A DNA stretch of 64,000 bases, from positions 806,001 through 870,000 of the forward strand of contig CP084616.1 of assembly GCA_025917655.1 (NCBI GenBank). Reading direction: 5' to 3'. The stretch comes from Chlorella sorokiniana (Eukaryota > Chlorophyta > Trebouxiophyceae > Chlorellales > Chlorellaceae). The notes under the pieces are model-generated. The model did not search any database. It had not been told where the DNA came from and was given only the letters and a program-made list of their open reading frames with translations. Below are positions 1 through 64,000 of the stretch, piece after piece (position 1 is the first letter of the stretch; every line of letters starts with the position of its first letter). Made by a program: the position numbers and the translations under genes.

Positions 1-2936
1 AGGTGCACCCATCGTGCGACTGGCTGCCCCTGAGGAGGAGGCAGGCGGCAGGCAGCCGCGCCCCTGGCCCCGCCTGCACGCGTGCAAGCACAAGCGGCAG
101 GTTGGCGGCACGGCGGGGCGCGCAGCAGGCGCGTGCCTCTGTGGCGCAGGCCCTCGCTGATCCCCTCCCGCAGGTGCCACATCTGCCGTGCCTGGCTGCT
201 GTCCTGCGCCACCACGCCGTCTGCAGCGGGCACAGCGGGCACAGCGGGCACATGGTGGCCACCGAGATGACGTGCGCGGGCGAGCAATCGCGCGGCGCGC
301 TGCGAGCAAGCAAGCGCGCTGGGCAGCCCCTCCCGACATGCCACCCACGCCGTGCATGCCGTGCAAGCAGCCCTGCGGACCTCGTCCCCAATCATAGCAT
401 GGCACAGCACAGCACAGCGCAGCGCAGCGCAGCGCAGCGTGGGGCTCACCCAGCACCAGCCCCGCCTCCATCACCCCCTCCAGGAAGCCGCCCAGCTTCT
501 CGCCGTCGTGCTCCGCGCTGCTGCCCGACGTCTCCACCAGGACATACATGGGGGCCTGGGGGCGCGGGAGGGGGCGGCACGAGCCGCCCGCATGAAGCGC
601 ACGCTGGGCTGGTGCAAGGCGTCGGGCAGTGCGCGGTGGCTTGACTTGCCCACAGGGCTGACTAGGCGTGGGACGACCCATGCCGCTGCCGCGTTGAAGC
701 CCTCCTCCCCAAACCCCTCGTGCCGCGCGCTCGCGCGCCTCCCCCCGCCTCTCCCCCTCTCGGCCTCCTCGGCCCTGCTCATCCAAACGCACACTCCTCA
801 AACACACCTGGCATGCGGGCAGCAGGTCCTTGGCCCCGGCAGGTGGCGCAGCGCAACACCCAGCGACTCCGCATCCAGGAACTCAAAGGCGGAGAGCACC
901 TCGCCCAGCCGCCGCCGCGCTCCACCAGCAGCCGCTGCGCCGCGTCGAACGACGGCACCGCCAGGTACGCGAGGTTGACTGGGCTTGAACGAGGGGTGGC
1001 GAGGGGATTGAACACTCAGAATGGGCGCTCCGCCGAAAGCGGCTGCACCTGGGCAGCCAGGCATGCGGTGCCAGCCTGCTCCGCCTGTATGAGCAGGGCG
1101 GGCAGGCAGGGCCGGGCGCTACGGCGCAGACACCTGCTGCGGGGCGGGGCGGGCAGAGGATGGCGACGGCGGTGATGACGCCCAGCGTGCCCTCGCTGCC
1201 GATCAGCAGCTGCTTCAGGTCGTAGCTGCGTGAGGGGAGGGGGTGCGGGTGTGTCCATGGGGGCTGGGGCCGCAGATGGGGCCTCAGGTGGGGCGCTGAG
1301 TGGTGGCGGCGGCGGCGGCGGCGTGCTGCTGGGCCCCACCCACCCTGTGTTATCTTTGCGCAGCGTGCTCAGCAGGTCCAGAACCCGGCCGTCTGCGGTG
1401 TGAGGGGGCGGCCGCACGTGCGCACGCTCAGGAGTCAAGGTCGCATTTTGCCTTCAACAGGGCAGCCAGTTTGCCCACACGCCGTTGAGGGCAGCTGCTC
1501 ATGCCGCCGCCGGTCTGGAGCATCGCAGGCGCAGGCGCAGGCGCAGGCGCAGGCGCACCCGCCAGCACGGCCTCCAGGCCCAGCACTGAGCCGTGGAGGG
1601 ACCCGTAGCGCAGCAGGCGCAGGCCCCGCGTTGGTGGCCACGTTGCCGCCGATGTGGCAGCTGCCCTTGGCGCCCAGGTCCAGGGGCATGCAGTAGCCGT
1701 GCTCTGCGGGGCGGGCGCAGCGCTTGGCAAATCGTGAACCACAGTAGATCGCGGTAGCGCAGCAGTGCGCAGCGCAATGCCTGGATCACATCAGACGAGC
1801 TCACACGCTGCGCATGCACTGCCTGCCAAGTGTCAGCAGAAACGCAGCACAGGGGGAAGTCGCATGAGCAGCAGGCAGCCCAGGGCGCGCCAGGGGCCCA
1901 CCAGCGACGTGGCTGTCCAGGGCCTCCAGCACGCACCCCGCCTGCGCCGTCAACGCACCGCTGACCTGCAATGCGGCGGCCATGGCGCGCGTCGGCTGGG
2001 CTGCCTTGGTCTAGCCGGCCTCCAGCCTCCCGTGCAGTGATCCGCAGAGCACACGCCCGGCGGACTTGCCGCCGCCCTGCTCGGCGGTTGCTGGCCGGGC
2101 AGCGCGCCCTGTGGACGGTGCCGCCGTTCTTCGGACGGCGCCGCCATGCTCTGCTCACCGCGTCAAAGCCCAGCACCCGGTTCATGGCGGCCGTGGAGAG
2201 CACCACCTCGTCGTGTGCGGGGACGCTGCCACCCACTAGGCCCGTATTGCCGCCCTGCACGCCGTGCAGGCGAGGACGCCGCCATGCAGCGCTTGACAAG
2301 CCACATGGCATGCACTGCAAGCGCCCATGCCAGACCACGCCTTACCGAGCTCTGTAAGGCGGCCGCCGCAAACTGTAGCGTGTTAAACATACCTGAGGCA
2401 CCACGGCGAGGCGCCGCGCGTTGCAGTGCCGCAGGATGGCAGCCACTTGTTCGGTGGTCCTGGGCTTCAATGCCACGCGCGATGCACCCTCATACTTGCC
2501 CATCCAGTCTCTGCGGGGGAAAGGAGAAATCAGGCTGAGGGGAGAACGCTGGAAGCTTTGCCAGGGAACGGAAGACGCCGCAGAGGCGGCAGCGAGCGGT
2601 GAAACCCTGCCGCGGCAAAAGACACACCGCGACCTGCATTAGTGAATTCATCAGTGTCGTATTGGAGCAGCCGCCAAATCGCGCCCTTCCTCACTTGTTG
2701 AAGGGCTGGAGCTCGTGGGGATCCGTCACCACGCCGCCACCGGGTCCTAACACTGTCTCAAAAAATTGAACATCGGTGTCGGTAACTGATGCGAACCGTG
2801 GATCGCGCTGGGGCACGCCGCTGGCCTGCCTCACATGCCGAAGGGCTGCTAGGAGTTGGCTTGCTGGCTGGCGGCCTCTTTGTAGCAACTTCATGATAAC
2901 TGAAGTGGCAAAAATACTGCGGTTGAGCCTTGACAT
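1..2936 (-). CDS. D2HGDH: D-2-hydroxyglutarate dehydrogenase, mitochondrial (5' part; 3' end off the left edge)
   Basis: FAD enzyme that oxidises D-2-hydroxyglutarate to 2-oxoglutarate in mitochondria and passes electrons to ETF (family knowledge). Exons read on the minus strand: 2936-2695, 2510-2393, 2254-2159, 1965-1902, 1703-1559, 1392-1344, 1225-1134, 978-808, 555-450 and 220-137. Start chosen at the Met that opens a short Arg-rich, acid-poor N-terminus resembling a mitochondrial presequence. FAD-binding (PCMH) motifs are clear: [13 protein letters not shown], then [19 protein letters not shown], then [16 protein letters not shown]-terminal FAD-oxidase blocks follow ([53 protein letters not shown]). 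Three G/C-run indels (about 1623-1626, 921 and 834) must be repaired to keep frame. The last visible exon ends at a GC donor (AGAG|GCACG). Identity is very sure; the missing piece is the C-terminal end. Confidence 0.93.
1525..1554. repeat. hexanucleotide microsatellite (GCAGGC)5 in a D2HGDH intron
   Basis: Five perfect GCAGGC units on the plus strand, just inside the 5' side of the intron that starts after exon 1703-1559. Read through, it encodes an Ala-Pro run, which explains a long spurious open frame here. It is not coding in the gene model. Confidence 0.9.
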
Positions 2937-3860
2937 GGAGTATGGGTTCTGCAGTGGAAGCTGCACCCAGCAGGTGGCGGCGGATGGGCCCAATGGAAGG
3001 CGGCGGGCGGCAGCCGAAAAACTACAGCAGTCATTGGGTGCTATAGCACATACGTCCATGAGCGTCGCAACTTGCATATCACGGAGATCACAAACATTGT
3101 GTTCTCTGTGCACGTTCGGCAGACAGCTAGTGCGCCGCGCGCCACCCACTAAGAGAGCGTCAGCTTTTGGCCTCGACACAGTAACCACGCCGAATACAGA
3201 CAGTTGTCACTACTCGCAAAGGAACACCACGGTGAAGCATGCTATGGCGACGCATCAATTGAAGGACCGCCGGATCTCAGCACCATGCTGCAACCGTGCA
3301 CGCAACCATGAAAAGCATGATGAGTCTGCAGCAGGACAGCTAACACAACCGTGGATCTACTGGAGCTGATGGCCTTCAATTTATGATCGAGAAGATGTGA
3401 TTGGGCTCCAAGATAGTGAGCTGTGAGGACCTGTTGCACTACATTCAAACTGCAGGCAGCGGTACAGCAGGCTTTGTCTTTCCCATACTGTGGCACTCGG
3501 CCCCCACAGCTGCTAGGTGCTGCTCGACTGGGCCTGCGCTCATCGCCACACTCTCTTTCGAGCAGCAAGAAAGCCCTCCATGCGTGCATTGCGCAATCGC
3601 TTCGTCTCACGCCTCCGCAGCCGGCCTCGCTGACGGGCCTCGAGTCCGTAAGCTAGTGTACGGGACAGAATGGAGTGGCGCGCCCTCCCGACTGACCAGG
3701 TGCTCGCAGGGCGCCGCCAAGTGCGCCGTGCAACGTGCGGCAGGCGCCAGGCTTTCTGACTGTTGCCGCTTTTGATTTGCTCGGCGGCAACTCAATTCAT
3801 CTGTCTGATACCATGTATCGACCCTTTGCATTGCAGCCTTGTGGCCAATACGGCTGGTGC
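2937..3860. promoter_or_regulatory. divergent intergenic region between D2HGDH (-) and the unknown plus-strand gene
   Basis: No convincing exon is seen on either strand. Base composition is noticeably less GC-rich than in the genes. The stretch should hold the D2HGDH promoter and 5' UTR, and probably upstream sequence or undetected 5' exons of the plus-strand gene. I see no convincing TATA box or repeat. Confidence 0.4.
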
Positions 3861-4901
3861 ATGCCACCAGACGCAGCGCGTGCGGGCGTGCCGCCGCTGC
3901 CGCCAGCCAGCCACATGCCGCCAGAGGACGCCGAGCTGGCAGAGCTGGCAGGCCGTGCGCTGCGCGTGCTTCTGGGATCCGGCTCCGTCTTGCTGCACAC
4001 GCACCTGCGCATGGCGGTCCTAGGGCGGGGCGACGGCCTCAACAGCGGTGCCGCTAGCCGAAGGTGTGTTTTGTTGCTGCTGCCAATGACTGCATGTTCA
4101 GAGTGCCAAGGCCTGACAGCTTGCTTGCCGATGCTTGCATGTGCGCATGCTGGTGCTTGCTTTGATTCAGCATATTGTGTGATGCGCCTTGCAACTGGGT
4201 GCAGCAAGAGCCTGCTGGAGCTGGCGGTGGCGTGGCTGGTCGAACAGGGGCTGGTGCTGCGCCAGGGGCAAGGCCCCTTTGCCGCCCTCACGGTGAGCCG
4301 GCGGCAGCTCGCCCAGAGCGCTTCCTCTGCTGCTGCGCCGCAAAGCAGTGCAGTGGGCCGGGCCGCTGCCACATGTGCAACTGCGGTCCTGCTTGGACGA
4401 CACGCCCCGCGCAGGTGCCAGACGCCGCCCTGTCCAAGGCGGAGGCGCTCGCCTACTCTGAGTTCCCTGATGAGGGGCAGCTGCCGCTGCTGGCGACGGC
4501 GGGACGCGCGCTGGGCTCCGCCCCGCGCCCCGCCTCGTGCCTCAACCGCTTGCGACGACACTCCTCGCCGCGCCAGCTGGGCAGCCGCATGGCAGGTGCG
4601 GGCTGCTGGGGGAGGGACCCGTGCTGCTGTTCCTGGATTTGCCTGCGTTGGGTGACAGCGCATGATTGAATGAAATCAGGCCGACCCCACTAGCAGCCTG
4701 TGTTACCAAGAAGGCTGTGCGCCTGGCCATCCTCGCTGCAGGGATAGAGAAGGCTGGTGTGCGGCGCAGTAAGCGCGGCATGGGCGAGGACCTCAGCAGC
4801 CAGATGGTGAAAAAGATGCGCATGCAGGAGAACATCGGCTGCCAAAGCGGCAGCGGCATGCCGTTCAGTGCCAGCGGCGGCTGCGTGGCCATGAGCCCGT
4901 G
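3861..4901 (+). CDS. hypothetical protein, family not recognised
   Basis: A plausible spliced plus-strand gene that I cannot name. Exon 1 from about 3861 reads acidic and helical (PEDAELAELAGRALRVLLGS) and ends at a donor near 4064 (CGAAG|GTGTGT). Exon 2 begins after GGTGCAG near 4205 with SLLELAVAWLVEQGLVLRQG, which looks like a winged-helix segment. A third exon from about 4415 carries DAALSKAEALAYSEFPDEGQ, then, after a frame change, GPVLLFLDLPALG. A fourth open piece (4747-4901) is basic: GVRRSKRGMGEDLSSQMVKK. That piece recurs as a degenerate copy at 11819, so it lies inside the segmental duplication. Start, exon joins and membership of the last piece in this gene are uncertain. Confidence 0.35.
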
Positions 4902-5134
4902 AGCTGATCTGCCAGCAGGTCTTGAAGGCCTGCGGTGCCTGCAAACTTGTATGGAGCCCTGCTCTGGGCAGACTCCACGCCGTTTGCATGTTTCTGCTGC
5001 CCCGAGTCATAGCTATAGAACTTCGCTGCTGTTCACTGTCCCCCTCTGTCCATGCACTGGTGAGTCCCAGATTTCAGGACACCCGCCCAGCGTCCTTTTC
5101 GCTTTTCTGCTGCAGCACGTGTTAGGGCAGTACG

Positions 5135-5139
5135 TTACA
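5135..5139 (-). terminator. TGTAA polyadenylation signal for Hint gene A
   Basis: TGTAA on the minus strand about 206 nt past the Hint A stop. TGTAA is the usual chlorophyte poly(A) signal. The equivalent stretch in unit 2 (near 12200) has diverged and lost it. Confidence 0.5.
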
Positions 5140-5344
5140 GTGCCACATCACCTGCCGCCCCCCAGACAAGATGGAGATGCGAGGCAGCAGTGTCGTTCAG
5201 CATCAGGAGGTGTCCATGCTTGGAGAGTCAGCCGCCAAACAGTCACGGGCAAGCCAAGCCAACAAAAGTGGTATGGACTGATGGATGGAATGAAAACGTA
5301 GAGCACGTGGGTCACAGGCTTATTCTTGATCGGGTGTGAGCACC

Positions 5345-8300
5345 TCATTCTTCCTTGCGCTTGCCGTGTGCACCCCGTGCACTGTTCTTGTGCGCGGCAC
5401 GGCGGCGGCCCGCCGCCCGCACGACTGCAGCGGCCAGAGCGATCAGGGCGGCGGCCTGGCCCCACACCATCAGGTTGCCCACCACGAAGCAGGCCTTTGG
5501 GCCATCAAGAAACAGGGGCAGGTTGTTGAGGCGCCAGGCCGCGGCGGGGCCGATCGCACGGTACAGCCAGTACAGCGGCAGCAGCGCCGCATCCACCACC
5601 GCGGGCACCAGCGGGTCGGCGGCGGCGGGCAGGCTGTTGCGGCCGAGGATGGGGCCCCACCTGCGGTCAGTTGGAGGCACACAAGAGCAAAGGTTACACG
5701 TTGAAAATGGCCTGAAAACGCTGGGATCAGCGCAATTGAAGCCAGCAGGGCGGAGCCAGCCGCACTCACTTGGTGTGGGGGCTGGCCACAACGCCGTCCA
5801 CGACAATGCCACGGGCCTGCGGAGGGGACAGCAGCCCGTCAGCCTGCTGCAGGGATGCCGGGTGGCGCTGGGGGCCCCCACCCGACAGCTCTGTGCCTGA
5901 GCAACGCAGTGCCAGCACCGCGTAGCCAATCCCCTCGGCAAGATCACTGTCACGGGCAGCCTCCAGCCAAGCCAGCTCAGCCTGCAGCCTACCCGCACAA
6001 AGGGGCTGTACGCCCCCAGCTCCCGCTGGTCTTCCACCGACAGCACGCAGGCGGGGCGGCGCGCCGCGCTGGCGTTCTGCCCCACCGTCCATGCCACCAT
6101 GCCGGCATGCACGGAGGGCGGCAGCGCCATGAAGTGGTCGCGCTGCCAGTTGAGCCGCCCGGCAGCCAGGGTCCACGCCGCCTGCACGCTCGCAAGCCCC
6201 CTCCTCCCCGCTGGCGACTGCCTGGGCCAGCGCGGCGCATGCGCCGCTCGGGTCCTCCCCTGCCGCCAGGTAGTGGGTGTGGGACAGCTGCAGGCGATGG
6301 GTGGCCCGCCGCCAGGCTCCGCCACCACCAGCGTCGCAAAGTTGCCCATGCCGGCCGGGTTGCGGTGATTCCAGAAGTACACCTCCTCGTACCGCCGGCG
6401 GCCGTCCCACCCCACCGCCAGCACGCGGTCGCCGGAGCGCAGGTCAGACATGGGCAGGGTGCGGCCGTCGGGCAGCTGCACGGTGGCGCTGCCGGGAAGC
6501 AGATGCAGGTGTTGCCTTCGCAGGCCAGGCCGCCGCCGCAGCAGGACAGCTCGGTGTCACAGCAGGGCAGCTCGTCCGCGTTGCACTGCATCGGGGGCAG
6601 GGGGCAGCAGCTGCTTTGCTAGGGAGAGGACCTGCAGGGAAGCGCCAGCGGGTGCAGCGCCCACCTCCGGTGGGCAGGGCAGCTGGTCCAAAGCTTGGGA
6701 GCAGGCAGGGCGGGCCAGGCAGCCCTCACCGTGCCGCAGTTGCCGAAGACGCAAGCGTTTGTGCCCTGGCCGCAGCACTCGCTGTTCCTCGTGCACGGTT
6801 GTCCCACATCCTTGCAGGTCGGGCTGCGGAAGGAAGGCGACAGGCAGCAGGGTTGGCGTTGGCCGGCAGCGCGGCCACAGGGGCGGACCGCATGTTGCGC
6901 TGCCTTCAGCGGCCAGCCCAGCATCTGCACCACTTCGAGCAGCTAGCAAAAGTGCTGCGGCGGCTGTGCCGCACCAGCTGGGCAAGTCGTACGGGTTGCA
7001 ATAAAAATCAGATGGGGTGGAGTCCAAGCCCGCGGCGTTAGTGGCGGTGGCATTGAAGCTGTACTGAGTGCCGCAAAGCACGCCGTTGAACTTCACCTCG
7101 GTCGGTCCGGACTGCATGGGCGGCCCACAACACGGGTCAGCAGCAGCCGCAGCAAAACGTGCCAGAATGTGCGCATGGGCGGTGGTGGTGGTCAGTTTGC
7201 GCTAGGGTGGCGGCGATGACTCTAAATGTGTGGAGGGTGGGTGGGCGGCGGGATTGGGGCAGCGTTGGCAGCCCTCGAGCGCACACCGCAGCTGCACGCA
7301 TGCCAGGCGGCAGCAGCCTGGTTGCGGCGCGCCAAGCACAGGCAGGGGGTGCCAGCTGGCGGCCGGCCGCACCGCAGCTGCCACCTCCACGGACTGCAGG
7401 GCGTGCCGCCGCTGGTTGGCGTGCCAGTGACCGTGTAGTACTGGATGGCTGCGGGTGGGATGGCATGGGGGGGGGGGCGAGAGGGGCGCGTGTGACGGGT
7501 GGTCGGGAGGGAGGCCTGCCAGCCGAGGGCCGGGCCGCTCACCCCCATCACTGGCGCCTGTCCAGGCTGGCGCTTCCACGGAAACGGTGACGGTGTAGGT
7601 GGCGGCGCAGTCAGCGACGTAAGAGACGTCCGTGATGGTGGGAGGATCGGGGCGCCGTAACATCTGTATACACCTCCAGTGGTGGTCTCGCCGCATGCTG
7701 TGCCGTCGCAGCAGGTCGGATCGGCCGCTGTCAGCAAGCTGCGGCGACGGCACCCCTGCAGACGCCGGCCCTCAAGACCCCGGCACGGTTCGCAGCTGCT
7801 GTTCTGGGCGGCGCAGGACGGAGGGCTTGGTGGCGGGGGCCCTGGCGGCGGGGGGCTGGGCGGCGGGGGCTGGGTGGCGGGGGGCTTGGTGGCGGGGGCC
7901 CTGGCGGCGGGGGGCTTGGTGGCGGGGGCTTGGTGGCGGGGGCCCTGGTGGCGGGGGCTTGGTGGCGGGGGCCTGGCGGTGGAGGGCTAGCGCTGCAGCC
8001 AGGACAGGCAGGGTGGTGCATTGCGCAGGCAGGGCAGGGGGAGTGGGCTGGTTGTGTGCGGCATGCAAGGGCGACCTCCTGCGCTGTTGCCCACTCTGCA
8101 AGCCACGCAGGCCAGGAAGCTGAGGGCGCTCACCAGGCGGGCAGGGTGAAAGGGCTGGGCGTCACAAGGCCGACCTCGGACAGCAGCTGGGCCGTGTTCA
8201 TCATGCTCGCCGTGAAGTTGTACGTCGAGCCGCAGGCCAACGAGAAGCTCACGGCGGCGCCGCCCTGCAGGGCCAAGCGCCGAGGAGCGGCAGCCTCAGG

Positions 8301-10748
8301 CCGTCTATCGGCGGGGGCACAGACAGCAGGCTGCCTGCCCGGCAAGTGCGAAGCATGCGCTGCCGCCAGCCGCAGCAGTGCATCAGTGCGTCGCCGGGCG
8401 CCTGCTCACGTCGACACCCGGCAGGCCGGAGCTCTGATAGTTTGACAGGCACAAGTCGGTCGTGGTTGCGTTCACGAAGTACCGGCTGATGCCTGAGCGG
8501 GAAGGGGGCGGCGCGCGGGCGCATGTGGTGAGGGGCGGCAAGTGTTGATCCATGGGGCCAGGGCCTGGGGGTGCCACGGCAGCCCGCCGGGCTGCGGCGG
8601 AGCCAGGCTTCACCTGCTGTGTCGGCGCCGGCGTACAGGGTCCGCACCGTGACGGTGACGTTGTAGGTGCCGCCGAGCTCTGCCACAGCAGTGATGTTGA
8701 AAACTGAGGGGGTCGGGCTGCCCCTGGCACACCCCCTCGGTGCCGCTCACGTCGTAGCCGCAGGAAAAGCCGGGGCAGCAGGGCGTGAAGGATTGCGGCA
8801 CCTGGCGCACGGAGGTGCCGGCCAGGCGGCGCCTGGTGCACGAGTCGCCACAGGGGTCGCAAGAGGTGCTGTTCTGAGGGGCGCATGGGGCTGGGGGTGG
8901 CGGCGAAGGGGGCGGCTGGGGGGTGGGCTTGGCGGAGGAGGGCTGGGCTTGGGACTCGGCGGAGGAGGGCTGGGCTTGGGGCTCGGCGGGGGAGGGCTCG
9001 GCGGGGGAGGGCGGGGCTTGGGGCGCGGCGGGGGAGGGCTGGGTTTGGGGCGTGGGCGCGGGGAGGTGGGCTGGGTTTGGGGCGTGGGCGCGGGGGAGGT
9101 GGGCTGGGCTTTGGGCGCGGCGGGGGAGGGCGGGGCTTGGGGCGGGGCGGGGAGGGCGCGGCTTTGGGCGCGGCGGTGGAGGGCGCGGCTTGGGGCGAGG
9201 AGGAGGTGGGCTGGGCTTGGGACGTGGGCGTGGGGGAGGAGGAGAGGGGCGGGGGGAGGGCGGCGGCGGGTCGTAGCGCGGGATGACGTTCCACACCAGG
9301 AGGATGGAGGCGTTGTTGGGCTGGAAGGGGTAGAGGCCGATCTCAGGGTCCCCGCACATGGGCGGGGCCTTGGTGTTTTTATCACGCCCAGGTATCGGCG
9401 GGAGCAGCGGCCCGTGCGGGACTGCGGGCGCAAGGGAGTGAGCAGGGGGAGCGCATCGCAGGTTGCGGGTGCAGGCGAGGGCAAGGGGTGGAGGCCGAAG
9501 GGCACGCTCTCGATATGTAAGCATACTTTGTGTACAAGTCTACCCTAAGACCCTGCAAAGGCCGACAGGCTCACCGCGGCGCGGATGTAGAACTGGCCAT
9601 GCTCGTTGGGCTGGCCCGCCACCGCGGGCGCGCGCTCCAGCACCCACTCGGTGTTGGTGCTCAGCGCGGTGGCGCTCACGCCGCTGTCAGGGCAACGCCC
9701 GAGTAGCCAAAGTAGGAGCGGGCGGGGCAGCCGCCGCCCGGGAAGCTGGCAGCCCGGCACTGAATCTGCCACGAGGGAGCACGAGCGGCGAAGGCGGCAG
9801 CGAGTGGAGGGCTGGTTAGAGAGGTGGTCGGACAGGCAGCCACGCCCGGCTTGTGCGCGACGCCGATGGCATGTGTCGGAGCAGCAGAGTCGTCGCTAGG
9901 CTGCCCCTCGCATGCTGCCATGCAAACCTGGAAGGTGATCTTCTTTCCGATGAGGTTGGTGGGGTTGCCTGTGACGGAGGGCGCCTTGGAGGTAAACCAG
10001 GTGGATCGCACGCCGCCGCCGTACGTCCAGGTCCTAATGTTGTCGTTTTGGCTGCGGTGCGGGTGATGAGTGCGTGATCAAGAGGCGTGGGGGGGTGGGG
10101 TGGGGTGGGGTGGGTGGGTGGGGGGTGGGGGCAGGGGGTCGCTGGTGCATGCATGCGGGGGAGGGCTGCCAGAGCTGGCGGCTTGGCTGTACCGGCAGGT
10201 GCCACGCGCACGCCACTCACTTGCAATAGTTGGTGCCAGCCCAGCCTGCACGTGTAGAAGAATGAGGGGGCCGTCGACACTGTTGCAAGGCGGGGAGGGC
10301 AGCCAGCTACGCATGGCAGCGGCGGCCAGCAGGCTCCCGTCCGCGGCCCACCTGCGCCGGGCGGACTCGTGCATCCATCGCGGCCGATAAGGTAGATCCA
10401 CTTGCGCCCAGGATCCACTTCCTTGGTGGGGTCAAAGGCGTGAGCTGCAGAGGAGGGCCATGGATTGGTAGTGCTTGCTGTGGCGACGGCGGCGGCAGGG
10501 AGCAGCCGGCACTGCGGGCACGGAATGTCGGCCGGGCACAAGCGCGCCAGCCCTCTCGCCGTGGCTTGCGTTGCCAAATGTGAACCCCAAGCACCGTGAC
10601 TTGTGGCTCCAGCCGGTGGCAGCCCCGCACGTCCCCATCAAGGGCCCAGCTGAGTCCTCACAGGTGGAGCCCCATGCGACGCACCTATCCCTGTTAGCAG
10701 CAAGATCTGCACTAGCAGGCCGCAGGGCAGCAGAAACCGCCGCGGCAT
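5345..10748 (-). CDS. secreted proline-rich protein with FN3-like, cystine-knot-like and Hedgehog-type Hint domains, copy A
   Basis: Large extracellular-type protein, probably self-processing. Start at 10748: Met followed by Arg-Arg and a hydrophobic stretch (RFLLPCGLLVQILLLTGI), a signal peptide. Exons: 10748-10685, 10444-10352, 10244-10221, 10051-9928, 9765-9575, then from 9421. An N-terminal module (FDPTKEVDPGRKWIYLIGRD, NDNIRTWTYGGGVRSTW) has no family I recognise. Two Pro-rich rods follow (about 9275-8886 and 7985-7815), separated by a Cys-rich/beta module, then FN3-like repeats (LCGTQYSFNATATNAAG), a six-Cys knot pattern (CKDVGQPCTRNSECCG) and the Hint domain. The Hint domain shows catalytic CFPGSATVQLPDG, SHTHYLAAG (block with the conserved His) and GIVVDGVVASPHTKW. 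A hydrophobic helix (CFVVGNLMVWGQAAALIALA) and a basic tail end the protein. At least four single-base repairs are needed. Confidence 0.82.
7815..7985 (-). repeat. second proline-rich rod of Hint A
   Basis: Imperfect tandem units that read GGCGGGGGCTTGGTGGC and variants on the plus strand, and SPPPP/PATKPPPPGP-type peptides on the minus strand. The G-rich strand has closely spaced G3-G6 runs able to form quadruplexes. This repeat type is the right-hand part of the fused rod in Hint B. Confidence 0.85.
8886..9275 (-). repeat. first proline-rich rod of Hint A
   Basis: Imperfect repeat of about 24-27 bp reading GGCTGGGCTTGGGGCTCGGC on the plus strand. It encodes KPSPPPPRPK-type peptides in extensin/pherophorin style. 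It begins directly after the sequence IIPRYDPPPPSP and ends at the Cys-rich segment CAPQNSTSCDPCGDSC. Confidence 0.85.
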
Positions 10749-11001
10749 CGTGTTTCCAGCAGGCGTCCCGGGAGGGGCTGCTGGTCCCTGCTAGAAGCTC
10801 TCGAGCGGTGAAGGCGAAAGCAGGCTCCCGGGGGCGTCGTGAACCCGAAGCAGCCTTCCGGGGAAAGGCCCGGCTGAGGTCCGCCAATCTGGTGACTCTC
10901 CTGGGTAGCAACGCAGCTCGAATGTGACTCACTCCTTCGGAAATATCAGGATACAAGAGTGCATGACGCGTACTGCAGCGCTACTGGTATCCTCACACGT
11001 G

Positions 11002-11006
11002 TTACA
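11002..11006 (-). terminator. TGTAA signal downstream of the truncated TARBP1 copy
   Basis: Minus-strand TGTAA about 290 nt past the relic stop at 11298. It is probably the ancestral TARBP1 3' end. I find no TGTAA in the corresponding space between the intact TARBP1 stop (17514) and the Hint B start (17123). Confidence 0.5.
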
Positions 11007-11297
11007 ACCCCCTCCGACCGGAGCACCAGGTGTATACAGTGGCCACGTGCTCACGCAGGGCGATGTTCACTGAAAGGAAGGAATAAGGCGAGTGGCCATG
11101 CTCGATAGCAGTTGCGGATGCATAGCTGCCGCCACCTAAGGAACCACTGGGCAGAGGGTGCAAGAGTGGTAGGCAGCCTACCAGTGGTAAGCAACTGCTC
11201 CAAAACAACTGCACATTGGCAGGCCCGCAATGCATGCCACTGCAAGCCGGCAGTGACTGGACGACACGGTGCGTTGGGGGCCAGTCAATCCAATCGC

Positions 11298-11612
11298 TCA
11301 GCTTTCGCCGGCAGCGGGGCTGGCGCCTGCAGCAGCGGCCAGCGCCTGCTGCGTGTACTGGTGGATGGCCAGGGCGCCCACGTGGACGTTGAGCGACCTG
11401 CAGGAGGGGGTGGGGCGCTGAAGCGCGAGCCGTCGCTGCTGCCGCTGCCGCCCCTTGCCACCACGCGCACAACAGCCCGCAGCGCAGCCTCGCCTGACCA
11501 CCCCCAGCTGCGGGATCTCCACCGTGTGGTGCATCAGCGCCAGCAGGTCGGCGGGGATGCCCTCCTTCTCGCGCCCCAGCAGCAGCACCGTGCGCCGCGG
11601 GAAGGAGAAGGC
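11298..11612 (-). pseudogene. truncated TARBP1 3' end (last two exons only)
   Basis: Relic of the SpoU methyltransferase C-terminus. Exon 11612-11494 encodes FSFPRRTVLLLGREKEGIPA and ends at the same GC donor as the intact gene (GGTCAG|GCGAGG). Exon 11397-11298 encodes SLNVHVGALAIHQYTQQAL and has its own stop. Compared with the intact copy, one codon is deleted (VHVSGALA became VHVGALA), which removes the Ser of the family motif SLNVHVSGA. All upstream exons are absent; homology stops in the preceding intron at the duplication junction. Without the rest of the SPOUT domain it cannot be a working enzyme, although it keeps a 3' signal. Confidence 0.88.
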
Positions 11613-12416
11613 CTGCTCCGCGCAGGGGCGGGCGGGCAGGAGGGCCACTCTAGTGGGCGACACAGGCAGAGCATTCCATCCTTGGCATGGCTGCCACATG
11701 TGCGCATCCACAGAGAGGACGACAAGCTTCCTAAGGCAAAGGGTGGGCTGATGGCAGGGGGCTGGCGGGCTGCCGTGCCGGCCCCCTCCCCCGCGCCAAG
11801 CCAACCGGCAGGTGCGTTGAGAAGGCTGGTGTGCGGCGCAGTAAGCGCGGCATGGGCGAGCACCTCATCAGCCAGATGGTGAAAAAGATGCGCATGCAAT
11901 CCTGCAGCTCTGTAGTCCTGAAAGCAACGGCTGCCAGGGCGGCGGCGGCATGCCCGTCAGCGTGAGCCCAAGAGCCGATCTGCCAGCGGGTATTGTGAGG
12001 CCTGCAGTGCTTGGAACTTGTATGGAGCCCTGCTCTGGGTAGAATCTACGCCGCCCGCATGTTTTTGCTGCTGCCCGGTGTCGTACTCGCAGACTTTCCG
12101 CTGCTGTTCGCCTCCCTCCCCTGTCCATGCAATGATGAGTGCCAGTTCTCCAGTGCACACGTCCAGTGCCCCTTCTTGCCTTTCTGCTGCAGCACATGTC
12201 AAGGCGGCATGCTGCAGAAGACAGCATGCTGCAATGCCACATCACCTGTCGCCAGACAAGATGGAGATGCGAGGCAGCAAAGGTCGTCTGACATCAGGAC
12301 GTGCCCTCGCTTGGAAACTCAGCCGCCAAACAATCGCGGGCACGTCAAGCTTGTGGTGTGGAATGTTGAAATCAGCAGCGTGAATCACAGGCTTATTCTT
12401 GATCGGAGGTGAGCGC

Positions 12417-15400
12417 CTATTCTTCCTTGCGCTTGCCGCGGGCACCCCGGGCCATGTGCTTGTGGATGTTGTGGATGGATCGGCGGCGGCCCGCCGCCCG
12501 CACGACTGCAGCGGCCAGAGCGATCAGGGCGGCGGCCTGGCCCCACACCATCAGGTTGCCCACCACGAAGCAGGCCTTTGGTCCATCCAGGAACAGGGGC
12601 AGGTTGTTGAGGCGCCAGGCGGCGGCGGGGCCGATCACGCGGTACAGCCAGTACAGCGGCAGCAGCGCCGCATCCACCACCGCGGGCACCAGCGGGTCGG
12701 CGGCGGCGGGCAGGCTGTTGCGGCCGAGGATGGGGCCCCACCTGCAGTCGGTCAGAGGCACAAAAGACCAGGCAGAAGAGCAAAGGTTACACATTTGAAA
12801 ATGGCGTGAAAGATGCTGGGATCAGCGCAAGTGAAGCCAGAAGGGCGGAGCCAGCCACTCACTTGGTGTGGGGGCTTGCCACAACGCCGTCCACGACAAT
12901 GCCACGGGCCTGCGAACAGAACAGCAGCATGTCAGCCTGCTGCAGGAATGCCACGTTTCCCTGGCCCCTCCATCCGACAGCTCTGTGTCTGAGCAGCGCA
13001 GTGCCAGCACCGACTAGCCGATTCCCGCTGCAAGATCATTCATCATATGCAGCCTCCAGCCAAGCCAGCCCAGCCTGCAGCCTACCCGCACAAAGGGGCT
13101 GTACGCCCCCAGCTCCTGCAGGTCTTCCACCGACAGCACGCAGGCGGGGGCTGCGCCCGCGCTGGCGTTCTGCCCCACCGTCCACGCCACCATGCCGGCA
13201 TGCACGGAGGGCGGCAGCGCCATGAAGTGGTCGCGCTGCCAGCTCAGCCGCCCGGCAGCCAGGGTCCACGCCGCCTGCGCGCTCGCAAGCCCCCCTTCTC
13301 CCCGCTGGCGACTGCCTGGGCCAGCGAGGCGCATGCGCCGCTCGGGTCCTGCCCCGCCGCCAGGTAGTGGGTGTGGGACAGCTGCAGGCGACGGGTGGCC
13401 CCGCCGCCCGGCTCCGCCACCACCAGCGTCGCAAAGTTGCCCATGCCGGCCGGGTTGCGGTGGTTCCAGAAGTACACCTCCTCGTACCGCCGGCGGCCGT
13501 CCCACCCCACCGCCAGCACGCGGTCGCCGGAGCGCAGGTCAGACATGGGCAGGGTGCGGCCGTCGGGCAGCTGCACGGTGGCACTGCCGGGAAGCAGATG
13601 CAGGTGTTGCCTTCGCAGGTCAGGCCGCCGCCGCAGCAGGACAGCTCGGTGTCACAGCAGGGCAGCTCGCCCGCGTTGCACTGCGTCGGGGGCAGGGGGC
13701 AGCAGCTGCTTTGAGAGGGAAGCGCCAGCGGGGTGCAGTGCCCGCCTCTTGTGGACGGACAGCTGGTCCACAGCATGGGAGCAGGCAGGGCGAGCGGGCC
13801 AGGCAGCCCTCACCGTGCCACAGGTGCCGAAAATGCAAGCGTTTGTGTTCTGGCCGCAGCAGTCGCTGTTCTTCGTGCACGTCTGTCCCACATCCTTGCA
13901 TGTGGGGCTGCAGAGGGAAGGCGGCATGCGGCGAAGTTGGCACGGGCGACCGAGACGTTGGCATCGGCCAGCGGGGCGGCCAGGGTGGCGGACTGCTTTG
14001 CATTCTGCCTTCAGTGGCCAGCCAGCATCTGCGATTCTTCAACGCTTTGGCACCAAAACTGCAAAAATGCTGCGCCAGCTGTGCCCCACCAGCTGGGCAA
14101 GGTGGCTGGGTTGCGTGCATACTGAGATGGGCCGGAGTTCAAGCCCGCGGCGTTGTTGGCTGTGATAGTAAAGAAGTACTCAGTGCCGCAAAGGATGTTG
14201 GCGAACTTCACATCGAAAACTCCGGACTGCAAGGCGCATGGGTGCCCACAGCACATGTCAGCAGCAAGTAAGCAGTGTGCATGGGCGGTGGTGGTAGTAA
14301 GATTGCACCAGGGTGGTAGTGATGACGTTTGTGTGGCAAGGGGGTGGCTGGCGGGGCGGGGGCAGCATGGGCCGCCCTTGAGCGTGCACAGCAGCTGCAC
14401 GCATGCCAGGCAGCGTCAGCCTATTTGTCAAGCACAGGCGGGTGCCCAGCTTGCGGCAGGCCGCACCCCAGATTCGACCACCGTAGCTGCCAAGGTTAAT
14501 CCGCCGTTGGTTGGCGTGCCAGTAATTTGGTAAAACATCATGCCTGTGGGTGGAATGGGATGGGTCTTGGGGAGGAGGGGTGGGTGAGGTGGGGGAGGGG
14601 AGTTTGAAGGGTGTTCGGGAGGCAGGCATGTCAGCTGAGGGCTGGTGCTGCTCACGTCCATCTGTGGCGCCTGTCCAGGCTGGCCTTGCCACGTAAACGG
14701 TGAGGGTGTAAGTGGCGTCGCAATCAATGCCGTATGAAACGTCCGTGATGGTGGGAGGATTGGGGGGCCGTAACATCTATGTAAACCTGCGTTGTTGATC
14801 GGGCCACAAGCTGTGCCGGCGCAGCAGGGCGGGTCGGCTGCTGTCAGAAGGCTGCGGGGACGAGAGCCCTGCAGGCGGCGGCCTGCAGGCCCCTGAAGAG
14901 GGTCGCAGCTGCTGTTCTGGGCGGCGCAGGACGGCGGCGGCGGGGGGCTTGGTGGCGGGGGCTTGGCGGCGGGGGCTTCGTGGCGGGGGGCTTGGTGGCG
15001 GGGGCCTGGCGGCGGGGGCTTGGTGGCGGGGGCTTGGTGGCGGGGGCTTGGTGGCGGGGGCCTGGCGGCGGGGGCTTGGTGGCGGGGGGCCTGGCGGCGG
15101 GGGGCTTGGTGGTGGGGGCCTGGTCTCGGAGGAGGCGGGCTGGGCATGGGACTCGGCGGGGGAGGGCTGGGGCTCGGCGGAGGGCTGGCGCTCGGCGGGG
15201 GAGGGCTGGGCTTGGGGCTCGGCGGGGGAGGGCTGGGCTTGGGGCTCGGCGGGGGAGGGCTGGGCTTGGGGCTCGGCGGGGAGGACTGGGCTTGGGGCGC
15301 GGCGGTGGAGGGCGCGGCTCTGGGCGCGGCGGTGGAGGGCGCGGCTTGGGGGCGGGTGGAGGGCGCGGCTTGGGGCGCGGGGGTGGAGGGCGGGGCTTGG

Positions 15401-17123
15401 GGGCGCGGGGTGGAGGGCGCGGCTTGGGGGGCGCGGCGGTGGAGGGCGCGGCTTGGGGGCGGGGGTGGAGGGCGGGGCTTGGGGCGCGGGGGTGGAGGAA
15501 GCGGCTTGGGGGCGGGGGTGGAGGGCGGGGCTTGGGGCGCGGCGGTGGAGGGCGAGGCTTGGGGGCGCAGCGGCGGTGGGCTGGGCTTGGGGCGTGGGCG
15601 GGGGAGGAGGGGAGGGGCGGGGGAGGGCGGTGGCGGGTCGTGGCGCGGGATGATGTTCCACACCAGGAGGATGGAGGCGTTGTTGGGCTGGAAGGGGTAG
15701 AGGCCAACCTCAGGGTCCCCGCACTTGGGCGGGGCCATGGTGTTCTTGATCACCCCAAGGTACAGGCGGGAGCAGCGGCCAGTGCGGGACTGCGGGAGCA
15801 AGGAAGCGAGCAGGGGCCAGCTTACGGAATGGTTGATGGTGCAGGCAAGGGCAATGGGGGCAGACAAAGGGGCCAGCTCTTCAGATGCAAGCATGCTATG
15901 TGTACAAGTCTACCCCTTGGACCCTGCAATGCCCGACAGGCGGCTGCCCTCACCGCGGCGCGGAGGTAAAACTGGCCATGCCCAATGGGCTGACCCGCCA
16001 CTGCTGGTGCTCGCTCCAGCACCCACTCGGTGTTGGTGCTCAGCGCGGTGGCGCTCACGCCGCTGTCAGGGCAGCGCCCGAGTAGCCAAAGTAGGAGCGG
16101 GCGGGGCAGCCGCCGCCCGGGAAGCTGGCAGCCCGGCACTGGACCTGCCACGAGGGAGCACGAGCGCGGCGGCGGCAGCAACGGCAAGCTTGAACGGTGG
16201 GCAGGCAGCGTTGTGTGCAGGCGCCGACGGCTTGCGAGTGCGGCGGATTCGTTGCCAGGCTGCCCTTCTCTCGCATGCTGCCACACGCACCTGGAAGGTT
16301 ATCCTGTTGCCGATGAGGTTGGCGGGGTTGCCGGCCACGGAGGGGGCCTTGACAGTGTACCAGGTCGTGCGCACGCCGCCGCCATAGGTCCAGGTAATAA
16401 TGTTGTCGTTGTTGCTGCGGTGCAGGCATGGGTGACGATTGTGTGTTGGGGGTGGGGAAGGGGGTCTCTGTGCTGGTGCGAGCATGCGGGGGAGAGGGCC
16501 ATGCATGTCCAATGAGACAAGGGCTGGCGGCTGGGCTGTACCAGCAGGTGCCACACGTGCGTCACCCACCCGCAATAGTTGGTGCCAGCCCAGCCTGCAG
16601 GCGGATGAAGGAACACGGGGCCATCAATGCTGTTGCGAGGTGGGAGGGCGGCCAGGCAGCAATGCCTACGGCGCATGGCAGCGGCGGCCAGCAGGCTCCA
16701 ATTTGCGGCCCACCTGCGCCGGGCGGACTCGTGCATCCATCGCGGCCAATCAGGTAGATCCACTTGCGCCCAGGATCCACTGCCTTGGTGGGGTCAAAGG
16801 CGTACGCTGCAGAGGAGAGCAGTGGGCATAGTACGCGCGTGCAGGGGAAGCCAGCGGCTGGGCAGCGGCAGGGAGCTGCCATTCACTGCGGGCACGGGAT
16901 GCCCGCCAGATAAAAGCGCGCCAGCCCCGTGTATTGCGTTGCCAAACGTTAGTCCCAAGCACCGTGAAGCGTGAAACCGGGGGAGCAGCCCAGACCCTAA
17001 ACCCTAGGCGGCGACAGTGTGGCGGCTCGGCTGAGCCCTCGGAGGTTATACACCAGACACACCTAGCCCACTCAGCAGCAAAAACAGCGCCAGTGGGTCG
17101 CCGGATAGCACGTGCCGCGGCAT
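12417..17123 (-). CDS. secreted proline-rich protein with FN3-like, cystine-knot-like and Hedgehog-type Hint domains, copy B
   Basis: Tandem paralogue of copy A. Start at 17123 opens a signal peptide (hydrophobic LALFLLLSGL). Exons: 17123-17063, 16806-16714, 16594-16570, 16414-16291, 16144-15954, then from 15789. Order: N-terminal module (FDPTKAVDPGRKWIYLIGRD, NNDNIITWTYGGGVRTTWY), one fused Pro-rich rod (about 15645-14935), Cys segment, FN3-like repeats (LCGTEYFFTITANNAAGLNS), knot-like CKDVGQTCTKNSDCCG, and Hint (CFPGSATVQLPDG, SHTHYLAAG, GIVVDGVVASPHT). A membrane helix and basic tail follow, with the stop at 12417. It lacks the Cys-rich/beta module that separates the two rods in copy A. 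Four frame breaks coincide with those of copy A. The product is probably secreted or surface-anchored and could autocleave at the Hint Cys; no ligand or role can be read. Confidence 0.82.
14935..15645 (-). repeat. fused proline-rich rod of Hint B
   Basis: About 0.7 kb of imperfect GC-rich repeats. The left part (plus coordinates) is of the GGCGGGGGCTTGGTGGC type and the right part of the GGCGCGGCTTGGGGCGCGG type, matching the second and first rods of Hint A but joined directly. Several very long opposite-strand open frames here are artefacts of the repeat composition. Confidence 0.88.
16994..17007 (+). repeat. telomere-like ACCCTAAACCCTAG in intron 1 of Hint B
   Basis: Two partial CCCTAAA units in tandem, contained in the first intron, 3' of exon 1 (17123-17063) in gene order. 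The equivalent place in Hint A lacks it. It resembles a plant telo-box or a small interstitial telomere scar. Confidence 0.6.
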
Positions 17124-17513
17124 CGTGTTCCCCGCAGGCTGTTCCGGGAGGGCTGCTGGTCCCTGCTAGAAGCTCTTAAGCCACGAAGGCGAAAGCAGGC
17201 ACCAGGCGGTGCCCTGAGCTTCCAGGGAATACTTGCTGCAGGCCGACTTAGTGACTATTCTGCATCGCGACGCCGCTCAAATAAATATGGACCCTATCAG
17301 AGGCCCCGTGCTCACGCAGCGCCGTCGAGGGTTGTTGAAAGGAAGAAATTAGGCGACAACATTTGCTTTGATGTACACTGCCGCCAACTGAAGGGAATCT
17401 GGACGGCGCTGGTGATGGTATGCAGCCTAAGACAACTGCACATCGGCAGTCTTGCAGTGCATGCCACTGCATGCCAGTCAATGACCAAACAAAAGGGTGC
17501 GTTTGGTGTCTTA

Positions 17514-20500
17514 TCAACCCAATCGCTGAGCTTTTGCGACAGCGGAGCTGGCGCCTGCTGCAGCAGCCCCGCTGCCGCCTGCTGCAGCGGCCAGCGCCTG
17601 CTGCGTGTACTGGTGGATGGCCAGCGCGCCCGACACGTGGACGTTGAGCGACCTGCAGGGGGCGCTTCACATGCGCTCGAAAGCCGTCGCCACTTCCGTC
17701 TCCTTGCCACGCGTGCCCCGCAGCCCGCAGCGCAGCCTCGCCTGACCACCCCCAGCAGCGCAGCCTCGCCTGACCACCCCCAGCTGCGGGATCTCCACCG
17801 TGTGGTGCATCAGCGCCAGCAGGTCGGCGGGGATGCCCTCCTTCTCGCGCCCCAGCAGCAGCACCGTGCGCCGCGGGAAGGAGAAGGCCTGCTCCGCGCA
17901 GGGGCGGGCGGGCGGGCGGGCGGGGGCAGGCGGGCCATGCAGTGGGCGACACAGGCAGGCGCTCCATCCTTGCGCATGTGCGAATGCGCAGGGAGGATCG
18001 CAAGCTGCCAAAGGCAAGGGGTGGGCTGGTGGCAGGGGTGCAGGGGGCAAACACAGTCCCATGCCGCCCCCACCCCCCACCCCCCACACCCACCACTCCC
18101 CCCCACCGCCCCAGCCGAGTGCCGCCGCAGCCCACCTGCAACGGCACAGACTCCGCGCTTTGCTCCAGCCCCACCAGCGACCAGCCCCGGGCAGCCTGGG
18201 CGCGCAGCCAGCCCGCCAGCCCCGCCTCGGGCACCTCCAGCAGCGGCAGCCAGAGGTGGGCGCTGACGGCGATGCTCCTGAACTCAGGCTGCCGCGTCGT
18301 CGCCAGGTCAGCCAGCACCAGGCCGCCAGCCCTGCGGCGCGGTCAGCAGGGTGTGCACGCATGTGGCCGCCACAAACAGCTGACGATGCAGCAAGCTGTG
18401 CCCATGTGTTTCCTTGTGCTACCCAGGGCGGAGCCTCGGGAGGAGAAGCGCGAGGGGCGGCGGCGGCGCTCAGGGCTTCAGGGCTGGGCCAGGCTCGGCC
18501 CACGGTTCTCGGCACCAGCGGCCCTCTTGCCGCATTTCAACTGCCCGCCCCTCACACACGTACATGCATGAGCACGCGCCCCCTCCCCGACGCCACCCAA
18601 CGCGCCTGAACACCTCGCAGGTGCGAGCCAGCCCAGCCAGGTTGGGGGCGCGGCTCAGCAGCGAAGCAACCACCAGCAGCTCCTGCCTGGGGCCCGCCCG
18701 ACTGGCGGCCGCCGCCTCCGCCGCCGCCAGCTCAGCCTCCAGCCCATCCTCGCCGCCGCTGCGCAGCAGCGCCGCCGCGCCCAGCGCCGCCGCCCACGCG
18801 CCGCCCCCGCCCTTCTTCTGCCAGTTGGCGGCTGCAGAGGACGCCGGCGGCTGCGACGTCGCGGCAGGGCCGCGCAGCGTGTGCTCCCGGGCCAGCGCCG
18901 CCGTGCGGACCTGGTGCAGGTCGTGCCGTAGCTGCTGCCGCTCCGCCGCCAGGAACGCCGCCACCTCCTCCAGCAGCGACTGCGGCAGCACAGTGGGGCA
19001 GCACAGCGAGGCGGGCGAGGTGGGAGGCCATGCTTCGTGCCCTGCTTCATTCAGCCGGGCAAGCAGGCCTTTGCAGGCGCAACCACGGCTGGCATCACGG
19101 CAGCAGTGCACCGCGGGCGGGGCAGCAGCGCAGCCGCCGCCAGCCTGGCGTGGCTCACCGCCGGGCGCCCTCGAACGACGCATCGCAGCGGTACACCGCC
19201 CCGTCCTGCACCGCTTCGGAGCATGGCCCACCCATTCAACACAAGCAAGCAGGATCGCTTGGCGCGTCCTCAGCATGCACAGCGCGGCGGGCGGCCCGCG
19301 GCAGCGCCAACGCCACCGGCTGCACCTGGCTGAGGATGGCGGCGGGGGTCACGGCCGCGTCGAGGTCAAAGGCATCGAAACAGAAGGCGTGGGACAGCCC
19401 CCGGCGCAGCCGCCCCACCTCCTCGTTCGCGCTGCTGCGGGGCGGGGGAGGGAGGCACGCGGCGGCGGGGAGGGTTGCTGCAAGGCAGGACCAGCGGGGA
19501 GATGGAGCGCGGCAGAGCGCTGCCGCCGCCAGCAAGGCCTGCGTGACGCAAGAGCGGCCGCCGCGGAGGGCCGCAGCAGCGGCGCCGAGCGGGTTTGGGG
19601 CTGCCCGGCGCGCCTGAAGAAGCGGAGGAGGGCGGCGGCGGTGGCGTCTCGCGCCGGCAGCGCGGGCAGCAGCTCAGAGGCGCCACAGCACCAGCTGGGC
19701 AAAGGTGCGCAGGGCGTGGACGTGGGAGAGGGCCCAGGGCGCCACCGCCTCGGCCACCTCGCCCAGCAGCAGGCCGTCCGCCGGCTCCTGCTGCCGCTGC
19801 TCAGCCCGCCTCGGCTGCTGCTGCTGCTGCTCCTCTGCTGCGGCTCCAGCTGCCTGGGGGCGAGCCAGGCCCAGCGCCGCCGCCCGCGCCGCAACGAGGA
19901 TGAGGGAGGAAAGCGCGTGGCTGCCGCTGGAGCTGCAGTCGCGCAGCAGCGGCAGCACGCGCGCGCGCAGCAGCGCGGGGCGGCGGCGCAGCAGCTGCAG
20001 CGCGACGGTGTCGGCGTACTGCCTGACGTTGGCCACCTCGGCGGTCTCCAGCACACGCAGCACCGCCTCAAAACCTGCGGACGGCATGCGTGCACCCAAC
20101 GCACCCGGCTACTTGGCAACTTTGGAGGCTGGCCACTTGTACCCTACCCAAGCAAGAGGGGAAAGCAGGGGCAGCGAGCAGAGCGGCGGGACGTCGTCAC
20201 ACGCAGAAGTTGGCGGCAGCGGCGGCATGCCCCACCTTCCTCCACTTCATCTTCGGGAACAGCGGGGCTCAGCACGCACAGCGCCTGCCACAGCCGCACC
20301 TGCACGGCACAGTTGCAGGGTTTCCGCAGCAAACTGAGCGCGGTGCGATGGAAGGCAGGACCCCGCTGGCCAACCTGGCCCAGCGGCGCCGCCGCCCGAT
20401 GCACAGCGGCAGCACGGTGACAGCTTCTGGGCACCTTCTTGCGGTGCGTGGTGCTGAGGGGGTGTACCGCGCTGCCCCCAGCTCCGGGTCAGACCTCGCC

Positions 20501-20528
20501 AGCGCCAGCAGGCAGCGCCAGCTGTCGC

Positions 20529-20571
<43 letters not shown>

Positions 20572-23500
20572 CCGGGCCGCCGCCGCGGGCAGCCTCCACC
20601 CAGGCCCGCAGCATGCACAGCGCAGACACGCGCGGCGCCAGCTCGCTGGACCCCAGCGCTGCCGCCAGCTGCGCGTCCCCGGGCGCCACCAGGGCCGCCG
20701 CCTCTGCTGCCGTCTCGGCGTCCGCGGCCTCACTCTGCGGAGGGGGAGAGGGGGCCAGGCGCGGGTGGTTGGTGTGGTGAGCAGGAACACAGGTGCATGA
20801 GCACGTGCGGCTGCGTTGATTCAAGCTGGGATCGCTGCCTGCTGCCGTCGTTGCTGGCAAGCAGTTTTCTGCTGCTGTCTGGCCACGCGGCGACCGGCCC
20901 CACGCACGGCCAGCTGGGCAGAGCAGCCTTGGGCGAGCGCAGCAGCAGCGCAGCACGACGCACCAGCGGGCTGCTGCCGGGGTCTTCGGAGGAGCCCCAC
21001 AGCAGCAGGCGCTGGGTGGCGGCGGCGTGGCAGGGAGCCAGCTCGGGATGCGCCGCCAGCAGGCCGCACAGCTGCAGGGCCCACGTCTCGGGCGGCAGGG
21101 GAGGAGGGGCAGCTGGTCGGCAGGCGGACGGCGGCGAGCAGCCCGGCCCGGCGAGGAGCCAGCGGGGGAGGCCCAGCACACCTTGCCAGGCAGGCAGCTA
21201 GGAATGCGCAGGACTACAGCCCCCCCCCCGCGCCCCGCGAAGTGGATCATGCAACCGCGCTGCCTGCTGGCACCATGCCGCGCCCCCATACACGCACCCA
21301 CACACGCACCCACATGCGCAGTGGTCCCACCTGGAGCGAGACGAAGCTCATGGCCCGCAGGCTCTTGCCCCCCGCCCCCAGCAGGCCCAGCACCAGCTCG
21401 TGCAGCAGGCCGCCGGGGGCGTGCAGCGCGGCGCGGCGCGGCGAAAACAGCGCCGGGTGCAGGCAGGCTGCCACCAGGGCCGCGGTGAGGCCCGCGCGGC
21501 GGCGGCGCGACCCCGCAGCGCCGCTCTCGTACGCGCGCCACGCGGCCCGGGCCAGCCAGCCCACAAGGGCTGCCACCTCAGCTTCCTCGCGGCTGCCGCA
21601 GCCGTTATCGCCGCCCCCGCGTCGCCAGAGGCAGGGTCTGCCGCCTCGGCCCCAGCACTCTGTTGCTGATCCAGCAGCAGGCGGCGCAGGCGGGGGCCTT
21701 CCAGCGCCGCCGGCAGCAGCCGCCTGCAGCAGCGCAGCTGCAGCAGGGTGCGCCGCGGGTCGGCGTCCGGCCCGCTGTCGCCCGCCTCCGCCTCGAGCGC
21801 ACGCAGCGCCGCCGCCAGCGCCGCCGCCTGCTGCTCCTCCCAGCGCCGCTGCTGGTCCGCGTCCTGCTGCCGCTCTCCACCCAAAGCCAGCCCCTGGCAG
21901 TGCAGCAGCTCCAGCAGGCCGTCGGCGGCCCTCCAGCACAGGCGGTGGCAGTACGCCGTCGCTTCCTCGCCGCCGCCGCCGCCCCGGACGGCCGCAGCGC
22001 CAGCCGCCCCCTGCAGCGCCAGCACAGCGCCCAGCGCTGCCTGCGCGGCTGCGCGGACGTCGTCATGACGTGGCAGCTGCTGGCGCTGCCAGCCGCGGCC
22101 GGAGCCAGCCGCGGCCGCCAGCGCCAGCGAGCAGTCTGCCAGCGGCGCCAGCCGGGCTGCGGCCGCCTGCCAGCATGCCGCGCAGGAGGGCGGCCCCTGC
22201 CGTCGCCCCTCTGCTGCCGCAAAGCTCTGCAGCGTGTGGAGGCAGCAAGCCGCCAGCCGGGCAGCAGCCTCGGCCGCAGGCTGCTGCCCGCCGGCCAGAA
22301 GGAGGCTCAGGCCGCCGCTCGCACACGCCAGCGCCTGCTGCGCCAGCCGAGCAGACGGCCGACCCACGCCCCTGTCCTGCCCGCCCTGCTGCGGGGCTGG
22401 CTGCCACAGCGCTTCCGCCGCCGCCAGCTCAGCATACGCGGCCAGCTCGGCGCCGGCGGCGGCCAGCACAGAGATGAGACACCCCTCCAGTCCGCCGGGC
22501 CCCCTGCCTCGGTTGTTGGCTGCTGGGGCACCGCCGAGGGGCTGGGAGGCTGCACCGCCGCCAGCAAGCCGCCCAGCAGGAGCAGGCAGCGCTCCGGCGT
22601 GCCGTGCGGCAGGTGGGCCTGCAGGCAGCGGGGGAGGGGCGGGGGCCGCTTGCAGGACCCAGGCGGCCGGCCAGCGGCGTGCCCCACAGCTTGGCCGCCG
22701 ACATCTGTGCTGCCAGCGTGCCTCGAAACTTCTTGAGCCTCACCGCCGGTGGAGCAGGGACAGGGCATCGGTCAGGGAGGATAGCGCCGCCGCCACGTCA
22801 GCCGCCGCCACGTCAGCCGGGCCGCGCCCGCGCCGCCGCTGCCCACAGCGCCTGCTGCAGCCCCGACGCCGCCGCCGGGCGTGGAGGCAGCCAGCACGGT
22901 CAGGCGGGCCAGGCTGCCGGCAGCCTCCTGCCAGGAATTCCAGTCCCCGCTCCCCAGCGCTCTGTGCGGCGGCGGCGCCGTTCCCAGGGCGCCGCTGCCT
23001 GCTAAGTAGCCCTCCACGCAGCAGCGCAGGTCACGCAGCAGCTGCTGCTGCCCCGCAGCCTGCAGCCAGCCCGCCGCGGCGCCGTGCAGCTCCCCGCCCG
23101 GCAGCACCAGCGGCGCGGCAGCTGGTGCAGCCAGGCGGCGGCGGCCTCCAGCAGCGCTCGGCGCCGCTCTGGGTCGGCAGCGGCCAGGGGCGCCAGCGCG
23201 GCGGCGGCTTGCAGGAGGTGGCCGCACACGGAAGCGGCGTAAGCGCCCGAGGCGCCGCCGCTGCCCCAGTTGCTGCCCAAGCCCTGCGTCGCCTGCCTCA
23301 AGTGGCGCAGCAGCTCCAGCCGCCGCTTGACGCCGTGCCCGGCCTGCCAGCTGGCGGCAGCGGCGGCCTCGGCGGCCGCCGCCACCGCGGCCGCCGCCGT
23401 CTGAGCGAGCGGCCGCTGCACGAGGCGCTCCTGCTGGCTGGTCTGTGGAGAGCCTGCCAGCAGGCCCAGCAGGCCCAGCAGCAGCTCCCGCTGATCATGC

Positions 23501-25507
23501 TGGGCCAGCGCAGCAGCGTAGCCGCCTACCCAGGCCGCCACGCCCTGCTGCAGCGCCGCCGCGCCGTCGTCGCGCCACGCGGCCGCCTGGCCGGCGGCGG
23601 GCAGCAGGGCTTGGAGCACAAATGCGTGCGGGACGTGGGCCAGCTGGAGGGGCGCACGTGCGTCGCTGTCCAGTCCCGCTGCTTGCTGCTGCTGCACCCG
23701 TGGCTGCCAGGGGCACGACAGGAAGCTGGCCAGCACCGCCCTCTGCACCTGCAGGGGGAAGCGGCGGCAGGGGCAGCAAGCGCCGTCAACATCCCCCTTC
23801 CATGAACAGAGCCAGCTACAAAGAGGGCGGCAGCAATGCGTCGCAGCCAGGGGCCAGGGCCTCTACAGCCCGCTCGCCTGGTGGTGCTCGTGCTGCAGGC
23901 CCCGCCGCCACAGCACCTCCAGCCACGCCCAGCCCAGCTGGCAGCCGTCTGCCGCCTGGCCGTCGCCCTTGGCTGCCGGTGCGACCAAGCTTTCGATCTC
24001 CACCCAGCCCTCCTGCGGCACCGTGCAGGGCCCAAGGGGGGTGTAAAAGGCGTAAGGGGAAGTACACGCGGCGGCAGACCTGCCAGCTGGCTCCGCCGGC
24101 TGGCCCCCAACAGCGTTCAAGCCGCCAACACCGCCCCATCCAGCTGCTGCCTCACCGTCGCAAGGTGCGGCGCCCGCTCCTCAAGGCAGCCCAGCAGCTT
24201 CAGGTAGGGCTGCCAGGCTGGCGAGGCGCCGGCGCCCAGCCGCTGCACCGTCAGCGCCAGCACGTGTGTCGCCCGCTTGCGGCTGGCGCTGTCGGGGTCG
24301 CGCAGGCAGCCGCGCAGCGCGGGCCACAGCGTGGCGGCGCCGTCGCCGCTGGCCGCCTGCAGCGGGCCGACGGTGCCGGCGAGCAGCTCTGGCGGCAGCA
24401 GAGTCAGCAGCGTCAAGCCCAGCTGCCGCGCCTGAGCTGATCCTGCGAGCAGCTGCCTGGGGTGAGGGACAGCGGAGTCATGTGCAGCACCGTTCAGCAG
24501 GCCGGAAAGCAGGGAGAAACAGAACCATGCGTCAAGCAGCCAACAGTTCTGCCTCACTTGCAAGCATCTTGCAGCTCGCCCCGAGCACGCTCCTCGCTGC
24601 CCTGCTGCGCCACCGCCGCAAGAACGGCAGGCAGCAGGTGGCGCGCTGCCGCTCTGGCAGCCACCGCCGGTGCTGGTGCCGCCTTGCCCTTCCCCTTGCG
24701 AGGCGGCTGCCGCGCGGCCGGGCTGAGCAGCAGGGCCAGCACCCCGGTCAGTGAGTTGGTGGCGGCATGGCACAGGACCGCCTCCCAGCCTGTCTCCGCA
24801 GGTTGCTGCTGCCCCTGCTGTTGTTGCGCCTGGTTGGGTGCTGCCGCCTCTGCTGCTGCTAACGCCTGCTGGATGACAGCCGCCGCCAGCCGCATCCGGA
24901 GGTCGCCTGGCAAGCGCGCGGCCGCAGCAGCCGCTGCCCCGCCAGGCGAACCTGCCGGGACGGCGGCGGCCTGCTGTGAGCCAGCATGCTGCTGTGGCTG
25001 GTGATCGGTGCGTGCTGCAGCTTGCACCAGGGCCAGCCCAAGGTCCCAGCATCCGCAGGCTGCCAACAGCTCGGACGCAGCCTGAACCAGCTCAAGACGC
25101 CGCTCATCCCACGCATCCGTGGCACCCGCCGACGCAGCCTCCGCCGCCAGCAGGGGCAGCAGTATGTGTGTGATGGCCTGCGCTGCCTGTGCGCGCACGA
25201 GGTCGGGTGCTTGGGCGGCCTGGGCTGCACCCAGCAGGAGCGTCACCGCTGCCCCGGCGAGGGCCCACGCGCAGCCGAGGCTGCTATCGTCCAGCTGTGC
25301 TCGATCTCCTGCCTGCCTGCCTTCCTCTGCATCCATAAGTGCAGCCGCCAGGCGTAGCACGGCGGCGAGCTGCTGGCTGTGAGCGGTGCTGAGCGGCAGA
25401 AGAACCGCCGCCACCGCCAGGCGACCTGCACCCTGCAAGTCTAGGGTGTGGCAGGAGGGCGCGATAGCCTCCAGCGACAACTTCGCGACATCTGGATGTG
25501 CCGACAT
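17514..25507 (-). CDS. TARBP1: TARBP1-type tRNA (guanosine-2'-O-)-methyltransferase
   Basis: SPOUT methyltransferase expected to methylate the ribose of G18 in tRNA (TRM3/TARBP1 family). Start at 25507, the first Met after an upstream region that is poor coding sequence. The long N-terminal part is an Ala/Leu-rich helical repeat array (for example AVAAVLLPLSTAHSQQLAAV) as in other TARBP1 proteins. The C-terminal catalytic domain is clear in order: ELLVVASLLSRAPNLAGLAR TCEVF (18.6 kb), PEFRSIAVSAHLWLPLLEV (18.2 kb), VLLLGREKEGIPADLL (exon 17888-17770), SLNVHVSGALAIHQYTQQAL (exon 17652-17514). The last intron uses a GC donor. A run of 14 Gly is encoded at 20531-20570. Several indels interrupt the exons. 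Its last two exons were copied into 11298-11612. Confidence 0.9.
17728..17783. repeat. 28-bp direct tandem duplication spanning a GC 5' splice site
   Basis: Two identical 28-bp units (17728-17755 and 17756-17783). Each contains the end of the TARBP1 exon plus the donor AG|GCGAGG on the minus strand, so the intact gene has two possible GC donors. The truncated copy at 11494 has a single unit. Using the first donor in transcription order gives an exon of 119 nt, the same length as in the relic. Confidence 0.9.
20531..20570. repeat. GCC trinucleotide microsatellite, poly-Gly in the TARBP1-like protein
   Basis: About 13 GCC units on the plus strand. In the TARBP1 reading frame they give a run of 14 Gly flanked by the helical sequences CMLRAWVEAARG and RQLALPAG. 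Confidence 0.9.
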
Positions 25508-25835
25508 GACTGCCGGGCGCCGGCTCTTACCGCCTCGGCTGCCACCCTCCGCGAATTTTCTGCTGTGTGGACGAGTGCATGTATGGCGTGCAGCTGCGAA
25601 GTACCTTGTCTGCATAACCGATTTTTAATTGAAGCTTTAAAGTCAGGACTGTTGTGCACCGCCGACAGCGCAGCGCAGCGTGCAGACGGCTCTGTTTTCT
25701 CACTACGCAGGTCAATGTAGGGTCAATGCTACCAATTACACTAATGTAGATGGTGGGTATCAATTCTTGCTGATGCACTGCAATTAAATCGAATGCGTAT
25801 TCTGCACTTTCCAGTCGGTGAAGCTCCACCGCAGG
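25508..25835. other. intergenic spacer between the SRI-like gene and TARBP1
   Basis: AT-richer spacer between two genes in the same direction. It should contain the 3' UTR of the SRI-like gene and the promoter and 5' UTR of TARBP1. The TGTAA signal at 25740-25736 separates them. No exon is seen. Confidence 0.5.
25736..25740 (-). terminator. TGTAA polyadenylation signal of the SRI-like gene
   Basis: Minus-strand TGTAA 96 nt after the stop at 25836, inside an AT-rich stretch that is otherwise rare in this window. Confidence 0.6.
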
Positions 25836-27734
25836 TCACCGCTGCTCGCTGGCATGTTTCTGAACAGTTGCCACCACGCCGCCCATGTGCTCCACATACC
25901 GCTGCACCAAGGCCTTGATGCTCTCCGCTTCAGGCACCAGAAAATCGGCTGAGGTGGCAGCCGTGTGGCGTCGCATCACCTTGGCGGTACACCTGGCGGC
26001 CACTGCCTCGTACATCGCGGTGCTTAGCTGGCCAGCCTGCAGCAGCGGGCGCAGCTCGCCGCACACAAACTCCTCCACCTGGCGCGCCACCTCAGCGCAG
26101 CCGGCGCCGGGCTGCCCGGCTGCGACGCCGACCGCTGCCCGCTGCACGAGGCCTGAGGCGGCCGCGGACTGCGGGCACGCTTGCCGAGGTGGCTGCCCGG
26201 GCGCCTCTTCCGCCTCCAGGGCCTCTGGCTGCCGCTCGTCTGCCTGCTGCGTGCTGGCTGCGGCGGGCTGCACGGGCAGAGGGGCGAAGGCGCTGCCGCC
26301 CAGCTGCGTTTGAGCCGAGGCGTTGGCCGCTGGCGCAGGTTCGGCGCTGTGTTGCGGGCTGCCTTGCACTGGGCTACGAGCACTGTGTTGCTCCCCTTCC
26401 GCAGGGCCTGCCGCTGGTGCTGCTGTGGCGCCCGGTTCTCCTGCTCCCCTTCCGCCTCCCCAACCGGCAGGGCGGCATCCCAGTCCAGCTCCACCTCTTC
26501 TAAAAGCAAGGCTGCGGGCTGTGCCGGGGCCCTGTTGGATGCGCCCGCACGAGCCTGCTGCTGCTGCCGGTCCTGCTGCCGAGCTGCTGGCGGCAGCGCC
26601 GCGCCTGGACTCCCCATGGCCGCAGCCCCCGCCTGCTTTTCCTCCGCCCCTGCCCGTGCCGAACCCCCTCCTGCTGCTGCCGAGGGGCAGCGGCGCCGGT
26701 GGCCCGAGCGCGCTGCGCCTGCCGCCGCTCGGCCAGCCAGTGCGCGGCGGAGGCGCGGGACGCCAGATTCTGGTACACCGCTGTGCTGCCGCAGCGCCCG
26801 TAGAGCTCCTGCTCCTGGGCCAGGGCAGCCTCAAACGCCTCCCTCCTGCAGGCAGGGGGAGGGCGGGAGCCGGGCGGGCATAACAAGGGGGAGTGGCAGG
26901 GGCCCAGGCCTAATGAACAGGGGCACACAGGCACTCCCTGCCCACGCACACAACAACTCTCGCTGACAGGCACTGACACACTGCCATCTGCCGCCTTTTC
27001 AACCAGCACCGAGCGCCGAGGAGGGCGTCAGCGGCAGGCCCAGCCCTCCCCCACAGCCCCACCTGATGCCAGCGTCCGCGGCAGCCGCCTGGGGCCGCGG
27101 CGGCGGGCGGCGGCGCAGCGCAGCGAGCACCAGGTGCTCCCCCGCCAGCTTGTTCAGCACCGTCTGCCTGCGCTGGGAGGCGGCGGCAGCATGAGCCTGG
27201 CCGGCCAGACCGGGAGGCGCTCGGAGGAGCACGCGGGCGGTGGCTCCGTCACCGGGCATGCAGGGGGGCCAGCGTGGGGTGGCTGCAACTCGGGGCCGGA
27301 CAGCACATGCCGGGGTGCCACCTGTTGACTCGGGGTATTTTGGCACGTGCCACGTAAGTGATCAAGGGCCTCTGCTTTGGATCCACGAGGGCAAGCACGG
27401 CGGCGCCATGCTTGGAGGCGGCGGCGGCGGCGGGGTCTGCAGCCGGTGCAGGGCATCAGGCGTCAGCGTCTGGAGAGCCGCTGCGTCAGATGAATGCGAT
27501 TAACAGCAAACGCAGCTGCAACATGGCTGGTCGACAGCAGAGCCACGCAGGGAGGCCAGCGGAAACCCTGCGCTGCCGCCTGCGCACCTCGCCGTTGCCG
27601 CTTGTTGCTTTGAGCGGCCTCAGCATCGCCATCGTCCTCCCCTGCTTGTGCGATTTGTAGTATGAGAGCTTTGGCATTCAGTCCAAAACGGGGGCGCTCT
27701 GCACCGCTTGCAGCAAGTCGTCCTCGGCAGCCAT
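25836..27734 (-). CDS. nuclear-type protein with an SRI-like C-terminal helical domain
   Basis: Start at 27734 (MAAEDDLLQAVQSAP). One C-run indel near 27690 is needed to join it to AKALILQIAQAGEDDGDAEA and the basic patch NKRQRR, a likely nuclear signal. Exon 1 ends at 27588. Later exons read KHGAAVLALVDPKQRPLITY, QTVLNKLAGEHLVLAALRRR and REAFEAALAQEQELYGRCGS. A low-complexity Ala/Gln/Pro middle is followed by the C-terminal helical block (VEEFVCGELRPLLQAGQLST, KVMRRHT, IKALVQRYVEHMG). That block resembles the SRI-like domain at the end of PHRF1/SCAF proteins, which binds the phosphorylated RNA polymerase II tail. The resemblance is by eye: residue pattern and C-terminal position only. No PHD or RING finger is visible. 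Confidence 0.55.
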
Positions 27735-27994
27735 GTGCGCGGCTGGCTGGTGACACAATCATCTGAATCAACAGTTAGGTTTATACAGCCCAACATGCGT
27801 GCCTTCAGATCGCATGCTTGCGTGTTCGGCTTCTCAGCAGGGGCCAGGCTGGCACTCAGGCTATTTGAGAAGCAGCCAGGCGTGCCTCAACTGTTGAACT
27901 TCTTTTCGGAACCCACAGTTGATATCCCCGGACGCCCAAACTTGGCAGATCACCTCCACAAACCCGACTGCCCAACCCCTTGACGGCAGCCACC
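27735..27994. promoter_or_regulatory. 260-bp divergent promoter region, SRI-like gene (-) and HVA22 gene (+)
   Basis: Head-to-head genes with 260 bp between start codons, so the promoters must share or abut sequence. The stretch is moderately AT-rich. No obvious TATA box is visible. Confidence 0.55.
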
Positions 27995-29899
27995 ATGGTG
28001 TTCAAACTCCTCTTTTCCCTGATCCCCAGCTATTCCAACTTGTGCCGGTGGGTGCCCCTGGAAGGCTGGCTACCCCTTGGGGACATGCCGCTGCTTGTTT
28101 GGCTGCAGTCGACCAAATCGGCCGAATCAACGTGGGCCAGGCCGAGCAGCGACGTATTCACTTTAGCGCGATCGCTCGTTGACCTGCGCTTCCGCCGCCG
28201 CTGACCCTGCGGCGCTGCTCTAGCGCCACCCTCACGGCTGCCTCTGTGTTTGCTTGTCATGGCCTGCAGCCTTGCCGCTTTTGTCGTGGGCTTGGTGTTC
28301 CCCACCCTTGAGTCCATGAAGGCGATCGAGTCCCACCAGACTGGCGACGACAAGCAGGTGCAGTGTGTGCGGGCCGCGGTCGCGCGCAGCGCTGCGCTGG
28401 GTGCCGCCCTCGACGCGCCGCTGGGCCGCACACGAGGCCGGCCCTCCCCAACGGCATGCCCCGGATGCTTTCCACCTGCTGCGCAGTGGCTGACCTACTG
28501 GGTGTGCTACTCCACGCTGCTGTCTCTGGAGACTGTGGCCTGGTCCCTCCTCATCTGGTGTGCTGGCCGCTGAGGGGCTTGCGGTTGAGGGGCTTGCAGG
28601 GGATGCCTGCAGCCAAGCTGGAGCCGGCCCGGGACATGCGACGGGCTTCGCGCGCGCTCGCCCACCTCGCAGCCGCTGCCCTGCCGCAGGATCCCCTTCT
28701 ACCGCCTCGTGCGCGTGGGCTTGATGGCCTGGCTGTCTCTGCCGAACTTCAGCGTGAGGCCTGCGCTGCCGCGCGCCACCCTCGCTGCCGTTGTGGCACA
28801 GCGCGCTCCTGTCGCACACCCCGTGCACCCCTGGTTCCGTTCATGGCTGCCGCGTGCTCCACTCCCTGCCCGCTCGCGTCGCTTCCGTCGGCGATCAGCT
28901 GCGCCCTGCTCCCACCCCGCCCTGCCCGCCCGCCCGCCCCTCGCAACAGGGCGCGGCCTGGGTCTACGACGCGTTGGTGCGGCCCTTCCTGCTGGCGCTG
29001 GCGGAGAAGGCGTGCGAGGTGCCGGCGCTGAAGGACTACTTCCAGGGCTTCCTCCCGACAAGGCCGGCCCCGCCTCCACCTCCGCCAAGGCGAGCGGGGT
29101 GCGGGGGTGGGTGTGTGGGGCGGGCGGCTACCCCTGGTTGGGGGAGGGGGGCGCAACTTTGCTCCTGCCTGCTGCGGCAGGTTCTGGGGTGGCCAGCGGG
29201 TGTTGGCGAGTCCCAAGTGGCGAGGTGGGGCGGCTTGGGGCCAGGCGTCAAGCTCGCACCCTCGTACTGCTGAGTGGGAGCTGGGGGGCACGCATGCCTT
29301 TGGCACTGCCACGCCGTGCCTCGCGCCACAGCCGGCCACCCTTGCGTCGATGCAGCCGCCCGGCGACTGGGAGGCAGTGGGGCACAGCTCCGAGCCGCAA
29401 CCCGGCGGCACGGTGGGCAGGCAGAGCCTCTTTGCCCCTGCCTCGTTGGCCTCGTTGTTGTTCGTGGCCTGGCAGTTGTGGACTCGTTCTAGAGTGCTGC
29501 CCACTCTCCCTCCATTTTTGCTCAACCCAGGCCCACTCGCCGATGCCCCCTTTTCGCTCTTGTGCCGCCCACTCGCTCCCCCTGCGCGTGGCATGCCCTG
29601 CCGGCTGATGTGCGGGTTCCCCTTTGCCCGTGCAGATCCTGGACGCCGTGAAGGAGCAGGTCACCAGGTGGGCCGCACCAAACGGGTGCTGCATGCAGGC
29701 AGCGCAGCCCGGCCAAGCGAGCTCTGCCGGCGCGTGCGGATGCCCCTACGTGTCCTTGTTGAGCGCTCAATGCCCGCTGTGCGCTTGGACTGCGCACCCC
29801 TTGATTCTGTTTCCCGGCTGTTCCCCGCCCCGCAGCTCCGAGGGCGCTGAGGAGGATGAGCGGGCTGCCTACCAGCCCCTGAAGGCCCACGCGCAGTGA
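27995..29899 (+). CDS. HVA22: HVA22/REEP (TB2-DP1) family ER membrane-shaping protein
   Basis: Small reticulon-like hairpin protein of the ER that bends tubules and is often stress- or ABA-linked in plants (family knowledge). Exons: 27995-28047, 28270-28357, 28487-28557, 28690-28753, 28950 to about 29098, then short exons near 29637 (ILDAVKEQVT) and 29837-29899. Motifs in order: VVGLVFPTLESMKAIES, QWLTYWVCYSTLLSLETVAW, SLLIWIPFYRLVRVGLMAWL, AAWVYDALVRPFLLALAEKA, matching the TB2/DP1 domain from end to end. The charged C-terminus finishes EEDERAAYQPLKAHAQ. A C-run deletion at about 29053 shifts frame (PTRPAP in place of PDKAGPAST), and the end of that exon is uncertain. No TGTAA is seen downstream. 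Confidence 0.92.
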
Positions 29900-30635
29900 T
29901 TGCGCGGCGGCGAGCCCTCCCCTCGGGCCTGTTACTCGATGGAGGCTCTGGCCTGCGATACCGGCGCAGGTACCGCCTTGTCACGGAGGCCGGACTGCGC
30001 CTTTCACCGCCTTCCCTCACGCAATTCTCTTCACAAATCAAGAAGCTGGGCGGCGCTACAGCCGCCCTCCTCCCAGCCGCGGTTTGCAGTGCAGCGGGGC
30101 CATGTACAGTAGTGGTGACTTCGGGTGGGAGCCCCGTGAAGCGTCCTTCTGCGCCTTGCACCCTCATCACACCTCTTTGATTGGTATGCACAGCTCAAGC
30201 AGTACAAACAGGCGAGCCAAGACGGGTGCGGCTGCTGGAGCCGGGCGGCGAACATGGAAGGAGGTCCGGGGCTGCCAGCCAGCTCAAAACTCAGGTCGAG
30301 GGGTGTGTTGCTGTAGCGCAGCAGCGTGCAGGAAGGGAGCCAGAAAGGTGGTTAAGCGGCAGTTGGCCGTGCTAGCAGCTGGGCAGCACCGCCAGGAATG
30401 GTTTGCAGTGCGTAGAAGCGTGACGCCTCGCAGAGAGGCGGCACCGAGGCGCTCCCTCAACAAAACGCAGGCGAACAAGGAAGCGGAAGAGAGACGAAAG
30501 AGCAGTGCTAGGGGCTCGTGTGGGCTGGCTGCTGTATGGATAATTGCGTTGGGGGCGGGACAAATCCAGGGGCGTCGGCTGCCAAAGCGGAAGAGGCGGG
30601 GCACTCAGGGGTGACTGATGGGTGACGCGCGTCCG
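29900..30635. other. convergent intergenic region, HVA22 (+) and nucleotide-sugar transporter (-) 3' ends
   Basis: Holds the two 3' UTRs. No exon-like sequence, tRNA-like T-loop or TGTAA signal was found on either strand. Confidence 0.4.
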
Positions 30636-33600
30636 CTAGGAGGCGCTGCTGCGCCGCCGCCGCCGCCGCCGCCCGCCGTCAGCGATGAGCTGGCGCTGCG
30701 TTGCGCTTTCTTTGAGCAGCTGCCCCACCTGGCGGCGCAGGCCCTGCTTGCTGCGCCGCCGTCCCGCCTCGCTGCGGTCCACCTCCGCCATGCGCAGCTG
30801 CATCTCGGTGGCGCTCAGCTGGTCGCCGCCCAGGCCCCCGCCGCCGCCGTCACGCCGCTGCCCAGGCGCCGGCTGGAGGCCAGCAGGCCGGTGAGCAGCA
30901 GCACGGCGGCGGCCGCCCGGTGCCCAGCAGCAGCACGCCCAGCAGGCGGCGGCGGCGGCCCGCCGCGTCCGACGGCAGCAGGCGCTGCGGGGGCGGGGCG
31001 GAGGAAGGGGGAAGAGCACACAGCGGTGGGAGGCAGCAAAGCGGTGAGACTGCTGCCCTGGCCAGGCCCCGTCAAGCAGCCGTGAGAGCGGGCAGCGACC
31101 TGCACAGCCGCCGCATGCGCTGCCCGCACACGCCTCCCGCCAGCCCGCCCCTCTGCCCGCCCCTCACCTTGAGCGCGCGCTGCGCCGCCAGCTGCAGCCG
31201 CCTGCTGTCCAGGGCCCGCCCGTACATGAACACCGACAGCAGCACCAGCGCCACGCCCACCAGGAACACGGGGCTGGGCCACTGCAGGGGAGCAGGGGGT
31301 GCGGCAGCGTGGGGGCATTCCGTGCACAGCATGGCGTCCGTGGGGGGGGCAGCGGCCAGGCAGCGATGGCAGGCGCAGGGGCAGCTGGCAGCGCCGCGCA
31401 GGGCGGCAGCCAGCTGCTGGGGCCTGCCTGCCGCCGCCGCGGGCCGCACCTGGCCGAATATGGGTATGGCAGCCAGGACGGTGAGGATGACTGACACCGC
31501 CAGGGCAAAGTTCTTCAGGATGTTGTCGCAGTACTTGACCACCATGCCCGTCACCAGCCCGCCAAACACCTGGGGGTTGGGAGCCAGGAGGGAGGGAGTC
31601 GGTGCATGAGGAGGAAAGCGGGAAAGCGTGCCGCGGGCAGTCCAGGCGCCACCACATGGGAGGGATGCAGGAGGGCCGTGGAAAACGCTGCCGCCGCCCG
31701 CGCTGCCCCACCTGCAGCGCGATGACCGCCCACGTGGCGGCGTCAAAGCCCTGCAGCAGCCCCGCCTGCCGTATGCGCGCGCCGTCCTTCACCAACGCGT
31801 ACGCGGTACTGCAGCCGGGAGGGAGAAGAAGGGAGGCAGGGGTGGGCCGAGCGCGGGGAGGAGAGAGCGATGCATGGCGCAGGAGCAGGCGCACGTGTGG
31901 ACCGGGAGCGGCAGCGGCCAGCGGGGCCAGCCAGCGGCGCGGGCAGGCCAGCGCGCCCCGCCGGCGTGGCGGCTGACGGCGCTCGCCGCAGCCTCCGTGA
32001 GCCCAGCGCGCCACGGCGGCGCAGGACGCGGCGAAAAGGCGGCTCTTGGGGCGCGCCCTGGCCAGGAATGGCAGCGTCTGCTGTGGCCGCACCTGAGTGG
32101 CACGCCGTACATGCCCAGCTGGATGTTGCGCACCCAGAGGGAGGCCGCGTGCCGCCCCTTGACGTACTTCTCGAAGTACACCCCGCGTAGGCGGAGCTCA
32201 GCCCAGACACCGAGCAGGCCACCATGCCCGCCACGTAGTCCAGCCCCGAGGAGGAGCCGGCGGCGCCGCCGCCTGCGGTCGACGACGCGGCGCCGTTGTT
32301 CACGGTGACCAGCACCACGCCGGCGGCCAGCACGGGGATGGAGGCCCACTGCTTGAGGGATGTGTGTGTGGGTGTGGTGTGGATGTGTGTGTGGGGGAGG
32401 GGGGCGCGCGCGTGAGTTAAAGCATTCGGGAGGCATCGGCTCCAGTCCCAAAAACACCAGCAGGCCCAGCGGCGTGCCAGCAAAAGAGGGCGGCACTGGC
32501 CGGGTGCTGCCAGCACCGCGCCGCCCCTTCTGAGGCCAACCGCACCCGCTGCTCCGCAGCAGGCCCCTGGGAGGGCCGCCCTCGCCCTGATGACTATGGA
32601 GACCCCGCCGCCAGCTGGGCTCCCAGCCCGCGCCATGCAGCGCGCACACACTCGCGTGGCGCACTGGCCTGCTGGCCCGCCGCCCACCCATCAGGTAGCT
32701 GTGCCCCCCCGGCCCCCCCCGCCCCCAAACCCCGCCAAGGGCCCACCTGCATGGGCTCCAGCGCCTGTCCCAGCAGCCAGTAGGCGAAGAGGGCGGTGGG
32801 CACCAGCTTGAAAGACTGGTTGAAGATCTGGAAGGCGACGGCATCCAGGTGCGTGGCCGCCACAATCAACAGCACCTGCTGCCCCACAAACATGGCCGCC
32901 GGCAGCAGCATGGGCAGCGACTGCGCCGCCAGCTCGCGCCCGCTGCGCCGCAGCTCCCGTGACAGCGCCGCCGCCTGCGCCGCCGCCGCCGCCCGCGCTG
33001 GTGGTGGCGCCGCCGCCGCCGGCCGCCGCCGCCGCCACCTCGGCGCGCACCGCTCGGAAGTGCATGACCAGGCAGATGAGCAGCTTGATGAGCTCCGTGA
33101 GGATCACTGCAGCCGGGGGCAGGGTTGAAAGCCTCGGAGGCAAGCCAGGGGGCACGGTGGTGGGGGCGGCGGACGAGCGCAGTCAGGCGCGGCGCGCGGC
33201 TGGCGGCTGGTGCCGTGGCGCACCCGACACCGATGCCAGGTAGGGCGTGCCCGCCCGCGCGTGAGTAGCGCAGCATGATGCTGAGGGCGGTGCCCTGGAA
33301 CACCAGCAGCAGCATGGACAGCAGGGCGAGGCGGCCGTCGCGGCGCAGCGTGGCCGGCGACGCGGGCTCGCGAGGCGTGGCAGGGCGGCGCGCCGCCGCC
33401 CCCGCCTCCACGTCGCCGCCAGCCTGCTGCGCGCCGCCGTGCTGCGGCTGCACCCCGCCAAAGCGCCAGCCTGACTGCTGCTGCTCCTTCAGGAGGTGGG
33501 GGTGATACTGCTGCTGCTGCTCTTGCTGAAGCACTTGCTGCAGCACAACCGGCGACGAAGGCTGGCCATCAGCAGAGTGGCTGCCCGCCGCGGGGCGGCG

Positions 33601-33813
33601 CCCAGGCAGCATGCGCAACGGCTGCGGACGCACGCTCAGCAGCGGCAGGTCGCTGGCGCTGCCAAAGGGCCGGGGGTCGATGCTGGCATGACCCACGTTG
33701 GCAAAGCCGCTGCCATCGCCGCCGCCGCCGCCAACTGTCAGCTCGGAAGAGTGCCGCCCGTTGGCATTTTCCAGGCGCACCGATGGCTCCTTTTCGCCCT
33801 CTGACATGCCCAA
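30636..33813 (-). CDS. nucleotide-sugar transporter (SLC35A / UDP-galactose-CMP-sialate type)
   Basis: Golgi antiporter that exchanges a nucleotide sugar for NMP; the substrate cannot be told from sequence. A long cytosolic N-terminus (Gly run, QQVLQQEQQQQ) precedes the helices: LALLSMLLLVFQGTALSIML, then VILTELIKLLICLVMHFRAV, FVGQQVLLIVAATHLDAVAF, FNQSFKLVPTALFAYWLLGQ, SIPVLAAGVVLVTVNNG, GLSSAYAGVYFEKYVKG, LWVRNIQLGMYGVPL, FGGLVTGMVVKYCDNILKNF and FLVGVALVLLSVFMYGR. FNQSFKLVPTAL and VKYCDNILKNFA are the hallmark blocks of the NST family. Exon 1 runs 33813 to about 33232 and needs a one-base correction near 33250. After the last canonical helix the frame continues into a basic, coil-like tail (MQLRMAEVDRSEAGRRRSKQ) with its stop at 30636. 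That tail is unusual and may be misjoined. Confidence 0.88.
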
Positions 33814-34269
33814 CGGTCCTGTGCCGCCGCCCCCGAGGGCCCAGTCTCACGGGGACGGTTGCTGGCGTCTGGAATAGGGACTGGCAGTTCCTGCGGGAGT
33901 CGGCAGCTTACTTACTGTGATGTCGATCAATCACGGATGCTTTTGGGATCGCGACCAAATTGAACAGAGCACCAGTGATGAACTGTTGTCTTGTAGCAAG
34001 CGTGGCCCGTACAGTCAAAGGAGACCAACGCTGGTCTGGGCATATAGCCCTTGTTGGTTGGGTTGTCACCATCCCGAAGCGACCCGAAGAATGGAACCTG
34101 ATGTACTGCCAAATTGTACTCATTGGTGTGGGTTCTTGCGCCCCTGGCTCCTCTTCGGACGCTAATCAACACATCAGCTCCCAGCACATCGCGTTGATGC
34201 GGGGGTGGGTCGGCAGGAGGAGCGTACCAGCGACCGAGCTTCCCCGGTCTGGAAGGCACTGCAGCCGCA
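33814..34269. promoter_or_regulatory. divergent region between the nucleotide-sugar transporter (-) and the B3 gene (+)
   Basis: No supported exon. GC is lower around 33900-34170. It should contain both promoters and possibly a 5' UTR exon of the B3 gene. Long open frames crossing it on the minus strand do not look like protein. Confidence 0.4.
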
Positions 34270-37200
34270 GTGTGGGCCTGCAAGCCCATGCAGGGGCCCC
34301 TCGGGCCAGCATGGACGCTCGGCACCTCGCCAGCCGCCGCCCAAGGGCAGCTGGAGGTGAGGGTGCGCGGTGCTCCACCGCCGCAGCCGCCGTGGGGAGC
34401 GCTTGAAGGCGAGCGGGCAGAGCCGGAGCAGCCAGGCATGCGACAGGCCAGACGGCCAGCAGGCGAACGTCCAGGGGCTTTGGCGCGGGTGGACGAGGGA
34501 TCAAGCCCGGCAGGGCGGGTTGGATCGGCGGGTTTGCCGCCTGCTCCCAGCGCAGGCAGCGCCAGACAGCAAGCAGCCGGCGCCAGCAAGCCGCCCAGCT
34601 TGCTCGAGGTGAACGCGCAGCTGCGGGAGGCAGGCGCCGTCCTCCTGTGGGAAAAGGTGGGCTTGCGAGTTGCCGTGGGCAAGCTTGTTGGGTGCACATG
34701 CAGGGCGCAGCCAGAGGTGAAGCACCTCCTCCCTCTACCCACACGCAGCACCCCTGCCCGCATGCACACCCTCTCCCCCAGGTGCTCAGCGCAACGGACG
34801 TGAAGGGCGTGGGCAGGGCCCCGGGGACCGAGTTGTGGTGCCCAAGGTGCGTCCATGCACAGCACCCAACAAGGGCAGGGCTTGCAGGACGGCCCGAGTT
34901 GGCTGGCACTTCCCCCTCTCGCCCAACGCTGCACCAGTGTAGGCTCATCACACCGCGTTTCGCACCCGCCCCAACTTTCAAATCGCAGCCAGCGCGCGCG
35001 CCCCCCCCCCCGCCGCCCCTGCGCGTGCTGCAGCGCCACGCAGAGGCCCACATGCCGCCGCTGGAGGACCAGGTTGCGGAGCAGCTGGAGGTGCAGGACC
35101 TGAGGGGCGGGCGGCACGCCCTGCGCTTCACCTACTGGCTCAACAGCTCCAGCAGCGGCAGGTGGGACGCCTTCAGGGGCTTTGCGGGCTGGGCGGGCAC
35201 AGCTGGCCCAAGCCCAGCCGGACTGAGCGGGGGCCTGCTGCAGCACGGCAGGCGTTGCTTAGGGGCCACTGCCCGTCAGGTCTACCAGTTCCAAACTCGA
35301 GAAGTACGCACACACTCGCCCCCTGGCAGGATGTACATTTTGGAGGGCACCTCAGAGCTGCTCAAAAGCTATTGCATGCGTCCCGGGATGTGCTCGTGGT
35401 GGCGCGTGCCACGGGCGGCGGATTGCTCATGGCAGGGCGGCAAGGGGGCCAGGTGCGGTTGACCAGGGACGAACCTGCGTAAGTGGGATGGGCGTGTGCT
35501 TATGCATTCGGACAGAGGCAGCTTGTGGCAGCCACAGGCTACTGCATGCTGACAGCCGTGCGCATTTCGGTCCCCGAAAGCTTCAGGCCAAGCGCTCAGC
35601 GTCGACAGCGCAGCTTGAGCTGCCAGGACCCCGCAGCGTCAAGAGCGCAACGCCCAGGCCTACCCCCGGCGAGCGGCCTCCGCCCCACATCTGGCTCTGG
35701 CGGCGCCGCGGCGCCAGGGCCAAGTGCCGCAGCTGCCATCGGTGCAGCAGCAGCAGCTGGAGGCCTGCTACGGTTACTACGATGCGCACGCAAGGCCAAG
35801 CCGGCAGGACGGCATCTTCCGCTCCACGCCTGCTGCTCCTGCCAACACAGACCAGGTGGGGCTTCTTGCACCGCGAGCGGATTAGGCGTTGCGAGATTAG
35901 GCGTAGGGAGGGGGCTGTGCAGGCGCTGCGGCGCTGCCACACAGTTAGCTGCTAGGGCAGGCCTCCCAGGGAAGCCGGGCGAAGGCCGCGTGTGCGTGTG
36001 GTCAGCGCAGGTTTCAGTAGAGACGCAGTGCAGCTGCTGGGGAGCTGTTGTGAGCATAGAGGGGGAGGCGTTCCAGGTGCAGAGCCCCTGGTCTTGCCGC
36101 TCCTCTTGCCGGACTGCTGCATGTGTGACAGGGCCGCAGGGCTGCAGACTTGCTGAGCGTCGCCGAGAGACGCACCTCAGATTGTGTGCTTCGGTGCGTC
36201 ATGCAGGCTTTCTTCCCCAGCGAGGAAGCGGCGAGCGCCAATCTGGCGGCCGCGCAGCAGCAAGTGCGGCTTGTGGCGGTCCCCCAACAGGCCCGGCCGA
36301 CAACGCGGCAGGCTGCCAACCGTCGGGCCAGAGGGCCCCCAGCTGCTCCTGCCGCGGGCCAGAGGGCCCCTCCGCGCTTGCACCTGCCGCACTCGCACCA
36401 TGTGCATGCAGAGCAGCTGCGGCCCACCGTGCAGCTGCAGCAGCTGCAAGGCAGCCAGGGGCAGCCCACCCGTCAGCCACCGACCCTTGCGGCAACAGCC
36501 CAGCATTCCCAGCGGCCCGTGCTGCTTCCCCACTTGCTGCACAGCCGGCTGCAGGCGCAGTCTCAAACCAGCATGCGGCAGCAGCTGCAGGAGCAGCCCC
36601 AACAGCAGCCTCACACGAACAACAAGCCCATTCGTGCGCAGGTGCAAGGAACGGCGGCCAGCACCGAAGCAGTGCACCAGCTGTGGTTGAGTCAGGCGCA
36701 GCTCCAGCCGGCTCCCATGCAGCCAGCTGACGCACTGTCAGCGCTTGAATCACGCCTTGGCTCAACCGATCCGGTGCCGTCACACACAGACGCAGCACAA
36801 GCTGCGGCAAGCCTGCACCCGCCATCTGTCGCCATGACCGCAGCCACGGTTGCTGCAGCACAAACGGCTGCGGATCAACAGCCCATGATGCAGCAGCAGA
36901 TGGGGAGCATCTACAACAGTCGCAACCTCGTCATGCAGCCTCCTGTACTGCACCTGCAGGCGACGCAGGCGGGCACCTCTGCCGGGATTCGGCATATCGC
37001 CAGCCTGCAGCCATCCCTGCGCAGCCATCTGCTGCCGAGGGCTCTGCCCTGGCAGCTGCTGTGGCCGCCCAGCAGGCAGCCATGGAGGTTTCGCAGATGG
37101 TGGCATCCAGCCTGCTGCCCGAGGCCCCTGCTGCCGCTCCAGAGGCCGCTGCCCATGCAGCTGCTGCAGCTCAGGCCCCAGCGGCTGCACCCTCCCTGGT

Positions 37201-37887
37201 GGTAGCCCAGCCAGTGCCAGCCGCGGCAGAGCTGCGTGGCATGGCCCCAGGGCCCATAATGCAGCAGGCAATGGTTCTGAGTGGCACTGCGCAGATGCCG
37301 CCTGCAGAGCAACAGCCGCCCCTGACACTTGGGCTGGCTCATCCCCAGCCCATTTGCACGACGCAGCAGCAGGCAGCCCAGCTGGCCCTGTCCTCTGCTG
37401 CCCAAGCTCTGGCTGGACACGGCATGCTCGGTCAGCTCTCCAGTGCCTCCCTGGCTGCAGCCGGAGCAGCGACAGCTGCAGCAAGCCTGGCGGTCAACAT
37501 CGAAGCCCCCAATGTGCCAACAGCGAACGGCCTCGAGGCAGGGGCAGCAGGTGCCCATGGACAGCAGTGGCCTGCCATGCAGTCGGCTCACGGGCCATCG
37601 AGCGCGGCAGGCCCTGCTGCCCCATCTGCGCTGCCAGCGGCGCGGCCTCTGGTCTGGCCGCTGTCCCGACAGCAAAGCCTGCAGGACCCTTCAGAGGGGC
37701 AGTGGGCAGCCACGCTGCAGCCTGTGCAGGCAGTGCACATTCCAGGGGCGCCGGAGCCAGCATACACGCTTCCTGGCGAGCACTCGGGGCGCTGCCGAGC
37801 GCCGCAACCGTCCAGCAGCTGCCGCTGCTCCTCCCAGCTCAGGTGCAGCCGCCCCAGCAGCTGCAGCCTCTGGATGCCCTGCACTAA
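34270..37887 (+). CDS. B3-domain transcription factor with a long Gln/Ala-rich C-terminus
   Basis: Plant-specific DNA-binding B3 domain, closest in pattern to the ABI3/VAL type. The first exon ends in LLWEK|; the next reads VLSATDVKGVG then, after a one-base repair, GDRVVVPK; then RHAEAHMPPLEDQ, LEVQDLRGGRHALRFTYWLN, RMYILEGTSELLKSYCMRPG and DVLVVARATGGGLLMAG (35.45 kb). Compare the family pattern EKxLsxSD, lPKxxAE, FxyWxNxSrmYvLeG and GDxvxf. C-terminal exons (35.7-37.9 kb) are low-complexity Gln, Ala, Pro and His (for example AAAQQQVRLVAVPQQARP) and look like an activation domain. The preferred last frame ends LQPLDALH at 37887. Indels near 34825, 35395, 35725 and 37060 are required. The start codon is tentative, since no upstream in-frame feature fixes it. 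Confidence 0.78.
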
Positions 37888-38177
37888 CCATGGTCCCCGC
37901 CAGCCTCCCTTTCGGCGCACAAGCCAGAAAGGGGTGATACCAGCTGTGAGTCCGATAGTACCGCCCCCACCAACTTTTCATTGCAGTTCTAGCGTCCAAG
38001 CTGCTGACAGTGCCTTTCATCACAATGTGTATCCCTTGTCAGCGACTTGACAAAGCAGCACCTCTGTACTGCCCCTGGAGACTGTGTTACTACCTGTTCC
38101 TGTCTGTTTGTCAAGCATGTGACGTCATCACACTGAGTGAAGTTCCCAGGCCACACGCGGAGGAGTCATGCATCTGA

Positions 38178-41100
38178 CTACCGTGTGTCGGGGCTGGATG
38201 TGACGGCACTTGCTGCCCTGCCCCGCACCCTCGGGTTGGTCAGCTTGTGCGCCCGGTGCTTCAGGTACTGCCTGCATACTCCAAGGCAAGTGACCAGGAA
38301 GGAGGGATCGCTTGAGGCTGCTTTCAGCACCGCGCGGCAGTAGTGAAGGGCAAGCGGCAAGCTGCAAGAGGCACAGCGGCCGTCCCACCTGTCCACCACG
38401 CCATCCTCCTCCCCCTCGCCCTCGCTGCTGCTCAGCACAAAGGGGTTGGCGCCCTCGCCGTCGCTGCCAGGCTCCTCCACATACCCCGCGATGCGCTTCA
38501 GCGCCGCCTGAGCCGCTGCCCGGTTGGTGGCGCGGCTTGCGGTGCCAGGGGCACCCGCCGGCTTGCGGCTGGCAGCCATCTTGCGCAGCGTCGCCGTGAG
38601 CGGCTGTACAACAGGTGCGCAAGGGAAAGGATACTCACCATGAAACGGCGGCAGGGAATTCCTGAGGCATCGGCAGGGCTGCGCGCAAGCTGGCGCCCAG
38701 CTGCAGGAGAGGCCAGCGCACCTTGTCAGATGCGACGAGGTTGACCCATGCCGGCCCTGCCCAGGTGCGGCGCTGGAAGCCCTTCCGGAGCGCCCCTCCC
38801 CCTGGCTCGCCGCCTCTGCTTCGTAGGAGTCGCTTCCCTCGCTGCCCTCCCCGTTAGCTTCCTGCTCGATGGCGGGCGCCTCGGAAAGGGGTGTGGCCGT
38901 GCCATCGGCCCACTGCAGCCGCTTGCTGGGCGCGGGTGCAGCCACGGCCTGCCCAGCTGCCTCCTCGGGCGGTGCCTGCACCGCTTCCGGCTCCGCTGCG
39001 GGCGCTGCTGCTGGCAGGGCATCCCCAAGGTCCTCCGCTGCCACGCTGGCCTCGCTGCTGCGGTCGCTGTGGCCGGTCAGCGACCGCTGCTGGCGGGCAG
39101 CCGCGGCGGCTGCCGCCGCAGCATCCGCTTCCTGAGCCGCCCGCTCCGCCTCCTCCGTCTCAGCCATCAGGCGCATGAGGCGATCCAGCTGGCGGGCCAC
39201 TTCCGAGGCCGTGGAGGGCAGCTCTGAGAAGCAGTTGTGGGCTGGCCCCCACACTCCTTCACCTCTTCCGCCGGGCCAGCCCCCAGCAGCGGCGGCGGCG
39301 CAGGCAGAATCGCAATGCTGCCCCGCCGCTCCACCAGGCCAGCCGCGCTGACCCGCATGGCCGTCTGGTTGGTGGTGCGGCGGTGCGCGCCCGTCACGCG
39401 GCGGCTGCACACCGACAGGCGGCGGTCGTCGGCGAGCGACGTGACGCGGCGCCCGGGGTGCATGGAAGTGATGCGGCGCGCGCCGCTGTCGCCCTGCTCC
39501 ATCGCCAGCCTCAGCTTCTGCGCCAGCAGCTGCAGACCCTGCAGACGCGTGCAGGCGCCGCGGGCGCATTTCGAGACGCCTTGTGTGCAGCTGTTGCTCC
39601 ACACGGACAGAAGCAGAGTTGCAGTGCAGAGGGAGGGGTGCTTGGCAGCGCCCGCTGCCCGCCAGCACACACACTTTTCGAGACCCACCTGGTCAGCCGC
39701 CACGCAGACTTGGCTCAGCTTGGAGAAGCTCTGCTTGGCCGCCCTCCTGCGCCGGCGGGCGTCGGCAATCCTGCGCCGCCGATCCGCCAGCGCCGCCTCC
39801 ACGTCCACCTCAACGTCAGCGCCGCTGGGCGTGAGCGGCAGCGCGCGGCGGCCTCGGCGGCGGCCGGTCCAGCCGCCAGCGTTGCCCCGCCCCCAGCAGC
39901 AGCAAGGGCTGGTGCTGCACCAGTGGCAGGAGTGTCTTGCAACGCTGGAGCTTCAGGCTCAGAGCCCTCGTTAGCAGCCGGAATTTTAGATTCTGAACCC
40001 TCCATGGTAGCGGAAGGTGCAGGTTGTGAGCCCTCCTGAGCGGCCGGAGGTGCAGGTTCTGAGCCCTCCTGGGCGGCCGGAGCTTCTGCTGCTGGGCCCT
40101 CATGGTCGCCCTGCTGATCGCCGACAGTGCTGCCCGAGCTGCCGCCTCCTTCGCCCCCGGCCTGGCTGCTGCTCCCAGCCTCAGCCCGGGTTTCCTCTGC
40201 TCGCAAGCTTGCGGCCTCCCCTCGGATGCCGCATCCACGGCCGAGTCCGAGGGGGAGCAGGCTGCTGGCTCTGCCCACCGACGGCAGACGGGCCGCCTTC
40301 TGCCGCGCGCCGCCGCTCCCCCGCGCCGTCTCCGTGTCAAACACCTCGGCGCGCTGGGCCAGCAGCGCCGCCAGCTCCTGCTTGGCGCGGGCCTCCTCGC
40401 CTCTGCCAGGCTCACCAGCTCCCGCATGGCGGCCTCCTTGGCCTTCAGGTCTGCGCAGGGCACGGGGTTGGGAGGCACGGGATGAGGTGAGCTCAACAGC
40501 GAAGCGCAGCTCATGTTCATGCCCATCAGCAGCCCTGCACTGATGCGTCCGCCGGTCCTTGTGTGTTGGAAGGGTGGATGGGGCGGGGCAGCAGGCCCAC
40601 CCCGCCAGTACTGGATGAGGTCGGCTGCGCCGCCGCCGCCGCACACGCCGTGCAGGCGTGCCCATGTCGCCTCCAGCACGTCCAGCTCGGGCACCACGGC
40701 CGACAGGCGCCGCGTAGCTGCCTCCTTGTCCGTCCTGCAGCGACAGCAAAGCAGCAGGTGGGGGGTTGCAAGAACCTTTGTGAGGACGAGTGCCGGCCAG
40801 AGGGCATGGAGGCGACATGGCACGGCCAAAGCTCTGAGCCATGGGGATGAGGGTGGCTGTTCGCTCACTTGGTCTTCTCGGCCCTCTCCTGCTCCACCCG
40901 CGCCTTCTCCGCAGCCAGCGCCGCCAGCTCGGCCCTGCGCTTCTCGTCCTCCGCCCGCAGCCGCTCCAACTCCCGCACCTGCAGCCAGCACCCACGCCGC
41001 CTTCCAGTCACCAGCCAGCCAGCCAGTGAGGTTAATGCAAACGCGCAGCCTGGCCCTGCCTGCACGCCTCGCCCCCACAGAGGCTTCACCGCAAGGTTCC

Positions 41101-42522
41101 CACCTCCTTGCGCCGATCCTTCAGCTTCTTGCTCCAGTCCCCCGCACTTGGTCGTACATCATGACGGCCGCACCCAGGTCCCGCTCCGCATCCTCCTTGG
41201 CCGCCCGCTGCTCGTGCACCTGCCGCGTCAGCGCCGCGCAGTCGGCGGCGGCGCCCTCCTTCAGGGGCGCGCGTCGCGCATGCGCTGCCGAGCGGCGGCG
41301 TGGTCCCGCCTGCGGGCGGGCCAGCACCGTTGGCGCCCGGGCCTGCGAGCCTGTCGCTGTGCAGTGGCGCTTTTCCTGGTTTGACGCCACGTCGGAGCAA
41401 CAGCCCCCTGCCTGCCTGATGCTCCCCTCAAACCTGGGAGCGCTCTCGCTCAGTGACCTCATCCCTCCCCCCCCCCCAGACACCCACCCACCCACACACG
41501 TCTCGCCCCCCACGCACCCCGTCCGTGTCTCCAGCAGCTTGTACAGCTCATGCTTGGCCTCGGCCTCGCCGATGTCCTGCTCCACCCGCGCCACCTCGCA
41601 GCTCAGCCCCTCGGCCCGCGCCAGCAGCCCTCCATGGCCTGCGGCATCAGCTGCTCGCAGTCCCGCCGCGTCGTTTCCAGCTGCTCCAGCCTGCAAGGTT
41701 GGTTTCCAGGGAGGCATGCCAGGAACCCTGAGCCTCCACGGACCCAGCACCCAGCAGCAAGGAGTGTGAAGTGGGGCTGGCGGGCATGCCCAACTTTCTG
41801 CGGCGCCGGCCAGCCAGCCCAAGGCCCAGTAGCTACCCTGTGGCGCAAGTCCATGCTCGCAAGTTCCACATGAGGCTGGGGCCAGTTTGCCCCACCAGCC
41901 TGGGAAGGGTGAGCTCTGCACCCTGTCTGCACCCTGTGGGGAGCAGCAGGTGCAGCAGCAACACCCGCCCCGCCGCTCACGTGTCGGTCAGCTCGCGGTT
42001 GGCCCGCCGCAGCTCGTTCAGCTTGTCCATCTTGGCCTCCAGCTCTCGGCGCAGCAGGCGGATGTCCTCCTGCTGCAGCTCGCCCCCGACTTGCCGCTGT
42101 CGGCGCGCAGGCGCGCCAGGGAGGCGAGGAGGGCCGAGCGCTCCGCTTTCACCTTCTCCAGCTCGATGCGCTGCGGTGGAGGGGCCGTTGCATGTGCAGC
42201 CTTGTCACAAGGTTGCAAGCTGGTGAAGGTGTGAAATGGCAGCAGGCACCGTGCAGCGCGTCAGGGGCAGCCTCACCACTCGCTCCTCCTCAGTCAACTC
42301 ATCTTCAGTGAACTTGAGAGACAAACGCCCGGGGCTGGCTGTGCGCCTGCTTGGGGAACGCGGCCGCGGCTTGACCGGCGAGGACTGGCGGGTGGGGGCG
42401 GCGGCCATACCACCGCTGTCGCCATCGCTGGCTGCCAGCAGGCGCGCCAGTTCGGGCGCGGTGCGAAGCAGCTCGTCCCGCGTCTTGAGTTTGGGCAACT
42501 TGAGGACGCTCTTTTCGGCCAT
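38178..42522 (-). CDS. long coiled-coil protein, possibly axonemal (outer-dynein-arm docking type)
   Basis: Start at 42522 (MAEKSVLKLPKLKTRDELLR). Exons: 42522-42277, 42170-41981, then others. The body is nearly continuous coiled coil: RIELEKVKAERSALLASLAR, LRRELEAKMDKLNELRRANR (after a frame repair), CEVARVEQDIGEAEAKHELY, AALTRQVHEQRAAKEDAERD, MMYDQ|EWSKKLKDRRKEV, RELERLRAEDEKRRAELAAL, then TWARLHGVCGGGGAADLIQY and MRELVSLAEA. The succession coil, Y-x2-W-K-L-R-x2-EV, then a G-rich break followed by LIQYW and further coil recalls CCDC151/CCDC114 docking-complex proteins, but only in outline. The C-terminal third is acidic and repetitive (SEPAPPAAQEGSQPAP) and ends in a short helical region at 38178. 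A structural coiled-coil role is sure; an axonemal role is inferred. Confidence 0.6.
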
Positions 42523-43035
42523 TGTGGGCAGTAACCTGCAACACACTACACAAGCGGGCTGGGACCACAAGCCGCGCAGTGGCTGCTCCAGCAGGCACGC
42601 CTGGGGTCGTCGGCAGCTGTCCCTGGTGCAAGCCCGTCTATCGTCCGCAGGCATCGCCTACCTTTACAACATGAGGGCTGCGTCAATAATTCACCTCTGA
42701 GTCTGCTTGTTGCAGCCGCAGGCTGCGAAACAAAGGCTTTGACCGCCGACAAAGTGGCCAACAATTCACCTGCCTCTCAGCACTTTTCACGTAACAATAT
42801 TCATGAAGAGCGATGGTGGCCGTTGAACAAGGGCAGAATGAAGCAAGCAGTGTACTTTCTGCTGCTGAGCCGTACACACCCCTAGAAGACCTCCTATGAG
42901 TCCATCGCTCATGCCTATTGCCACATCACAGTCGGGGATTGCCTAGTTGCCAGGGGTGGCCCGATCGCGAGCACATCGTTCACGGTGTGCAGCCACCACT
43001 CCTCCTACAACAACGTAGCATAGCCTGGCGGCGCA
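42523..43035. promoter_or_regulatory. 513-bp divergent promoter region
   Basis: Lies between the coiled-coil gene (-) and the RS/RGG gene (+). The AT content is among the highest in the window (42640-42960). No exon or repeat is seen. Confidence 0.5.
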
Positions 43036-45659
43036 ATGTCCGACGACGGGCGCCGTAGTTCGCCAATGAGGTGCGCATGCGACAGCCTTGGGGCCAGCCG
43101 CGGACGGCATCACCACCCTCGCATTCACGCCTTCCAACCCTTGCCCAGGGAGGAGAGGAGCAGGAGCCCAAGCCCCCGGGGGCGGAGCCGCAGCCGCAGC
43201 CCCAGCCGCGACCCCACCAGGAGCAGGACGCACTCCAAGAGCCGCAGCCGTGCGTGCCCCGCCGCCACGCTGCCGCCGCCGCGTTGACACCAGCCCACAG
43301 CCAGCCCCACGCACAGCGCCGCACCTGCTGCCGCCGCCACACTGCTCTGCTCGCGTGCGCACGGCCCAAAAGCCAGCACGGCCGCGCGGCGTGCGGCGCC
43401 TGCCTGCCCCGGCTTGCCGCGCGAGCCCGCACCAGCACCTGCCTTGTGCGAGCTGCCGGCCTGCACGCGTGCCTGTGCCACCCAGGTCTGGCCCGCGGAG
43501 GGGCACGCGCAGCTCGCCGACATGGCCTGCAATCCCACGGTTGCCGCTGCCGCAGCTCCCGCCCGTTGCGCTGTCTTTGCTGCCTGTTGTTGCGCCTGGT
43601 CGCCGCGCTAGCCGCAACCTCCTCATCCTTGCTGCGCTGTTGCTGCGTTTGCTGTGCAGGCTCTCGAGGCAGCCGGTCCCTCGCCGCGAAACACGCTCGC
43701 CTCGCCGCGACACACGCTCCCCTCGGCGGTCTCGCAGCCGCTCCGCGGGCGGCCGCGGGGCGACTGGCGGGTGAGAGGGAGGCTGATGCAGCGCCCCCTC
43801 CAACCTCGCCATGCATGCCTTGCTCAATCCCCACTTGCACATTCCATACTTTTTCAAATGCTGTGTTGCCATGTTTGCTGTCTGGATGCAATGGCTTGTG
43901 CCTTCCCAGAGCCGCCGCCGCGCCAACCCTACTCTACCATCGCTGCCGCAATCCACTCACCCCTGCCGCTTTCCTCCCCGCCGCCGTGCCGCACAGGCCA
44001 AGCTGGACCGCCTCTTCGACAAGGGCTACCTGCGTCGCAGCGAGATAGACACCGTGCTGCTCGATGACATTGAGAGTGAGCTGGGTGCAGCCTGCTGGTG
44101 GCGCGCCGCTGCTGCGCAGGCCAGCTGCACGCGGCGCGGCAGCTGGCGGCACCAGCGGGCGGCAGCGCCGGCAGGGCAGCTCCCTTCCTGGTGCATGCCG
44201 GGGCCGCTCAGGGGCAGCATGCTGCGCCTTGCGTGCAGAGCTGGCTGACGAGGAGGCGGGCTGCGTTGTGGACCGCCTGACTGAGGCCAACCTGGAGTGA
44301 GCGGCGGCCGCTGCCGCCCGCCGTCGCCGCTGTTGCTTTGCAGCTGGCGCCGCTGGTTCTGCTGCGCCCGTGGCCCTCGACAGCCCCGCCTGCGGTGATC
44401 CTCCGCCCGCGCCCCCTCACACCGCCGCCCCCTCCCTGTTTTGCCTCGCCCCCACGCAGCCGCATCCGCAACCCCAACGGCTTCCTGGCGGGCATCATCA
44501 AGCGCGTGCGGCTGGACGGGCCCGACGCGCGGCGCGGGCAAGATCGACATGCTGCCGCGCGCGGTGCGCCACCGCCTGGAAGACATGATCGACGACGTGA
44601 GCGCCCGCTGCTGCCGCTCCTCGCTGGCGGCCTCCCTGCGCTCACCCCTGGGGTTGGAGCGCGCGTGCCGGCCAGGGCGCAGCGGCGCATGCGCCACGGC
44701 CGGCGCTGTCACACGGCTGACCGCTTGCGCCGATCCCCAGCCCAAACCGCTGCTCCCCGCCGCCCCGGCTTTGCTTGGACCCCCCCTCCCCCATCCACTC
44801 TCCTCTCCCCCTTGCTACCCCCTGCAGCGCAAGCTGACGCGCGAGGAGGTGGACCCGCGCATGGTGCGCGCGCTGGCCGACATGCCGTCGGCGCTGGCGG
44901 AGGAGGCGGTGGTGCGCTACTCTCGCTCCCTGGACGACCACGTGCGCAACCGACAGGGCTTCATGGTGCGGGGTGGTGGGGGTGGGTGTGCGGGCTTTTT
45001 GAGGGCAGGGGCGGGGGCGGGGTCGGGGCCACTGGGAGGCAGAGGGCAGCAGAAAGAGGGGAACAGCCGTGGTGAAGGGCATGGTGGGGCTGGGAGCAGG
45101 GGCTGGCGGCCGCTTGCGCCGGGACCGGCCAAGGCTGGAGCGGTTCGTGTGCCTCCTGGCGACTGCTGCAACGACCTGCTGCGTGCGCTGCTTGTTGGCC
45201 CCCTTCCGGAGAGCAGATGGGCATCATCAAAAGGTGCTGGAGGAGGAGCGCTTCGCCGCGGCGGCGGCGGCGGCGGCGGCGGCGGCTACGGCGGGCCCCG
45301 CGCGGCGGCGGCTATGGTGGTGGTGGCTACGGTGGTGGCGGCTATGGCGGCGGGGGCTATGGCGGCGGCAGTAGCTATGGCGGCGGCGGCTACGGCGGCG
45401 GCGGTTACGGCGGCGGCGGCTACGGTGGCGGCGGCGGCTACGGCAATGGCGGCTACGACAGGTGAGCAGCGAACGGGCAGCGCGGTGGCCATGCCAGGCT
45501 TCTCAGCTCACACCGCCTGCTGCCTGGGAGCCCAGGAGTGAGTGCCGTGCTTCACTGTGTGCATGGCAGACCGCTGTACTGCCCGCTGTGCTGCGCAGGG
45601 GCGGCTACCGCGACGACTACCGGGACCGCGGCTACGATCGCTACGACCGCCGCTACTGA
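43036..45659 (+). CDS. RS- and RGG-rich RNA-binding-type protein with paired GIIKRV helical motifs
   Basis: Probable nuclear mRNA-processing factor. Exons: 43036-43070, 43149-43249, 43659-43770, 43997-44075, 44240-44296, 44461-44596, 44828-44965, 45217-45461 and 45599-45659. The N-terminus is an RS domain (REERSRSPSPRGRSRSRSPS, then RRETRSPRRDTRSPRRSRSR). The middle is helical: KLDRLFDKGYLRRSEIDTVL, ELADEEAGCVVDRLTEANL, NPNGFLAGIIKRVRLDG, LTREEVDPRMVRALADMPSA, and a second copy of the motif across a splice junction, NRQGFM|MGIIKRVLEEERF. The C-terminus is a (GGGY)n run ending in DDYRDRGYDRYDRRY. No RRM is present. One-base indels lie in the GGCGCGGGCAAG region (about 44535), in AAAAGGTGC (about 45233) and at the exon 2/3 join. 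The product is convincing as a gene; its biochemical role is inferred from composition. Confidence 0.8.
45256..45448 (+). repeat. (GGC GGC GGC TAY)n glycine-tyrosine repeat
   Basis: Imperfect 12-15 bp units encoding GGGGY in the last large exon of the RS/RGG gene. The first part (45256-45285) is a near-pure GGC run, where the frame is hardest to trust. Confidence 0.85.
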
Positions 45660-47058
45660 CGCGGCGGCTCTGCGGCGTCAACAGCCGGTCAATGAGCGGA
45701 ACTTAGGTTGCCTGTTCACGCTGGCCGTCGCGGCCAGGCCGGCCCTCTATGCCTGGGCGCAGCCTGCATCAGGCTTGGAGGACTCGTCTGCTTGCCGCTC
45801 CTGCAACCCAGCCTTCCTGCTTGCCCATCTGCTTCTGTTTGCTCCGTCCATGCCTCATTTTGCGCGCCCGTCCTGCATTGCGACTCCGTCGATCCGTTGC
45901 GTCATGTTGGTTTGTGTGGGCAGCCCCTGAAACCCATTGGTCCCCTTCATTCTTGGCGCTTGTCACCGCTTGCTGCTTCAACGCTGTGCTTGCCCTGCTG
46001 CAAGTTTGAGCGAGCCGTTCCGCAACGCCTTGCTCTTGTTAGAAATACCTCGCTGATTGTGTTGGGTCAGGGCTGGTTTGACAGTGTGATGATGTGGCAG
46101 GGGGGCGCAAGAAAAATGGAACGTTGCTGTAGGGTCTGGTGATGGAAGCACAGGGCGATTCAGCGCAAAAGGGAAGCGCCGCCCCTTGCTGTCACAATTC
46201 CTTGGCCGTGACCTGCAGAGCACAGTGATGCGCAGTGAGGGCTACCTGATGGCAACGCGCCTCAAGCAATGCCCAGCAGCATGGCCTTCACCTTGAGCTG
46301 CTTGCTGCCTGACAAGGCACGCAGCAAGCGCCGAACGAGGAAGACGTAGTGAGGCGGCCAGGCGGGGTGCAGCGCACCAAACTCGGAGCGGAATGAAAGG
46401 TACAAAATGGGGGCAGCAGCAGCAATAGCGCGGTGGCGCCAAAAAGCGGAAAGGATACGATGAGGATGGGGTGAACGTGGAAGGCAGCCTGCACACCACG
46501 AAGGCTCGACGGCAGTGAGGCGGCGGCTTGGCGGCAGAGAGCCCGGCATCCGACACATTCGCATTCACACCACACCTCTAGCGCATGCACTCCATGCCAA
46601 AATGCCACCAGCAGCACGCCTCTGCAGGCACCAGGGAGGCGGGACATGGGGTGAAGGGACCACCCCTGCCAACCACTGCTCAGCTCATGTAACAAGCTCA
46701 CATAAGGGCTATAGCCTCGAGTATACCCAGGATGGGCGGCTGTTTGCCGCCAGCCGGCTTGCCAAGCAGTGGCTGCATCTGCGGGTCTTGCGGCATATCT
46801 GCGGACTCCTGTGCTTTTGCCGAGCACGGCCTGCTGATCACAAAGCTATTAAATTTAGAAGCTGTCACCACGGCAGGACACAAGGCCCAGCACGACAGGT
46901 TTGCGCCAGTTGGCTCCCTTTGATTAAAGATGCGCTTACCTTGCAAATCTGGCGACTTGGCCGATTCGTAGCCGCCGAGGCTCCCTGCATTCCTCTGTCC
47001 GCAACTGGGCCGAGCTGCCGCCAGCGGGCCCTGCGCCCTGCTCTGGCTTGGACCCCAG
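45660..47058. other. 3' region of the RS/RGG gene and flank; no secure gene
   Basis: The first kilobase reads as a long 3' UTR ending near the TGTAA at 46688. On the minus strand a short open piece (46262 to about 46372) encodes FGALHPAWPPHYVFLVRRLL and KQLKVKAMLLGIA followed by a stop. It looks protein-like and could be a terminal exon of an unrecognised minus-strand gene with exons nearer 46.6-47.0 kb. I could not assemble such a gene. Confidence 0.35.
46688..46692 (+). terminator. TGTAA polyadenylation signal, probably of the RS/RGG gene
   Basis: Plus-strand TGTAA about 1.0 kb after the stop at 45659; no nearer one is present. The distance is long but not unusual for algal 3' UTRs. Confidence 0.4.
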
Positions 47059-47063
47059 TTACA
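47059..47063 (-). terminator. TGTAA polyadenylation signal of the polytopic membrane protein gene
   Basis: Minus-strand TGTAA 38 nt after the stop at 47101, which supports that stop and that reading frame. Confidence 0.65.
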
Positions 47064-47100
47064 GTGTCCGTCAGCCCTACTGCGTCATCATGCCAAGCGG

Positions 47101-48462
47101 CTAGGTCTCCCGTGCTTGCAAAACTGCAAAGAGCGTCGCCGCCAGCCAGCAGGACGATACGAGCGAGCACCATGCCTGCACCCGCATCTGCTCCGGCGCA
47201 GCGGCAAGGAAGACATTCTCCAGCACCCAGTGCGCCAGTGAGTGCCGCTGTGAGCCTCCGCTGCCTGCTAGTTTGCCACTGCCGCCATCGACATCGCTGC
47301 TGCTGCTGCCGCCGTCGTCACTGCTGCCGCACTGGGGTGCCGCTTGTGGCGCGGGCCAGAGTCGGTGCGGGCGCTGCGTGCCCGGCCGTCGCGGGGAGCC
47401 CCGCAGTGCGAGCGCAATGCCAGGTAGGCAGGCAGCAGCCAGCCGACGGCGAGGCACAGGAAGGCGAGGGCGGCGGAGCAGCGCACGCCGGGGACGTCTG
47501 GAGGGTAGCCCGGCGGCAGCAGGCCCATCAGCGGGGCCGCCATCAGCCGGTGCAAGCCGCCCAGCCACTCATGCATCAGGACATTGTTGAACAGCTGCGG
47601 TGCGAGAAGCGGCAGGCCAAGGGGGAAGGAAGAGTGACGGTCAACGGGGGGGAGCAAAGGCGGCGGGCAAGGGCAGGAGGGCGGTGCTGGGAGGCCAGCC
47701 AGGTGGGAAAGGCACACGCACCGGCTGAGCGCACACGCCGGCATGGTTCCGCATCACCAACGCCAGCCAGGCGGTCTGAATGACGAGGTGGGGCCCGAGA
47801 TCCAGCTGGATGCCGGCTCCAAACAACAGCAGGCGGAAGGCGCGGCTGCCTGCACGGTTGAGGAGCGGGGAGGCCCAGCAGCGAGGCTCTGTGCCAGCTG
47901 CAGGGCACAGCCTGGCGCGGCGAGCCAATGCAGCGGCTGCGCAGCGCTGTCCCGCCTCACCCAGCAGCACGGCGGAGGCGGTGGGGAGGGCACCGGCCCA
48001 TCCGGAGGCAGGCGGGCGGCTCAGCACGGCGCCTTGGATGACGTCTTCGGGGAACAGGGCAATGATGAGGACCCTGTGCGCGGCCACAATGCAGCCGCGC
48101 CGCGCGCCCCGTCGAGTCTTTGCGGGCCGCCCAGAACAGCAGGGGGACCAGCGCTATGGTGGCCGCCAGGCAGGCTGCAACCGCACCGGCAGGGTGGCGG
48201 GAGGGTGCATACGCTGCGGCTGCCGCTGAAGCTGCCGCTGTCCCGCCGGGGGCTGCCTCATTAGCCGCACCCATGCCAAGGCCAAAGCAACGCTTAAGCA
48301 GCCCACGAAGAGCAGGTCAGCACGGCGGACGGGGCTCCCTTGTGCCAAAGGGACCCCTTCGGGGCTCACAGGCCGGTGGGCATGCGCTTCTGGATGTGCT
48401 GGCATTGTGGGAAGTGCGATTATATGCCGCACAAGATATCGAAGGCGGCGAAACCCGCGCAC
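47101..48462 (-). CDS. polytopic membrane protein, family not recognised
   Basis: Several hydrophobic helices in successive exons: DLLFVGCLSVALALAWVRLM, AVAACLAATIALVPLLFWAA, HRVLIIALFPEDVIQGAVLS, FRLLLFGAGIQLDLGPHLVI, IQTAWLALVMRNHAG, LFNNVLMHEWLGGLHRLM, ALAFLCLAVGWLLPAYLAL and a last WCSLVSSCWLAATLFAVLQA before the stop at 47101. A Ser/Gly/Asp-rich loop (CGSSDDGGSSSSDVDGGSGK) separates the last two helices and requires one frame repair near 47330; others lie near 48270. The start is uncertain; candidate Met codons lie at 48462 and 48405, and the former would leave only about 70 nt after the microprotein stop. I recognise no transporter or enzyme signature. A TGTAA 38 nt downstream supports the 3' end. 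Confidence 0.6.
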
Positions 48463-48531
48463 CCACCGCCGAAACCTGCGAAAGGCCTAAAGTGCCCGGG
48501 GTTTCCGCAAACGAGGGTGAACAACCATCAA

Positions 48532-48830
48532 TCAATGCAAGAGGAGCGCACACATCAGACTGAGCCCCAGGACAATGGCGATCACCGTGCCCAGGACCAC
48601 GCCGCCGCTGCCGCACAAATCCCTGCAGCCATGGCACGACCGGCAGCCACCTGCATGCCCTCAGCACCGCGTGGGCCCATGGCATGCGCGGGTGCCACAA
48701 ACAGGTCATGCTCGCACTCCCTACTGCGCTGCATGGCCCGCTTGCCATTGCCTCGCCAGGCCACGTGCCAGCCAGCTCACCGCCCTGAAACCGGACTGAC
48801 AGTCGCCGAGCCGTGCTTATTGCGGCTCAT
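48532..48830 (-). CDS. 46-residue single-helix membrane microprotein
   Basis: Two exons, 48830-48781 and 48622-48532, with good splice sites (GGGCG|GTGAGC and GGCTGCAG|G) and a total of 141 nt including the TGA stop, in frame with no repair. The polar N-terminus (MSRNKHGSATVSPVSGRDL) is followed by one strongly hydrophobic helix (VVLGTVIAIVLGLSLMCALL) and ends LH. The topology suggests a tail-anchored or small integral subunit. The ATG sits only 30 nt past the stop of the poly(A)/CCA polymerase gene on the same strand, so it is probably translated from a dicistronic message or from an internal promoter. No match to Ost4, Sec61 beta or PetM by eye. The evidence is the open, spliced frame plus the helix; conservation is untested. 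Confidence 0.55.
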
Positions 48831-48860
48831 GCCAAGCGGCACTGCTCAGCAGAGAGGGGC

Positions 48861-49746
48861 TTAGATGCTGCCATCATACGGCAGAGCCGTGAGGGCGGCA
48901 AACCCAAAGCGCGGGTCACCCAAGATGCCCAGCACCAGCCGCTCCTCCTGGCTCAGGCGGCGGCCTGGGCGGCGGCGGCGCCGCGCCATGATGGCGCCGC
49001 CGCCGCCGCCGCCGCCATCCCCCGCTGCATCCATCGCACGCTCCAGCCGCCGCCACAGCTGGTGCTGCTCTGTGTGGCGGCCGTGCCCCTGCGCAGGCGC
49101 CTGCTGCAGCTCGCCGTCGCCACGCTGGTGCTGCCCCTCGCCCGCGCCCGCGCCAGCCCCGTGCGGCGGCTGCGTCGGCGCATGCCGCCCCAGCAGCGGC
49201 CGCAGCTCGGGTGCCCCCGCAGCTCAGCCTCCAGCAGCAGCAGCGCCCCGCTTTCTCCAAGGAGGCCTTGCTCAGCACGCAGGGCAGCAGCGCGGCTGCA
49301 TCGCGCGCGCCCCCCCCGCGCGCCGCCGCCAGCTGCGCGCCGCGCCTCTTGGCCTGGCGGCCCAGCGCTGCCAGCGTGGCGGCATCCAGAGGCTGCACAG
49401 CAGGGGTTGGCCACCCTCGAGGCATTCAGAATGCTGACAAGCGGGGAACGAGACACACACTCGGCGGGAACTAGGCACCCAAGTGGTGTGCGGTGGGGAG
49501 CACTGCTTGCGGTGCGGGGCAGGAGGGCAGCGGCCCGGGACCCACCTGCTGCATGCTATCCAGCACCTCTGAGACCACAGCACCGTACCGCTCCAGGTAC
49601 CGCTCCTGTACCGCATGCTGCCGGTTGGCTGCCGAGGGCGCCCCATCCCCCTCCTCGCCGCCTCATCGTCGCTGGCGGCATCATCGCCGCAGACCAGGCT
49701 GCCCTCTTGCTGCTCACCCCTGGCAAGTGGCTCTGCCCCTGGCGCG

Positions 49747-49785
<39 letters not shown>

Positions 49786-52700
49786 GGCGGCGGCAGCGGC
49801 GGCGGCCCGCTGCCCTGCTGCCGCCGCTGCTCAAGCTCCCGCGTGAGCTGCGCGCAGCGCTCTGCCACCAGCGGCGCCGCCAGCAGCGCCACCCACACGG
49901 CGGGGTCAACCGGCCGCTGCGGCGACACGTGCCGGTCCAGCTCGGCCGCCAGCTCAAACAGCAGCTCGGGGCCCCGCTTCCGCCCGGGCCGGGCAGCAGC
50001 GCGCTGGGCGGTCCTGCAGCTGCGCGCGAGGCGCGCGTGGCACTCGGCGCCGCTGCAGGGGCCATAGGTTGAAGGGGGTGCAGCCAGGGTTTGAGAGGGG
50101 TGCAGCCAGGGGCTAAGGGAGATGTCGCCGAGGGCGGAGGGGGTGCGCTGCGGGTGGAACGGCTGGCAGGGCGGCCGCGCGTGGGGTCTGGCCGCCGCTG
50201 TGTGACACCGTGGCCCTTCCCCCTCACATATTTCCTCCCCCTCACCCCCAACCCAAAAATACACGAGCAGGGTGGGGAGGTGAGGGGACACGCACCCTGA
50301 GGTGCAGCGCGTGCTGCGGCAGCAGCAGGTCCAGCAGGCCCAGCCGCCACATCAGCGCCAGGGAGGGGCGCCGCCGCGCCGTAGCCCAGCAAGGAGCCCA
50401 GCTCCATCTGCAGGCGGCCCTGCGAGACGGGAAGAAAGAAGAAGGAAGACGGGTAGGGTGGAGTGGGGAAAGATGGGGGCCAAGGGGCGGCAGTGGCGGC
50501 TCCTGCACTGCACCGGTTCAACCGGCGAGAGCTCAGCCAGCAGGGGGCAAGCGGAGGAGGGCGGCGTGCCGGCGGCGGCGCGCCTGTGGCAGCTGCGCGA
50601 CCGCCGCCACCAGCTCCTCCATGGCCGCCGCTGTGTCGCCGTCCAGCTCCAGCCCTGCGGCCCCACACAGCGGCAAGGTCCAGGAGAGTCAAAAGTGGCC
50701 CGGCGGTTGAGGGGGGCCGCAGGCAGGCAGGCAGGCACTGCGACCCTTGCCGTGCAGCCGCTGGTATGCTGCCCTGCCCCCTTCTTACGCCCACGCAACC
50801 TCTCGCACGCTCCAACCCTGCCACCAGCCAAACAACGCCTTGTAAAGACACACAGATACCCTCAGCACCACACCCTCCAGTGCCCCCTCCCCCACCCCCC
50901 AGTCCCAAGCACTCGCCTGCCCGTGCAGCCAAGCGCACCCCCGCAGGATGCGAGCGGGGTCTGCTTGGAACGACTCCCGCGGAGGGCAGATGGTGCGTAG
51001 GCGGCGCGCCTGGCAGTCGGCCACGCCCCCACAGAGTCAAAGAGCAAACGGCTGCGGGGCGGGGCGGGAGGGGTGGGGCAGGAAGTTTGCGCAGCCGAGG
51101 GTTCAGCTCTGAGCAGCAGCCACACCCCATGTGCTTTGGGAGGGTCAGCGAGCGAGGGGCACTTGCGAGGGCGCCCAGGGTGCGAGCAGCGCCCGCAACG
51201 CAGCAGGGCTGGCCAGAGAAGCCTGCAGGCACGCCAGGCATGGTCCCACCCCGACACGCTCATGCACACCGCCAGGCCTGGCGCTGCCCGCGCATACTCG
51301 CTGCCCCCCGCATGCCTGCTGCGTAGATCCTTGCTGCGTCTGCACCCAACACACATACAGCCACCCCCAGGGCGCACCCAAAGGGCTCGTACAGCAGGCC
51401 GTTGACGGTGAAGTCGCGGCGGGCGGCGTTGTCGGAGCGCGCACCCGCCCATGTGGCGCTTCCTCCCGCCTCTCGCCGCTGCGGCGACTGGGCATGCAAG
51501 GGGGTAGGGGCGAGGTGGGTGTGTGGGGGCGAGCAGTGGCCCGGCCGCAAGCAGTGGAGGACAGCGGCATGATCACACCTGGCAGCCCGTCAACAGATGC
51601 TGAAGAGCAGAGGGGATCCCTGCACCCTGACAATAGCCCCCCCCTACCCCCCTCCTTCTCCCGCCCAAAAACACATACCCCACACGCGCGCCTCACCCCG
51701 GCCTTGCGCCTGCCCATCATGTGGAGCGCCGCGTCCGCCGGCACCCGGCCCGGGTCTGCGCCCGTCGAGAAGCTGCTGACCTGCGGGGGCGCAGCGGCGG
51801 CGCAGCCGCACAGCTGTCGCGGCGCGCAGCGGCATCTGGCAACGGGAGGAACGGGGGCTGGGCCCCCGGCCCCCAACGCAAGCTGGCGAGCTTGTCACGG
51901 CCACGGCGAGGGGGCGGGGTGGGGCGGGGCGGCTGCTGGCGGCGCGGCGCGGCGGGGCCCCACCTCCACCATGGACCCCTCCAGCACCACCTGGCACACG
52001 GGAAGGAGCGCCCCACCACCAGGCAGCGCCCAAACAGGCGCTTGATCTGCGCAGGGATGGGCGGGGGGGGGGCGCGGGGGCGGGTGCTGGGATGCAACCA
52101 CCGCCCGGGATGGGGACGCATGGCAGCCGTTGCTTTGCCGCAACACATCTTGATGCGCCCGGTGGCCGCGGCGCTGGCGGCTGTGAGTAAAGCCCCTCCC
52201 TTCTCCTTCACACCGCCACCGCCACCAAAACCACACACACACTCGCACACACACACGCGCACTCACACCCAGCCACCACCTCTCCACCTGGTGCAGCTCC
52301 GCCGAGGTGAGCAGGTCGGCGTCCTTGGGGGTGCCCCCAGCAGCAGGTCACGCAGCGTGCCGCCAACCACGTACGCCTCGTGGCCTGACGGACAGGATGC
52401 GGGGGTGGGTGGGTGGGTGGGTGGTGGTGGTGAGGGTGAGGAGGAAGGAGGGCAGCCCGGGGGGGCGACTCCACATGGGAAACATGGGGAAGGTGTGCAA
52501 TACGGCAGGTGTGCAGCGGGGTATACCACCGGACCACCAGGGGGGTGCTGGGGGTGCTCAGGCACAGGGGCAGCAGCCTTGGAGCTTCTGCAGCATATGC
52601 TGCAGCACCGCAGCCAGCCCACCTGCCGCGCGCAGGCGGGACAACACCGACCAGGCTGTGCGGGGGATGTCGCCGTCCCGTATGGGGTGAGCGTCGTCCT

Positions 52701-53470
52701 GCAGCACCGTCGGCGGCGGCAGCGTGCAGCCCGGGCGGCGGCGGCGGCGGTTTCCGCGTCTGCCGCCGCCTCTGCCCCCGCCTGCACCTCCGTGCCATCC
52801 GCGTGCACCCAGTTGCCCTCCAGCGGCGCGGCCGCCGCGGCCTGCGCTCCTACTACGGGCGACAGCTGCTCTGCCGGCTGTGACTGGGCCTCAGCCGCAT
52901 GCTTGGCTTCTCCTGCCGCGCGCCGTGCCGCTCGGCGGCCCGCCCTCCTCCCGCCGCCTGCGCCTGCCTGCTCGCTGCTGCCCCCGCTGCCCTCGCCACT
53001 GCTTGCAGCCAGCGAGTCGTCAACTGCTGGCTGTGGCACTGCCGCTGATGCCGCCAGCCGATGTGCCTTCCGTCGCAGCCGCTTCTTCTGCGCTTTGGAC
53101 AGGGGCTGCTGCTGCTGCTCCAACGCATCCGGCGCAGGCTCAACGGGATGGTCGCTCTGCAAACCTGCTGCCACCTCGCCTCCCCCTCTCCGCTGCCCGA
53201 GCCGCCTGATCGCCGCTGCTGGGGCTGCTGTTTGGCCGCGGGCGACAAGGCGGGCTGGAGCACCGCGGCGCGGCGTGCTCCAGATGCTACCGCCGGAGCG
53301 GGTGCGCCGCCCGCACCCAGCGTCGCCGCTGCCTCCCGGAGCACCTGCTGCCACCGCGTCTGGGTCGGGGATGCTGTGCACAGTTGTGCATTTTGCGCTG
53401 CTCTGCTCAAGGACTCGATGCCGGCCGCGTGCAGCCGTCGGAGCACAGCACTTCCTGCGCGGCGCCACAT
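48861..53470 (-). CDS. organellar-type poly(A) polymerase / CCA-adding nucleotidyltransferase
   Basis: Class II nucleotidyltransferase that adds A (poly(A)) or CCA to RNA 3' ends; plant relatives act in mitochondria or chloroplasts. Start at 53470: MWRRAGSAVLRRLHAAG, an Arg-rich presequence, then a basic linker (KAQKKRLRRKAHRLA). Catalytic head across exons: DIPRTAWSVLSRLRAAG|HEAYVVGGTLRDLLLG, then KDADLLTSAELHQ with the DxD pair (one G deletion near 52338), KRLFGRCLVVGRSF, PVCQVVLEGSMVEV (deletion near 51995), RRDFTVNGLLYEPFG (51.4 kb) and QADPARILRG (50.95 kb). The helical body follows, with a 12-Gln run at 49747-49785. The last exon reads RLSQEERLVLGILGDPRFGF and stops at 48861. CCA-adding versus poly(A) activity cannot be decided by eye. 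Confidence 0.85.
49747..49785. repeat. TGC/CAG microsatellite, poly-Gln in the poly(A)/CCA polymerase
   Basis: Thirteen TGC units on the plus strand; in the gene frame they encode a Gln run flanked by PPPLPPP and HAPGAEP. It is located in the C-terminal body, away from the catalytic head. Confidence 0.9.
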
Positions 53471-53922
53471 GACGGCGCCGCTACCGCCGTCTCAGCGGCA
53501 CGCGCCGTTCCGCCTGCCTGCAGCGTTGCTGGTATGTCAATCCAGTTTGATGGGGCACTAGCTCAACCGAAGGTCCAATGCTGGCGCTGATGGTGCTGCC
53601 AGGGCTTCCCAAACTGAGAGCTGCCGGCGCTAGCGGCGGCCGGGCAAGTGCGATGTTTTGGCTCTTATTACAATCATATGATGTATAAGACTTGAAAGTG
53701 AATATGGGTTGTGCTGATGGAGCCCCGAGCAGCAAGCATTCGGGTGAACCTGCTGCGTGCTGCGGAGGCCGGTAAGGGGGCGCCGATCAGGGCCGTTCCG
53801 ACACCCCGGAAGACCAGGCCAGCGCACGGCGCCCCAGAACGAAAGCGACGAGCCGGACGGGCGCCCAGGCCGATGATGGTTCCCAGCACTCCCGTTTAGA
53901 AGCCCCTGCAGAGCCGATAGTG
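53471..53922. promoter_or_regulatory. 452-bp divergent promoter region, poly(A)/CCA polymerase (-) and GNAT gene (+)
   Basis: A small AT-rich island (53640-53710) lies in the middle. An open frame on the minus strand here (GTALIGAPLPASAARSRFTR) has no family likeness and I do not count it as a gene. Confidence 0.45.
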
Positions 53923-56839
53923 ATGGCTCTCTATGGCGCTGCATCCAGTCTTGTCAAGATGGAGCCAGCGGCGGCTATGGGGGCCCATCCGCACCTGCAG
54001 CCCCAAGACTGGGTGGCCACAGTAGGCGCGGACCGCCAAAAGGAGCGAGAGGAGCGCGAGGCGCGGCGGCGAGTGCTTCGGGATGCCAGAAAGCCTCTAT
54101 ACGAGCTGCCGGTAGACCACATGTTTGAGATTCCTGGCAGGTGAGTGCTGCCCCGCCTCCCCGCGACGGGCCGCGAGGTCTACGCACGTCTTTTGCTGTC
54201 CTTGGCAGCTTTTGGTGCCAGCAAGCAGGTAGTGCTGAGCAGAGGCTAAAGGGAACCCTGGGGCAGCATCCAGGGGCCACCCTGGGCCTGCACATGCGTT
54301 GCGACCTTGCCCGCAGCGGTGGGGCTCGCGGGTCCTTGCGCAGCCCAGTCAACCGCTGCCCACGCTGCTGCTGCATGTCCGCAGGCCCAACGTGGTGCTC
54401 CAGATCAAGAATTACAGCGTGCCCAATGCGGCGGAGGGTCGCCAGCGCGCCCGCTCCGACATACCCTTCATGTTCAAGGCGTTTGAGACGGGGCAGGCGC
54501 CGCCGCGCGCGGCCGGGGACCAAGAAGGCCGAGGTGCGGCGCGGGGCAGCGGAACCGGCCCGCTCCCGCTGCTCTGCTGCCGCTTCCGGCCCCTTCAGGT
54601 TGCGGCAAAGCAGCACACATCGCAGCCTGCCATGCGCTGCCGCTGCACCTGCCGCCGGGGCTGTGCTTCCACGCTCGGTGTGTGCTGCGCTGTGTGTGCT
54701 GCGCAGGTGCCTCGCGCTGCCACCATTCACGAGTACCTGGACTGGACGGTGACTGCCAGCGAGGCGGAGGACCCAGATGAGCTGGTGGGTGGGCCGGAGG
54801 CGTCAACAGCGGGCGGGGGCAGGGGGCCGTGTCGGCCGCACCCAGGCGCATGGTCGCCGCGGCAGGCCCCCGCCTGTTGCGTGCGAGCGCCCCTGCTGTG
54901 CGCTGCCGGCCCCTGCTGCGCGCAACTCTTGCGGGGCTGCTGCCGTCTGGGTGCGTCTCACGTTGGTGCGGGGAGCAGCTGCGGCCTGCTCCTCTGCCCA
55001 GCTGCAAATGGGGCCCGGCATGAGGCGCGCGCCCCTCCCCCTCTCCCCCTCGCACACACCACCCCCTTCTATTGACAACCAGCAACGCCTCCCGACCACC
55101 GCAGGATTTCGGCGGCTTCCGAGTCGTCGTGCTGCTGCCGCGCTTCCGCCCCATGTGGCCGCCGCCGCCGCCCCCGACTGCCCTGCGGCCGACTTTGCGC
55201 ACGAGACGCCGCTAAAGCACAGCATGGTCGGGCGCAGAAGCCGCCGGTGCCCATCCTGGCGGTAAGCACTTCATAACAAGGGGGTGGGGCCTGGTCAGCG
55301 GGAACGAAGCGCAGGCAGCCTTGTGCCGCTCTGCGCCAGCCGGCCTCGCCATGCGTCGCGGCAGCAGGAGGGGCGCAGCCTGGCCCCCTTCCCCCGGGGT
55401 GTTCAACACCCATGCTGCAGTTGTGATCCACGCCCACTCGGCGCCCGCCGCGCCTCGCGCCCGCCGCACCTTGCAGGCCCATCAGAAGCCCATCTGTGCG
55501 GCAACCATTCGAGTGGGGCCCGGCTGGATGGAGGTGCCCTTCTACGCCACGCAGGAGTCGCGGCGTAACAAGGGTGGGCCCCAGCGCGGGGAGGGCTGCT
55601 GCCGGGCGGCGCGCGCGCGGGAGGCAGGGCTGCGCAACACACGGTGGCAGCCGGGGTCGCATGCGGAGTGTGCTTTCGCTCGTGCGTGTCCAAGTTCTCG
55701 TGTGTCGCGCAGACGCACCTCCCACAGGCTCACATGCTCGCTAGGGGGCTGAAACACCCGGCTCTGGCATGGGCTTGCACAGCTGCCGCGAGCACACCAC
55801 CACCCACCCCCTCACCCCCCGCCCGCCACCACCATGCCTGTTTCCCTCCCCCTCTACAGGCCACGGCCGTGCGCTGCTGGAGGCGATGGAGGATATGTGC
55901 CGCTCCCTGGGCATACCCCGCATCTTGCTGTGCAGCACGGGTGCGCAACCGCGCCGCGGCCACGCACCGCAACGACAGCCACGCTCGCCAGGCCGCCGCC
56001 GGCCGCCCCTGTCGGCCTCTCTGCAGCACTTGCCTTGGCTGGCCCCCGCCGACGCAGCTTGCCTCCCCCCCCGCCTCCCCTGCCGCCTCCTGCTTCCAGA
56101 CGACGCGCGCACCAAGGCCACTTGGCAGCGCCTCGGCCTTCTGCTTTGCCAGCGGCGAGGACCTCAAGCGGCTGGGGTGACACACCACGACCTGCTGCAC
56201 ATGGACAACACAGTGCAGGTGGGGGGTGGGTGGGGGGTCTGTGTGTGAAGCGGTGGTGGTGGGCGGTTTGGGAGGTGTGTGCGTGTGTAGTGGTTGAGGT
56301 GGGTTGGGGGGGAGTCAGGCGGCAGACGCTCAGCGGCAGCGGTTGCACGTCCCGGCCACCAGCCGCCGCCGGCCTGCACGGCTTCATGCTGCGGGGGCGC
56401 AGACGGCAGCCGACTCCCCTCGCCTTGCGCTGCCCTCGCGTGCGCCGCAGATGATGAAGGATGTGCCGCCGCCGCTGCCCTGGCGCTCCATCATGCTGCG
56501 GCACGACAACCTCAAGCAGCGGCTCTACTACTTGCCTGCTAGGTGCGGGGGCCGGGGCCGGGGGATGGAGCAGAGGAGCGGCGGGGCGGGGGCGGTGTAT
56601 GGACCCCACGGCCGCAGCTGCTCGCTGACGGCAACAGCAAAGCACTTCATGGCTGGCCTGCCTGCCTGCGCCGTGTGCTCGTCGCTCAGCCCGCCCAGCC
56701 CACACACCCCCTCCCACCCCACAGCGCCATCCACAACTACCAGCCGCCGCTGCTAGGGGCCAACGCGCGCTGCGGCGGCGGCGCGGGCGTTGCCAAGAAG
56801 CCCAGCAAGCCGGCCAAGAAGCGGCCGCGCAAGCGGTGA
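53923..56839 (+). CDS. GNAT-fold N-acetyltransferase domain protein, nuclear-type tail
   Basis: Exons: 53923-54140, 54385-54533, 54707-54784, about 55105-55261, 55477-55573, 55860-55940, 56100-56219, 56451-56542 and 56725-56839. The N-terminal half (PNVVLQIKNYSVPNAAEGRQ, IHEYLDWTVTASEAEDPDEL) is not a family I know. The GNAT core follows: AATIRVGPGWMEVPFYATQE, then acetyl-CoA-binding motif A as SRRNKGHGRALLEAMEDM, then SLGIPRILLCST|DDARTKATWQRLGF. Exon 56100-56219 has two compensating one-base differences; with both repaired it reads FCFASGEDLKRLGVTHHDLL. The C-terminus is very basic (KKPSKPAKKRPRKR), a bipartite nuclear signal, so a histone or nuclear-protein substrate is plausible but unproven. 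Start at the first Met; a GTG one codon before it is ignored. Confidence 0.78.
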
Positions 56840-57765
56840 CGGCCAGCGCCGCCCAGGCCGGCCCGCAGCATCCCTCGACACACTAGGCAGCTACTTGTGA
56901 CATCCGGCTGGGGGCAGCCCAGATTGGGCACGCTCCCTTGCCCAGCGTTTTCCTGCTTGCGCACTGCGGCACTTGTGCTTGCTCCCAGATCCTCTCCCTC
57001 CCTAGGCAGTCCTGTTTTCGGGCGCGCAGCCCCTCGCTCCGCTTTGCCTGCTCCAGCCTTCCGTTTGCAGCACCCCAACTTAATACCCCAGCCCTGCGTG
57101 GGGCCACTGCAACAACACCCTTCATCTCAACGGTTGGTTTGAAGTTTACAGCGCAAGCATGCATGGAGCTCCTGGTATAGCGGCCTTGCTGCGCTGCAGA
57201 TATGGATTGAATGGGAGCAGGCAAGAAAGGATAAGCAGGGGGCGGTGGGGAGGGGTGCAGGGAAGAGAAGAGAGTAGGGCACGCGCTGCATCACACAACG
57301 GCCGCGGCCCTCTGTGTGGGGTGCCCGCCCACTGCACAGACACAAAGACAGACTGGGACAGGGCGTCAGGGATGTGAGAAACAATTGCCGGGTCACAAGG
57401 CAGAGCTGTGCATGGGGGCGAGGGCGGGCGGCCGCCGCCCCGCCCTTGGAGCGGCTCCACATGCGCAGCCCTGGCGTCATAGTTGCTGCTGCTGCTGCTG
57501 CTGGGGTCGCGCCGGGCTGGCGCCGGCGCGGCCAGCGGGCCCCTGACAATGCGTGCCGCTTGCCGCGGGGCCGCGCCAGCCGCAGACGAGGGAGTGCGTG
57601 GGGGGTGGGGCTATTGCACAGCTGCCCCAGTATAGCATGTCAGCTGTGCTGCTGTGTGACTGGTGGTGGCCAGGTGGGCAATGCCGCAGGACAGCCATGC
57701 GGGGCCGCCCCGCTCGGCAGGCGGCGGGTCAACGCGCCAGGCGCCGCGCCGTCCAGCCAGCTCGT
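56840..57765. other. convergent 3' region, GNAT (+) and Tudor-like (-) genes
   Basis: Holds both 3' UTRs. The only TGTAA is on the minus strand (57150-57146). No TGTAA follows the GNAT stop on the plus strand, so its 3' end is unknown. No exon is seen. Confidence 0.45.
57146..57150 (-). terminator. TGTAA polyadenylation signal, Tudor-like gene
   Basis: First minus-strand TGTAA after the stop at 57766, about 616 nt downstream. It is close to the 3' end of the GNAT gene, so the two transcripts may overlap. Confidence 0.4.
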
Positions 57766-58854
57766 TCACTGCGGGCCCTGCGGCGGCGCGTGCGACATCG
57801 CCGTGGGCTGCGGCGCCGCCGCCATGGGCGCGCCGCCCATGGATGCAGCGGCCATGGGCATCGCAACCTGGGGCACCCGCCAGTCCAGCTCGGTGGCGCT
57901 GCCCAAGTCCAGCAGCACGTCTGCAGGGCAGGCCGGGCTGCGGTTAACAAGCAGCCTCCAACACGCAGGGGCTCCCGCTCCGCAACCGACACAAACCAGC
58001 CGCAAACCACGACGTACAGTATGCTGTACTGGTTTAGCATGCGGCAGGGCCCCGCTGCCTGTGCTGACAGCAGCTCCGGGGGTCACTGTTGCGGCTGGGG
58101 CGGCAGGGCGGGGCGTGGCAAAGGCATGGCGTGCTGGTCGGCCGCGTGTAGGCTGCCAAGGCTGCATAGGCAACGCTGGATCGCGCCAATGGGCGCGAGA
58201 CGGCGGCAGGGCGCTCACTTTGGCTCACGAAGGAGACCTGCGACATGTCCTCTCCAAAGCCCATCTCGGGCCAGGCGTCGTATCTGCGGCGAGGGAGGCG
58301 ACCCAAACACCATAAGTTTAAAAGACAGGGGATTGGGAGGGACGCGGGGAGCTCCAGGAGGCCGATCGCGGCCTGGAGGGCAGGCACCAACAGACGCCTT
58401 ACTTGAGGATATACACGGGCCGGCCGAACTGGTCTGTCTGCTGGAAGTTGCGGTTGATGATCAAAGCTCCCCACCACTGCAGGCAGGCGCGGAGCGACAG
58501 CGGTTCAGCTGCCTCGGCCAACAGTCCATGACCCGCCTTCTTTGAAAGCCAGGGCCGCGTGCAGCGCCCCAACAGTGCTCTGCGCGCCATGACTTGCGAA
58601 CATAGGAGCCAATGCACCACCACAGGGGGCCGGGCCGCAAATGGCAGCAGCAGCACGAGGCTGGCGGGGTGAGCCTCCAGAGGCAGACCAGCGGAGGCTT
58701 GCCTTTGTCACGGTCTGCTGCGTCTCATCGTCCACCACCTTCCACAGCACCTGCATCCCAGGGGCTCAAGACCGTCAGCAGGAGTGTTTTGGGGGCAGCC
58801 TCGATTCGCGCTGAAACTCGCCTCAATGCGACGGCCGAGCAGCGGATCCTGCAT
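57766..58854 (-). CDS. small Tudor/Agenet-like protein, complete (124 residues)
   Basis: Five exons, 58854-58822, 58750-58703, 58476-58403, 58283-58219 and 57920-57766, add to 375 nt in frame with no repair. Exon 1 gives MQDPLLGRRIE, preceded by an in-frame stop. The core reads VLWKVVDDETQQTVTKWWGA, LIINRNFQQTDQFGRPVYIL, KYDAWPEMGFGEDMSQVSFV, the strand pattern of a Tudor/Agenet barrel (GRRIEVLW...WWGA...YxLxYD...VxFV) with aromatic W-W and Y positions that could form a methyl-binding cage. The tail is Met/Ala/Pro-rich (PMAAASMGGAPMAAAPQPTA). Introns 1 and 2 start with GC (GAG|GCGAGT and AAG|GCAAGC), the others with GT. Histone or RNA-protein binding is an inference from the fold pattern only. 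Confidence 0.75.
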
Positions 58855-59340
58855 GATTCGGCTGTGTCAATGTCCTGGAGCTTCGAAAACTACTGCAGGG
58901 GCAGGTGGCTCCCGCGCAGTGAAGCAGGTGCACTACGCTTGCCGTACAAGACCCAGGAGTCGGAGCGAGGGGACGCCCCACCCACGCCAGTTTCTGGCTG
59001 GGTTTTTGAAGCAGAGACGTGAGCAGCGGCGCTGCAGAGCTTTACTACCTGTCTGCCAGCTGCTGCCTTCCGGCCATCGGCTCCCTGGTGACGGCACCAG
59101 CTCCAGGCCCGCAGGATTGCGGTGTAGAAGCCAATGCAGGCCACTTGGCGCTTCGCCACTCTTTCATGAGCCCAACAAACAGGACTGCCAGCTGGAGCTG
59201 CAGCACAGCACCGTGCCGCGGCACAGAGCCAGCCTCTCTGCGTGCACCGCCTGGTCAGCTGGAATGCCAGCATGGCTTTCAGGCAGGAGCATTCACGCCT
59301 TATTACAGGATGCTCAAGCACGGGCATGCCGACTGCGCAG
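58855..59340. other. spacer between UBP26 3' end and the Tudor-like gene
   Basis: Contains the UBP26 3' UTR, its TGTAA at 59307-59303 and the promoter and 5' UTR of the Tudor-like gene. Nothing else is recognised. Confidence 0.5.
59303..59307 (-). terminator. TGTAA polyadenylation signal of UBP26
   Basis: Minus-strand TGTAA 34 nt after the UBP26 stop at 59341. Confidence 0.65.
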
Positions 59341-62300
59341 TCAGAGCCCCTTGTCTGCCTCCGCTTCCTCGGCCGCCGCTGCCGCCGCCAGCTCAGCATC
59401 CAGGTCGATGCCTCCTTCCCGCCCTTCAGAGCCGCCGCCTCCATCAGCGGGCGCGGCGCCAGCTGGCGCCAGCCCCGTCAGCGCGGTGCCCGTGAAGCCG
59501 CGCTCCGCCTCCCGCGCCCGCTTGCCTGCCGCGTGTCGGGAGCGTGTGTGGGGAGAATGAAAGAGCTGGGTGGTCGGGGTGTGCCCCCTCAGCACCCGCC
59601 GGCGCGCGACAGCCGGCCCTGGCCTCACCTTTTGGAGCGTATGTGGGGAAGAGGGAGGCGAGGTCCGACGCATCGTGCTCGCCGCTGTCCACCTGGGGGC
59701 AGCGGCGGGGAGGCAGCAGGCGGGTTGCACAGCCTGCCGAACAGGCTGCCACTAGCGTGCGTGGGGCCGAGGGCAGCGAGCGCTGCAAGGCTGGCTGAAC
59801 ACAGCGCACGCAACCTCGGGGATCCTTCTGGCAAGCCAACGCCGGGCCCACTGGCACACACAGTCGGCTCAGCAGGCGCAGCGCAGGGACCCACCACTTT
59901 GATTTCGTCGTGCGGGAAGACGCCACACTCCGCCAGCGTCGCCTCGTCTGCCTGAGCCAGCGGCGCGCCCCTGCAGCACGGTCGTGGGCGGAGGGAGGGC
60001 GCACAGGTTGAGGGGCAACGCGAGGCGCCAGCCTTTCCGAGTCATTCGAGGCACAGGCTGTGAAAGGCTGCTGGCCAAGCCCTCCATCTCATTTCTCGAT
60101 GCACACACGCGCACACACACGCATCTCACAGCCCCGCCCCGTGCGCGCCTGAGGAAGAGCTGCGCGTTGCGCGGGTGCACGTCCAGGCACTGCAGCACGT
60201 GGAAGCGCAGCTGCTGCAGCGTGTCGCGCGAGCTGACCGTGACGGGGCCCGCCCCTTGCGCGCCCGCTTGCTCTTGCGCTCTGCAGGAAGGGGGAGACTC
60301 AGTGGCATGCACGTCCGCCAGCCAAGCATGGAAGGAGGAGGCGTGTATGGAGGGAGGAGTGTGTGTGGGGGGGGAGCAGGAGGGGAGGGATCCGCATGTT
60401 GCACGCACCCGCGCCGCCCGCCGCCTCTCCCGCCGCCATCGCCTCCTCCGCGCTCGCCACCAGCTCAATCACGACCTGCGGGGCAGCATGGGGCCAGCAG
60501 AGTGGTGGATGAGATGGATGGCGGCCGTGACACATTCGCAGCGCACTTGCGGGTAGCATGCTGCCAAGGGGCGGGCCGCGCTCCTGCGGCGCTGCGACGC
60601 TCCTCCGCCCCACACTCTGCTCCAGGAAGCAACTGCAGGGCCTCAGCCAAGAGCACAACCCCGCTGCCCTACCTCCTCATTGTTGTAGTCCAGCGCCGCC
60701 GCCCGCAGCCGCTCCGCGCGCTGGGCCACTGCCAGCTGGCACAGCGGCGGGTCAGTGGAAAAGTGGGCCGTGCCGACGGCGCCTGCACAAGGTTGGGGTG
60801 GGGGTGCAGCGGGAGTGCGCGGGTGGTATAAGCGAGACCAGAGCAGAAAAGTCAGCTGAGCAGGGCCCTCAATCATTCTGGTGCCGCGACAGCCGCTTGC
60901 CGCACGCGGCACAGGTGGCGGGGCGCAGAAGCATTGCAGCACGGATTGCTTTCGGTTGAGCACAACTGCGGCGTCGCGCGCGGCAAGGGCGCAGCCAAGC
61001 GACTGCAACAGGGCTGCACGGGCGCTCACCGTGCCGCGCGGTGGCCCGCCGCTGCAGCTGGTACGGGTTCTCCCCCCGCCCACTACCCAGTCCCTGTCGG
61101 TGGACAGATCGCCGTCGCTGCCGCTGCCCTCCCGGCCGCCGCCGCCGCGTTGAGCGCCGCCACGCGGCCGCCGCGTGCACGCGGAGCCGCCGCCGCCCGC
61201 GCCGTTGGCCGCCGCCAGCGGCCCAGGCGGCGCGGCGGCGGCTGCTTGCCGCGCCGCGTCGTCTGCTGCGCCGCCGCCGGCCTCGCTGCCGTCCGCCACC
61301 AGGGTGGCCTCGATGCCCCTGCAGGCCCACCCAAGGCGTCGGCAGTCAGGCAGGAGCATCATGCTTGGTGTGCATGTGCGCTGGAGGGCGTTCTCGATTC
61401 CAAGGAGGGGAGCGCGATGCGTGCATCTCGGTTCCCCTCGGCACCAGGCACGGGCGGCAAGCGGGCACACGGCCCCGGGCGGCCTGCCACCCAACCCACC
61501 GTTCCAGCAGCGCCTCCAGCCGCTCGTCCAGCTGTCGGCGCTGCCGCTTGCGCGCGCCCCCGCCGCCCTGCTGGCTGCCGGAGCCGTAGTAGGCTGCCAG
61601 GGCGTACCAGTCCCTGGGCAGCAGCACCTCGTACACGCCGGCATCGGGCGGCGCGGCGGCGCCCGGCGGGCGTCCCGGCGGCGGCGCGCCGCCCCGCAGC
61701 CTCCCCTCCACGACCGTCCAGCGGCCGCGCTTGCTGGCCACAGCGGGCGGAGCGTAGCCCAGCATCCAGGTGCCGCCGCGCCGCCGCCGCCGTCGCCGTC
61801 GCCCTGTCTGGCTGCTTCCGCGTCTGCCGCAGGGCTGCCGCCGCGCTCGCCACCCTCGCCAGGCTTCCCGCTGCCGCTGCTGTGGCACTCGCACAGCACG
61901 CCCAGCAGGGCATCCTCCAAGCTGGGCGGCTGCACAATCTGTGGAATGAGCGGGGAGGAAGGGGGCAGGGTGCATTTGGGGCGGGGGTCGGCATGATCTC
62001 AGGCAGCCGGCCGGTGGGAGCAGGGCAAGGGGCGGTGCACCGCCAGGCAGCCGCCAGGACAGCGGCCGCCATCCAAGGCAGCTGAGAGGCCAGGCCGCGC
62101 TCAGTCAGACCAGAAGAGGGCCCAGGTGGGACCGACTATGGCACCGCAGCCGCGCGGTGCCGCTGCCGCCTGGTTGCAGCCACTGCCGCTGCCACCAACG
62201 TCACCGGCCTCCTCCGCTGCCGTGCCGGTTAACCTCCCCCCTCTTCGGGCCCCGTCTGCCCCTCCTCCGACCCCCCCGCAAGAAAGACAACCGAAACAAA

Positions 62301-64000
62301 CAGAGACACACCTGCGCTGCCTTGCTGTTGGGGCTGAGCGCGCGCTTGCCGGCCTGCTGCATGTAGGCGCGCCACTGGGCCATGAAGGCCGCGGGCACCA
62401 GGCGGTACGTCTCCCCCGGCGTCAGCGGCGGCTGTACCGCCTGCAGCAGGTGCGCCAGCTCGGCCTTCTCCTCCGCCAGCCGCTCCTGCAGGCCCTGCAG
62501 CAGCAGTGGGGGAGGCGGGGGTGGGTTGTCGCCAGCGGGCGGGCGGCAAAGGGTGCACAACCAGCGCGCCCCCGACAGCACGCCTGCAAGGAGGGGCAGA
62601 TCTGTGCTGTGGCAGACAGATGCTTCTCATGCAGGCGACTCTGCCCGTCGCGGCGGCCCCCTCCGCCCTAACCTCCCAAACTGAACGCACCTTGAGCGCG
62701 TTGCTGGCCTCCCGCAGGTTTCCAGCGCATGTGGCGCACTCTGGGCAGCCCACCGCAAACTCCAGCAAAGCGTCGGCGTCGGCAGCGGGGTTGCCGCCAG
62801 AGCCGCTACCGCGGGCGCGTCGCCGTCCCCGCCGTCGCTGTCGCCGTCCAGCATCACCACATCAGCCTGCTCCTCGGCCTTCACCGGGCGGCTGCTGCTG
62901 GGCCGCGCTGCAGGCGCGCCCTCCGCCGCCGCCTCCTCCACCTCACCCGCCGCGCCGGCCGCCCCTGCCCCGCTGGGCGCGCCGCCGCGTCGGCGCGCTC
63001 TGCTGCCCGCCTGCTGCTGCTGCTGCTGCTGCTGTCGCGGTTGCTGCTCCGCTGCTGCTGCTGTGGGGGACTCCAGTACGATTACTTCCGGCCCGCCTGC
63101 AGGCAGCGGGCTGGGGGCCTGCTGTCAGCGGGCGGCAGCGGCAGACGCTCGGCGCCGCCAAGAGTGCAGGGTGCGCCGCGGCATGGCCCCCCTCGCACCC
63201 TGCTGCTGCTCCTCCTCCTTGACCTGCTCCTCCTCCGGAACCTCCCACACGCCGCCGCCGTCGCCGCCCCCGCCCAGGCCCCCGCCCCCGCCTTGGCCGC
63301 CCGCTTCTGCTGTCGCGCCCGCCGCTCTGCGCAGGCCGCCTGCCAGGAGCGCTGCAGGAAGCGCCAGAAGTCTTCAGGGATGGCCACGCGCTTGGTCTGC
63401 GGGGTGGTGGGCGGTAGGGCGAGTAATGGGGAAAGAAGTGTGGCAAGAAGGGTGGGAAGAAGGGTGAGGAGGGCAAGGACAAGGAGGGTAAACAAAAACA
63501 TTCAGGGCAGGGCAGGTGCTGGCCGGGCGATCTGTGGCAGCAAGGACAGCAGGTGGCTTGGCAGCGAGCCGTGTCAACACGTTGTTCAAGGAGGCAGGCT
63601 GTGGCAAGGACAGCCTGGCTCGCGGAGCAGGCTGCCTCGCAAGCCGCTGCGGCGCCCCACCTTGGAGCTCTCGGGGGCCAGGCCGCCGCAGGGGCAGGTG
63701 ACGTCCTTGGTGGGGGGTGCCGCCCATGCTGCCCTTGCGCTGCCGCAGCCACGCGCTGCAGGCGGGGCGGGGGCGGGAGAGCTGGAGGGGGTTGCGGCAG
63801 GAGTCGCGTCAGGCATGTGGCAGCGTTGTCAGAGGGAGCAGCAGTCACTTTCGCAGCGTGCGGGCGGCCACGAGGCGCAGGCCGGCTGGCAGGAGGGACC
63901 CTGCCCGGCCTGTGCTGCGCGGCCGCTCCGCCCTCACCCCAGCCAGGTGTGGCCCACATAGAACGCCGGCTCCAGCCCCTGCTCCTCCCCCTCCCCCGCC
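59341..64000 (-). CDS. UBP26: ubiquitin carboxyl-terminal hydrolase UBP26/USP48 (C-terminal half; 5' end off the right edge)
   Basis: Deubiquitinase; plant UBP26 acts on histone H2B. Only the region after the catalytic domain is in the window. Exons in order: GLEPAFYVGHTWL (63.95 kb), DVTCPCGGLAPESSK, TKRVAIPEDFWRFLQRSW, an acidic linker (VMLDGDSDGGDGDAP), SLRWAA...LREASNALK, GETYRLVPAAFMAQWRAYMQ (DUSP-like), YEVLLPRDWYALAAYYGSGS (second DUSP-like), DRDWVVGRGENPYQLQRRAT, QLAVAQRAERLRAAALDYNN, and a C-terminal ubiquitin-like domain: RDTLQQLRFHVLQCLDVHP, ADEATLAECGVFPHDEIKVV, followed by DASDLASLFPTYAPK and an Ala/Glu tail. The succession of DUSP domains and a terminal UBL is specific to USP48/UBP26. 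Several indels need repair. The His/Cys boxes of the protease lie beyond the window. Confidence 0.88.

What the first reader, a model, noticed from the sequence alone, without database searches (positions are those of the whole stretch)
5345..17123. Tandem pair of algal Hedgehog-type Hint proteins with cell-wall-like ectodomains
Seen: two paralogues, each with signal peptide, unrecognised N-terminal module, Pro-rich rod, FN3-like repeats, a six-Cys knot pattern (C-x6-C-x5-CC-x6-C-x4-C), a Cys-dense linker, a Hint domain with CFPGSATVQLPDG, SHTHYLAAG and GIVVDGVVASPHT, then a membrane helix. Known: Hint domains autocleave before the Cys and, in Hedgehog, attach a lipid. Inference: the adhesive extracellular part may be released, or transferred to an acceptor, while the C-terminal part stays in the membrane. 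This would be a self-processing matrix or adhesion system built on extensin/pherophorin-like rods. I know of no characterised protein with this exact combination.
Basis: partly seen in the sequence, partly recalled or inferred. Interest (0 to 1): 0.9.

Follow-up and report, generated by a model that had tools for sequence, protein, structure and literature searches.

The report
Hedgehog-type self-cleaving algal wall proteins
A green alga carries two neighbouring genes for secreted, wall-like proteins that end in the self-cutting module of animal Hedgehog proteins, with a histidine where Hedgehog has its key aspartate; the module itself is known from other algae, but this combination looks new and can be tested in the laboratory.

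Summary
Two tandem minus-strand paralogues (5345-10748, 12417-17123) each encode a hydrophobic N-terminus, an unrecognised N-terminal domain, Pro-rich rods, Cys/FN3-like modules, two knottin-like Cys motifs, a Hedgehog-type Hint module, then a hydrophobic helix with a basic tail. The read-through gene 2 protein scores 68 bits against Pfam Hint (cut-off 29.7). A profile of the alga's four Hint genes matches the fly Hedgehog Hint structure 1AT0 over residues 1-143 of 145 (E 4.7e-24). Cys1 and the TxxH His are kept (Thr is Ser in the pair). The Hedgehog general base Asp303 is His in the pair and, through a slip, in a third gene; the engineered D303H mutant (6TYY), reported active with wider substrate range, outscores wild-type fly Hint in three searches. 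Reading-frame slips at homopolymers also break an HSP70 gene, so assembly error is likelier than pseudogenes. The N-terminal domain recurs at seven more loci without a detected Hint, so Hint was probably added to a wall-protein family. Non-animal 'Hog' proteins, including kelch+Hint in red algae, are known; hence a new variant. Cleavage, acceptor and wall location are inferred.

The parts
5345..10748 (-). Gene 1 (whole coding span, about 15 exons)
   Evidence: Exons delimited by GT/AG sites and paralogue comparison; one donor inside the last FN3-like domain not resolved
12417..17123 (-). Gene 2 (whole coding span, 12 exons, read-through protein about 985 aa)
10685..10748 (-). Gene 1 signal peptide exon
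   Evidence: Hydropathy 1.95 over 19 residues; no SignalP available
17063..17123 (-). Gene 2 signal peptide exon
   Evidence: Hydropathy 1.59 over 19 residues
9270..10444 (-). Gene 1 N-terminal domain (NTD), five exons
   Evidence: Same domain at the pair and seven more loci, alignment A2
15637..16806 (-). Gene 2 N-terminal domain (NTD), five exons
7548..9290 (-). Gene 1: two units of Pro-rich rod + Cys module + FN3-like segment
   Evidence: Reading of frames; Pro 45% in first rod
14656..15640 (-). Gene 2: long Pro-rich rod + Cys module + first half of FN3-like domain
   Evidence: Pro 46%; fn3 22 bits, below cut-off 25
6975..7111 (-). Gene 1 last FN3-like exon
14090..14226 (-). Gene 2 last FN3-like exon
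6494..6823 (-). Gene 1 two knottin-like Cys motifs on two exons
   Evidence: in the own genome four of five match rows lie in this pair, the fifth has E 0.1
13589..13907 (-). Gene 2 two knottin-like Cys motifs on two exons
5770..6501 (-). Gene 1 Hint module (Cys1 codon 6499-6501; His at Asp303 position 6365-6367; SxxH 6273-6284; motif J exon 5770-5816)
   Evidence: PF01079 over cut-off for one exon; same residues as gene 2 at these positions
12863..13596 (-). Gene 2 Hint module (Cys1 codon 13594-13596; His at Asp303 position 13460-13462; SxxH 13367-13378; motif J exon 12863-12909)
   Evidence: PF01079 43.6 and 68 bits; 6TYY, 1AT0, 7E2I
5345..5660 (-). Gene 1 C-terminal exon: ARR-like stretch, hydrophobic helix, basic tail
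   Evidence: Hydropathy 1.83
12417..12741 (-). Gene 2 C-terminal exon: ARR-like stretch, hydrophobic helix, basic tail
   Evidence: 94% DNA identity to gene 1 exon

Best explanation
The pair encodes non-Hedgehog Hog proteins: secreted, membrane-tethered precursors of hydroxyproline-rich wall or surface glycoproteins. The Hint module rearranges the Ile-Cys bond before Cys1 into a thioester (Cys1 and the TxxH-type His). A nucleophile then resolves it, helped by a His in place of the Hedgehog Asp303, which frees the ectodomain (NTD, rods, FN3-like and knottin-like modules) from the membrane-bound Hint stub. The most likely nucleophile is a membrane sterol or another small hydroxyl compound, which would leave a lipid-tagged ectodomain at the outer membrane face; plain hydrolysis, which would release the ectodomain into the wall, is the close alternative. 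Shown here: homology, alignment of catalytic positions, low replacement rate in the Hint part, architecture. Inferred: cleavage, acceptor, location, hydroxylation of the rods.
For: PF01079 at 68 bits, 57.4 bits for one exon of the C9 paralogue, 102.4 and 103.1 bits for the C7 and C9 models. Profile of four algal Hints hits 1AT0 with E 4.7e-24 over residues 1-143. Cys1, TxxH His and motif J align. His at the Asp303 position in the pair and, by alignment A1, in C7; 6TYY (D303H) outscores wild type 1AT0 in three sequence searches. D303H reported active and tolerant of other sterols (review PMC9163320, section 11). Hint plus C-terminus: dN/dS 0.22 over 244 codons between the copies against 0.58 in eight ectodomain blocks. 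C-terminal hydrophobic helix 1.83. NTD recurs at seven loci without a detected Hint, as expected if Hint is an added processing module. A nematode Hog protein, WRT-1, was reported autocleaved in vitro (PMC1636047, passage).
Against: No biochemical or transcript evidence. Residue before Cys1 is Ile, not Gly as in Hedgehog; from memory, beta-branched residues there slow related intein reactions. Thr of TxxH is Ser in the pair; fly T326A was greatly reduced (PMC9163320). The second Hint Cys (fly Cys400) is Pro in the pair; mutations of Cys400 are reported to inhibit both steps (PMC4695875, passage), though its replacement is common in non-animal Hogs. A long insert follows SxxH. Frames are broken in the assembly. 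No Patched domain at E 0.001 in the genome. Similarity to the sterol-recognition region is weak: the profile match to human Shh runs to residue 394 at low quality. In the two single-sequence searches human Shh (7E2I), which has Asp there, ranks above 6TYY by 0.1 and 1.3 bits. The model of part of the domain has pLDDT 62.6, and Foldseek gave no match at E 0.001; best 1AT0, E 0.027, ahead of 6TYY, 0.05.
Confidence: 0.55

Rival explanations
1. Hydrolytic processing only: Hint cuts itself off with water as the nucleophile, releasing an unmodified wall protein; no lipid or other acceptor is attached.
For: Asp303 is missing (His in the pair and C7, Ser in C9); the D303A mutant of fly Hedgehog could not mediate full cholesteroylation but kept DTT cleavage, and D303 mutants cleave faster with DTT (PMC9163320, passages). 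No Patched domain found at E 0.001.
Against: His at this position was reported to preserve sterol transfer in the fly protein. C9, with Ser, is the better candidate for this mechanism.
Confidence: 0.25
2. The Hint module is a folded relic or structural cap: no longer catalytic, kept as a membrane-proximal domain.
For: Ile before Cys1, Thr to Ser, missing second Cys, long insert.
Against: Cys1 and the TxxH His are invariant in all four Hint genes of this genome, and the Hint part changes least in protein between the copies.
Confidence: 0.12
3. Pseudogene pair: the frame slips are real and were spread by gene conversion.
For: Four slips occur at the same places in both copies, and the Hint part shows low synonymous divergence (0.06), as gene conversion would give.
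Against: An HSP70 gene on contig C3 is broken the same way in conserved stretches. Two gene 1 slips are absent from the matching, open stretch of gene 2. Paralogue L054 is open through the first slip with the same length. dN/dS 0.22 in the Hint part, though gene conversion and only 18 changes weaken that point.
Confidence: 0.08

Closest known systems
Cyanidiophyceae kelch + Thr/Pro/Ala-rich + Hint proteins ('hedgehog proteins' of Cyanidioschyzon; PMC9812998, PMC13353863, passages read)
   Same: Pro-rich linker between an N-terminal module and Hint; families with and without Hint; subtelomeric copies. The C7 paralogue here (rods, propeller-like sequence, Hint, about 45 kb from a contig end) is similar in plan.
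   Different: Red alga; no NTD, FN3-like or knottin-like modules mentioned in the passages read; the window pair lies about 815 kb from a contig end.
Metazoan Hedgehog C-terminal Hog domain (1AT0, 6TYY, 7E2I)
   Same: Whole Hint module, Cys1, TxxH His, motif J
   Different: No Hedgehog signalling domain found; His for Asp303; no second Cys; Ile for Gly before Cys1; a hydrophobic helix after Hint and only weak likeness to the sterol-recognition region
Nematode hedgehog-related proteins (warthog, groundhog, quahog)
   Same: Secreted N-terminal domains that occur with and without a Hog domain; proposed extracellular-matrix role (PMC1636047, passages)
   Different: N-terminal domains described there as nematode-only; cuticle instead of algal wall
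Red-algal, moss and protist Hog proteins (Burglin 2008, PMC2362128)
   Same: New N-terminus, often with signal peptide, before a Hog domain; motif J Cys often replaced
   Different: No green alga named in the sections and passages read; most upstream regions there matched nothing known

Membership tests
Hog (Hint + SRR/ARR) proteins, non-Hedgehog | Hint module of the Hedgehog type (PF01079 over cut-off, better than Vint or intein models) | tested here: met
   68 bits vs cut-off 29.7; Vint 12.5 bits vs cut-off 27
Hog (Hint + SRR/ARR) proteins, non-Hedgehog | Catalytic Cys1 at the start of Hint | tested here: met
   Aligned to residue 1 of 1AT0; invariant in four genes; needs read-through of a slip in the pair, open in the C9 gene
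Hog (Hint + SRR/ARR) proteins, non-Hedgehog | TxxH motif | tested here: met
   TPDH in C7 and TPGH in C9; SHTH in the pair, so His kept and Thr replaced by Ser
Hog (Hint + SRR/ARR) proteins, non-Hedgehog | Motif J at the end of Hint | tested here: met
   IVVDGVVAS aligned to fly IVVNSVAAS; Cys replaced, as reported for other non-animal Hogs
Hog (Hint + SRR/ARR) proteins, non-Hedgehog | Secreted N-terminal region | tested here: inconclusive
   Hydrophobic N-terminus; no signal-peptide predictor on hand
Hog (Hint + SRR/ARR) proteins, non-Hedgehog | SRR/ARR after Hint | tested here: inconclusive
   Profile match reaches Shh residue 394 at low quality; a hydrophobic helix follows in the pair and C7, not in C9
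Bona fide Hedgehog | N-terminal Hedgehog signalling domain | tested here: not met
Bona fide Hedgehog | General base Asp303 (Asp46 of Hint) | tested here: not met
   His in the pair; His in C7 and Ser in C9 by alignment A1
Bona fide Hedgehog | Autocleavage with cholesterol transfer | not testable with these tools
   Needs biochemistry
Pherophorin or extensin | Family model hit in ectodomain | tested here: not met
FN3 domain proteins | fn3 over curated cut-off | tested here: not met
   22.0 and 19 bits vs 25
Intein | C-terminal splicing residues and C-extein | tested here: not met
   Hint ends in VVASPHTK; no His-Asn there; inspected by eye

The most novel reading that the evidence does not exclude
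A self-ligating wall anchor: a Hedgehog-type Hint with a natural His in place of the general-base Asp transfers a whole hydroxyproline-rich ectodomain, through its thioester, onto a non-cholesterol hydroxyl acceptor (algal sterol, glycolipid or wall glycan). This would be a eukaryotic, one-shot counterpart of bacterial sortase, made by adding Hint to an existing family of wall proteins.
Probability: 0.12. Interest if true: 0.85.

Novelty: new variant of a known kind. Interest (0 to 1): 0.52.

Why it matters
The function of non-animal Hog proteins is unknown (so stated in PMC13353863, passage). Here a green alga, probably near Chlorella, has wall-like proteins both with and, as far as the search shows, without Hint, so the effect of Hint on related ectodomains can be compared. 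The natural His at the Asp303 position matches a mutant that was engineered in fly Hedgehog, and gives a direct test of whether evolution used that swap to change the acceptor. If cleavage or ligation is shown, it links Hedgehog chemistry to building a cell surface and would favour a matrix role before signalling.

Tried and rejected
Giant-virus or prokaryote origin: profile-derived scans of viral contigs (0 confirmed of 76 pattern matches) and genome contigs (0 confirmed of 145) found no relative. Both scans need short peptide patterns, so distant relatives could be missed, and eukaryote genomes other than this one could not be searched.

N-terminal domain: no Pfam match over cut-off (Megourin at 17 and 13.9 bits, cut-off 27, taken as spurious) and no solved structure (single sequence, best E 0.057; profile, best E 0.033; antibody light chains head both lists).

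C7 propeller-like region: no Pfam match.

Structure: only an 84-residue unbroken stretch was folded (alignment A3, three rows: pLDDT 62.6, pTM 0.54). Foldseek listed 242 matches at E 10 and none at 0.001; 1AT0 and 6TYY came first (prob 1.00, E 0.027 and 0.05, 39 and 42 columns). The stretch lacks Cys1, so the active site could not be superposed.

Signalling pathway: Patched PF02460 gave 0 matches at E 0.001.

Counts corrected: the first selection counts and one block of the second were read out of frame; one search replaces them for the Hint part. Its 244 codons include the second knottin-like exon (30 codons), and leave out three codons where the copies differ at several bases and the stretch between the two slips around 6197 and 6309 (13290 and 13404 in gene 2), which holds the SxxH motif.

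Rows dropped: the N-terminal-domain alignment A2 has 7 rows: the pair, C7 and four of the seven extra loci; L056, L058 and L059 were left out for incomplete pieces, and some rows join exon pieces without a checked junction. Of the seven extra loci, the downstream frames of three (L054, L055, L060) were read.

Neighbour gene: a first SpoU query was typed with joined and partly recalled letters; one search repeats it with letters from the frames (32.6 bits, cut-off 29.7).

Searches were script errors, a coordinate error, a paper not held, a report whose fields did not fit the form.
Full report
What is there. The two genes are real, tandem and on the minus strand. Gene 1 spans 10748 to 5345, gene 2 17123 to 12417. 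Comparing the copies gives exons bounded by GT/AG, apart from one unresolved donor in gene 1. DNA identity is 92-98% in the exons E2, E3, E5, the start of E6, Hint and the C-terminus; 70-87% in the signal-peptide, E4, Cys/FN3-like and first knottin-like exons; and 73-93% in the ten introns compared. The read-through gene 2 protein is about 985 residues: hydrophobic N-terminus; N-terminal domain (NTD) of about 190 residues; long Pro-rich rod; Cys module; FN3-like domain; two knottin-like Cys motifs; Hint; a stretch like the adduct-recognition region; hydrophobic helix; basic tail. Gene 1 has two rod + Cys + FN3-like units.

Frame slips. To be read through, gene 2 needs four slips and gene 1 seven, the rods not counted, all at runs of one base. 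As a control I looked at an HSP70 gene on contig C3: two pieces overlap in different frames, and the sequence, read by eye, shows two slips at G-runs in conserved stretches. A second HSP70 gene, on C1, shows only intron-sized gaps in the table. Paralogue L054 is open through the first slip with the same number of residues. Homopolymer assembly error is therefore the likely cause. Four slips are shared by both copies, which could also reflect gene conversion, since synonymous divergence in the Hint part is low.

The Hint module. One unbroken stretch of gene 2 scores 43.6 bits with PF01079; the read-through protein 68 bits. The genome search gave six match rows at four places: the pair, one gene on C9 and one on C7; C7 and C9 models score 102.4 and 103.1 bits. 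A profile of the four (alignment A1) matches PDB 6TYY at 91.4 bits, 1AT0 at 88.6 bits (E 4.7e-24, residues 1-143), fly Hedgehog in 6TD6 at 84.4 and human Shh in 7E2I at 65.8 bits, the only four matches at E 0.1.

Catalytic positions. Cys1 and the TxxH His are invariant in the four genes; the Thr is kept in C7 and C9 and is Ser in the pair. The fly general base Asp303 aligns with His in the pair. By alignment A1 it is His in C7, directly after a slip whose handling fixes that column, and Ser in C9. The D303H mutant 6TYY outscores the wild type 1AT0 with the gene 2 stretch (28.2 against 24.2 bits), with the read-through Hint (32.9 against 28.7) and with the profile. In the two single-sequence searches human Shh is slightly higher still (28.3 and 34.2 bits). 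Motif J reads IVVDGVVAS, followed by PHT, AHS or ELT in place of the Hedgehog CYA. The residue before Cys1 is Ile in the pair, Ser in C7 and C9.

What is published on these positions. The review PMC9163320 (passages and section 11) reports H329A inactive, T326A greatly reduced, D303A unable to mediate full cholesteroylation but active with DTT, and D303H with near-identical structure, preserved activity and enhanced use of coprostanol (over 200-fold). The primary D303H paper was not held, so this rests on the review; PMC8529194 repeats it (passage). PMC4695875 (passages) adds that Cys400 mutations inhibit both steps. PMC13060885 (passages) reports D46A blocking cholesterolysis and speeding thiolysis in vertebrate domains. 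PMC7906309 (passages) describes the sterol-recognition region.

Selection. Between the two copies the Hint and C-terminal part, with the second knottin-like exon, has dS 0.060, dN 0.013, ratio 0.22 over 244 codons with 18 changes. Eight ectodomain blocks have dS 0.218, dN 0.127, ratio 0.58. The enzyme part is the conserved part; its lower dS suggests gene conversion there.

The family. The NTD query finds, besides the pair, seven loci: C11 at 716 kb (91% identity), C8, C1 and four on C2 (19 rows). The PF01079 search hit none of these, with the caveat that it reads six frames without regard to introns. L054 continues into rods with repeated Cys and FN3-like segments and no Hint in the frames read. 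C7 joins a related NTD (34% identity to gene 2) to rods, a propeller-like stretch without a Pfam match and Hint. C9 is a short Hint protein with a hydrophobic N-terminus (by eye) and no hydrophobic helix at the end. So NTD proteins seem to exist with and without Hint, as in the nematode hedgehog-related families (PMC1636047, passages; the worm matrix review PMC11304992, passages).

The organism. The genome has chlorophyll a/b-binding genes (41 match rows); an LHCII exon matches best PDB 8BD3 (173.5 bits), which I recall to be Chlorella ohadii. It is thus a green alga, probably near Chlorella.

Prior art. Burglin 2008 (PMC2362128; abstract, sections 5 and 9 and passages) describes Hog proteins in red algae, mosses, alveolates and other protists, with new N-termini and frequent loss of the motif J Cys; no green alga is named in what I read. 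Cyanidiophyceae have kelch + Thr/Pro/Ala-rich + Hint genes (PMC9812998, passages), and PMC13353863 (passages) counts 17 Hog genes in Cyanidioschyzon and calls the function unknown; PMC5405695 and PMC1955436 (passages) also mention these genes. PMC5784728 (passages) calls Hint domains widely distributed among eukaryotes; PMC4054682 (passages) covers choanoflagellates. Ten paper searches listed no paper whose title or abstract start shows a green-algal Hog protein or a Hint fused to an extensin-like rod. Three lists were cut (20 of 136, 10 of 26, 15 of 814), most listed papers were not opened, among them PMC3499766, the one that holds the terms pherophorin, hedgehog and hint, and the library lacks most subscription papers.

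Mechanism. Secretion would place the ectodomain outside and the basic tail inside. Hint would form a thioester at Ile-Cys1; the His at 303 could activate a hydroxyl acceptor near the membrane. The result would be a lipid-tagged or free ectodomain and a membrane stub. I give 0.55 to this reading with a sterol-like acceptor or close variant, 0.25 to hydrolysis only, 0.12 to a dead module and 0.08 to pseudogenes. None of the chemistry is shown.

Verdict. New, as far as I could search, are the green-algal wall-type ectodomain with apparently Hint-less relatives in one genome, and the natural His at the Asp303 position; whether the latter has been noted elsewhere I could not establish beyond.

Noticed in passing
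window 11469-11645 and 17745-17921; also 4747-4826 and 11819-11898: A SpoU methyltransferase exon (PF00588, 32.6 bits, cut-off 29.7) is present on the upstream side of both Hint genes (97% identical copies), and another repeat (98%) lies downstream of both. The tandem unit of 6.3-7.1 kb thus took part of a neighbouring gene along.
   Followed up: partly
L016 (G000 C7, 2,597,500-2,607,499): Third Hint gene with a related N-terminal domain, rods and a propeller-like region without a Pfam match; His at the Asp303 position next to a slip; about 45 kb from the contig end.
   Followed up: partly
L015 (G000 C9, 81,000-90,999), positions about 5,020-6,795: Short Hint protein with Ser at the Asp303 position, frame open through Cys1, 103 bits to PF01079.
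   Followed up: partly
L054-L060: Seven loci with the same N-terminal domain and no detected Hint; five of the seven lie within 100 kb of a contig end, like the subtelomeric Hog/kelch families of red algae.
   Followed up: partly
L040 (G000 C3, 1,270,400-1,272,700): An HSP70 gene is broken by slips at G-runs in conserved stretches: a warning about homopolymer errors in this assembly.
   Followed up: partly
window 5345-6585 against 12417-13680: The Hint part of the two genes shows much lower synonymous divergence (0.06) than the ectodomain (0.22), which suggests gene conversion limited to the 3' half.
   Followed up: no
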